From a virus: a DNA stretch of 33,284 nt. This document shows positions 1-33,284 of the stretch, piece by piece. The stretch lies in the IMG/VR virus record IMGVR_UViG_3300046655_000362, positions 1-33,284 of that record. The stretch is one strand, 5' to 3'. The position numbers and the translations under genes are program-made. The notes under the pieces are model-generated. The model was not told the origin of the DNA and did no database searches. It was given only the letters and a program-made list of their open reading frames with translations. Position 1 is the stretch's first letter; each line of letters begins with the position of its first letter.

Positions 1-127
1 TTTCCCGTCTTTTGTCTTTTCTAGTAATTCGAAATAGTTTAAAGTTTCCATTTGATTAAAATTTAAAGGTTAATAAAATAATTGATAAAATGCCCGACGA
101 TATAAACGCCAAAAGCAAATAAATAAA
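1..127. repeat. Left copy of 127-base terminal direct repeat (circular overlap)
   Basis: These bases are identical to 33158-33284. The repeat length equals a common maximum assembler k-mer, so it most likely marks closure of a circular or circularly permuted molecule. On the minus strand it carries the first 17 codons of the 116-residue gene found whole at 32858-33208 (codons at 1-51) and part of the 27-residue ORF. Confidence 0.95.
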
Positions 128-146
128 GGTTGATTAATAGTTTCAT
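63..146 (-). CDS. Small hydrophobic peptide, 27 aa
   Basis: A 27-codon ORF starts at ATG 146 and stops with TAA at 63-65. It is the first ORF after the early promoter. The peptide begins MKLLINLYLF and is almost entirely hydrophobic (Leu, Ile, Phe, Tyr), so it could span the inner membrane once. It precedes the 116-residue early gene by about 12 bases in the circular map. No family is recognised. The alternative is a chance ORF in an AT-rich leader; its position and membrane-like composition are the only support. Confidence 0.4.
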   Translation of the reverse strand: MKLLINLYLFAFGVYIVGHFINYFINL

Positions 147-400
147 TTAATTAGTATTAATTGTTTATAACTGTACAAATATAAACAAAAAAGTTTACAT
201 ACAACAAAAAAAGAAAAAAATAAAGACGATAAGCAAAAAAAAAATTATTTATCCTTTGAACCTTTGCAAGGTGAAAGCAAACGAAAAAATAAAACAATAT
301 AATAAAGGAACGGGCGCGCGCGATCTACAAAAATATATTGACATAAGCAAGCCCGCACCCCAATTTATAGCGAGTCTAAATAATGCCCGATCTCGGGGGG
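147..400. other. Intergenic region between terL repeats and early operon
   Basis: No convincing gene is visible here apart from the promoter at 176-204. The region is strongly AT-rich, with an alternating GC tract (gggcgcgcgcg, about 312-322) and a short perfect inverted repeat, CCCGA-TC-TCGGG (386-397). Because it lies between the last late gene and the first early gene it is a natural place for an origin or packaging signal, but nothing proves either. Confidence 0.5.
176..204 (-). promoter_or_regulatory. Early promoter, Bacteroidota type
   Basis: On the minus strand TTG (204-202) is followed after 18 bases by TATATTTG (183-176). This fits the TTG-N17-23-TAnnTTTG consensus of Flavobacteriia. 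It would start transcription near position 170, ahead of the 27-residue ORF and the early gene block that continues across the circular junction. Only one copy exists because it lies outside the terminal repeat. Confidence 0.7.
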
Positions 401-492
401 TACTGCGTTTAAGAAGGGGGGTACTGCGTTTAAGAACCTGGGATCCGCTGGGGGTACTGCGTTTAAGAATCTACCCCTACTGCGTTTAAGAA
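401..492. repeat. Four 15-base direct repeats (TACTGCGTTTAAGAA) downstream of terL
   Basis: Exact copies lie at 401-415, 422-436, 455-469 and 478-492. The first three are preceded by four or more G, the last by CCCC. Start-to-start spacing is 21, 33 and 23 bases, roughly two, three and two helical turns, so a bound protein would sit on about the same face. The block abuts the terL stop codon. GGGGTA and TACCCC around copy 3 could pair into a hairpin. Possible roles are iterons, a packaging signal or a late transcription control site. Confidence 0.85.
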
Positions 493-493
493 T

Positions 494-1705
494 TTACCGG
501 ATCACATAAGTTCCTCGCTTCGAATTTATCTCAGCAAATTGAAGTGCGTATCTCATTGCATCGATACAGTGATTCCATTTGTCTATTGGCCGCTCATTGC
601 GAGCGTGCCATACATAATTATTCAGCTCCTTAATTATATTCTCACTTCTAGCATCCACCACAATATGGTAGTCCTGCATTAATGCAATACCAGTAAGTAT
701 TGAGCCTTTACCTTTTTTAGTTCCTTTTACATTACAGCCGTAGACTTCCCTCATTTCCTGAATCATCCTAGGTTCGCTATTATCAGATATGATAATATCC
801 TCACCAGCGTGTCTAATGTTTCTTTCGGCTATTTCTTTAGTAGAAAGGCCAGGAGTGACGAAACACTCCTGGACCCACATAATCCTATGTTCAGTGTCTA
901 CAGAGCATCTAATTAGCGTTGTAGGGTCTGTAGAGAAACCATAATCTTGTCCGTACACAATTTGATGATAACCTTTGAACTGACCGGTCTTCCAATCGGT
1001 GATCACTACACCTTCAGCTTTGTCTAGCCACCCTCCCATTATCTGATGCAGATACTTTCTAGGGTTCTTTCTTTTCATTGTCTCTACCTGCTCTACAAAC
1101 GATTTAGAGAGGTTTTCCTTATTGTCTAGGTAAGTTGTGTGAATATAGGTCACATTGTCTTTCCAAGTGTTTGAGGCAGCTTCTACTCGCTTTGCAGCGA
1201 AGAAGCGTTGATATATCCAATGCTCCTTTGTAGTGGGGTTTAGTATCAATATACACCTATTCTGTTTACCCTTCTCTCTGACTGACTGGTCTATCTTATC
1301 GAAGCTGTCTTCATCTACCAGCTCTTCAGCCTCATCCAATACAAAAGTAGTAATACCCTGGAGTGACTTCAGCGCAGCGGTTTGGTTACCGCTGCTGGTT
1401 TTAATCCCCTTAAATATAATAGAACTACCAGTTGCTGTGTTTATGATCTCATCTTTGGTAATCCTAAAATGTTTTGCAATACCAAACAATTCTATCTTCT
1501 CTAAGAACTCCGGAATAATTGAAGTAGCAGCAGAGACCATAGTATATCTGGTGAACAGTATCTTATGGCCTTTCTCCATTGTAAGGAAAGCCAGGAATGT
1601 ATTTACCGCAAAGGACTTACCGGATCCCCTACCACCCGTCACCACAAAGTAACGGGTGTCATTTCCTAAAGCCTGATATTTATCGTGAAGTTGAGGTGCT
1701 GCCAT
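494..1705 (-). CDS. terL: Terminase large subunit (TerL)
   Basis: This 403-residue protein is the ATP-driven DNA packaging motor and headful nuclease. The ATPase domain has a P-loop GGRGSGKS at residues 24-31 and Walker B FVLDEAEE at 121-128 (acidic pair D124/E125). The C-terminal RNase H-like nuclease shows acidic residues in GQDYGFSTD (D254), ISDNSEP (D308) and HCIDAMRY (D382). Length and layout fit the Terminase_3/PBSX-like group. The start overlaps the end of the methyltransferase gene by 26 bases. It is the last gene of the block and is followed by the 15-base repeats. It would dock on the portal encoded at 16123-17352. Confidence 0.95.
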   Translation of the reverse strand: MAAPQLHDKYQALGNDTRYFVVTGGRGSGKSFAVNTFLAFLTMEKGHKILFTRYTMVSAATSIIPEFLEKIELFGIAKHFRITKDEIINTATGSSIIFKGIKTSSGNQTAALKSLQGITTFVLDEAEELVDEDSFDKIDQSVREKGKQNRCILILNPTTKEHWIYQRFFAAKRVEAASNTWKDNVTYIHTTYLDNKENLSKSFVEQVETMKRKNPRKYLHQIMGGWLDKAEGVVITDWKTGQFKGYHQIVYGQDYGFSTDPTTLIRCSVDTEHRIMWVQECFVTPGLSTKEIAERNIRHAGEDIIISDNSEPRMIQEMREVYGCNVKGTKKGKGSILTGIALMQDYHIVVDARSENIIKELNNYVWHARNERPIDKWNHCIDAMRYALQFAEINSKRGTYVIR

Positions 1706-2654
1706 AAACAGTTTCTAATATTCCTTTTCCTACAGCTTCTACTACGTCTACAGTGACTGCGTTTCCACACATCTTATATCTTTGTGTGTCAGAGATTCCG
1801 TTTGCTAGTGTCCAATTGTCGGGGAAGCCTTGTAGCCTCTCACATTCAATTGGAGTTAATCTTCTTATTGTTTGTTGGTTTCCGACAACATAATTATCTT
1901 TATGCACGCTGGTTAAGGTGTTACTAATTCCTTCTTTATTTATTTCCAATCTCTGCTGCATTGGAGAACCTGCTTGTCTATCGTTTAAGTCATTAGGATT
2001 CCTTCCTCTTGAAGCTGCAATTAGTTGATTGTCATAATTCATTCCTTTGTGGTAGCTTGTCGTGATACAGGCACTTTCTTCCCTTTCTCCTGCCAATCGT
2101 TGAGTGTCGAAAGCGCTTTCTGTGATAGGAAATATTTGTCCTCTACTTCCTTTTGGAGTATATCCGACAAGGTAGACTCTCTCTCTACTTTGGGGTAGAA
2201 ACCACTTTGTATTAAGCAATTGCCATTCAAGTCGATAGCCCCCAATGTTGGCAAACGCTTGCAGGATTGCCGCAAAGTCTTCGCGATTGTTTGAGCTGAA
2301 TGTTCCTTTAACATTTTCCCAGACAAAAAAACGAGGTCTGCATTCTTGTATAAGCCTAATCGCTTCAAGGATAAGGCTGCTTCGTTCTCCTGCCATCCCT
2401 TTACGGTTTCCAGCAAGTGAGAAATCTTGGCAAGGGCTTCCGAAGGTGATGGCATCGATTCTTGGTAATTCTGATCCTCGAACATCTGTAACTGATCCGA
2501 CATATTTACTCTGTTTAAAATTATGTTTATATACTTCTATTGCGTACTTATCAATCTCTGAATTAAAAGAGCTTACTTTGAATCCAGCTCTTTCTAACCC
2601 TAAATGAAAACCACCTATCCCACTAAATAAGTCAAGTAGATTTATCTTCTTCAT
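1680..2654 (-). CDS. DNA (cytosine-5) methyltransferase
   Basis: This 324-residue protein transfers a methyl group from S-adenosylmethionine to C5 of cytosine in a short target. Conserved motifs appear in order: motif I DLFSGIGGFHLGL (8-20), motif IV GSPCQDFS with catalytic Cys75, motif VI ENVKG (113-117), motif VIII QSRERVYLVG (155-164), motif IX RRLTPIECERLQGFP (264-278) and motif X GNAVTVDVV (297-305). All are present, so the enzyme is probably active. The target recognition region lies at about 170-262. It sits between terS and terL, an unusual position, and probably protects phage DNA from host restriction. No cognate endonuclease is visible. A second reading frame is open inside it. Confidence 0.95.
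   Translation of the reverse strand: MKKINLLDLFSGIGGFHLGLERAGFKVSSFNSEIDKYAIEVYKHNFKQSKYVGSVTDVRGSELPRIDAITFGSPCQDFSLAGNRKGMAGERSSLILEAIRLIQECRPRFFVWENVKGTFSSNNREDFAAILQAFANIGGYRLEWQLLNTKWFLPQSRERVYLVGYTPKGSRGQIFPITESAFDTQRLAGEREESACITTSYHKGMNYDNQLIAASRGRNPNDLNDRQAGSPMQQRLEINKEGISNTLTSVHKDNYVVGNQQTIRRLTPIECERLQGFPDNWTLANGISDTQRYKMCGNAVTVDVVEAVGKGILETVYGSTSTSR
2039..2503 (-). CDS. Overprinted ORF inside the methyltransferase gene, 154 aa
   Basis: A 154-codon ORF lies wholly inside the methyltransferase gene, on the same strand in another frame. It starts MSDQLQMFEDQ, has a segment SPSEALAKISHLLE opposite the catalytic GSPCQDFS motif, and ends in a stretch LSDILQKEVEDKYFLS plus KGKKVP. From memory, the last part resembles the LS-x-IL-x3-V-x2-KYYLS C-terminus of a free-standing phage protein family of unknown function. 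The methyltransferase motifs on both sides remain in frame, so this is not a frameshift in that gene. Whether it is translated is unknown. Confidence 0.5.
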   Translation of the reverse strand: MSDQLQMFEDQNYQESMPSPSEALAKISHLLETVKGWQENEAALSLKRLGLYKNADLVFLSGKMLKEHSAQTIAKTLRQSCKRLPTLGAIDLNGNCLIQSGFYPKVERESTLSDILQKEVEDKYFLSQKALSTLNDWQEKGKKVPVSRQATTKE

Positions 2655-2655
2655 A

Positions 2656-2802
2656 TTACTCTCTAGATTCTCTTGGATTAAGAACCCCTCTTGGGGATAA
2701 TTTAGCTGGCTTTACATAATAGCCTAGTATTGGATTCACAAGGTAATTCCAAAAGTCCTTTGGAAAGTCCTTTGGATCATTGATCTGCCTCTTCTTGTTC
2801 AT
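2656..2802 (-). CDS. Small hypothetical protein, 48 aa
   Basis: A 48-codon ORF starts at ATG 2802 inside the 3' end of terS (26-base overlap) and stops with TAA one base before the methyltransferase ATG. It fills the terS-methyltransferase gap exactly, the pattern used by neighbouring genes. The protein starts MNKKRQINDPKDFPKDFW and is rich in Pro, Lys and aromatic residues. No family is recognised. The tight fit and protein-like composition are the main support. Confidence 0.5.
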   Translation of the reverse strand: MNKKRQINDPKDFPKDFWNYLVNPILGYYVKPAKLSPRGVLNPRESRE

Positions 2803-3196
2803 CTTGTTCTGGTGTTATATCTATTGTATTATCTATCTCAGGGGCCTGCTGAGTTCCAGCAAATATGTTTGTTATGGGTATGTCTAGCTTTTGACCTCCG
2901 CTAGTATAGTCTACGCTCTCTGTAGGCTTACCATACTTATATTCAAACAGTAATTTCATATGGGCAAAAGAATTTTTAGCTTGCTTAGCCAACTCGGCCC
3001 AAGCCTCTTCTTCAGAGCCAAAGACCTCCTTCATTGCATTAAGGGCGTAGATACCTATCCTATCCTTCTTGGCTTCGTTTATACGCGCAGGAGTAGCATT
3101 TGCTTTTACTAAATTCTTATCACCTTTTTTCCTGCCATTATTCCTACGGCCGTCATTCTTCTTTATGTATTTAAACTCTTTAGGTTTTCTGCCCAT
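2777..3196 (-). CDS. Probable terminase small subunit (TerS)
   Basis: This 139-residue protein has a very basic N-terminus (Lys/Arg-rich, about residues 2-30), a helical middle with FGSEEEAWAELAKQAK followed by LLFEYKYGKPTE (about 60-95), and an acidic Gln/Glu-rich tail. The pattern of a DNA-binding basic arm, a helical core ending in YKYGKP, and an acidic tail is common in small terminase subunits of Bacteroidota phages. It lies upstream of terL on the same strand, with the methyltransferase between them. Function is inferred from layout and position, since no invariant motif defines the family. Confidence 0.65.
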   Translation of the reverse strand: MGRKPKEFKYIKKNDGRRNNGRKKGDKNLVKANATPARINEAKKDRIGIYALNAMKEVFGSEEEAWAELAKQAKNSFAHMKLLFEYKYGKPTESVDYTSGGQKLDIPITNIFAGTQQAPEIDNTIDITPEQDEQEEADQ

Positions 3197-3210
3197 ATTA
3201 TTATAACCGA

Positions 3211-3474
3211 TTACTTATCAGCGTGTTTATCATATAGCAATTGATATATTTCCCATACTCGATTTGATGCTCCTATCTTGCTGTAAGATTCCTCAGAAAC
3301 CTTTGCTCTGCTTCCCACCTGGACCACCACTTTAAAAGTAGTGAATATATTGTTTCTTTTGTTGTAGGATTTTTTGTCGAACCCCTCAAGGTAAACCCTA
3401 TACCCATAGTCTATACACCAAGAGGCAGCCTTTTGGTTGACTACCTCATAGTTAATCTGTTCTTTTTTTGCCAA
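3211..3474 (-). CDS. Hypothetical protein, 87 aa
   Basis: This 87-residue protein lies between the DnaA-like gene (5 bases upstream) and terS (14 bases downstream). It is basic and looks like a small mixed alpha/beta domain, with a conserved-looking core ASWCIDYGYRVYLEGF and FTTFKVVVQVGSR. No signal peptide, membrane segment or known motif is seen. Its neighbours suggest a role in replication or packaging, but that is context only. Confidence 0.65.
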   Translation of the reverse strand: MAKKEQINYEVVNQKAASWCIDYGYRVYLEGFDKKSYNKRNNIFTTFKVVVQVGSRAKVSEESYSKIGASNRVWEIYQLLYDKHADK

Positions 3475-3479
3475 AACGT

Positions 3480-3878
3480 TTAGAATACTTTGTTTTTTAG
3501 TTCTCTATGTTGATTCAGCAAAGCCCTGTGAGCAACAAGTATTTCAGCATACTTAGTTCTATAGTACAATTCAGGGTTAAGATCTTTTCCTTTGAGCGCC
3601 CTTTTCTTGCTACAGATTACCTCCATCTTCTTGTAGGTATCGTAAAGATCTTTCTCGTACTCAACAATTACGTTGTCGAATATTCTAATACCGTGGAGCA
3701 CTGACGCGTGATCCTTACCTATCAAAGCACCTATTTGACTAAGCGAGTGATAAGTGTGTCTTCTAGCTAGCTTAAAAAAAAGAGCGCGCGCATAAACGCG
3801 CTCTCTATTTCTTCTCGGTATTGATAAGTCTAATCCAGTTTCCTTTTGCACTAATGCTAATATGTCTTTAATCTTCAT
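3480..3878 (-). CDS. DnaA domain IV-like DNA-binding protein
   Basis: The 132-residue protein carries the DnaA C-terminal helix-turn-helix: RALFFKLARRHTYHSLSQIG, then GKDHASVLHGIR (54-65), close to the DnaA signature G-R-D-H-T-T-V-L-H-A. The AAA+ domain of DnaA is absent, so it can bind DNA but not hydrolyse ATP to open an origin. It may bind DnaA-box-like sites to mark a phage origin or to compete with host DnaA. I prefer ATG 3878, which overlaps the upstream stop codon, over an in-frame ATG at 3905. A strong terminator-like hairpin lies inside its coding sequence at about codons 25-35. Confidence 0.8.
   Translation of the reverse strand: MKIKDILALVQKETGLDLSIPRRNRERVYARALFFKLARRHTYHSLSQIGALIGKDHASVLHGIRIFDNVIVEYEKDLYDTYKKMEVICSKKRALKGKDLNPELYYRTKYAEILVAHRALLNQHRELKNKVF
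3774..3804 (-). terminator. Terminator-like hairpin inside the dnaA-like gene
   Basis: On the minus strand AGAGCGCG (3804-3797), an 8-base loop and CGCGCTCT (3788-3781) form a perfect 8-bp stem, followed at once by eight T (3781-3774). This has full intrinsic terminator form in the direction of transcription, yet lies within the coding sequence. It could attenuate transcription into terS, the methyltransferase gene and terL. Confidence 0.55.
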
Positions 3879-4116
3879 CTTGTATGTTTTTAATTTGTAT
3901 TTCAACCTCTTGAATCTCTACTTGCAATTCCTTTATTGTGCAACGATCCGCTAAGTCTAAAGCTTTCTTAGTGCCTTCACAAGCCTCATATAGTTCTTGG
4001 ATTTCAAACTCCCTCATCTGATCTTCTATTACGTCTATAGGCTCTCCTGACAATAAATCTATCAGGGCAAAATAATAATAGTGAAGTGCCTCTTTGCTAA
4101 ATTTAGTTAACTCCAT
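3868..4116 (-). CDS. Hypothetical protein, 82 aa, acidic helical
   Basis: This 82-residue acidic protein is predicted by eye to be almost all helical. Its C-terminal half has an alternating Glu/Ile/Val/Gln pattern (ELQVEIQEVEIQIKNIQ, about 63-79) that suggests a short coiled coil. Its start overlaps the last base of the nuclease gene upstream, and its stop overlaps the start of the DnaA-like gene, so the three are probably translationally coupled. No known family is recognised. A small adaptor for the nuclease or the DnaA-like protein is possible but only inferred. Confidence 0.65.
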   Translation of the reverse strand: MELTKFSKEALHYYYFALIDLLSGEPIDVIEDQMREFEIQELYEACEGTKKALDLADRCTIKELQVEIQEVEIQIKNIQDED

Positions 4117-4913
4117 TAAAACTCTCCGTATTGATAATCGTTATGAATTCCGTCTAAGACTTCTTGGTCACTCTTACCCATAAAAAACTTCTTATATCTT
4201 TCGGTAGCCTTTTCCACTTTTCTTTTCCCGGACTCATATGAATGATCCGAAAGCTCATAGATACCTATCTTAGCCGTTTTCTTCTCAACCACTAAAAATG
4301 TGAATCTACTTACACCAAATAGGTTCATATAGATATATGCTTGAGCATCATAATTATATTTACTCTTACCATTCCAAACCCAGCTTTTCAGGTTTGAAGT
4401 GGTCTTTAGATCTACGATATGATCAAGCCTAAGGTAATCCGCTTTACCCCTAAAGGGTATACCGTTTATCTCTCCAATGGCTGGTATCTCAGAGATGCCA
4501 CCGTCCAATAGTTTGGCGGCGTCCTCACAGCGCATCATATCCGTGTGAAGCTGATTCATTTCATCAAACTCTTTCTGAAGTATAATCTCTTTATCTGAAG
4601 AAAGCTGCATATCCCTAACCGAAGCAACTCTTCTCTGATAGTCTACCAATTCATATCTTTTTTCAATCATCTCAGGCTCTAGCGCTATAGTATGAAATAT
4701 CTTACCATCCCTAAAAAAAGACTGATCTTCCTGTTTGAAGCGAAGGCTATCGTAGTATTCCTGAGCCGATACAAGCAAAGGTTTAAGCGCAGAAGAAGAT
4801 AAAGCCGCCTTAGACAGGTAGCCGTAATAAAAGGAGTCTTGCTCCATATTAGTTAAAAGCTCATCCTTTGACCAATCTACACCGTCGAGTAGCTTTATTG
4901 TTTCTGTTTGCAT
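4116..4913 (-). CDS. PD-(D/E)XK exonuclease, RecE/exonuclease VIII-like
   Basis: The 265-residue protein resembles the PDDEXK-like domain of exodeoxyribonuclease VIII. Visible elements are FHTIALEP (about 73-80), GEINGIPFRGKADYLR (148-162), the catalytic IVDLKTTSN (D168, K170) and the helix YDAQAYIYM with Gln191. Such enzymes chew one strand of a duplex end to expose single-stranded DNA for an annealase, and this phage encodes an ERF annealase at 9114-9653. The two would form a recombination pair, although they are separated by about 4 kb. It overlaps the next gene by one base. Confidence 0.85.
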   Translation of the reverse strand: MQTETIKLLDGVDWSKDELLTNMEQDSFYYGYLSKAALSSSALKPLLVSAQEYYDSLRFKQEDQSFFRDGKIFHTIALEPEMIEKRYELVDYQRRVASVRDMQLSSDKEIILQKEFDEMNQLHTDMMRCEDAAKLLDGGISEIPAIGEINGIPFRGKADYLRLDHIVDLKTTSNLKSWVWNGKSKYNYDAQAYIYMNLFGVSRFTFLVVEKKTAKIGIYELSDHSYESGKRKVEKATERYKKFFMGKSDQEVLDGIHNDYQYGEF

Positions 4914-4960
4914 AAATATTGTTTTTGGCTAATGTAATAAACATTTTATTAACCACAAAG

Positions 4961-5200
4961 TTATTGTGGTTTTTCTTCGTACCAAGCTTTAAGTAAATAG
5001 CCATCCACAGGACTTATATTCGATATAGCCTTATAGATCATCTTACTTAGTGATTTAGCTTTTTTGCGTTCAGCAATCGTTGAGTCCGTTCCTAGGTTCG
5101 TATAAAGATTACAATCTATTTCTAGTAGAGAATCTACCTTACGCTTTATCGACCAGGTTTTGTATCCCACAATCTTATCTACTCGCTCTTTTTCTGTCAT
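4961..5200 (-). CDS. Hypothetical protein, 79 aa
   Basis: I start this gene at ATG 5200, which overlaps the stop of the MazG-like gene in an ATGA junction. A longer in-frame ORF to 5269 exists, but its extra 23 residues look like a shadow of the upstream gene. The 79-residue product begins MTEKERVDKIVGYKTW, is basic and mostly helical, and ends KAWYEEKPQ. No known family is recognised. Just past its stop, CCACAA and TTGTGG can pair weakly. Confidence 0.6.
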   Translation of the reverse strand: MTEKERVDKIVGYKTWSIKRKVDSLLEIDCNLYTNLGTDSTIAERKKAKSLSKMIYKAISNISPVDGYLLKAWYEEKPQ

Positions 5201-5412
5201 CTCTGCTTCTTTAGTTTTTGTATATACAGAGCTGCATCGAGCAGCTCCTCCTGGAGTTCGTTTAGCCACGCGTAAAAACCATCGGGATTGTCTTCTAAGG
5301 TAGTTCCATATTCCCTTTGCCCCTTTTCACTTCGTTTGTCCATTATGTACTTAACATCTTCTACTATGCCGTCTGTTTGCATTTCAAAGTATTTCTTTTT
5401 ACTATCACTCAT
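5197..5412 (-). CDS. MazG-like nucleotide pyrophosphohydrolase domain protein
   Basis: This 71-residue protein has the phage MazG-like layout: RSEKGQREYGTTLEDNP (27-43) followed by AWLNELQEELLDAALYIQKL (48-67), where Glu52, Glu55, Glu56 and Asp59 could bind magnesium as in all-alpha NTP pyrophosphatases. Family members hydrolyse (d)NTPs to the monophosphate and pyrophosphate; here it could trim unwanted nucleotides or alarmones during infection. At 71 residues it is close to a minimal single-domain form. It overlaps the downstream gene by ATGA. Confidence 0.65.
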   Translation of the reverse strand: MSDSKKKYFEMQTDGIVEDVKYIMDKRSEKGQREYGTTLEDNPDGFYAWLNELQEELLDAALYIQKLKKQR

Positions 5413-5494
5413 TATTCATTTTATTATAATACATATTCTTTACAATCTCCTCCAGCACCCTGAACACAACATAAAATATTATGCACTTAATCAC
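5405..5494 (-). CDS. Possible small GTG-start hydrophobic peptide, 29 aa
   Basis: A 29-codon ORF starts with GTG overlapping the stop of the gene at 5491-5928 and ends overlapping the ATG of the MazG-like gene by 8 bases, so it exactly bridges an 86-base gap. The N-terminal half (IKCIIFYVVFRVL) is hydrophobic, followed by an acidic/basic tail. The double stop/start overlap is the main support. The GTG start and short length make it uncertain. Confidence 0.3.
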   Translation of the reverse strand: MIKCIIFYVVFRVLEEIVKNMYYNKMNNE

Positions 5495-5928
5495 TTTAGG
5501 GTAATTGCATCTACAACTGGAATCATAGCCACCTCTTTTGGAACTCTATGTCGCTCTCCAAATTCAGTGGTCTTCCCTAAATACATAACCTTCCATTCGG
5601 GTTTAAATTCATACAGGTTAAATCTGTATATTCCCCTTGGAGTTGAGTTGATATACATAGGTATATCCCCGTGGTCACTGCATTTGGTTATCATAGCATC
5701 ATACTTCTTTTTCTCTAGCATAAGCGAATCATAATGCTTTTTTCTGCACTTAAGCTCTATTCTGTGTTTAGTGTCTACAGAGTAACAGTCCCACCTACTC
5801 ATCTGATTTTTAGCTTTCACTAGGTCAGGATAGCAACAGCTCTGTATGTACCTAAACATAATCTGCTCGTCCCATCCAACAAGAGGACCATAGGTCTTGT
5901 CCCAGTAAATATCAGGAGAGATACTCAT
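5491..5928 (-). CDS. Probable PD-(D/E)XK-type nuclease, small
   Basis: The 145-residue protein has an arrangement that suggests the restriction-endonuclease fold: an acidic residue in SRWDCYS (D47), then RIELKCRKK with E58-x-K60, followed by a helix containing EKKKYDAMI. Phages use small proteins of this type as Holliday junction resolvases or DNA repair nucleases. A RusA resolvase is also encoded, so a distinct substrate is likely. The call rests on one short motif and the neighbouring recombination genes. It overlaps the upstream gene by 17 bases. Confidence 0.5.
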   Translation of the reverse strand: MSISPDIYWDKTYGPLVGWDEQIMFRYIQSCCYPDLVKAKNQMSRWDCYSVDTKHRIELKCRKKHYDSLMLEKKKYDAMITKCSDHGDIPMYINSTPRGIYRFNLYEFKPEWKVMYLGKTTEFGERHRVPKEVAMIPVVDAITLK

Positions 5929-6331
5929 TATAGATGGTTTCTAACTTTTGATATACTCCATTTCTAAAACAGGTAGAGCATCCTGTAGGGGAAACATTTT
6001 GCTGAAAGATCCTATTGTATATATTTAAAAGTTCATTTTGTTGTTCAGATGTTATCTTGTTTATCCGCTTACTGTAAATCCCTTCTAAGTAATAAAACTC
6101 ATCCTCTTGTAAACAAAGTGGTTTGTTGTATTTAAACAAGGAATTGAGTTTGCTCTGCCTCGCATCACAGCCACAATCTTTTCCGTCTGCAAGCCATTCT
6201 ACGGCCTTCTTTATGCCGGTAGCCTCGGTAATCTTAGCTACAGTATCTCCGAGGCCTTCTGAGGCCTCTGAGTGCTTCTTAACCCATTCCTTATAAGCAC
6301 GGGTCCTTTTGTCTTTAGGTGCTTGTTCCAT
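5912..6331 (-). CDS. Conserved hypothetical protein with Cys pairs, 139 aa
   Basis: The 139-residue protein contains GLGDTVAKITEATGIKKAVEW (about 27-46) followed by CGCD (C53, C55), and a C-terminal TGCSTCF pair (C118, C121) before NGVYQKLETIY. Four cysteines as CxC and CxxC could bind zinc. From memory, proteins with GLGD...ATGIKK...CGC are frequent in Bacteroidota phages and remain without a function. It lies directly after the sigma-like gene (2-base gap), so it could be a transcription partner, but this is only context. Confidence 0.7.
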   Translation of the reverse strand: MEQAPKDKRTRAYKEWVKKHSEASEGLGDTVAKITEATGIKKAVEWLADGKDCGCDARQSKLNSLFKYNKPLCLQEDEFYYLEGIYSKRINKITSEQQNELLNIYNRIFQQNVSPTGCSTCFRNGVYQKLETIYNEYLS

Positions 6332-6333
6332 AA

Positions 6334-6906
6334 TTAAATTCTATCAAATTCTCCATTAATATAATCTTCCCAGTCTTCTGAGAAATCGTCTAGGACTTTA
6401 GTCCTGTAGTTTTTACAGCTGTTAAAAATCGAAGTGAGGGATATCCCCGTATTACGAGCTATATCCCTCATCGACATTCCTGTGAAATAGTATAGGTTGA
6501 AGAGCTTTTTATCGTACCAGTATTGCCACTGATCAACGCTGCCCTTAACACGCTCAATGATTCTGTCTCTAGCAAGAGCCTTCTCCACCTCCTTTTCATC
6601 CACAACAGGCCTATCTTCTATTTGCCTTCTATCGTTTTCACTGTTAAGGCAATCATCTAAAAAGAAGGTCACATTCTTACCCTTTAACCCCTTGTAAGAC
6701 AAAACCATATTTCGAATCGTTACCCAAACATAAAATCTATTGATCTCTCCAGTATCTTTATAATATATCTTAGAGGTGTCTTTGACATAGGTGTTTAGTC
6801 TGATATACATCTCCTGGACCAGGTCTTCAGCTATTGAATTGGGTGCTCCTAGGTTTTTAGCCATAGCCACCCAAATATTATGCATTCTACCTAAGTCCTC
6901 TAACAT
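6334..6906 (-). CDS. RNA polymerase sigma-like factor (ECF type)
   Basis: The 190-residue protein resembles short sigma-70 family factors. Region 2 is seen as SIAEDLVQEMYIRL (24-37) with an aromatic segment FYVWVTIRNM (58-67). Region 4 has a helix-turn-helix, YFTGMSMRDIARNTGISLTS (140-159), followed by a basic recognition helix. An acidic linker at about 83-110 joins the two. It could direct host RNA polymerase to phage promoters. Candidate targets are the two 49-base-spaced repeats at 31109-31200 upstream of the structural block. It starts at the stop of the 48-residue ORF (TAATG). Confidence 0.8.
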   Translation of the reverse strand: MLEDLGRMHNIWVAMAKNLGAPNSIAEDLVQEMYIRLNTYVKDTSKIYYKDTGEINRFYVWVTIRNMVLSYKGLKGKNVTFFLDDCLNSENDRRQIEDRPVVDEKEVEKALARDRIIERVKGSVDQWQYWYDKKLFNLYYFTGMSMRDIARNTGISLTSIFNSCKNYRTKVLDDFSEDWEDYINGEFDRI

Positions 6907-7052
6907 TAAACGTTTATAGGAATGTACAAAGCAAAAAACCCAAGCTGTAATCTAATAATGCTGATTTCATAATCAGCGCCTTTAACTTCGATTTCTTCTA
7001 AATAATCTAAGCCAATGGCAAAACCAGTGATCCATTCAAAATCTACTCCCAT
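6906..7052 (-). CDS. Small hypothetical protein, 48 aa
   Basis: This 48-codon ORF starts at ATG 7052 inside the preceding small ORF and ends in a TAATG junction with the sigma-like gene. It begins MGVDFEWITGFAIGLDYLEE and ends LGFFALYIPINV: an acidic centre with beta-like hydrophobic ends. The interlocked start and stop are strong support. No family is recognised with confidence. Confidence 0.65.
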   Translation of the reverse strand: MGVDFEWITGFAIGLDYLEEIEVKGADYEISIIRLQLGFFALYIPINV

Positions 7053-7153
7053 AATAAAAACTTCATTAGCAATGTGAATAATATAAATAAATACATACTT
7101 ACAATTGTAAAGGCAGTCAATCTAATCGCTTGCCTTGTTAAATACTTTCTCAT
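7043..7153 (-). CDS. Small membrane protein, 36 aa
   Basis: A 36-codon ORF from ATG 7153 to TAG 7043 overlaps the next ORF by 10 bases. The N-terminus is basic (MRKYLTRQAIR), followed by one hydrophobic segment (about residues 11-35, LTAFTIVSMYLFILFTLLM), giving a single-pass membrane peptide with its N-terminus inside by the positive-inside rule. It lies in the gap between rusA and the sigma-like gene. Function unknown. Confidence 0.5.
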   Translation of the reverse strand: MRKYLTRQAIRLTAFTIVSMYLFILFTLLMKFLLWE

Positions 7154-7180
7154 TTTGTTATAAATTTAACAATTAGTTAT

Positions 7181-7594
7181 TTAATAAACAAATTTTACTT
7201 TAATATAATCAGAGTCGCTGTAGAACTTCTTCATATTTTTTATCTCTACAATATTCTGATCCTGCTCATATAGCAGGCCTTCCAAAGCATCAAAAAATGC
7301 TTTGTTAAGGTTATCCTGGAGGTCGGGCTTAGTGACCTTAGGAAAAATCGATACTCTATTTTTCTTAGGGGTAGACTTTAAATAAGCGTAGCTATACTGG
7401 ATATATTCCACAATAATAGGCGTTCCTGCTTCTATTATAACGAAGTTTTTAGGTAACTGTTCACTTACTAATGTTTGTAAGTAGTTCTGATAGTCGACTA
7501 TTTTCTTTGGTTTATACTTAATGCCACCGCGCCCAATCTTAAATGATTGGTGCGCTTGAGGGCGAATATTCAATTTGAATTCTACACTGTTCAT
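7181..7594 (-). CDS. rusA: RusA-family Holliday junction resolvase
   Basis: The 137-residue protein has the RusA signature KPDLQDNLNKAFFDALEG (89-106) with acidic residues D91, D94 and D102, followed by LYEQDQNIVEIKNMKKF, matching the usual pattern KPDxDNLxKxxxDAL...DDxxV with Gln/Asp in place of the second acidic pair. RusA dimers cut four-way junctions symmetrically, resolving recombination or replication intermediates before packaging. The gene overlaps the ATPase gene upstream by 4 bases (ATGA), so they are probably coupled. Confidence 0.9.
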   Translation of the reverse strand: MNSVEFKLNIRPQAHQSFKIGRGGIKYKPKKIVDYQNYLQTLVSEQLPKNFVIIEAGTPIIVEYIQYSYAYLKSTPKKNRVSIFPKVTKPDLQDNLNKAFFDALEGLLYEQDQNIVEIKNMKKFYSDSDYIKVKFVY

Positions 7595-8391
7595 AAATCT
7601 TCTAGATAATCTTTTATTACGTTAGGAAAACCACTTATTATGTTAAATTCAAAGTCATCGAAAGGTTGACCCCTGCTTCGCATACATTTTACAACAGTGG
7701 TATCATTTTCATTGTTCAAGGCAATCTGTGTCTCTGTCTTCTTCTCTAAGAAAGACCCTAGATGACCAGTAGGTTTAGTGGAGTTATAATTAGAATGTAT
7801 TACTGTTATGATATGAATTTGTAATTCCTTAGTCCACTTCATAAGATACTGAACCAATTCATTGGCCATATTAATATCGTTAACATCAGCAATAAGGTCT
7901 GCTATACCGTCAATTACAACCAAGCCTAGGTTATCCACATTGTAAAGATGCCAATCGATAAACTCCAATCTATCGGTAAAGCTATACTCTCTTAGTGAAT
8001 ATGGCTTATAATTATCCTTGCCACCGCTCATAGTATGTATTCTCTTAAACACCCTCTGTGCGTGAAATTCTCCCTGTTCCGTGTCGTAATGCAAAACCTT
8101 ACGGCCATCCGAATGACCCTTAATGTTATGTGAATACTTTGTTTCACCAGCGAGGTATGCACTAACCAGCAAACTTACTAGAAAAGTCTTACGACTCTTT
8201 GGGGGAGCCTGTATGAAGCTAAAATTACCATAGGTGCCTAAACACACAGGGAACTCAGAGTTATGCCCTGTAGACCCCATAGAAATGGCTACAGGAGGGT
8301 ATCCGACCTCTTTAGTCGGATCCATATAAGAATCTTTAAGAATTCTCTCAAACCTTTGCTTATCGCTATGTTCTATTTGACTATGAGTCAT
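7591..8391 (-). CDS. RecA-fold replicative helicase/ATPase (RepA/DnaB-like)
   Basis: The 266-residue protein is a RecA-fold ATPase of the RepA/DnaB-like type found in Bacteroidota mobile elements and phages. It shows an unusual P-loop APPKSRKTF (62-70) lacking the first glycine, a DTEQG segment (103-107) typical of the family, Walker B LGLVVIDGIADL (155-166, D161) and a sensor-like IHIITVIHSN (192-201). Family members are hexameric helicases that unwind the phage origin. No primase or polymerase is visible here, so host enzymes would finish replication. It overlaps the genes on both sides. Confidence 0.8.
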   Translation of the reverse strand: MTHSQIEHSDKQRFERILKDSYMDPTKEVGYPPVAISMGSTGHNSEFPVCLGTYGNFSFIQAPPKSRKTFLVSLLVSAYLAGETKYSHNIKGHSDGRKVLHYDTEQGEFHAQRVFKRIHTMSGGKDNYKPYSLREYSFTDRLEFIDWHLYNVDNLGLVVIDGIADLIADVNDINMANELVQYLMKWTKELQIHIITVIHSNYNSTKPTGHLGSFLEKKTETQIALNNENDTTVVKCMRSRGQPFDDFEFNIISGFPNVIKDYLEDL

Positions 8392-8791
8392 TAGGAGTTC
8401 TATTAAGAAGCAAAACCTCCTCTACAGAATCCTCTATAATACTTTGATGCTCCTTTATAGTAGGGCCTTTAAAATTGCTGCAATATAAATCTACAGCCAT
8501 ACTTTTGGACCAAGTTGATGGATCTGAATTTAATATTTCTTCTATCTTCCAATTTATACTCTTAAACATTTCCTTGCTTAATTCGCCATCTTTAGTCTTT
8601 AGCATATAAAGCTGAACAAATGTCCAGGTGACAAATCTAATTAAATGTGCGTTATTATAATTGGCTAATTTCTCTAAGTTCGAAATATGTTGCCCCACTG
8701 ACTTCAATGCGGCCCTATCTCTCCAGTTTGTATTTATCCTTCCGGATGAAAGTCTTTGTGATAAGTAATCTAATTCTTTGTTGTTTTTCAT
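8381..8791 (-). CDS. Hypothetical protein, 136 aa (replication region)
   Basis: The 136-residue protein is predicted to be mostly helical, with no Cys pairs, membrane segment or recognised motif. Its middle, LIRFVTWTFVQLYMLKTKDGELSKE, looks like a packed helical core. It overlaps the helicase gene by 11 bases and follows a terminator at 8799-8827, making it the first gene after that signal. A helicase loader or origin-binding role would suit the position, but there is no sequence motif to show it. Confidence 0.65.
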   Translation of the reverse strand: MKNNKELDYLSQRLSSGRINTNWRDRAALKSVGQHISNLEKLANYNNAHLIRFVTWTFVQLYMLKTKDGELSKEMFKSINWKIEEILNSDPSTWSKSMAVDLYCSNFKGPTIKEHQSIIEDSVEEVLLLNRTPNDS

Positions 8792-8798
8792 AGGTCAT

Positions 8799-8827
8799 AA
8801 AAAAAGGGGGAAGCATAAACTTCCCCC
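8799..8827 (-). terminator. Intrinsic terminator after the 89-aa gene
   Basis: On the minus strand GGGGGAAG (8827-8820), a 6-base loop and CTTCCCCC (8813-8806) form an 8-bp stem followed by seven T (8805-8799). It lies in the 53-base gap between the 89-residue gene and the 136-residue gene, so it would partly separate the ERF pair from the helicase block. Confidence 0.85.
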
Positions 8828-8844
8828 TAAACAAAAATAAACAA

Positions 8845-9114
8845 TTAAATGTCCAGCTCATCAAGAAGCCCTGCTGGCTCGGGCTTATTGTTCTGCCCTT
8901 CATCCAATTTACCGTTTGAAATTCTAATTCTGTCTTTGGTTTCAGAATTGTAAACAGACAAGGAAACACCCCCATCTTCAAACTCAGCACCATCCACCCA
9001 AAGGGTCTTTCCGTACTTTTCGCTGTCTGTTACTTTTTTAGGTTGTTCTTTAATTGCTTGTTTAATCTTGTCAATTGATAGTGGAAAATTCCACTTTCTT
9101 ACTACTTGTGCCAT
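8845..9114 (-). CDS. Hypothetical protein, 89 aa (next to ERF annealase)
   Basis: The 89-residue acidic protein overlaps the stop of the ERF gene by one base and ends just before a terminator. It begins MAQVVRKWNFPLSIDKIKQA, has a likely beta-rich middle (GVSLSVYNSETKDRIRIS) and an acidic tail LLDELDI. The small beta core with an acidic C-terminus resembles the layout of single-stranded DNA-binding proteins, which often sit beside annealases, but the core is too short to assign. Function is uncertain. Confidence 0.65.
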   Translation of the reverse strand: MAQVVRKWNFPLSIDKIKQAIKEQPKKVTDSEKYGKTLWVDGAEFEDGGVSLSVYNSETKDRIRISNGKLDEGQNNKPEPAGLLDELDI

Positions 9115-9653
9115 TACTTTACGTTTTTAAGTTCTAATAATAATTCTTTGTCAATACTGTACTTACTCATAACACTTCCAATAGGACCCCCTCCTTGAAG
9201 AAAGCTCACCACCTTGTCATATCCTTTGCTTTGTTTTGTAAGCATAGGCTTTGAAGAGTGATCATTGGTTGCGTCTGCGTCTTTAGTGTCATCTATTAGC
9301 AATAGATTTCCTAGTGCATACTTCTTAGCATAGCTAGAAGCAGCTCCAGTACGCTGGGGTTGCTGCATACCCTTGGCATCAAAGTCAATAATGGCCTGAG
9401 CCGTTGACTCGATTTGCATACTGTGGTCCTTAGAGTCAATAAGCTTAGCAGTGGATTCTATGTAAATCACACCACCAATCTCTTTGATCTCATCATTAAT
9501 CTTCAGCACCGCGTCGTGTTTTCTAGCGAGCGGTTTTACAGCCTCCAGGATATCCTCCGCAGATCTGTAATTGTATTTACCAAAGGCATTTCTTTGGTTC
9601 TTAGGAGCCTTTAGCTCCGTTTGGATCATTAACAGTTTTTCAGTTATATTCAT
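9114..9653 (-). CDS. erf: ERF-family single-strand annealing protein
   Basis: The 179-residue protein matches the ERF superfamily of phage annealases: KYNYRSAEDILEAVKPL (26-42), a beta section at about 47-90, and the hallmark QRTGAASSYAKKYALGNLL (100-118) followed by LIDDTKDAD. ERF proteins bind single-stranded DNA and anneal complementary strands, supporting recombination, genome circularisation and repair. The partner is probably the RecE-like exonuclease at 4116-4913. The C-terminal third is less conserved and contains a Gly-rich turn. Its start overlaps the end of the 43-residue ORF. Confidence 0.9.
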   Translation of the reverse strand: MNITEKLLMIQTELKAPKNQRNAFGKYNYRSAEDILEAVKPLARKHDAVLKINDEIKEIGGVIYIESTAKLIDSKDHSMQIESTAQAIIDFDAKGMQQPQRTGAASSYAKKYALGNLLLIDDTKDADATNDHSSKPMLTKQSKGYDKVVSFLQGGGPIGSVMSKYSIDKELLLELKNVK

Positions 9654-9771
9654 ATAATTTCATTTTTTTAACTTCATTTTTTACTACTTTTTTGTAGCCC
9701 GATGGACAATCTTTGTCGCAAAGTTCTGTGATAAAATTCACAAGGAGTCGGATAATTTGTTTATCATTCAT
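9640..9771 (-). CDS. Small hypothetical protein, 43 aa
   Basis: A 43-codon ORF runs from ATG 9771 to TGA 9640, overlapping the ERF start by 14 bases. It begins MNDKQIIRLLVNFITELC, contains C18 and C22 in CDKDCPSGYKK, and has a Lys-rich tail. It is the first ORF after the promoter at 9787-9814, which supports expression. The two cysteines might bind metal. No family is recognised. Confidence 0.55.
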   Translation of the reverse strand: MNDKQIIRLLVNFITELCDKDCPSGYKKVVKNEVKKMKLYEYN

Positions 9772-9786
9772 ATGTTTATTTTTGTG

Positions 9787-9814
9787 CAAGATATAAAAAA
9801 AATATTAACTGCAA
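9787..9814 (-). promoter_or_regulatory. Probable promoter for the recombination/replication block
   Basis: On the minus strand TTG (9814-9812) is followed after 18 bases by TATCTTG (9793-9787), one T short of the TAnnTTTG consensus. It begins at the T-tract of the terminator just upstream and lies about 16 bases before the 43-residue ORF. The position, between a terminator and the first gene of a block, makes it credible. Confidence 0.5.
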
Positions 9815-9840
9815 AAAAAAAGGGTCACATTTTGTGACCC
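9813..9840 (-). terminator. Intrinsic terminator after the degenerate M15 gene
   Basis: On the minus strand GGGTCACA (9840-9833), a 3-base loop and TGTGACCC (9829-9822) form a perfect 8-bp stem followed by nine T (9821-9813). It ends the transcript of the gene at 9910-10275 and insulates the replication block. Confidence 0.9.
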
Positions 9841-9909
9841 CCTTCCAAATTAACCAAATGAAAAACAATTAAATTAAATTAAGTATGAACTGCAATATAG
9901 TAAACATTT

Positions 9910-10275
9910 TTAATATAACCAAATCATATTTGGCTTTTGATTATCATTGTCCACATAAATAGTCTTCTGATCCCTAGAAATACCTATACGACTGAACCCT
10001 ACCTCCATTAAAGAAGATATCATTTTATAACGCTTATTAGAATGCTCACAACGAATGATAGCAGCCTTACCTATAAGGTGGCTGCTTACCGTAGAATCAT
10101 TCCATCTTCTATTTTCATACTTAGTTCGGTAACCCGATACAACAAGGAATTGCAGCTTGCACAGATGTGCAGCTGCGTCTATCATAGACAAAAAACCTCT
10201 GTCCATATACCTCTCTCCGGACCCAGGAAGGTCCGGACTATCAAACTCGGAAATAAGAAAGTGACGTAATTCCAT
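9910..10275 (-). CDS. Degenerate M15 peptidase paralogue (probable pseudoenzyme)
   Basis: This 121-residue protein aligns along its whole length with the M15 endolysin at 10900-11262: FDSPDLP, MDRGFLS, SGYRT, SSHLIGKAA, GFSRIGIS and VDND correspond in order. Of the three zinc ligands in the family (SxHxxGxAxD and a late His), only His66 remains. The Asp is Ile73 and the late His is Tyr107. Catalysis is therefore unlikely. It may bind peptidoglycan or regulate the endolysin. I start at ATG 10275, matching the paralogue; an in-frame ATG at 10308 would run through the promoter-like elements. It is framed by a promoter and a terminator as its own unit. Confidence 0.8.
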   Translation of the reverse strand: MELRHFLISEFDSPDLPGSGERYMDRGFLSMIDAAAHLCKLQFLVVSGYRTKYENRRWNDSTVSSHLIGKAAIIRCEHSNKRYKMISSLMEVGFSRIGISRDQKTIYVDNDNQKPNMIWLY

Positions 10276-10276
10276 A

Positions 10277-10305
10277 TTGCAATATAATATTTTTTTATAT
10301 ATTTG
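10277..10305 (+). promoter_or_regulatory. Consensus promoter on the plus strand without an obvious gene
   Basis: TTG (10277-10279) is followed after 18 bases by TATATTTG (10298-10305), an exact Bacteroidota consensus with the same spacing as the early promoter. It points towards the palindrome at 10317-10328 and the mirror repeat, where no plus-strand gene is visible. A short non-coding or antisense RNA is possible. Confidence 0.45.
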
Positions 10306-10308
10306 CAA
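10280..10308 (-). promoter_or_regulatory. Probable promoter of the degenerate M15 gene
   Basis: On the minus strand TTG (10308-10306) is followed after 19 bases by TATATTG (10286-10280). The predicted start point falls at or next to ATG 10275, so the message would have almost no leader. It overlaps the plus-strand promoter almost completely because the segment is near-palindromic. Confidence 0.45.
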
Positions 10309-10316
10309 AGAGTAGC

Positions 10317-10328
10317 AGTAGATCTACT
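10317..10328. repeat. Perfect 12-base palindrome AGTAGATCTACT
   Basis: A 12-base perfect palindrome lies 12 bases after the plus-strand promoter and 9 bases upstream of the minus-strand one. Its position suits an operator for a dimeric regulator, or the first hairpin of a plus-strand RNA. Chance occurrence cannot be excluded. Confidence 0.6.
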
Positions 10329-10401
10329 TTAAAAACTACCAAACTTCAGTAGGAATATTGTTGGATCAGATAAAATTGAAAGTTTGTTTTTCTAGGGGGC
10401 T

Positions 10402-10453
10402 TTTTCTTTTCTTTCTTTTTCTTTTACCCTTTTCTTTTTCTTTCTTTTCTTTT
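10402..10453. repeat. Homopurine/homopyrimidine mirror repeat (H-DNA candidate)
   Basis: Two 24-base arms of only T and C (10402-10425 and 10430-10453) are exact mirror images around the 4-base centre ACCC (10426-10429). Outwards from the centre both arms read T4-C-T5-C-T3-C-T4-C-T4. Perfect polypurine/polypyrimidine mirror repeats of this size can fold into intramolecular triplex DNA under negative supercoiling. It lies between the holin stop (10462) and the degenerate M15 gene. Confidence 0.9.
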
Positions 10454-10461
10454 AGTTATAT

Positions 10462-10878
10462 TTAGACTTTGTGGTGTTTATCTCCTATTATCTTTTCGGC
10501 TCCTCTAGAGCCGAAATACCCTATAAAGACTATGGTAAGGAGCTCCTTTACTATTTCTAACTCTTCTATGTTTAAGAACCATCCGGTAATAAAAGCTACT
10601 GTAAGGAAGGCCAACGTAAGTGGCCTTACATTCTGAGCCAACCAACTGCTTCTACTGTCCGCGACCCACCTCCTGGTAATGCCGTCCATCTCTGCGCGCT
10701 CCAAGCGCAGCTTTTCTAAGGCTACTTCTTTATCAGCCTCAGACATATCACTTCCGCCAATAATAGCCTCAATGACACCCCCGACAGGGGTGTCTTCCGC
10801 TATCTTTCCTACGATGTTGGGTATCTTCTGAAGAAGGAATTTACCTACAGCCGTATCTTTAAATCTCTTTTTAGGCAT
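10462..10878 (-). CDS. Holin, 3TM-type
   Basis: The 138-residue protein has an N-terminal soluble half (about 1-75, with EALIEA-like helices and an acidic segment SEADKEVALEKLRLE) followed by the signature RRWVADSRSSWLAQNVRPLT (69-88) and two hydrophobic segments at about 87-104 and 110-125. The W-x-x-D-S...N-x-R-P motif before the membrane segments is typical of three-helix phage holins (GTA-holin-like). It would form lesions in the inner membrane and time lysis. It lies directly downstream of the M15 endolysin gene. Confidence 0.8.
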   Translation of the reverse strand: MPKKRFKDTAVGKFLLQKIPNIVGKIAEDTPVGGVIEAIIGGSDMSEADKEVALEKLRLERAEMDGITRRWVADSRSSWLAQNVRPLTLAFLTVAFITGWFLNIEELEIVKELLTIVFIGYFGSRGAEKIIGDKHHKV

Positions 10879-10899
10879 AGTGTATTACCGCTGGTTGAA

Positions 10900-11262
10900 C
10901 TAATAGGTCCAAAGTACGTCGGAACTCTTTTGGGGATCGTTATCGACGTGGATAAATCCTGAGGAAATTCCAAATCTATTGAAACCTGCCTTTTGCAACG
11001 CTGTAAGTATATTGTGTCTCTCCCTTGAATTATGAATGGCAATGTCTGCCGCATAACCGAATCTATGGCTCGAGTTTCGTTTACCTCCAACCTTTTCATT
11101 ATGTTCTTCTGTTCTGTATCCCGAATTAATCTCAAAGGGTATTCCTGCGATCTCCCTAGCCAAGTCGAGCTTTGATAGGAAATCCCTATCCATATTAGCA
11201 AACCCGCTATTAGGCAGGTCAGGACTGTCAAACTCCTCATATCTAAAGTGATTAAGCTTCAT
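10900..11262 (-). CDS. M15-family peptidase endolysin
   Basis: The 120-residue enzyme belongs to the M15 zinc peptidases (D-Ala-D-Ala carboxypeptidase-like), which phages use as endolysins to cut peptidoglycan cross-links. The ligands are intact: [10 protein letters not shown] gives His66 and Asp73, and FIHVDND gives His105; SGYRTEEHN (47-55) is also typical. There is no signal peptide, so release needs the holin next door. I start at MKLNHF (ATG 11262), which matches the paralogue at 9910-10275; the longer ORF to 11292 overlaps the upstream gene. A second frame stays open throughout this gene. Confidence 0.9.
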
Positions 11263-11644
11263 TTTTTTTACACTTACATTTTTTACCATCACAATCCATT
11301 GCTTTATTTAACAGCAATCTATCAATAGTATCGTCTTGTATCTTTATAAGCATATTCTCCAACGTATCCTTAGCCTGTACAAGCATCTCTATTTTCATCT
11401 CTAAGTTACTAATTTTCTTTTTAGCAGCATCTAAGTCATCAGGGTTACGACCAGTAATAGAAGCAATGACCATAGCAATACTTGCAGCAATCATACCTAT
11501 TAAAGTATTTACTATTTGTGCATTGTCGCTTGGTATTTGATACTTGGTTAAGTAGAACAATATTAAAACAACTAAAAAGAACACAAGCAAACTTCCTGCA
11601 AAGTGTCTTATATCTTTGGCAACTCCGTTAGTAGGCATCTTCAT
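11252..11644 (-). CDS. Two-TM membrane protein with coiled coil (holin or spanin-like)
   Basis: The 130-residue protein has two hydrophobic segments, about residues 18-35 ([15 protein letters not shown]) and 44-65 ([19 protein letters not shown]), then a charged helical stretch with heptad-like spacing (about 72-112) and a Cys/Lys-rich end [12 protein letters not shown]. Its place just upstream of the endolysin suggests a lysis role: an alternative holin, or a protein acting with the outer membrane like a spanin. The cysteines at the end are not a lipobox. ATG 11638 is an equally possible start. Confidence 0.6.
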
Positions 11645-11742
11645 TTGCTTAGTGGTCTAAAGATTTGTTGAAAGCGTTGTTTAATTTTCATATACCGCAC
11701 ACCCTCTATTTGATGTTGTGATATCTGTACTCCGTTTTGCAT
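11641..11742 (-). CDS. Small basic peptide, 33 aa
   Basis: A 33-codon ORF starts in a TAATG junction with the upstream small gene and ends in an ATGA overlap with the two-TM membrane gene. It starts [17 protein letters not shown] and its C-terminal part is basic ([15 protein letters not shown]). Interlocking at both ends is its main support. Function is unknown. Confidence 0.5.
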
Positions 11743-11894
11743 TACTTTTTTAGTGCTTTGTAGATTTGTATAACTGTAAATGTGAAAGTAGAAACCAATA
11801 CAAGGAATTGTACAAAAGGGTTTATCTCGCTAAAACTAAATGCCAATGCTCCTAAATTCAATCCGTAAACTCCAAATATCTTCAAATCTTCCAT
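11742..11894 (-). CDS. Small membrane protein, 50 aa
   Basis: A 50-codon ORF from ATG 11894 begins MEDLKIFGVYGLNLGALAFS, has one or two hydrophobic stretches (about 8-21 and 27-43) and ends IYKALKK. Proteins with this MEDLKIFG-type start are frequent near lysis genes of Bacteroidota phages (from memory) and have no firm function; a small holin-like role is possible. It is the first gene after the adhesin. Confidence 0.6.
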   Translation of the reverse strand: MEDLKIFGVYGLNLGALAFSFSEINPFVQFLVLVSTFTFTVIQIYKALKK

Positions 11895-11940
11895 CTTATT
11901 TTCATTTTCCACTTATTGTGAAAATATAATATTTCTTATT

Positions 11941-14319
11941 TTATTTAAATGCCATATAGATAAATGTATCTCCTGCTTTATTGTTTTGTAGGTGGTTACT
12001 TGCACCTACTACGAACCCATCACTATTAGCAGTAAAGACGTGTGTAGAACCTCCTTCTACTTCTGCTATATTTAAATTAGGATAAAGAATGTCATTCATA
12101 GTGTCCATTACATCCCAACCGCTATCATTACCGCTTCTTCTACTATCGTAAATATTCCAATTCGCTGTATCATCTGCGTTTTTTACAATTATCCAAGAAG
12201 GTTTAAATCCTAATCCACTAACAGTAACAGTCGATGTACCTAACCCCTCATAAGTCCCTATCTTACTATATCCATCTACAGATGCAAAACAATAAACAAT
12301 CATTTCTTGCGTTCCACTTGAATCGTTTATTAAACCTGATGATGTTGGAAAGTTAAAATTTGTTGTATCAGGTAACCACCCACTTGCTAAATCAGTTTTG
12401 TCTGCTGTTGTAAATGACAAATAATCTGCGCTACCATCAATAACATCAGTCAATATAAACCAATCTTTAGAAGCGTTTGTCGCTTTAAATATCGCTAATT
12501 CAGGTTTTGTCGCAGTTCCATCTACGGTAAGTCCGTGAGCCACAGTTCCAGAACTTCCGCTTCCTGTATATTTTACAATACTAAAGCCTTTATCATTCGT
12601 TGATATTTGAGAACCCATACCAGATGAATTAGAAACTGCATCGCCTCCTGCTTTCCAACACCAAGCTACATAATCATAGTTATTTGTATTTACCGATGCC
12701 CAATTATCAAGAGAAAAACCATTAGAATCAAAAGAAGTTAAACCCCCACTATTAGCTTCATCCCCAGTTTGATTAGATGAAAGTTGTAAATTTGCGCCCC
12801 TTACAGAATCATAAAGTCTGTTGGATTGACTATAATTTCTATTCTTTATCCAAACTAAACCGCCATCAGTTTCCAAGTCCATACCCACATTAGAAATATA
12901 TTGAGTTGAACCTGTACCCTCATACAATACAGTCTTAAAGTTAGATGTATCTGCACAAGGTTTTTCTTCGTAAAGTTCGGTTACTTGGCTACTTGTAAGG
13001 GCAGTTGAATAGATGCGTACTTGGTCTATTGAGCCATCGAAATATGTTGATGCAGCCCTTCCCAATCTTAAACTTACGTTTTCTGTTGTGTTATTAGTTT
13101 GAGATTGTTGTGTAGAGTAAGATGCTTCTGTTCCATCTATATAGATTTTTAATTCTCCGCTATCTATTGTTTTATCCCAAACACAAACAACGTGATACCA
13201 TTGTCCTGCGCTTATGGTGTTTGATGTAGTAGCATTATGCTCTGTTCCATCTGTAATTCTAAATCTTATAGTTCCATTTGTGTTTACTTGCCCTCCGAAT
13301 GAACATCCTGATGAACAAGTCGAACCGAAAAACATTTGTATTGAAGATAAATCATCAACATTTATCCAAGTGCTTAAACATATAACTGATTTGTTATAAA
13401 GACTAAACCCTGTGTCTATATAACTACTACTCCCATTAAACACCGCAGCTTGACCAAACCGCCCAAACCTGTACTCAATGTTTGATTCAGTACCATCGTA
13501 GCTTCCTGTTTCATCCTCCGCACTATTGTCCAATTTGTAATAAGCGACTGGTGTAGTTCCTGATGGATAGTTTACTGTATCAGTAGTACACTCATATACA
13601 CAAGCGGTTTCTGCGTAAAGAGTAGCCACTTCATCAGATGATAACGCTTTAGAGAATATTCTTACTTGGTCTATTGAGCCGTTAAAGTAATTATGACCTG
13701 TATTTTTCCCCCTTCTGCCAATTTGTAAATCTGCACCATCATTCTGTATTGTTGAATAAGTAGAACTTGCAGTCGTATCTTCAACACCGTTTATATAGAT
13801 TTTAACATCAGAAGTTGTCAATGTAACTGCAATATGATACCATTGGTTTGCATTAAGAACTGTACTTGACGTAACTGTTTGCTGATTAGAATCAGTATTA
13901 TAAATATAAAACTTAATATTTTTTGACGTATCAACAAGTAACATCCAATGCCTATTGCCTGGATTACCACTATCTCTTTTTGCAAGTATATTGTTTTCCG
14001 CAGAAAAACTATTTATGTTTACCCAAGCACTCGCTGTTCCTGTGTGGTTAGCAAACCCAAAGGCATTAGCCGAAGAATCCTCAACCAATATCACACTACT
14101 ACTCCCATTAAACCTTGCACCATAGTTTATCTTGCCTCCTACTCCGAACTCAACGTTGGTGGGGCTTCCTGAATAGTCAGTACCGTCAGGGGCAGTACTT
14201 GCATCATAATCCAAAGAATACAAAGCAACACCACTTGAATCGCCAAAGATGTCAGTTGTTTCAGTTAGACAAGCTGCGTCTGCTACACCTGTGCTTATTA
14301 ATCTTTTGCCTAAAGCCAT
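11941..14319 (-). CDS. LamG-domain receptor-binding/adhesin protein
   Basis: The 792-residue protein is modular. After a short N-terminal anchor come two concanavalin A/LamG-like domains (about 30-238 and 256-452), each with a NGSSS strand, an NANQWYHI/SAGQWYHV motif, IYINGV/IYIDGT and a closing GSIDQVRI..KALSS...LY-x-E-x2-C. The C-terminal part (about 458-792) holds three related modules with VWIKNRN, AIFKATN and IIVKNAD strands and repeated W/YDS motifs, as in marine phage tail proteins (perhaps the family called DUF7483). It probably binds host surface glycans at the tail tip or as a fibre. Confidence 0.85.
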   Translation of the reverse strand: MALGKRLISTGVADAACLTETTDIFGDSSGVALYSLDYDASTAPDGTDYSGSPTNVEFGVGGKINYGARFNGSSSVILVEDSSANAFGFANHTGTASAWVNINSFSAENNILAKRDSGNPGNRHWMLLVDTSKNIKFYIYNTDSNQQTVTSSTVLNANQWYHIAVTLTTSDVKIYINGVEDTTASSTYSTIQNDGADLQIGRRGKNTGHNYFNGSIDQVRIFSKALSSDEVATLYAETACVYECTTDTVNYPSGTTPVAYYKLDNSAEDETGSYDGTESNIEYRFGRFGQAAVFNGSSSYIDTGFSLYNKSVICLSTWINVDDLSSIQMFFGSTCSSGCSFGGQVNTNGTIRFRITDGTEHNATTSNTISAGQWYHVVCVWDKTIDSGELKIYIDGTEASYSTQQSQTNNTTENVSLRLGRAASTYFDGSIDQVRIYSTALTSSQVTELYEEKPCADTSNFKTVLYEGTGSTQYISNVGMDLETDGGLVWIKNRNYSQSNRLYDSVRGANLQLSSNQTGDEANSGGLTSFDSNGFSLDNWASVNTNNYDYVAWCWKAGGDAVSNSSGMGSQISTNDKGFSIVKYTGSGSSGTVAHGLTVDGTATKPELAIFKATNASKDWFILTDVIDGSADYLSFTTADKTDLASGWLPDTTNFNFPTSSGLINDSSGTQEMIVYCFASVDGYSKIGTYEGLGTSTVTVSGLGFKPSWIIVKNADDTANWNIYDSRRSGNDSGWDVMDTMNDILYPNLNIAEVEGGSTHVFTANSDGFVVGASNHLQNNKAGDTFIYMAFK

Positions 14320-14320
14320 A

Positions 14321-14878
14321 TTATTCTATTTCATCAGATGGGAAAAACTGTACTTTGTATTGCAACACAGTCTTGTAAGACTTCTTAGCATTTACTTCGG
14401 CTTCTAATCTGTCGGCTTCTGTAAGTATTCCTGCTCTTTCTGTTGCAACTTCTGTATCAATATCTATATCCCTTTCTGCTTTTCTTATAACTTGCCAATC
14501 GGTAGGCTCTAACATTTTACCTGCCTTAGACTTAATCTCTGCAATCTTACTGGCTTTAATGTCTGCTATTTTGTATCTTTTTTCTGTTTCACCTGTTGGT
14601 TCGCCATCCTCTCCAATAACATCAATATCTTGACTAAAATCTATATCGGTAACGTCATACGTTACTATTGAATTATCTTCGTCAAAGTATAAACCACCTT
14701 TTGTTTGTGTCTGTGGGTCAAAGCTTGGCTTTACTACGTCGTAAATTCCAATAGCTTCAAGATCCTCTTTTGATAAGTTGTTAGCTCCTCCTAAAATATA
14801 TTTAGTAGGTGTCTTTAATGAGTTAGGTAAACTCTTATATATGGTTACTATTCTACCGTTTTCTACTGCTGCTTTCAT
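14321..14878 (-). CDS. Hypothetical tail-fibre-associated protein, 185 aa
   Basis: The 185-residue protein has an N-terminal globular part (MKAAVENGRIVTIYKSLP...) and a C-terminal helical half with KIAEIKSKAGKMLEPTDWQVIRKAERD (about 112-138), a pattern seen in tail-fibre assembly proteins and in DUF4376/XkdW-like proteins of marine phages. It lies directly upstream of the LamG adhesin with a one-base gap, so it may be that protein's chaperone or a connector. The assignment comes from motif shape and position. Confidence 0.55.
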   Translation of the reverse strand: MKAAVENGRIVTIYKSLPNSLKTPTKYILGGANNLSKEDLEAIGIYDVVKPSFDPQTQTKGGLYFDEDNSIVTYDVTDIDFSQDIDVIGEDGEPTGETEKRYKIADIKASKIAEIKSKAGKMLEPTDWQVIRKAERDIDIDTEVATERAGILTEADRLEAEVNAKKSYKTVLQYKVQFFPSDEIE

Positions 14879-14880
14879 AA

Positions 14881-15312
14881 TTATATACTTTGTGAGATTG
14901 ATAGGAAAAATGTGTTAGCGGCAGTACAAGCAACTTGGATAAAGTTTACTGCACCTGATGTACTGCTATACTCCCCAGCAATAGTTGTAGCTGTCAATCC
15001 ACTATTAAGTGTCAATCCAGAGGTTCCTCCTGAATCTGTTATGATAATGTCTTTCACATCGCCTATTGAGGCGTTTGTGAAATTCAATTCAATAGATATA
15101 CTTGAGGTTATTGTAAATACCGCTGCGGTGTCAAAATCTAAACTTAATGTAGATGCGGGAGAAACAGCAGAAGATCCTCTTAAGCTGTCTCCAGTCCCAC
15201 TCTGACCATAAATGTCAGTAGTCATATTATTAACCTTTACAAAGGCTGCTCTGAGAGTATCCCCAGTTCCGTCGTCAGGTGCTGAACCAACTCCTATTGT
15301 TTCTCTTGCCAT
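14881..15312 (-). CDS. Structural protein with DGTGD-x-LR motif
   Basis: The 143-residue protein opens MARETIGVGSAPDDGTGDTLRAA, followed by FVKVNNM. The IG...DDGTGD-x-LR-x-AF-x-KVN motif is frequent at the N-terminus of marine phage tail fibre and neck-type structural proteins. The remainder is Ser/Thr/Gly-rich and beta-strand-like with no charged helices. It could form the base to which the LamG adhesin attaches. The motif is clear; the role is inferred from context. Confidence 0.65.
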   Translation of the reverse strand: MARETIGVGSAPDDGTGDTLRAAFVKVNNMTTDIYGQSGTGDSLRGSSAVSPASTLSLDFDTAAVFTITSSISIELNFTNASIGDVKDIIITDSGGTSGLTLNSGLTATTIAGEYSSTSGAVNFIQVACTAANTFFLSISQSI

Positions 15313-15315
15313 AAT

Positions 15316-15546
15316 TTATTCGAATAATGTTACTAATGTTTGATCTGCTTTTAAATCTGTGTTGTCTACTTTATATAATGTTGTGTCATCAATAGTCAGA
15401 GCCAAGGTCTCAGTTTGTCCACTCACCAGGCTGCCCAAAAAGCAGTCGGGTGAGGAAAAGTGTGGTATAGATTCAGCGACCGTAAAGTCCTCTATGCCAA
15501 ACTCGGTGAAACAATATATCTTACCCCAACCAATACTATTTGCCAT
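15316..15546 (-). CDS. Small structural hypothetical protein, 76 aa
   Basis: The 76-residue acidic protein begins MANSIGWGKIYCFTEFG and is rich in Thr, Leu and Asp. It follows the head-tail connector gene and precedes fibre-type proteins. IGWGKIY followed by a small beta-like domain suggests a virion component. No family is known. Its start overlaps a 28-residue ORF. Confidence 0.6.
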   Translation of the reverse strand: MANSIGWGKIYCFTEFGIEDFTVAESIPHFSSPDCFLGSLVSGQTETLALTIDDTTLYKVDNTDLKADQTLVTLFE

Positions 15547-15622
15547 TCTTTATCTTTTTTAGAAACCTACTGAGCTTAATTACATTCTCAGATTTAGGTT
15601 TATATACTTTTATAATACCCAT
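15536..15622 (-). CDS. Small Lys-rich peptide, 28 aa
   Basis: A 28-codon ORF starts inside the end of the connector gene (ATG 15622, 13-base overlap) and stops inside the start of the 76-residue gene (TAG at 15536, 11-base overlap), filling the 63-base gap. It begins MGIIKVYKPKSENVIKLS and is strongly basic. The double interlock and its composition support it, but its length leaves room for chance. Confidence 0.4.
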   Translation of the reverse strand: MGIIKVYKPKSENVIKLSRFLKKIKNGK

Positions 15623-16119
15623 CCAGCCGCTAAAGGATCTTTATCCGGATACATCCCCTCATCCTGAGACCCTGTGTACTCCGGAAATAAATTACTATTC
15701 TCAATCATATAATCTACAAACCTATTGGTGTAGAAATCAGCAAAGTCCTTTGCCTTTGCTGTGAGCGAGTCCAGCTCGTCCTTAGTCACTGTCTCACTAG
15801 ATTCACTGCTGTGTTTAAATACGCCACCGTTGCTGATTTGAAAAGCAGCAAACGGTATATAACTATATTGACTATACCATATAAGCATCGGCTTAATATA
15901 AGTGTTCAATAATGTTTTATAATCAGAGTTGGCAGCATCATCCAAAGTGTCAGCGGTAATCAAAGTCTGTATCTTTTCATATAATTTAGTCCCTAAGAAG
16001 TTCTGAATATGAACATCCTGGGCCACCTCCACAAACTGGACTAGCTTATCAGTATCAAGCGCACCATCTATGATGGATTTGCGCTTTAACTCAGTCATTG
16101 TTATAAATAATGCTTTCAT
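15610..16119 (-). CDS. Head-tail connector / neck protein (DUF6712-like)
   Basis: The 169-residue protein begins MKALFITMTELKRKSIIDG and continues with a helical pattern: VQDVHIQNFLGTKLYEKIQ-like residues (about 31-52), YKTLLNTYIKPMLIWYSQY (67-85) and a C-terminal FYTNRFVDYMIEN. This layout is typical of the all-helical head completion proteins that many Bacteroidota phages place next to the portal gene. It lies 3 bases after the portal stop, consistent with a ring below the portal. Confidence 0.7.
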   Translation of the reverse strand: MKALFITMTELKRKSIIDGALDTDKLVQFVEVAQDVHIQNFLGTKLYEKIQTLITADTLDDAANSDYKTLLNTYIKPMLIWYSQYSYIPFAAFQISNGGVFKHSSESSETVTKDELDSLTAKAKDFADFYTNRFVDYMIENSNLFPEYTGSQDEGMYPDKDPLAAGWVL

Positions 16120-16122
16120 ATC

Positions 16123-17352
16123 TTATATGTCTCCTTCTATAAGCTCCAAAGACCCTTCCTGTTCGACTTTCTCGGGCTCTACCGTGTCAGTATCTACCTC
16201 AACCGCAGAAAGCTTCTCTCCGGTCTCCTCTTCGCGTTTAATCTTAGTAGCTATATTGTCTAGTTCAGTAAATTCTATTGGCTGTAGCGTTACAAAGTAT
16301 AAATCAAGTATAATATCATTATACGCTAGTAATTCCTTAAAGGAATCCAATAAAAGCTGCTGAAAGGGCCTAATAACCATATTATCCATCAAAATAGACG
16401 CGGTTCTAAGCTCTTCAGCATTATTTCCGAAACCAGTGTTATCTTTTATACCTAAAAGTATCGGAGAAACTACTCCGTGACCTATCATTATCTTTTCTCG
16501 GCTTTCTTTGGCTAAAAACTCATATTGAGCGTGTGCGTCAGGCAAAGTTATAGGTTGAACATCAGATTGGTTCTCTGATCCGTCATTAAAAGCCAAAATA
16601 AAGCGGCCTGCGTTGCTAGAACCAGTGAATTTATCGTAAATCTTATGTTCTATAATTTCTTGACTCTCTTCATTAGGTATGCCGTTGTTAAAGTTAATCA
16701 GCATACTCGGTTGAAGGCCGTTTTGTATGTTAGAAAGGTGATAATTACTTACTTCCTCTTCTAAATTGCAATATTGTAAGCACCCCTGGTAATCTACAGG
16801 TGAATAATAGTAAAAACCGGATTTGTAAGGCTTAATGATATATAGTTCGATACGTTGCGAACGCGTACCATTGCCAAAAGTAGGTATCTTTTTAGGTTTG
16901 TCACTAGGTTTGATGTTTTTCCAATCACTATGGTAATAATAAGCCTTTACTTTTCCATCTACAGCCTTCTCAGCTCTCAATGTCTCCATCGGGAAGTGAA
17001 ATAGACCACCTATTTCTTTCTTTCTATTCTTATAAACGACCTGTACAGCCGCTTGACCTAACATTTTTAGGTCATTTACTATCCTTCTAACCTCTTTTGG
17101 CTGTAATAACGCCTGCATTTTAGCGAACATAACAGGCTTCTCAGCAGAATCAGTAGCATTTAGCCCCCTGCCGTATATCATATCGGAAATACCGTTTATA
17201 CATCGGCTATTTGTAGGGCTTCCCAGGTATCTTAATACCAATTCACCAAAATAATTGTTGTTATCGCCATACTCTACCCAAGCGTTGCGATGTTTCTCAA
17301 CAATCTTTGGAACCTCATATCCTGAAAGGTTTACTACTTTTAAATTCGTCAT
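16123..17352 (-). CDS. Portal protein
   Basis: The 409-residue protein fits a siphovirus portal: N-terminal clip/wing region with VEYGDNNNYFGEL and SRCINGISDMIYG (about 27-63), central VVYKNRKKEIGGLFHFPMET, and the stem/crown part with EFLAKESREKIMIGHGVVSP and NNAEELRTASILMDN (about 277-330). An acidic C-terminal tail rich in Glu/Val ends the protein. Portals form a dodecamer at one capsid vertex, dock terminase and pass DNA. It is somewhat short for the class. It overlaps the gene upstream by 4 bases and precedes the connector gene. Confidence 0.85.
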   Translation of the reverse strand: MTNLKVVNLSGYEVPKIVEKHRNAWVEYGDNNNYFGELVLRYLGSPTNSRCINGISDMIYGRGLNATDSAEKPVMFAKMQALLQPKEVRRIVNDLKMLGQAAVQVVYKNRKKEIGGLFHFPMETLRAEKAVDGKVKAYYYHSDWKNIKPSDKPKKIPTFGNGTRSQRIELYIIKPYKSGFYYYSPVDYQGCLQYCNLEEEVSNYHLSNIQNGLQPSMLINFNNGIPNEESQEIIEHKIYDKFTGSSNAGRFILAFNDGSENQSDVQPITLPDAHAQYEFLAKESREKIMIGHGVVSPILLGIKDNTGFGNNAEELRTASILMDNMVIRPFQQLLLDSFKELLAYNDIILDLYFVTLQPIEFTELDNIATKIKREEETGEKLSAVEVDTDTVEPEKVEQEGSLELIEGDI

Positions 17353-17705
17353 ACCATAATATATTGTTGGTTACTATCGCCAGCATCACTCTCAGTATAT
17401 TGACTGTCATTTATCGTATAATTGCTAGTATCAACATACGAGTCTGTGCAATAAGCCTTAGACCTATAATACAACGTAGAATTCTTAAACAATTCTATAT
17501 TAAACATACTGTTGTCGGACAAAATACTGAAAGTGCAATCCACGTCTATAAAGTTTCCGTTTACTGTGGAGCTTAGACCCGTTAAGGTCTCAGATCTATT
17601 AGTTCCATCCTCAACAATCTTCAAAGACAAGCCTGTCTGAGCCGTAGTGACTCTAGGCAGAATTTTTATAGTTTGTGAATCAGTACTTGGCAATAACCTT
17701 ATCAT
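17349..17705 (-). CDS. Hypothetical virion-associated protein, 118 aa
   Basis: I start at ATG 17705 (MIRLLPSTDSQTIKILPR), because the ORF beyond this point runs through a terminator and the end of the preceding gene. The 118-residue product is rich in Thr, Ser and Asp, looks beta-stranded and ends in YIMV overlapping the portal start by 4 bases. Small beta proteins in this position occur in related Bacteroidota phages; the function is unknown. A virion role is inferred from position. Confidence 0.65.
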   Translation of the reverse strand: MIRLLPSTDSQTIKILPRVTTAQTGLSLKIVEDGTNRSETLTGLSSTVNGNFIDVDCTFSILSDNSMFNIELFKNSTLYYRSKAYCTDSYVDTSNYTINDSQYTESDAGDSNQQYIMV

Positions 17706-17742
17706 ACTAATATAACTAAATATTTTCCTAAGTGTTTTAAAT

Positions 17743-17768
17743 AAAAAAGGGGGCTTGAGGCCCCCTTT
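17743..17768 (-). terminator. Intrinsic terminator after the probable tail tube gene
   Basis: On the minus strand GGGGGC (17765-17760 as GCCCCC complement) pairs with GCCCCC across a 5-base loop (17754-17749), and six T follow (17748-17743). It lies in the gap before the portal cluster and would lower portal expression relative to capsid and tube. Confidence 0.85.
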
Positions 17769-17787
17769 GAACATTAGATTACTAGTA

Positions 17788-18336
17788 TTATAATGTTCTC
17801 TGTGTTGAAGCTGATGCCGTAGCACTACTCATACCAGCAAAAGGATCAGCCGCAGTAGGGCTATCCAAGAAATTAGGCATAGTAGTTTCATTGGCAGTAA
17901 GCGTCAATGTGTAACCCTGTAGGTCACCCATAGCCGTTCCAGTAACAGCAGTTCCACCAGTAACTTCCGCTCCGTGCTCTCTACCGACCAATAAGACGTG
18001 GCCATCAAATGTTTCTACAAAAACGTGAGGTCTTCCAAAAGCCATTAATTTAAGCTCTTTGTTATCCTCTTTAGATAGTTTGTGTAGAGTCAAATTTACT
18101 ACCTGCTCGAAGAAAGTAGTACCGTTTTCAATAGAAGAATTAATATTTGTTTCTAGAGAAGAGTTCCCCTTGACATCATAAGTGTGGTAAGTAAAAGTAC
18201 CGCCTAGATCCGTAACTTCATCATCAGCTAAAGTCACAGTACCTAAATCATCAAAATCCACAAAGTGAATCTTTTTTATACCACCTACCGCATCTTTACA
18301 AGGTTTTGCCCTCCCACCAGTTAAATCGCAAGCCAT
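17788..18336 (-). CDS. Probable major tail (tube) protein
   Basis: The 182-residue protein begins MACDLTGGRAKPCKDAVGGI and has a mixed beta core: YHTYDVKGNSSLETNINSS (about 52-70), FFEQVVNLTLHKLSKEDNKEL and DGHVLLVGREHGAEVTGG. It has its own terminator at each side, as expected for a highly expressed virion component next to the major capsid gene. The beta-rich core with a repeated oligomeric-protein look suits a tail tube, and no other tube candidate is seen. Family identity is not certain. Confidence 0.55.
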   Translation of the reverse strand: MACDLTGGRAKPCKDAVGGIKKIHFVDFDDLGTVTLADDEVTDLGGTFTYHTYDVKGNSSLETNINSSIENGTTFFEQVVNLTLHKLSKEDNKELKLMAFGRPHVFVETFDGHVLLVGREHGAEVTGGTAVTGTAMGDLQGYTLTLTANETTMPNFLDSPTAADPFAGMSSATASASTQRTL

Positions 18337-18349
18337 AATTATAAGTATT

Positions 18350-18384
18350 AAAAAAGGGTAGGTAGGCTCAAGGCTTACCTACCC
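18350..18384 (-). terminator. Intrinsic terminator after the major capsid gene
   Basis: On the minus strand GGGTAGGTA (18384-18376) and TACCTACCC (18364-18356) pair, with further partial pairing towards the loop, followed by six T (18355-18350). It lies 22 bases past the capsid gene stop, separating its high expression from the genes after it. Confidence 0.85.
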
Positions 18385-18406
18385 CTTTAGATTATTAAAT
18401 CAGTTA

Positions 18407-19402
18407 TTAGTTAGCAGAGTTAGTAATACCGTAAGTTACGATATCATCAACAATACCATACTGTACTCCTGCGCTAAATCTCATTACAACTCTTACGTTG
18501 TCAGATCCGTCAAGGTCAGCCATATCTAATACTTTAACCTCGTTGTGGTCAGATAGCAAACCAGTACCAAAGTACAAGTTAGACTTCTCAGCGGCAACAG
18601 CTGTGTTATCAGCAAGACCGTTAGCGACGAACATTTTAACTCCGTCAAAAGCAAGGTTTCCGTTACCATACCATAGAGTTCCTCTTCCGTCTACGCCATT
18701 CCCACCAACAGAAGCAATACCAACATTATCAGAGGCAGCAGCATTTTGCTGAGTGATAGTTGCAAATCCACCTAAAGCTCTTACATAAGCTCTAGCGATG
18801 TTTTGAGAAACGTAGATGTAAAGATCTTCTTTTCCGTAAAGAGTAGAAGGAACCGCGTCAACGATTTTTCCAAGCTCAGTGATTACGTTAGCGGCAGTTA
18901 CAGTAGCACCAGCAACCTCTTGAGCAGCAGGAAGGTCTGCGTCAGCAGCAATTTGAGTGGTCAATCCATCAAATTGCCCTGAAGTAGCAGTAGTACCTGC
19001 CCAAATAGATTGCTCAGTTCTTTGAGCAACTTTTCCAGCAACGTGTCCAATAAGGAAATCACTGAATTTAGAAGGAAGGTCGTGGTGAGCTGAATAACCC
19101 ATAGAAATTGCCTCCCAGTCAGAATAAAAATCTTTCTTACACAATTGTAAATTTACTTGCTGTAGCTCAGGTTGAAGAACTCTTTCAGTAAGTGTAAGAG
19201 TAGAAGTAGCAGTGAAGTCACAAGAAGCGTCTTTAACTATGTCGTCAGTAGATACTTTTTTGATAACCTCTTTGTACTTTACGTTTGGTTTTACAGTAAT
19301 ACCACCATTTTGGATAGTAGAACCGCTTAGCAAGGCAGCTGAGATGTATTCACCTGCAAACTCTCCTGCATAAGATGTAGTAATCGAAGTAGTTGTAGCC
19401 AT
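18407..19402 (-). CDS. Major capsid protein
   Basis: The 331-residue protein begins MATTTSITTSYAGEFAGEY and has features of HK97-fold capsid proteins of Bacteroidota phages: a Thr/Ala-rich N-arm, LQLCKKDFYSDWEAISMGYS (about 85-104), a spine-like helix FLIGHVAGKVAQRTEQSIWAG (about 116-136), and a C-terminal beta part with RVVMRFSAGVQYGIVDDIVTYG. It is flanked by the scaffold gene (21-base gap upstream) and its own terminator. The uniform, low-charge composition and position argue strongly for the coat protein. Confidence 0.85.
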   Translation of the reverse strand: MATTTSITTSYAGEFAGEYISAALLSGSTIQNGGITVKPNVKYKEVIKKVSTDDIVKDASCDFTATSTLTLTERVLQPELQQVNLQLCKKDFYSDWEAISMGYSAHHDLPSKFSDFLIGHVAGKVAQRTEQSIWAGTTATSGQFDGLTTQIAADADLPAAQEVAGATVTAANVITELGKIVDAVPSTLYGKEDLYIYVSQNIARAYVRALGGFATITQQNAAASDNVGIASVGGNGVDGRGTLWYGNGNLAFDGVKMFVANGLADNTAVAAEKSNLYFGTGLLSDHNEVKVLDMADLDGSDNVRVVMRFSAGVQYGIVDDIVTYGITNSAN

Positions 19403-19423
19403 TTTTAGTGTTTGATTATAAAA

Positions 19424-19885
19424 TTATCTTTTAATGTTTGCAATCTTTGCGAATACGATGTCAGCAGTACCTCTGCTTGCACCCTGTGCATATAGATTTA
19501 ATTTTTGGTCAGCCTTTTCTTCGGGGCTGTGTACCATAGGAGAGATTTCTTCTTCAGCAGCAGAAAGCTCTTCTTTAGGTACGTCTTGATTCATTTTTTC
19601 GTCCTTAGCAGTCATCTCGACCATTAGCTTTTCAACCATTGATTTTAATTCGCTAAATTCCTCTTTAGTTACATAAAGATCTTCTTTCGCCTCAACTTCT
19701 TCCACTTCCTCTGAAGTCTCTTCAGTTGATTCCTCATCCTCATTCAGGTTTAACTCCTCTTGAGGATTCTCTTCTACAGCCTCCTCTAGGGCTTCTGTAG
19801 ATAGTTCTTCTTTTTGTGTCTCCTCGGAAGCTTCAGCTCCTAAAAGGACGTCTTTTAGTTTGTCTACGATTTCGGTCGCCTTCAT
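19424..19885 (-). CDS. Scaffolding-like protein
   Basis: The 153-residue protein is extremely acidic in its first half (long Glu runs at about 19-67) followed by a helix KEEFSELKSMVEKLMVEMTAKDE (about 74-96) and a C-terminal piece ending in FAKIANIKR. An acidic, disordered, coiled-coil protein directly upstream of the capsid gene is the usual form of a phage scaffold, with the basic C-terminus able to touch the coat protein. It would be removed by the protease at 21968-23464. Confidence 0.75.
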   Translation of the reverse strand: MKATEIVDKLKDVLLGAEASEETQKEELSTEALEEAVEENPQEELNLNEDEESTEETSEEVEEVEAKEDLYVTKEEFSELKSMVEKLMVEMTAKDEKMNQDVPKEELSAAEEEISPMVHSPEEKADQKLNLYAQGASRGTADIVFAKIANIKR

Positions 19886-19935
19886 AATTTTACTTTATAT
19901 TAATATTACTTATTTAAAATGAATCTGTTGTATTT

Positions 19936-21336
19936 TTAGCTTAAGTCTTCTATTACCCAATAATATCCTGCATCACTATTATTATCAATCATAGTTTCTT
20001 GATTAGGACTTGACACCGCAGTCCCGGCTACACTAGTTATCCCTGCAAATACCATTTTGTAACTTGTCCAATTAGAAGCATTACCTCCATATGGACTTGA
20101 TGGTACGCTACTTAAATCATCGGGTGTGGTGTAAATAAATGTTCCTGTAATTGACCTATATTGTGCTAACAAAACGTCAGAAGGACTATAAAAAGATATT
20201 CTTACGTTTCCTAAGTTAAACGTAGAACCCGCACTCGTAGTTTGTCCCGCTATTACAGCTCCTAGCTGATTCATTAAAGCTAGTGCGTTTGTTTTACTTG
20301 TAACAGGATCATTAGCATAAACACTAAAAGCATATGTGCTAGTTCCGGTATTTATTATAGGTTCTAACTCTACATAGGTACCAGATGATGGCGTTTGTTG
20401 GTCAAAATAGAATATAGGTAATTGTGTATCAGTTGTAGTACAAGCAATTGTTTGCCCCGCATTAGAATACCCACTTGGTACGGTTATATTGACCGTAAGT
20501 GTGCGTGTTGTTTCAGTTGTTACAGTTGCAAAACTTCCAGGACTCATACTGTCAATCGTACCAATATCTACTGCTACTGAAGATGAATTATATCTACCAC
20601 TTGCATAAAGATCAAATCCTGAAATAGTAACCTCGCTACAATCAAGAACATTATAAGGCGGCTGTGTTGCTGTAGTAGTACAAGCTAACGTACTGCCTGT
20701 GTTGAAATATCCTGCTGGAACCGTAATATCTAGGTTCAATGTTCTTACAGTATTAGTAGATACGGTAGCGTAAGAAGCTGGGCTGCTTGATGAAATGGTT
20801 CCTATGTCTAAAGTAGGCAATGTTATTGCTCCATTTTCATCTACAGCAAATCCACTTATCGTTATATCTGAGCACGCTAAAGTGGGAGTCAACGGCTGTG
20901 TGGCCGTTGTAGTACAATTGATAACACTACCAGTATTTGAATATCCACTAGGAACCTCAATAGATACAGTCAGCGTTCTTAAGGTGTCTGAACTCACCAA
21001 GGCAAACGATGCCGGTGCGGTAGTCGTTATAGTTCCTATATCTGTAGTGGGAATAGTTACTGTTCCGTTTTGTGCTACAGCAAAACCACTAAGGGTTATA
21101 TCGCTGCAAGTTAGGGCAGAAAGACCATCTCCGCTTTGACTATCAACATCCGTAGATCCATCAACAAAAGTGTATGAGCTAGAACCCTGTCCTTCTAAAG
21201 ATCCTATTCCCTGGTTTATTAGTTCACCATCACAGCACTCTCTAGAGTAAGTCTCTTCGTCAGCGCAGAGGCAACCCCTTCGGCTGTCTTGTGGCGAAGC
21301 TATTCTGTTGTTATACCTAGATCTACTATATCTCAT
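19936..21336 (-). CDS. Virion protein with three Cys-bounded 78-residue repeats
   Basis: The 466-residue protein starts with an Arg-rich segment and a Cys cluster, GCLCADEETYSRECCDG (21-37), followed by QGIGSLEG; from memory this head is widespread in Bacteroidota phages. Then come three tandem repeats bounded by Cys77-Cys141, Cys155-Cys219 and Cys233-Cys299, each with a CSDIT/VTISGFAV-type start, DIGTI, PASFA, RTLTV-x-I-x-VPSGY and a CTTT end. The period is exactly 78 residues. They look like Ig-like adhesion domains, with a possible disulphide. A related single module occurs in the protein at 28601-29164. The last 160 residues have another fold. Confidence 0.75.
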   Translation of the reverse strand: MRYSRSRYNNRIASPQDSRRGCLCADEETYSRECCDGELINQGIGSLEGQGSSSYTFVDGSTDVDSQSGDGLSALTCSDITLSGFAVAQNGTVTIPTTDIGTITTTAPASFALVSSDTLRTLTVSIEVPSGYSNTGSVINCTTTATQPLTPTLACSDITISGFAVDENGAITLPTLDIGTISSSSPASYATVSTNTVRTLNLDITVPAGYFNTGSTLACTTTATQPPYNVLDCSEVTISGFDLYASGRYNSSSVAVDIGTIDSMSPGSFATVTTETTRTLTVNITVPSGYSNAGQTIACTTTDTQLPIFYFDQQTPSSGTYVELEPIINTGTSTYAFSVYANDPVTSKTNALALMNQLGAVIAGQTTSAGSTFNLGNVRISFYSPSDVLLAQYRSITGTFIYTTPDDLSSVPSSPYGGNASNWTSYKMVFAGITSVAGTAVSSPNQETMIDNNSDAGYYWVIEDLS

Positions 21337-21968
21337 CAGCTTAAACTAGCGTTTTGTGTTCTTTGTATAAAAAATATGATATCCCACACAGAAGCGGATC
21401 CTCCTATAGAAGATATCTTAACATCAACCCCATCACTTACAAAAGTTGAATCTGTGTAGTATTGAAAAACTTCGTGAAAGTTTTGTGCTGTATCATTCCC
21501 CTTAAAAAATGCCATTGTCTTATGCACCCTCTCGATATCTCCTGATCCAACCATTCTTAAATCAATATGAGTTTGATTTGCATTCGGCGATGAAACATTA
21601 AAAACAATAGTTGTTACATATACGTCATTTTCGTTTAATCCCAAAAGCTTTTGACTAGTAGAATTATAGAAATCGATAGAAGAATGACTCCTGTAAATTG
21701 CTCCTCCATTATTAGGTAATTTAACTTCTACGCCATCAGATAACGACAGCTTATTAGAAGATGTGTAAGTTGTGTCATCATACCTAGCCCATCCCAATTG
21801 AGTAGTACCCCCTTGGGGATATACTATTACATTACTGCCACCGTGGCCCATATATAATGCATCATTAGTATGAAGCATCGCTCCACTCTCTATATTCACG
21901 TTATCAACCTCCGACTGATCCGTGTGCTGAACGTGAACTTTATAAGAGGTGTTTTTGGTTGTTGGCAT
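21336..21968 (-). CDS. Structural beta-rich protein, 210 aa
   Basis: The 210-residue protein is Ser/Thr/Asn-rich with many short beta strands and no predicted membrane segment. It begins MPTTKNTSYKVHVQHTDQSE, and its later part, FKGNDTAQNFHEVFQYYTDST and VWDIIFFIQRT, suggests a trimeric jelly-roll-like tip. It lies between the protease and the Cys-repeat protein, overlapping both by one base, so all three are likely co-translated. It may decorate the capsid or tail; the exact role is unknown. Confidence 0.6.
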   Translation of the reverse strand: MPTTKNTSYKVHVQHTDQSEVDNVNIESGAMLHTNDALYMGHGGSNVIVYPQGGTTQLGWARYDDTTYTSSNKLSLSDGVEVKLPNNGGAIYRSHSSIDFYNSTSQKLLGLNENDVYVTTIVFNVSSPNANQTHIDLRMVGSGDIERVHKTMAFFKGNDTAQNFHEVFQYYTDSTFVSDGVDVKISSIGGSASVWDIIFFIQRTQNASLS

Positions 21969-23464
21969 TATTTGCTAGATTTAGGGTGTTTCTTTGGTAA
22001 TAAATCGTAATCTGTCGTATATTTTGCATTCTCCGGTCTGCCGTTTTTTACTAAGTATAAAAAGGCATTAGTGCGTGCAAAAGCCCACTGAGAAGCTGAG
22101 TTAACATTAGGACTATGAGATGTATTAAAAGCTCCCAAACCACGCTGAAAAACAGAGGCAAGCATACCAACAGTAACACCATAACCCAATTTTTCTTTAT
22201 ATCTTTTATTGAAATCATCTGCTTTCTTTTGTAGTGTAGCCTTGTCTTTTGCAGAGACTTTGGCTCCAGTTTTACCGGAGGCATCTCCTTTAGCCGTTCC
22301 CTTTCCCTTTGGATTAGTGTTTGGCGTGTCAGACTTAGGGGCTTTAGGGCTTTTTCTTACACCGCCCTTTGGCCCTACTTCGGCTAGATTATGCTGCTCA
22401 CACGGCATATACCAGGTATCACCCTCATATTCGTGAGTGTGGTAACCTTCGCATCCGATATCCTTAGCAGCCTCCTCGGCCTCCTCTGTAGTAGAGTAAG
22501 CAGCGCGTCCGTCTATAATGACGGCCGCTGCATTTATTTCGTTTAGCCCTTTTAGTTTTGAAGTGACCCAGGTTAGCATACTTTTTCCTCCCCACAATAA
22601 ATAAGAAATGGTTCCGCAGGCTTCCGTGTTTTTAGGGTCGTAATATGTTGCGGCTCTAGATAGATAACTATATATCCTTTTAAGAGTAGAGACAGTAAAT
22701 TTTGTATTTCCTTTTGCGATTTGTTGCGCTCTAACTTTTCCCACTTGGGTAGCACAACGATTGCCCACTTTCTCATTTAATTCTATTCCTCTTTTAGCAT
22801 TGTTAATAGCAGAACTAGGATAGCCTCCATAAGATTCTAAATTAGCATCATAAGAAAGCTCTGAGAGAGCTTCTAATAGATCATACTGTGCGTTTAGTTC
22901 ATCAACACACTCTTCGCAAAAAGTCTCCGGTAAAACGTCCTTAGGGCCTTGATCTGCGTTGTCAGCAAAGTATCCTTCTATTGAGAATCCGTGAACCTCA
23001 CCATCTTTTACCCTTTTCCAAACGTCATCATTATATACTTTCATAGAAACCATCCAGGTGCCAAGAGGCACCTCAATGCCATACTTTCTAGACTTGTCCT
23101 TTTGTTCGTCTTCTACTAGCCAGCTCTCAACGACAGTCATACCCTCTAACTTTTCGTGATGCTCTAGTGTAGCCTCAGACTGGTGGCCTCTCTTTAGGAA
23201 AAGCTCTGAAGCTTTTCTTACAGTGTCTTCAGAGAAGTATATATAATAGTTCTCTTCATCACCTCTTCTTAATATCTTTTTATTAGGTATTAGCGCAGGA
23301 CCCATAAGTATCCGCTTTTCTGCGTCTACTTCCGCTAGCATTACAGGAGCCTTTTTTAGCGCTATAAAGTCTTCTTCTATAGCTGGGTTCTCAACGACAG
23401 AAATGGCTTCGATACCATTGAATTCATTCTCTTCGTCGATTATTAATTCTATAACTCTTTCCAT
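21968..23464 (-). CDS. Prohead protease (XkdF-like) fused to a C-terminal domain
   Basis: The 498-residue protein starts with an XkdF-type prohead protease: LEHHEKLEGMTVVESWLVED (100-119, likely catalytic His103), LGTWMVSMKVYN (134-145) and EVHGFSIEGYF (156-166, likely nucleophile Ser161). A second domain at about 212-308 has YPSSAINNAKRGIEL, RAQQIAKG and ISYLLWGG, a module often fused to such proteases. A Pro/Lys/Gly-rich linker (about 365-410) leads to a C-terminal domain ending NGRPENAKYTTDYDLLPKKHP, like DUF5824. It would mature the procapsid by cutting scaffold. The multi-domain fusion is long for the family. Confidence 0.8.
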   Translation of the reverse strand: MERVIELIIDEENEFNGIEAISVVENPAIEEDFIALKKAPVMLAEVDAEKRILMGPALIPNKKILRRGDEENYYIYFSEDTVRKASELFLKRGHQSEATLEHHEKLEGMTVVESWLVEDEQKDKSRKYGIEVPLGTWMVSMKVYNDDVWKRVKDGEVHGFSIEGYFADNADQGPKDVLPETFCEECVDELNAQYDLLEALSELSYDANLESYGGYPSSAINNAKRGIELNEKVGNRCATQVGKVRAQQIAKGNTKFTVSTLKRIYSYLSRAATYYDPKNTEACGTISYLLWGGKSMLTWVTSKLKGLNEINAAAVIIDGRAAYSTTEEAEEAAKDIGCEGYHTHEYEGDTWYMPCEQHNLAEVGPKGGVRKSPKAPKSDTPNTNPKGKGTAKGDASGKTGAKVSAKDKATLQKKADDFNKRYKEKLGYGVTVGMLASVFQRGLGAFNTSHSPNVNSASQWAFARTNAFLYLVKNGRPENAKYTTDYDLLPKKHPKSSK

Positions 23465-23498
23465 ATTAATATAACCATTTATTTTTGGTGTTGTTTTA

Positions 23499-25061
23499 TT
23501 ATCCTAAAGTAGCAGACTGAATTATTTTGTTATCTAGGTCTTGCTGATTTGACACTTCACTTCCTACGACATAAGCTTTAAGAGGTTGATTTCTTCCTTG
23601 TGCAATAGCCCGTCCTATTTGGTCTACGCCCGAGGCTCCTACTACGTTGAATACTGGGGCTTGAGATGATCCAGACCCTCCAGCTGCACTTAATGTACCT
23701 GCCCCCCTTGATCCTGGGACTTTGACGGACAGTATATTCTTGACGTTAGCTAACCCTTGCACAACCGCAGCCGCTGCTAAAGCAAATCTAGCTACAGTAG
23801 GTAATGTTTTGTCGGTTAATGCTGCGTTTGCCCCAACGTAAGCGTCCATTGTAGCTGTTGCAATAGCAAAAGCCTTGCCCGCTGCACTTTGTTCGCCTAA
23901 AAAGTTCGCCATACTATTAGTAAATTCAGCAACAGCGGATATTTCCGCTAAGTAGTTCTTTTTCTTGTTTTCGGTTACTTTGTTATCAGACTCAATAAGT
24001 TCTGCATTTAAGTCTGTCTTGAACATTACAAGATCCGCAAACCCTTGAGCCTCTATTTCATTCGCCGTTTGTTGCCTCTCCCTATCCAACATACCAAAGG
24101 CTTCATTAGCGGAATTGGTTTTTTCTAAAAACGACAATAAAGAACTCGCTCTTTTGTTATTGGCGTCCTCCTCTTCTTTAAAAGAATCTCTTACTCCTTT
24201 TATCCTTTTTTGCCTTCTTTCTTCAGCCTCCTCGTCGCTTCTCCTGACGGCCTCTCCTCTGTTGTTAATGAATAATATAAAATCATCCGCTAAAGACTTT
24301 TCCGCTTCAGCAAGAGCGTCCTGCTTTCTTAAAGATATATCTAACGCCTCTACTTCTAGTTTGTCTAGCTCAGTTCTGATCGCTTGAGCCTTTGCTAATT
24401 TCCTTAGTGTTTTTATTTTATCCTCTATTGCATCTCTAGAGGCCTTCGTTAATTTGCCATTCTCATCTACCTCAGGATTTAAATCTTTATACCTTTTGGT
24501 TATTGCAAAAAGTGTTCGTTGTAATTCATCTCCGCTTAAGTTACCCCTATCAATCAATCTGACAAAAACATTTAAATCAGCCGCAGTCTTTACAAAAGAA
24601 TCCTCTAACGCATCTACAGACTTTTTAAGCTTCTTGCCATTCATTGCGCTTTTCTCTAGTCTCGCTATGAAAACATTGAATAAAACAATAAGTCCTAACG
24701 GTCCCATAAAGGCTTTTCCTAAAAACTTTAAGCCGTTAACCAGGCCTCCAGTGGTACCAATAAGGGTAATAAATAATGTTGACAATTGGCTAATGTTGTT
24801 AGCCATTGCGGTAAATCCATAGTTAGAGTCAGATATAGTTCTACTAAGTTCAACAAGGGTTGCTCCAGCAAGACCAGTCTTGTCGATCATATTATTTGCA
24901 GACTTACCTGTTTTATTCATCTCAGTGGCTTGCCTCTTTAAATCAACATTGACTTTATTAATAGCATTGTCTAAACTTACAAAGTCTTTGGTTAGTCCTT
25001 GTACTTTAACCTTCCCTGCATCATTTATCTCAAAGGTAAAAGTTATTCTATTGTCGGCCAT
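23499..25061 (-). CDS. Tape measure protein
   Basis: The 520-residue protein has a helical, coiled-coil-like N-terminus, a hydrophobic stretch LSTLFITLIGTTGGLVNGL and FMGPLGLIVLFNVF (about 92-133) that could insert in a membrane, long charged helices (about 200-350), then an Ala-rich segment and a Gly/Ser-rich end. This is the normal profile of a tape measure, which sets tail length and helps DNA cross the inner membrane. Using about 1.5 angstrom per residue the tail would be near 78 nm. It follows the tail tip gene and a 49-residue ORF. Confidence 0.85.
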   Translation of the reverse strand: MADNRITFTFEINDAGKVKVQGLTKDFVSLDNAINKVNVDLKRQATEMNKTGKSANNMIDKTGLAGATLVELSRTISDSNYGFTAMANNISQLSTLFITLIGTTGGLVNGLKFLGKAFMGPLGLIVLFNVFIARLEKSAMNGKKLKKSVDALEDSFVKTAADLNVFVRLIDRGNLSGDELQRTLFAITKRYKDLNPEVDENGKLTKASRDAIEDKIKTLRKLAKAQAIRTELDKLEVEALDISLRKQDALAEAEKSLADDFILFINNRGEAVRRSDEEAEERRQKRIKGVRDSFKEEEDANNKRASSLLSFLEKTNSANEAFGMLDRERQQTANEIEAQGFADLVMFKTDLNAELIESDNKVTENKKKNYLAEISAVAEFTNSMANFLGEQSAAGKAFAIATATMDAYVGANAALTDKTLPTVARFALAAAAVVQGLANVKNILSVKVPGSRGAGTLSAAGGSGSSQAPVFNVVGASGVDQIGRAIAQGRNQPLKAYVVGSEVSNQQDLDNKIIQSATLG

Positions 25062-25197
25062 ATTTTCTGCGTTTAACTGTTTCTCTCATTTCTTTAAATG
25101 TTTGTGGAGCTTTATGGCTTCCTTTTGCAAACTGAATAAGTTCGTTTGCATCCATATAATCCATTAATTGTAGCCCCTCTATTATCTGCTTTATCAT
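25048..25197 (-). CDS. Small hypothetical protein, 49 aa, upstream of tape measure
   Basis: A 49-codon ORF starts in an ATGA overlap with the stop of the 787-residue tail gene and ends inside the first codons of the tape measure gene (14-base overlap). It begins MIKQIIEGLQLMDYMDAN and is helical, with a basic end (KEMRETVKRRKYGRQ). Its coupling to the tape measure gene hints at a small assembly partner. No family is recognised. Confidence 0.6.
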   Translation of the reverse strand: MIKQIIEGLQLMDYMDANELIQFAKGSHKAPQTFKEMRETVKRRKYGRQ

Positions 25198-27557
25198 AAT
25201 GTCCTTGTTGTTAAATCTACTGTTACTAAAGTTGTATCCACTCTTACTACATCTTTAGAAACGTCTGTTGCTATGTCTGATAAATTATCCGTATGCACGA
25301 AAGGCTCAGCCGTTCCATCTGCATTAAGAACTTCATCCGTTCTTTTGTTTATTAACTCAAATTGAGTAAGACCAGTCATAAAATTTGTTGTCATTTGATT
25401 TATTCGATATTCAGTATCGAATATTATCAATGTATCATTCAATTTTATATCCGTCAATACATCCGCAGGTATATATGCATTGAATTTAAATAGACGGCTT
25501 TCTATGTCAAAAATATCCGTTATGTAATTCCTGTAGTATTCATTAAATAACGTTTTGTCAAAAGGAACACCCGCAAACTCGTTTAATTCAGCACCGAAGT
25601 TAATGTTGTCGCTGTCAGTAAACGCTACTGAATTTGAGGGCATATTAACCGAAGAGATCAATTCGCTAGCTCCAGTTTTAACAACCTCAATTTGCGTTTG
25701 AGAATTGAAGCTCAAGTCAGTCACGTTTATATTATAAAACAACAGTGGTTTGCCTACTATAGGATTTTCGTCCTGATCAACAGAATAACCCCACTGTATT
25801 TTTGTTGCGTCATCAATCCCTACAGATTCGTCATCTTGATCAAACAACCTGTTAAATTTATGGTGTTCTAAAGGAACGCTAATGGTATACTCTTCCCCTA
25901 TTTGGTTTTCCTCAAAGACTTCTTGATTGCTTGCTGAAGGCCTTTTATATTCTATACTCCCCCATCCCTTTTTATTTACGTCTTCGTGATTCTGTGCAAG
26001 TATCGTGTCTCTCCCCTCATATTCTAAAGTAATACTCTTAAATGGGTATGTAGGTCTTATATTGTGTTCAGACCTGTCTATATATCTCGTTATATCCACT
26101 GTAGAACCGTCAGCGTAAAATTGATCTAAAGTGCGAATATTGATCTTGTTCGTCAATGGATCTATCTGAGCAGTGAGATTAAACATCTTAAATAGCGAAG
26201 TCAATAGATCCAAAACCTTTATTTCGCTAGGAAGCAATTGGGTTATGTTTATTGATTTTGTGCTACTAATACTTATAGAAGCATCAAAAGCTACGGTTCT
26301 AGTAGCCACTAGAATGTTAAATATATTTATGTCAGGAGGCCTATTCTTTTGAACCTTAAAGTTAATTTCAAAATCATTAGCCGTAAAGGTTTCGATGTAG
26401 AATGAATAACTTCCTGTACCAAGGCCATAAGTACCAAAAGTTCTTGGCATAATAGTTGTCGGAATGGTTGATCCGACTAAATTATCAAATCTTCTGAACT
26501 CTTCATTTTGCCTATAAACAACGAAGCTGTAAGGTGTTGTAAGATTTGTAGGTGTTATCCTGGTCTCTAGATAATATTCCACCTGCTTTTCGTCGAATAT
26601 GTGTAAATACCCGTTAGTTGTCGGGGGGAGATTGAAACTAGTCAATCCATATTCATCAGTATCACCCCTAGCAGCCGTAAACTCACTTCCTTTTATCTTG
26701 TGTGATATTGGTTTAAACTCCTCCCTATCCTTCATTTGGCCCTTCTCCTTATTTAGCCATAAGTAAAGATTGTAATATGGAATGTTTGATTGCCTAAAAA
26801 AAACATTACTAACTGGTAGGGCCGATCCAGTATCTGTAGTTTTAGCAAAATTTATGTTTGTAAATTGAGCCTCTATTGCATTTATGACAGCATCTAATCT
26901 AATAGCGGGTTTGACATCATTAATGTCTAACCCCTTTTGATTATTGTGGGGGTATAAGTTATTCTCTTTCGTAGTAGAAATCGAATCGTATTTCAACGCT
27001 TTAGATACAACTATCAAAGGGACCAATAGTGAATCAGCATTATTAACTGAATTTATAGTTATATCTTGCGGTGTTTGCAATAAAGAAAGCAAATTGGCCT
27101 CTGTAAATTCAAAATCTATGTCAGCCAAAAACGTTAATTCATCTAGCTTTGTCTCGCCTAGAGAATCGCTTAGGGTTATCGTGCTACCAAAGAATGTCAA
27201 TCCATAAGAATATGGCTTGCCATCTTTCATATTTACAGAATCTAACTGTATTCTACCTTTCTTAAAAAGCCTATGGTTAATGTGTAATTGAGCGTCTATT
27301 CTTCTAGAAGAGTCGAAAGTAAAACCTAGATTAGAGTCAAAATCTCTTCCTATGTTAGGATTGTAAAAATGCTTAAAAGCCTTATTGTTGTTTTTACTAG
27401 CGGGTATAGTAAATGATTTGCTATAGTCTGCAAATATAGACTTTATATCCCTTACGTTTTGAATGGTTTGTACGATCTCAATAGTCTCAAAATCGAACAA
27501 CTCTATTTGAGTGTTTGAGGAAGCCTCGGTGATATATAGCTGTAAGTCTATTCTCAT
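25194..27557 (-). CDS. Tail tip / baseplate hub protein
   Basis: The 787-residue protein is long and beta-rich, beginning MRIDLQLYITEASSNTQIELFDF. The second half carries motifs usual in tail tip/hub proteins: LLPSEIKVLDLLTSLFKMFN (about 430-449), followed by NKINIRTLDQFY and ITRYIDRSEHNIRPTYPF (about 460-494). LTDIKLNDTLIIFDTEYRINQM occurs near the end (about 712-735). Size, position between distal tail genes and tape measure, and these patterns suit a tail hub that contacts the host. No enzymatic domain is seen. Confidence 0.65.
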   Translation of the reverse strand: MRIDLQLYITEASSNTQIELFDFETIEIVQTIQNVRDIKSIFADYSKSFTIPASKNNNKAFKHFYNPNIGRDFDSNLGFTFDSSRRIDAQLHINHRLFKKGRIQLDSVNMKDGKPYSYGLTFFGSTITLSDSLGETKLDELTFLADIDFEFTEANLLSLLQTPQDITINSVNNADSLLVPLIVVSKALKYDSISTTKENNLYPHNNQKGLDINDVKPAIRLDAVINAIEAQFTNINFAKTTDTGSALPVSNVFFRQSNIPYYNLYLWLNKEKGQMKDREEFKPISHKIKGSEFTAARGDTDEYGLTSFNLPPTTNGYLHIFDEKQVEYYLETRITPTNLTTPYSFVVYRQNEEFRRFDNLVGSTIPTTIMPRTFGTYGLGTGSYSFYIETFTANDFEINFKVQKNRPPDINIFNILVATRTVAFDASISISSTKSINITQLLPSEIKVLDLLTSLFKMFNLTAQIDPLTNKINIRTLDQFYADGSTVDITRYIDRSEHNIRPTYPFKSITLEYEGRDTILAQNHEDVNKKGWGSIEYKRPSASNQEVFEENQIGEEYTISVPLEHHKFNRLFDQDDESVGIDDATKIQWGYSVDQDENPIVGKPLLFYNINVTDLSFNSQTQIEVVKTGASELISSVNMPSNSVAFTDSDNINFGAELNEFAGVPFDKTLFNEYYRNYITDIFDIESRLFKFNAYIPADVLTDIKLNDTLIIFDTEYRINQMTTNFMTGLTQFELINKRTDEVLNADGTAEPFVHTDNLSDIATDVSKDVVRVDTTLVTVDLTTRTL

Positions 27558-28312
27558 CTTACTGTGTTAATCTTGTCAGAGGCAAAATCAAATGTTACTG
27601 AATAATCTACCAGCTTATTATTTAAGCTGGTTTTATATGCTATTTGTTTTGTGGTTGGTATTGCAGATAGCACCGTACCCTCAAACGTTATCCAACAATT
27701 TTCAGTCAAAAGAAGTTCTTCTATAGTCTCATTAAAATTCTCATTAACAAATCCAGTATTTAAAGTCATAGTAGTAAGACTACTTAAATTAAATCGCTGG
27801 AACTGTCCCTCATTAATATCGTACGAAGCGTTTGAGTTTATTATGTTTTTCTTATATCTGTCATCTTCTACAGTTATATTTTCTACAGACTTCTTAAAGA
27901 AATACATAGTCTGTATTACTCCAAACTTATTTATAAATTGACACTTAATGGGTGTGAACTTAGGTTCACACACGGGTACTAAGTTTATGCTCTTAAGCAA
28001 CGTAGATTGTCCATCATCATAAACATTTATAACATAAGGTGAGTTATTAGTGTTCGGTGTAAATGTGATGTACTGAAGTGCGCTGGCAGCTGTATTGTCA
28101 AAGTTGCTGGCTAAGTCAACGGTAGTTTGAGACCCGTTTCTAGTGTAAACAATCTCAATATCATCTTCAGTATAAAAAGGTATTTCTATTGCTGTATCGT
28201 CAGGTGTATATACATAGTTGGAAGATATAAGTGCGTGACGGCTCAGCTCAGGATTAGCCCCTTCATTAAAATATCCATATCCGTCGAATGCTAAGTAATA
28301 AGATGTTGCCAT
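27554..28312 (-). CDS. Distal tail protein-like structural protein, 252 aa
   Basis: The 252-residue protein starts MATSYYLAFDGYGYFNEG and is mainly beta: an N-terminal half with FTPNTNNSPYVINVYD, two cysteines in VPVCEPKFTPIKCQF (about 113-127), and a C-terminal half with DINEGQFQRFNLSS and ENCWITFEGT. It overlaps the 787-residue tail gene by 4 bases. Small two-domain beta proteins next to the hub are often distal tail proteins, but the exact family is not recognised. Virion location is inferred from context. Confidence 0.6.
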   Translation of the reverse strand: MATSYYLAFDGYGYFNEGANPELSRHALISSNYVYTPDDTAIEIPFYTEDDIEIVYTRNGSQTTVDLASNFDNTAASALQYITFTPNTNNSPYVINVYDDGQSTLLKSINLVPVCEPKFTPIKCQFINKFGVIQTMYFFKKSVENITVEDDRYKKNIINSNASYDINEGQFQRFNLSSLTTMTLNTGFVNENFNETIEELLLTENCWITFEGTVLSAIPTTKQIAYKTSLNNKLVDYSVTFDFASDKINTVR

Positions 28313-28313
28313 A

Positions 28314-28601
28314 TTAAGTCGTTATTGTGGATTCTAATTGAACCCATTTTATATAGTCTTTGTTGTTGTTTAATGGTGTGTCTACGTTCTTTTGCAAATA
28401 AGACCTGATTATATCTGAAAGCTCTAGTATAACATAATCGTTACCTGGCAGAGGTTTTTCCTTTAGTGTCGTTATAGCCGTTCCTTTGTCGGTGTTTTTA
28501 GTTCCTGAGTATATATAGATTTCTACTTCAACCTCAGTCATACCCGATTGACTGAACTTTACAAAAAATGGACTCCTAGTATTTATTTTAGTCTCAGGCA
28601 T
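28314..28601 (-). CDS. Short MPETKIN paralogue, 95 aa
   Basis: The 95-residue protein matches the first 95 residues of its neighbour at 28601-29164: both begin MPETKIN and share RSPF, IYIYSGTK, DKGTA, GNDYV/NNDYV, IIR-x-Y and TPLNNNKDYIKWV. The two genes are adjacent and overlap by one base (ATGA-type junction), so this looks like a tandem duplication with loss or gain of the C-terminal module. It is a probable beta-rich virion component. Confidence 0.7.
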   Translation of the reverse strand: MPETKINTRSPFFVKFSQSGMTEVEVEIYIYSGTKNTDKGTAITTLKEKPLPGNDYVILELSDIIRSYLQKNVDTPLNNNKDYIKWVQLESTITT

Positions 28602-29164
28602 TATGATGAGGGTTGATCAGCGGTTAATACGCATATTTTTTGCTCGCTTTGGTGTCCGCTAAATCCAGAAGGAACGTTAATGTACACATTAACCGTTCTA
28701 GTTATTGGGCTGCCAGTAGTATTAGCATTCCAACTAGGAGGCAATGTTTCAGATCCGGCGTAGTCAGGATTAACATATTCTCTTTTTGCTATATCTATAA
28801 CAGATGAAGTTGGGGCCGTAATCGTTCCATCTTGAGCAACAGCAAATCCACTAACATCCGAGCAATCGGGAACATATTCTTTGTCTATTATTTCTTCTAT
28901 TTCCACCCACTTTATATAATCTTTATTGTTGTTTAGTGGTGTGGTTGAAGTGGGTGTTATGTAGTCTCTTATTATTTCTGAATAATCTACCAAAACGTAA
29001 TCATTATTGCCTACAGGAAATTTCCTTAATTTGTACTTTGCGGTTCCTTTATCCGATGTCTTTGTGCCCGAATATATATATACCGCTATCTTCACGCTTA
29101 TCAGATTAGCGTGCTGATATTTCTTTACAAAGGGACTCCTTACGTTTATCTTAGTTTCAGGCAT
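28601..29164 (-). CDS. MPETKIN paralogue with Cys-bounded adhesion module, 187 aa
   Basis: The 187-residue protein has an N-terminal domain (1-95) homologous to the 95-residue protein next to it, and a C-terminal module from Cys101 to Cys178 with SGFAVAQDGTITAPT, RTVNVYINVPSGF and CVLTADQP. This module is plainly related to the three 78-residue repeats in the protein at 19936-21336. The recombined domains indicate exchange of adhesion modules between two structural genes. It lies in the tail region and overlaps the gene upstream by 8 bases. Confidence 0.7.
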   Translation of the reverse strand: MPETKINVRSPFVKKYQHANLISVKIAVYIYSGTKTSDKGTAKYKLRKFPVGNNDYVLVDYSEIIRDYITPTSTTPLNNNKDYIKWVEIEEIIDKEYVPDCSDVSGFAVAQDGTITAPTSSVIDIAKREYVNPDYAGSETLPPSWNANTTGSPITRTVNVYINVPSGFSGHQSEQKICVLTADQPSS

Positions 29165-29657
29165 TTTTAGTAGACTTCTTTAGGTGTTGTTCAACGTCTT
29201 TTATATAAGCCTCTGCGGTTTCGCTAAGCAATTTACCACCAATTCTTCCCATTGCTTTTCCAAATATATTGCTGCCCTTGAAACCGTTTTTCCCTATAAA
29301 AAATGCTATTGTACCAGCAGATTTTTTTATAGAACCATATTTCGGGGGTATGCCCTTTTTGTTCATCCAGTCTTCAATAACACTTACCTCAGGAGGTTTA
29401 GCGCCAGGCCTTCTGCCTGTGTGCAAAAACTTAAGCCCATATCCTCCAGCCACCTCAATACCAATATTGCCTTTTCTGTCAAAAGTTTTTGTTTTTATAC
29501 TTTGGGCGGTTCTACCACTAGCATTCCTATTGGGATACGTTGAAGAGTATCCGGAATCATTAGCCATTTGATCCTTCATAGCCTTTTCTATGATAGGACC
29601 ATACTTATCCATTACAACCTTAAGATTGTTCTTATTCACAGATATCGAAATTATCAT
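29157..29657 (-). CDS. HK97 gp10-like tail completion protein
   Basis: The 166-residue basic protein resembles HK97 gp10-type proteins: ASGRTAQSIKTKTFDRKGNIGIEV (about 46-69), FLHTGRRPGAKPPEVSVIEDWMNKKGI (about 77-103) and a later Gly-rich basic segment followed by a helical tail. Such proteins join tail to neck. I start at ATG 29657 (MIISISVNK); ATG 29669 is also in frame. It overlaps the neighbouring gene by 26 bases. Confidence 0.7.
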   Translation of the reverse strand: MIISISVNKNNLKVVMDKYGPIIEKAMKDQMANDSGYSSTYPNRNASGRTAQSIKTKTFDRKGNIGIEVAGGYGLKFLHTGRRPGAKPPEVSVIEDWMNKKGIPPKYGSIKKSAGTIAFFIGKNGFKGSNIFGKAMGRIGGKLLSETAEAYIKDVEQHLKKSTKNA

Positions 29658-30099
29658 TAGGCATCTCAATAGAGAAAGTAACTCCCCATCCGGCTAATTG
29701 GTTCTCAAAACGGTCTTGGAACGGTTCTGCCGTAACATCTCCGACTATCTTAAGGTCGTTGTCCTCGAACAGATTTCCGCGTCTTAAATGGCTCTGTAGG
29801 TCGTTTACGACAGATAGCTGAGTGTTTAATACGTCCTGTAGATTATCATTCTTGTAAAACGAATCAAATGTACTTTCATTCTTATTTACGTCCACAACAT
29901 CCATAGACAATACACTAACGTCTGCCGTCATTATATAGTCACCAAACACTACATTTCCGATTGTAAGGTGGCTTAGTGGGTAGATTGTAGTTTTGGTAAG
30001 GTCCACCTCCAATATGTCACCGAAGGTGACTGTATTGGTTATATTGTTGGCCCTTAACCTATCTTTGATTTTGTCTAGTAAGTCGTAGATTTCTTTCAT
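29632..30099 (-). CDS. Neck / tail terminator-like protein, 155 aa
   Basis: The 155-residue protein begins MKEIYDLLDKIKDRLRANN and has beta strands such as TIYPLSHLTIGNVVFGDYI and a C-terminal QDRFENQLAGWGVTFSIEMP. An N-terminal helix, a four-stranded sheet and a closing strand that reads as a conserved GW-x-V-T-F-x-IE pattern suit a tail terminator. Its ATG overlaps the stop of the chaperone's alternative frame in an ATGA junction. Function is inferred from order and shape. Confidence 0.6.
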   Translation of the reverse strand: MKEIYDLLDKIKDRLRANNITNTVTFGDILEVDLTKTTIYPLSHLTIGNVVFGDYIMTADVSVLSMDVVDVNKNESTFDSFYKNDNLQDVLNTQLSVVNDLQSHLRRGNLFEDNDLKIVGDVTAEPFQDRFENQLAGWGVTFSIEMPNDNFDICE

Positions 30100-30354
30100 T
30101 TTATTCTTTGTATTCTTTTAGCTTCTAAGTCGTTTTTCTCTCGTTCGAACTCGAGCCAGGTGAGAGCTTGTCGAACCGGGAGTTTGGTAACTGCTTCAAA
30201 GCGTAATAAGTCTCCTTTAGCGATCGCATATATAGATTGATACCATCCCCATTTTCTTCCAAAATTTGCTTCAGCTTGGAGTCCCCCTTCGCCTGATTCT
30301 GTAAATAACCCATCAAATAGAGAGACAGTTCTTTCCCTAAACGATAAAAAAAAA
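30096..30354 (-). CDS. Alternative-frame extension of the chaperone (-1 frame)
   Basis: From the T9 run (30354-30346) the -1 frame stays open for about 83 codons and ends in TGA overlapping the next ATG. Its last part reads FGRKWGWYQSIYAIAKGD, then RFEAVTKLPVRQALTWLEFE and a charged end EKNDLEAKRIQRIK, a pattern I know from C-termini of tail assembly chaperones in related phages. A -1 shift at the T run would give a 255-residue product in place of 245. The exact slip point is inferred; only the region below about 30265 is clearly coding-like. Confidence 0.65.
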
Positions 30355-30862
30355 CCAACGCGCCCAATGCTATATCTATTGGCATATCTTTTAATGCCTC
30401 TGAGTATTTCTCTGAAGACTCATAGTCTTCTATTAAATACATATTCTTTCTTTCGAAGGTAACTGGCCGATACAACACAGCCATTGCCTTATGCATATTC
30501 TCCCAGTCACTCATATAATTGTCTAAGTCAACAAATTCACCTAAAGATATACTGTCGAGCTTCGGTATGAAACCGAACTCGACTTCATCACCATTTGGAT
30601 CAGATAATTTAAAGCGGTTTATAAAGGGTGTCTTTGCTTTAAACATCTCATTGAGGTGGTTTATTACAAAGCTGAAATCGTTAAGTTTCATACTGTAGGC
30701 TTCCTTGAGAGTCAGCCCACAGAATATCTCCAGCATCTTAAGGTTTAAGAACTCAGGATCTTCCGCGTCTTTGTTTTCGTCAGCGAGTTTTAAGAACCGC
30801 TGATACTCATTTAACTTTATTGCTCGTAAAGACTTGGGGATGTCTATTTGTATCTTCTTCAT
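30125..30862 (-). CDS. Probable tail assembly chaperone, frame-0 product
   Basis: The 245-residue frame-0 product begins MKKIQIDIPKSLRAIKLNEY and is helical, with LNLKMLEIFCGLTLKEAYSM (about 37-56), MHKAMAVLYRPV (about 122-133) and PIDIALGALVFFYRLGKEL (about 158-176). I start at ATG 30862; upstream codons look non-coding. A second frame opens over its 3' third, as in chaperone pairs made by frameshifting (lambda G/GT type). It is the first gene of the structural block and lies just before the neck and tail genes. No enzyme motif is seen. Confidence 0.7.
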   Translation of the reverse strand: MKKIQIDIPKSLRAIKLNEYQRFLKLADENKDAEDPEFLNLKMLEIFCGLTLKEAYSMKLNDFSFVINHLNEMFKAKTPFINRFKLSDPNGDEVEFGFIPKLDSISLGEFVDLDNYMSDWENMHKAMAVLYRPVTFERKNMYLIEDYESSEKYSEALKDMPIDIALGALVFFYRLGKELSLYLMGYLQNQAKGDSKLKQILEENGDGINLYMRSLKETYYALKQLPNSRFDKLSPGSSSNERKTT

Positions 30863-30882
30863 ACTATTATAACTAAAAAAAA

Positions 30883-30897
30883 GTGTCACTGTACCAC
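30883..30897. promoter_or_regulatory. Imperfect 15-base dyad between divergent ORFs
   Basis: GTGTCACTGTACCAC matches its reverse complement at most positions: the GTG and CAC ends and inner A-C/G-T pairs agree. It lies 20 bases upstream of the chaperone ATG on one side and 2 bases before the plus-strand ATG on the other. It is a candidate operator, without further proof. Confidence 0.3.
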
Positions 30898-30899
30898 AA

Positions 30900-31097
30900 A
30901 TGAAAATACAACAGTTACAAAAAAAAATGGTTATATTAGTAGTAGAAGAATTGGGGAGCATAGCGACCCAGTTCTATTCCAACTTAGTTACCAATTCTTA
31001 TTCAGATTGCGGAGCATATAAAGGGGTGGAAGGTGTGTCTTGGGCAGACCTAGCCCTAAGAAACGCATTTCTTTCCGCTAAAGCCGAAATGCTTTGA
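30900..31097 (+). CDS. Possible lone plus-strand gene, 65 aa
   Basis: A 65-codon ORF on the opposite strand to all other genes. From codon 10 or so it reads like protein: MVILVVEELGSIATQFYS, then DCGAYKGVEGVSWADLALRN and FLSAKAEML, with good helix amphipathy. After the stop a short pairing of AAAGC with GCTTT and a T run could serve as a weak terminator. It faces away from the structural block and could encode a small regulator. ATG 30929 is an alternative start. No family is recognised and the strand is unusual. Confidence 0.35.
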   Translation: MKIQQLQKKMVILVVEELGSIATQFYSNLVTNSYSDCGAYKGVEGVSWADLALRNAFLSAKAEML

Positions 31098-31108
31098 TTT
31101 TTTAAAGG

Positions 31109-31200
31109 TGGATATATATAACCCTCCGCAATTCATTTTACGTTGATTTTATTAAACTGGATATATATAACCCCATTACATTCGTTTTACGTCCTTTTAC
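31109..31200. repeat. Two 49-base-spaced repeats upstream of the structural block
   Basis: TGGATATATATAACCC occurs at 31109-31124 and exactly again at 31158-31173. Each is followed six bases later by ATTC-R-TTTTACGT and then TTTTA. Read on the minus strand, each unit is ACGTAAAA-Y-GAAT, 6 bases, then GGGTTATATATATCCA. Two identical, evenly placed units about 250 bases upstream of the first structural gene look like tandem promoters or operators, perhaps for the phage sigma-like factor. Confidence 0.8.
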
Positions 31201-31220
31201 CCCTCGGGCAGTACTTCCCC

Positions 31221-31244
31221 CTGGCTGGGCCGAGAAAGGCCAGC
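31221..31244. repeat. GC-rich hairpin in the control region
   Basis: GCTGG-G-CC (31224-31231) pairs with GGCCAGC (31238-31244) with one bulged G and a GAGAAA loop, within a locally GC-rich patch in an otherwise AT-rich region. Without a T-run beside it, it does not look like a terminator. It could be an RNA structure or a protein site in the control region. Confidence 0.4.
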
Positions 31245-31327
31245 AAACAGCCTAAAAACCAGCTAAAATAGGGCTTTTGTTCTGCTGAGTTTGTTTGGGT
31301 TATTATTTTTAACGGGCGAGTATACCC

Positions 31328-31359
31328 AAAAAAAAAGCCTCACTAATTAGCAAGGCTTT
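31328..31359 (-). terminator. Intrinsic terminator ending the early block
   Basis: On the minus strand AAAGCCT (31359-31353) pairs with AGGCTTT (31340-31334), with a 12-base loop that contains the palindrome CTAATTAG, followed by a T run (31336-31328). It lies 22 bases past the stop of the 83-residue gene. Confidence 0.85.
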
Positions 31360-31380
31360 ATAAATTTATTCAATATTTAT

Positions 31381-31632
31381 TTAGGTGCAATACTTTTTAA
31401 AAATATGCTGTTTAATTTGGTTTATGCTGTCACTGTCAAACCATTCTAAAAAGTCAATAGGGGCGAAAGAAAACCTATAAATCTCATCATCTTGATCCCC
31501 GCCAAAGCAAGTGGCGTCATTAGTAATAAAATCAATATATATTCTGTCGTTTTCTTTTTGTGGTAACATACGCCCGCAAATCTCAACGTCGCGCGTTACC
31601 TCTTTTAATTCGTGTTTGTTTTCTGTTTTCAT
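31381..31632 (-). CDS. Hypothetical early protein, 83 aa
   Basis: The 83-residue acidic protein begins MKTENKHELKEVTRDVEICG and contains IDFITNDATCFGGDQDDEIYRFS, then FLEWFDSDSINQIKQHIFKKY, a helical end. Two cysteines (C19, C42) do not form a close pair. It is the last gene of the early block, overlapping the 59-residue ORF by 4 bases and followed by a terminator. No family is recognised; early acidic proteins of this size are often host-takeover factors, but this is only context. Confidence 0.6.
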   Translation of the reverse strand: MKTENKHELKEVTRDVEICGRMLPQKENDRIYIDFITNDATCFGGDQDDEIYRFSFAPIDFLEWFDSDSINQIKQHIFKKYCT

Positions 31633-31808
31633 TTTGTTAAGTTTATAAAATCCTTTTGATTGATTTGCGTTTTGAAGTTTGTTTCATTGGTTAAAAAATA
31701 ACTGTCGTTCGTTTCCAAGATCTTGACTGCTGTATTAATTGAATAAAGTCTTTTAATATCCCGCGCATATTTGCGCGCGTGGTTAAACTGTTGATTTGAT
31801 TTGCTCAT
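31629..31808 (-). CDS. Small hypothetical early protein, 59 aa
   Basis: A 59-codon ORF from ATG 31808 overlaps the end of the GP88-type gene by 26 bases and ends in an ATGA junction with the 83-residue gene. It starts MSKSNQQFNHARKYARDIKR, is basic and helical, and ends KDFINLTK. Its codons include GCG, CGC and CGG unlike most of the genome. The gap-filling interlock supports it strongly. Function unknown. Confidence 0.7.
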   Translation of the reverse strand: MSKSNQQFNHARKYARDIKRLYSINTAVKILETNDSYFLTNETNFKTQINQKDFINLTK

Positions 31809-32544
31809 TTTCTTTTGTGTTTAGTTTGTTACTATCAATTGTAAATCCGCTATCATCTTTGCGGGCCTTACCTTTTGCCCTTAAACCTAAAATGTTATTT
31901 TTTGCGGTCAACATTACTAAGTCGCTCACATCCCCGTCAACAACATCAAACCCGCGCCAAGAGTTTGGCAGCTCCTGGGAGAAGACCGCGGAAACATTCG
32001 CGCCCATTTGTAGGGCTTGCATTGTTTCCCTTTCGTTATCTTCCGCCCGTGAAAAGGTTAAATAATAGTTAGGGTGGTTTAAATACTTTTTTACTTTGCC
32101 TATTATTTTGGTGTAGTCATAAAAAACCGCGTGCGGGTTTAGGTCTTTAATATTTAACCCCGCGTATTTTTCAAGCAAGTAAATAAAATCAATATCACTT
32201 GTGCCATTTAAACGGAAGGCGATTTTTTCGCCTTTCTTTTTGGCTTTGGCCGTTTCTTTAATTATTTCACCCGCTAGCTTTTTAATAAATAAACTTTTGT
32301 TTTCAATGTAAAAGTTTGTTTTATTAATGCGCGCGCTTTGTACGTTATTAAATGCCCCGCGCCCCGCGGTAAATAAACAAGCGGCCGCGCATCCTTTAGA
32401 TGCTTTTGGGCATATATTAACGCCTTTATAGTTTTGTGTATAGGGTGCCAAATAAAGTATAAAAGTCTTTAATTCGTTTTTCTTTGTCTTCGCGTTTGAT
32501 ATACCCGCGCTTAATAAGCGCGCGGGGATCTTGTAATTTTTCAT
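31783..32544 (-). CDS. GP88-family (DUF7227-like) phage protein
   Basis: The 253-residue protein carries the GP88 pattern: ELKTFILYLAPYTQNYKGVN, ICPKASKGCAAACLFTAGRG with C45, C52 and C56 (Cx6Cx3C), and SARINKTNFYIENKSLFIKKL (70-90). A later DIDFIYLLEKYAG and FYDYTKI also match family members as I recall them. The cysteines could hold metal or an Fe-S cluster; biochemical function is unknown. Such proteins occur widely in phages and conjugative plasmids. Its codons use GCG, CGC and CCC much more than the structural genes, suggesting separate ancestry. Confidence 0.85.
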   Translation of the reverse strand: MKNYKIPARLLSAGISNAKTKKNELKTFILYLAPYTQNYKGVNICPKASKGCAAACLFTAGRGAFNNVQSARINKTNFYIENKSLFIKKLAGEIIKETAKAKKKGEKIAFRLNGTSDIDFIYLLEKYAGLNIKDLNPHAVFYDYTKIIGKVKKYLNHPNYYLTFSRAEDNERETMQALQMGANVSAVFSQELPNSWRGFDVVDGDVSDLVMLTAKNNILGLRAKGKARKDDSGFTIDSNKLNTKENEQIKSTV

Positions 32545-32546
32545 AA

Positions 32547-32861
32547 TTATATATTTAAAAGTTTAGCTTCTAAAAAGGATTCAATAAAACCAGCGGACAA
32601 ATTAAATGTTTTATCCTCCGCTGTTATTGTGGCTTCTATTATCTCGGCCTCATTGGATCCGGGTGTTTCATAATCCCCAGCCCATTCTGTTAATAATAGA
32701 GTATAATCTAATTGGTAGCCGTCACCAATAAAGGTTTCATATTGTTTGCGCTGTTTCATTTTATTTTGGTTTTTATGTTGTTCAAATGTTTGCGAATTAT
32801 TAAGGGCATCAATTAATAGCTCCCCTAGTTTTTCCATTCTTTTGTTGCTGTATTTAATCAT
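32547..32861 (-). CDS. Hypothetical early protein, 104 aa
   Basis: The 104-residue protein begins MIKYSNKRMEKLGELLIDAL with an amphipathic helix, a Gln/Lys-rich linker (QHKNQNKMKQRKQYE, about 43-57) and a beta-like acidic half with LLLTEWAGDYETPG and AEIIEATITAED, ending in ESFLEAKLLNI. It overlaps the 116-residue gene by 4 bases. It is probably expressed early, from the promoter at 176-204. No family is recognised. Confidence 0.65.
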   Translation of the reverse strand: MIKYSNKRMEKLGELLIDALNNSQTFEQHKNQNKMKQRKQYETFIGDGYQLDYTLLLTEWAGDYETPGSNEAEIIEATITAEDKTFNLSAGFIESFLEAKLLNI

Positions 32862-33208
32862 CTGTTAATTATTTTATTTAGTTTGTTTATATTATCAATG
32901 TTCTTATCTATTCGCTGAATTGAATCAGCAAAGGTATCATTGAAAAAAGTATATTCTATCCCGTCAATTTTTGCCGATATAATCCGCTGAAATTTTATTG
33001 TCCTATATTGTTTTTTAGTCATATTAAACAATATTAGATTTTTGGCCTTGATTGGATCGTGGTTTGGTTTTCCTCCTTTTAAATAGGATTTAACACCAAA
33101 TCTAAACTTTCCAACGCCCAATGATTTGTCAGCGCGCGAATAAGTAAGGGAAAAGATTTTCCCGTCTTTTGTCTTTTCTAGTAATTCGAAATAGTTTAAA
33201 GTTTCCAT
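32858..33208 (-). CDS. Hypothetical early protein, 116 aa
   Basis: The 116-residue basic protein begins METLNYFELLEKTKDGKIFS and has a beta-like middle (LTYSRADKSLGVGKFRFGVK and KAKNLILFNMTKKQYRTIKF) with a helical Asn/Lys/Ile-rich end. Its first 17 codons are duplicated at 1-51 because of the terminal overlap. In the closed molecule it lies about 120 bases downstream of the early promoter. It overlaps the next gene by 4 bases. No family is recognised. Confidence 0.7.
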   Translation of the reverse strand: METLNYFELLEKTKDGKIFSLTYSRADKSLGVGKFRFGVKSYLKGGKPNHDPIKAKNLILFNMTKKQYRTIKFQRIISAKIDGIEYTFFNDTFADSIQRIDKNIDNINKLNKIINR

Positions 33209-33284
33209 TTGATTAAAATTTAAAGGTTAATAAAATAATTGATAAAATGCCCGACGATATAAACGCCAAAAGCAAATAAATAAA
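33158..33284. repeat. Right copy of 127-base terminal direct repeat
   Basis: Identical to 1-127. Removing one copy gives a circle of 33,157 bases in which the early promoter at 176-204 reads straight into the genes at the right end of the window. Confidence 0.95.

Follow-up and report, generated by a model that had tools for sequence, protein, structure and literature searches.

The window, that is, the whole stretch of DNA analysed here, is a single virus record of 33,284 bases (IMGVR_UViG_3300046655_000362) whose hosts are probably bacteria of the Bacteroidetes. Its minus strand carries a gene resembling the G/GT genes of long-tailed phages, with a run of nine T well inside its coding sequence past which a second reading frame, in the -1 register, is also open. 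The features concerned are the following:

30125..30862, minus strand: frame-0 open reading frame of 245 aa, G-like product (reading frames; 67 relatives by tblastn; AlphaFold2)
30346..30354, minus strand: putative T9 slip site, GTT TTT TTT T, including the heptamer T_TTT_TTT (153 distinct contexts compared)
30096..30347, minus strand: -1 segment past the slip, 83 codons and TGA, candidate alternative C-terminal, T-like domain (reading frame; conserved codons)
30125..30347, minus strand: dual-coded overlap of frame-0 tail and -1 domain, about 74 codons (codon-position rates; open-frame test)
29632..30099, minus strand: following gene, coding for 155 aa (PHROG 30964, function unknown), with an ATGA overlap at the -1 stop
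23499..25061, minus strand: 520-aa tape measure candidate, the C-terminus of which resembles P12024L gp50 and PHROG 32985

Frame 0 runs over 245 codons from the ATG at 30862 to a TAG at 30127-30125; the list of open reading frames also offers an upstream ATG at 30961, and the alignment of relatives begins at 30862. Across the T run (30354-30346) the frame-0 codons read GTT TTT TTT TAT. The open stretch of the -1 frame begins at 30419, directly past a TGA at 30422-30420, and continues to a TGA at 30098-30096 which, together with the ATG of the next gene at 30099, makes up the ATGA overlap. Residues 1-172 are common to both products; they are followed in frame 0 by a tail of 73 residues, and in the predicted frameshift product by 83 residues (172 + 83 = 255 aa) of the pattern FFLxFRxR...FGxKWGWYQSIYALAxGD...LxFEKEKNELE. 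The original prediction had placed a T9 run, two frames of 245 and 255 residues and an ATGA junction at this locus, and the coordinates of the run, the frame borders, the junction and both lengths were all reproduced. Three further runs of eight or nine T on the minus strand (30875-30882, 30919-30927 and 31328-31336) lie just upstream of the ATG at 30862, in what is apparently a non-coding leader. In 143 of the 153 contexts compared, the +1 frame meets a stop codon no more than two codons from the run (30337-30339 in the window); this stop may be forced by the frame-0 Leu codon and the -1 Phe-Arg codons, or may serve to end +1 slippage products quickly.

The searches for relatives did not demand a T run as a condition. 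Queried with the frame-0 protein, tblastn returned 67 relatives from viral contigs, all with T9 in the same register except for two with T10, and the -1 frame of these relatives extends beyond the frame-0 stop wherever the contig is long enough. When the -1 domain served as the query in a search of its own, viral contigs gave at least 600 pattern matches; the best 80 were examined, and 80/80 have T9 or T10 without change of register. Two more searches starting from distant members led to the same T run and register, with no other slippery heptamer and no moved register found, and a scan of genome contigs added four metagenome-assembled genomes of Bacteroidetes, including Winogradskyella and Flavobacterium, all with T9. 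Altogether, a script recorded the run, as T9 or T10 and with its register unchanged, in 219 of 222 sources, and inspection found the run in each of the remaining three, namely Nonlabens phage P12024S (L070) and two contigs that end early and have T9 (L192 and L213). Clustering of the shared proteins gave 84 groups at 90% identity and 45 groups at 60%. The 153 distinct 90-nt contexts comprise 145 T9 and eight T10, never seven or eight T, and all 153 contain the heptamer T_TTT_TTT, of the X_XXY_YYZ type, in the correct register. The Phe codons of the run are TTT in 306/306 instances and never TTC, to be compared with 69% TTT and 31% TTC for Phe codons upstream; the first codon of the run ends in T in every context, against 35-43% of upstream Val, Ile and CTN Leu codons, and the codon following the two Phe codons invariably begins with T.

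Homopolymers are error-prone under some sequencing chemistries, and a true sequence with one more T would turn the locus into a single fused reading frame, the doubt that had been raised with the original prediction. Yet the same run is found in an independent identical contig (L002), in a relative of 91% identity (L003), and in all other viral contigs, four metagenome-assembled genomes and two isolate genomes. Since no relative is a fused open reading frame, and none with an extra T joining the two frames was found, a miscounted T is excluded; the eight T10 cases, moreover, retain the frame offset. We consider sequencing or assembly error, or gene decay, extremely improbable.

The position of the shift is well delimited. 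The -1 frame of three relatives (L128, L129 and L139) opens only just before the run, so that the shift does not lie upstream of it; the conserved -1 codons (FFLxFRxR) start directly past the run; and in complete loci the -1 frame passes the frame-0 stop and terminates at the next gene. Could the -1 domain instead be a gene in its own right, with a separate start codon and reached by translational coupling without slippage? It is annotated in this manner in the Nonlabens phages P12024L (gp40 and gp41) and P12024S, as two separate hypothetical proteins. The -1 frame of the window, however, has no ATG past the run, the conservation of the codons immediately following the run is at odds with a separate start, and such a start would leave the invariant T run unexplained. 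This arrangement is thus very unlikely, and P12024L gp41 (L069, 4309-4476; counterpart in L070, 2809-2976), a frameshift domain listed in GenBank as a hypothetical gene of its own, is probably the end of a fusion with gp40.

Because the run is kept in every relative found, the slip looks built into the biology of the virus, and the run together with both open frames is retained across relatives in the way expected of the conserved frameshift architecture of G/GT genes. On this comparative evidence we put at roughly 85% the probability that programmed recoding at the invariant T9 yields two proteins from this gene, the slip event being deduced from conservation. The bulk of expression would yield the frame-0 protein, with its 172 shared residues and 73-residue tail, while a minority would slip one base back on the run into the -1 frame and acquire an 83-residue helical domain in place of the tail.

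Whether both C-termini are of consequence was addressed with codon-position substitution rates from 56 independent sister pairs. The rates at positions 1, 2 and 3 are 0.126, 0.078 and 0.334 upstream, where only frame 0 is coding, and 0.104, 0.064 and 0.260 past the frame-0 stop, where only the -1 frame is. In the overlap they flatten to 0.141, 0.096 and 0.193. The -1 wobble position coincides with frame-0 position 2, and its rate in the overlap is lower than that downstream (0.193 versus 0.260; p=0.0013) and lower than that of the frame-0 wobble upstream (0.334; p=4e-10). Followed along the gene, the -1 wobble rate rises from 0.168 to 0.396 at the end of frame 0, and in codons 16-23 the order of the rates follows frame 0. 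In an open-frame test, the -1 protein was recoded with random synonymous codons and the open length of frame 0 counted: openings of 4-21 codons are expected on average, and 33-88 were observed in 41 lineages (P 0.000-0.058), which share kinship so that these P values are not independent. From these comparisons, both frames of the overlap are under selection in the main group. The -1 coding sequence that the original prediction had found convincing is borne out by its conserved codons past the run and by the rates in the 56 pairs, and the conservation of a single frame, which had been held out as an argument against the prediction, is contradicted by the flattened rates and the improbably long open tail.

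The competing view is that only the -1 frame matters past the run, the frame-0 tail being a chance opening in the shadow of the -1 domain and the system a plain lambda-type one. The length of the tail, which ranges from 16 to 88 codons, would fit this view, as would the Nonlabens-type phages: the tail of the two Nonlabens phages is 25 codons, no longer than chance (P about 0.29), and that of a third contig of this type is 16 codons. The frame-0 motifs NGDGI and SLKE, which had been considered as proof of selection on frame 0, were dropped for this purpose in favour of the codon-position rates, as they stand opposite the conserved -1 motifs KWGWY and AKGD. The low -1 wobble rate within the overlap and its rise at the frame-0 stop, the frame-0 order of rates in codons 16-23 and the improbability of the open stretch in most of the 41 lineages nevertheless make a chance tail unlikely. 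Given that both overlap frames are selected and that the frame-0 tail is open far beyond chance, the slip in the main group would swap one selected C-terminus for another. The swap of C-termini proposed originally thus appears to hold in nearly all relatives and fails to extend to the Nonlabens lineage, with its frame-0 tail of 16-25 codons; this lineage is nearer the lambda pattern, and not every lineage has a selected frame-0 tail.

The same two isoforms could be generated by either of two machines. A ribosomal slip would involve the tandem slippage of Phe-tRNA on U_UUU_UUU; in transcriptional slippage, RNA polymerase would add one U (or drop two) on the T9 run, and the shifted mRNAs would then be read normally, the slipping machine alone distinguishing this account from the ribosomal one. 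We slightly prefer the ribosome, because the frameshift is ribosomal in the tail chaperones characterised so far (PMC5009743, PMC6316719) and because hydrophobic residues (Val/Leu/Ile/Phe in frame 0, Leu/Phe in -1) can account for the outermost T's and the heptamer for the inner seven. For the same reason, that the first and ninth T never vary was considered and rejected as proof of polymerase slippage, since hydrophobic residues in both frames would keep them. The tolerance of T10 (8/153) is also a poorer fit to a length-sensitive mechanism. Polymerase slippage is still a serious rival, if the less probable of the two, because no signal other than a homopolymer of nine is conserved, TTC is never seen, and nine is the length at which many bacteria avoid such runs (PMC1088944). 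In all 153 contexts the run has a length typical of transcriptional slippage sites (about nine A or T, or longer), and TTC is absent here, whereas SPP1 uses UUUUUUC; a purely ribosomal site would not require such uniformity, with neither TTC nor any other heptamer present, and this counts against the ribosomal account. Elsewhere in these phages such runs are depleted: 265 non-redundant other open reading frames (175 kb) hold no T run of nine or more, where synonymous shuffles predict 2.7 (P=0.03), and five A runs of this length against 17 expected. No RNA structure was detected at the site, upstream or downstream (mean folding z -0.21 to 0.10 in five windows over 117 loci), nor any enrichment of SD-like elements around it; thus neither a downstream structure nor an upstream SD-like stimulator, both frequent but not obligatory at -1 ribosomal sites, was found, which again suits the polymerase. 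It is improbable that the two kinds of slippage are both at work. The most far-reaching reading, in which a large, uncharacterised family of Bacteroidetes phages would produce chaperone isoforms by RNA-polymerase slippage at a universal T9, swapping selected C-termini over some 60 dual-coded codons, is one we regard as doubtful; the literature searched, with few subscription papers covered, yielded no phage tail chaperone reported to depend on transcriptional slippage.

The frame-0 protein was modelled well by AlphaFold2, with a mean pLDDT of 82, and the slip residues F171-F172 lie within a long helix (162-193) of that model, which the isoforms would continue differently, with YRLGKELSLYLM in frame 0 and LSFRERTVSLFD in -1. 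The -1 domain is predicted to be all-helical at low confidence (pLDDT 66). The tail chaperone label of the original prediction is plausible and found no confirmation in family or fold searches: Pfam, PHROGs and NCBIfam revealed no similarity to a named tail chaperone, and a fold search of the PDB no confident match. Fold matches among viral proteins were mostly to unnamed proteins, and one weak match was to a protein named tail assembly chaperone (rank 44, E 0.8). Flavobacterium phage 6H was another weak fold match. A G/GT-like role in tail assembly, deduced from the architecture, is probable by analogy. The shared part would then coat the tape measure protein, with the tail tube subunit recruited by the -1 domain. 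Literature searches that covered few subscription papers found no report of this gene family, and our data point to a phage gene family, as yet without a name, in which a recoding site is widely conserved.

The genomic setting is that of virion genes. The G/GT-like gene is the first in a block of such genes and adjoins that of the conserved 155-aa protein, which is also located 3' of the G/GT-like gene in relatives; a terminase gene is close by in several of them. The 520-aa protein could, from its sequence, be the tape measure protein. Its gene is not directly downstream of the chaperone-like gene, several genes intervening here as in P12024L; adjacency of the two is not universal among tail chaperone gene orders. 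Within the same region, the adjacent genes at 28314-28601 and 28601-29164 have similar starts (MPETKINTRSPF and MPETKINVRSPF), cross-match in L071 and are a tandem duplication. By eye, a 466-aa protein (19936-21336) contains three copies of a repeat of the form SGFAVAQNGTVTIPT...VPSGYSN...CTTTATQP, and the 187-aa protein encoded at 28601-29164 ends in one diverged copy. A DNA cytosine methyltransferase-like gene, recognised by eye, adjoins the large terminase gene (1680-2654 and 494-1705).

The locus would represent a sharply defined recoding site, devoid of detectable accessory signals, in a broad and mostly uncultured group of phages, and as such lends the choice between ribosome and RNA polymerase to a direct test. 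Automatic annotation splits or misses the -1 domain, which is present in at least 600 stretches of viral contigs and belongs to no named family. 

Several known systems invite comparison. The homologous gene of Nonlabens phages P12024L and P12024S (JQ823123 and JQ823122; gp40 and gp41) has T9 in the same register, a homologous -1 domain (36% identity) and a following gene of the same family, and differs in its frame-0 tail of just 25 codons and its annotation as two hypothetical genes. With the bacterial genes subject to transcriptional slippage on nine A or nine T, e.g. Thermus dnaX and Shigella mxiE (PMC1088944, PMC5009743), the locus shares alternative frames and the lack of any conserved signal besides a homopolymer of nine A or T, slippage at the present site being putative. 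Like lambda gpG/gpGT (PMC5009743), it consists of one gene in a virion block with two putative -1 isoforms and a -1 domain set on a shared N-terminal part. In lambda the shift takes place on G_GGA_AAG, close to where G ends, and GT is G with a domain added (PMC5009743), whereas the shift proposed here would replace the last 73 residues of the frame-0 product, so that the textbook addition of a domain gives way to two alternative C-termini encoded over the same DNA, both apparently selected. The closest architectural precedent is SPP1 gp17.5/gp17.5* (173 and 297 aa, 112 of them shared, with a putative -1 shift at UUUUUUC; PMC6316719), which likewise has a T-rich heptamer well inside the gene, two alternative C-termini and about 61 codons in dual frame (PMC6316719), and with which no sequence similarity was found. 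The SPP1 -1 product is far longer than its frame-0 counterpart and gene 17.5 directly precedes the tape measure gene, unlike the present gene, whose site is always T9 or T10 and never contains TTC. Compared with SPP1 17.5/17.5*, the present family stands out by its invariant T9 and the near-equal size of the two products, 245 and 255 aa.
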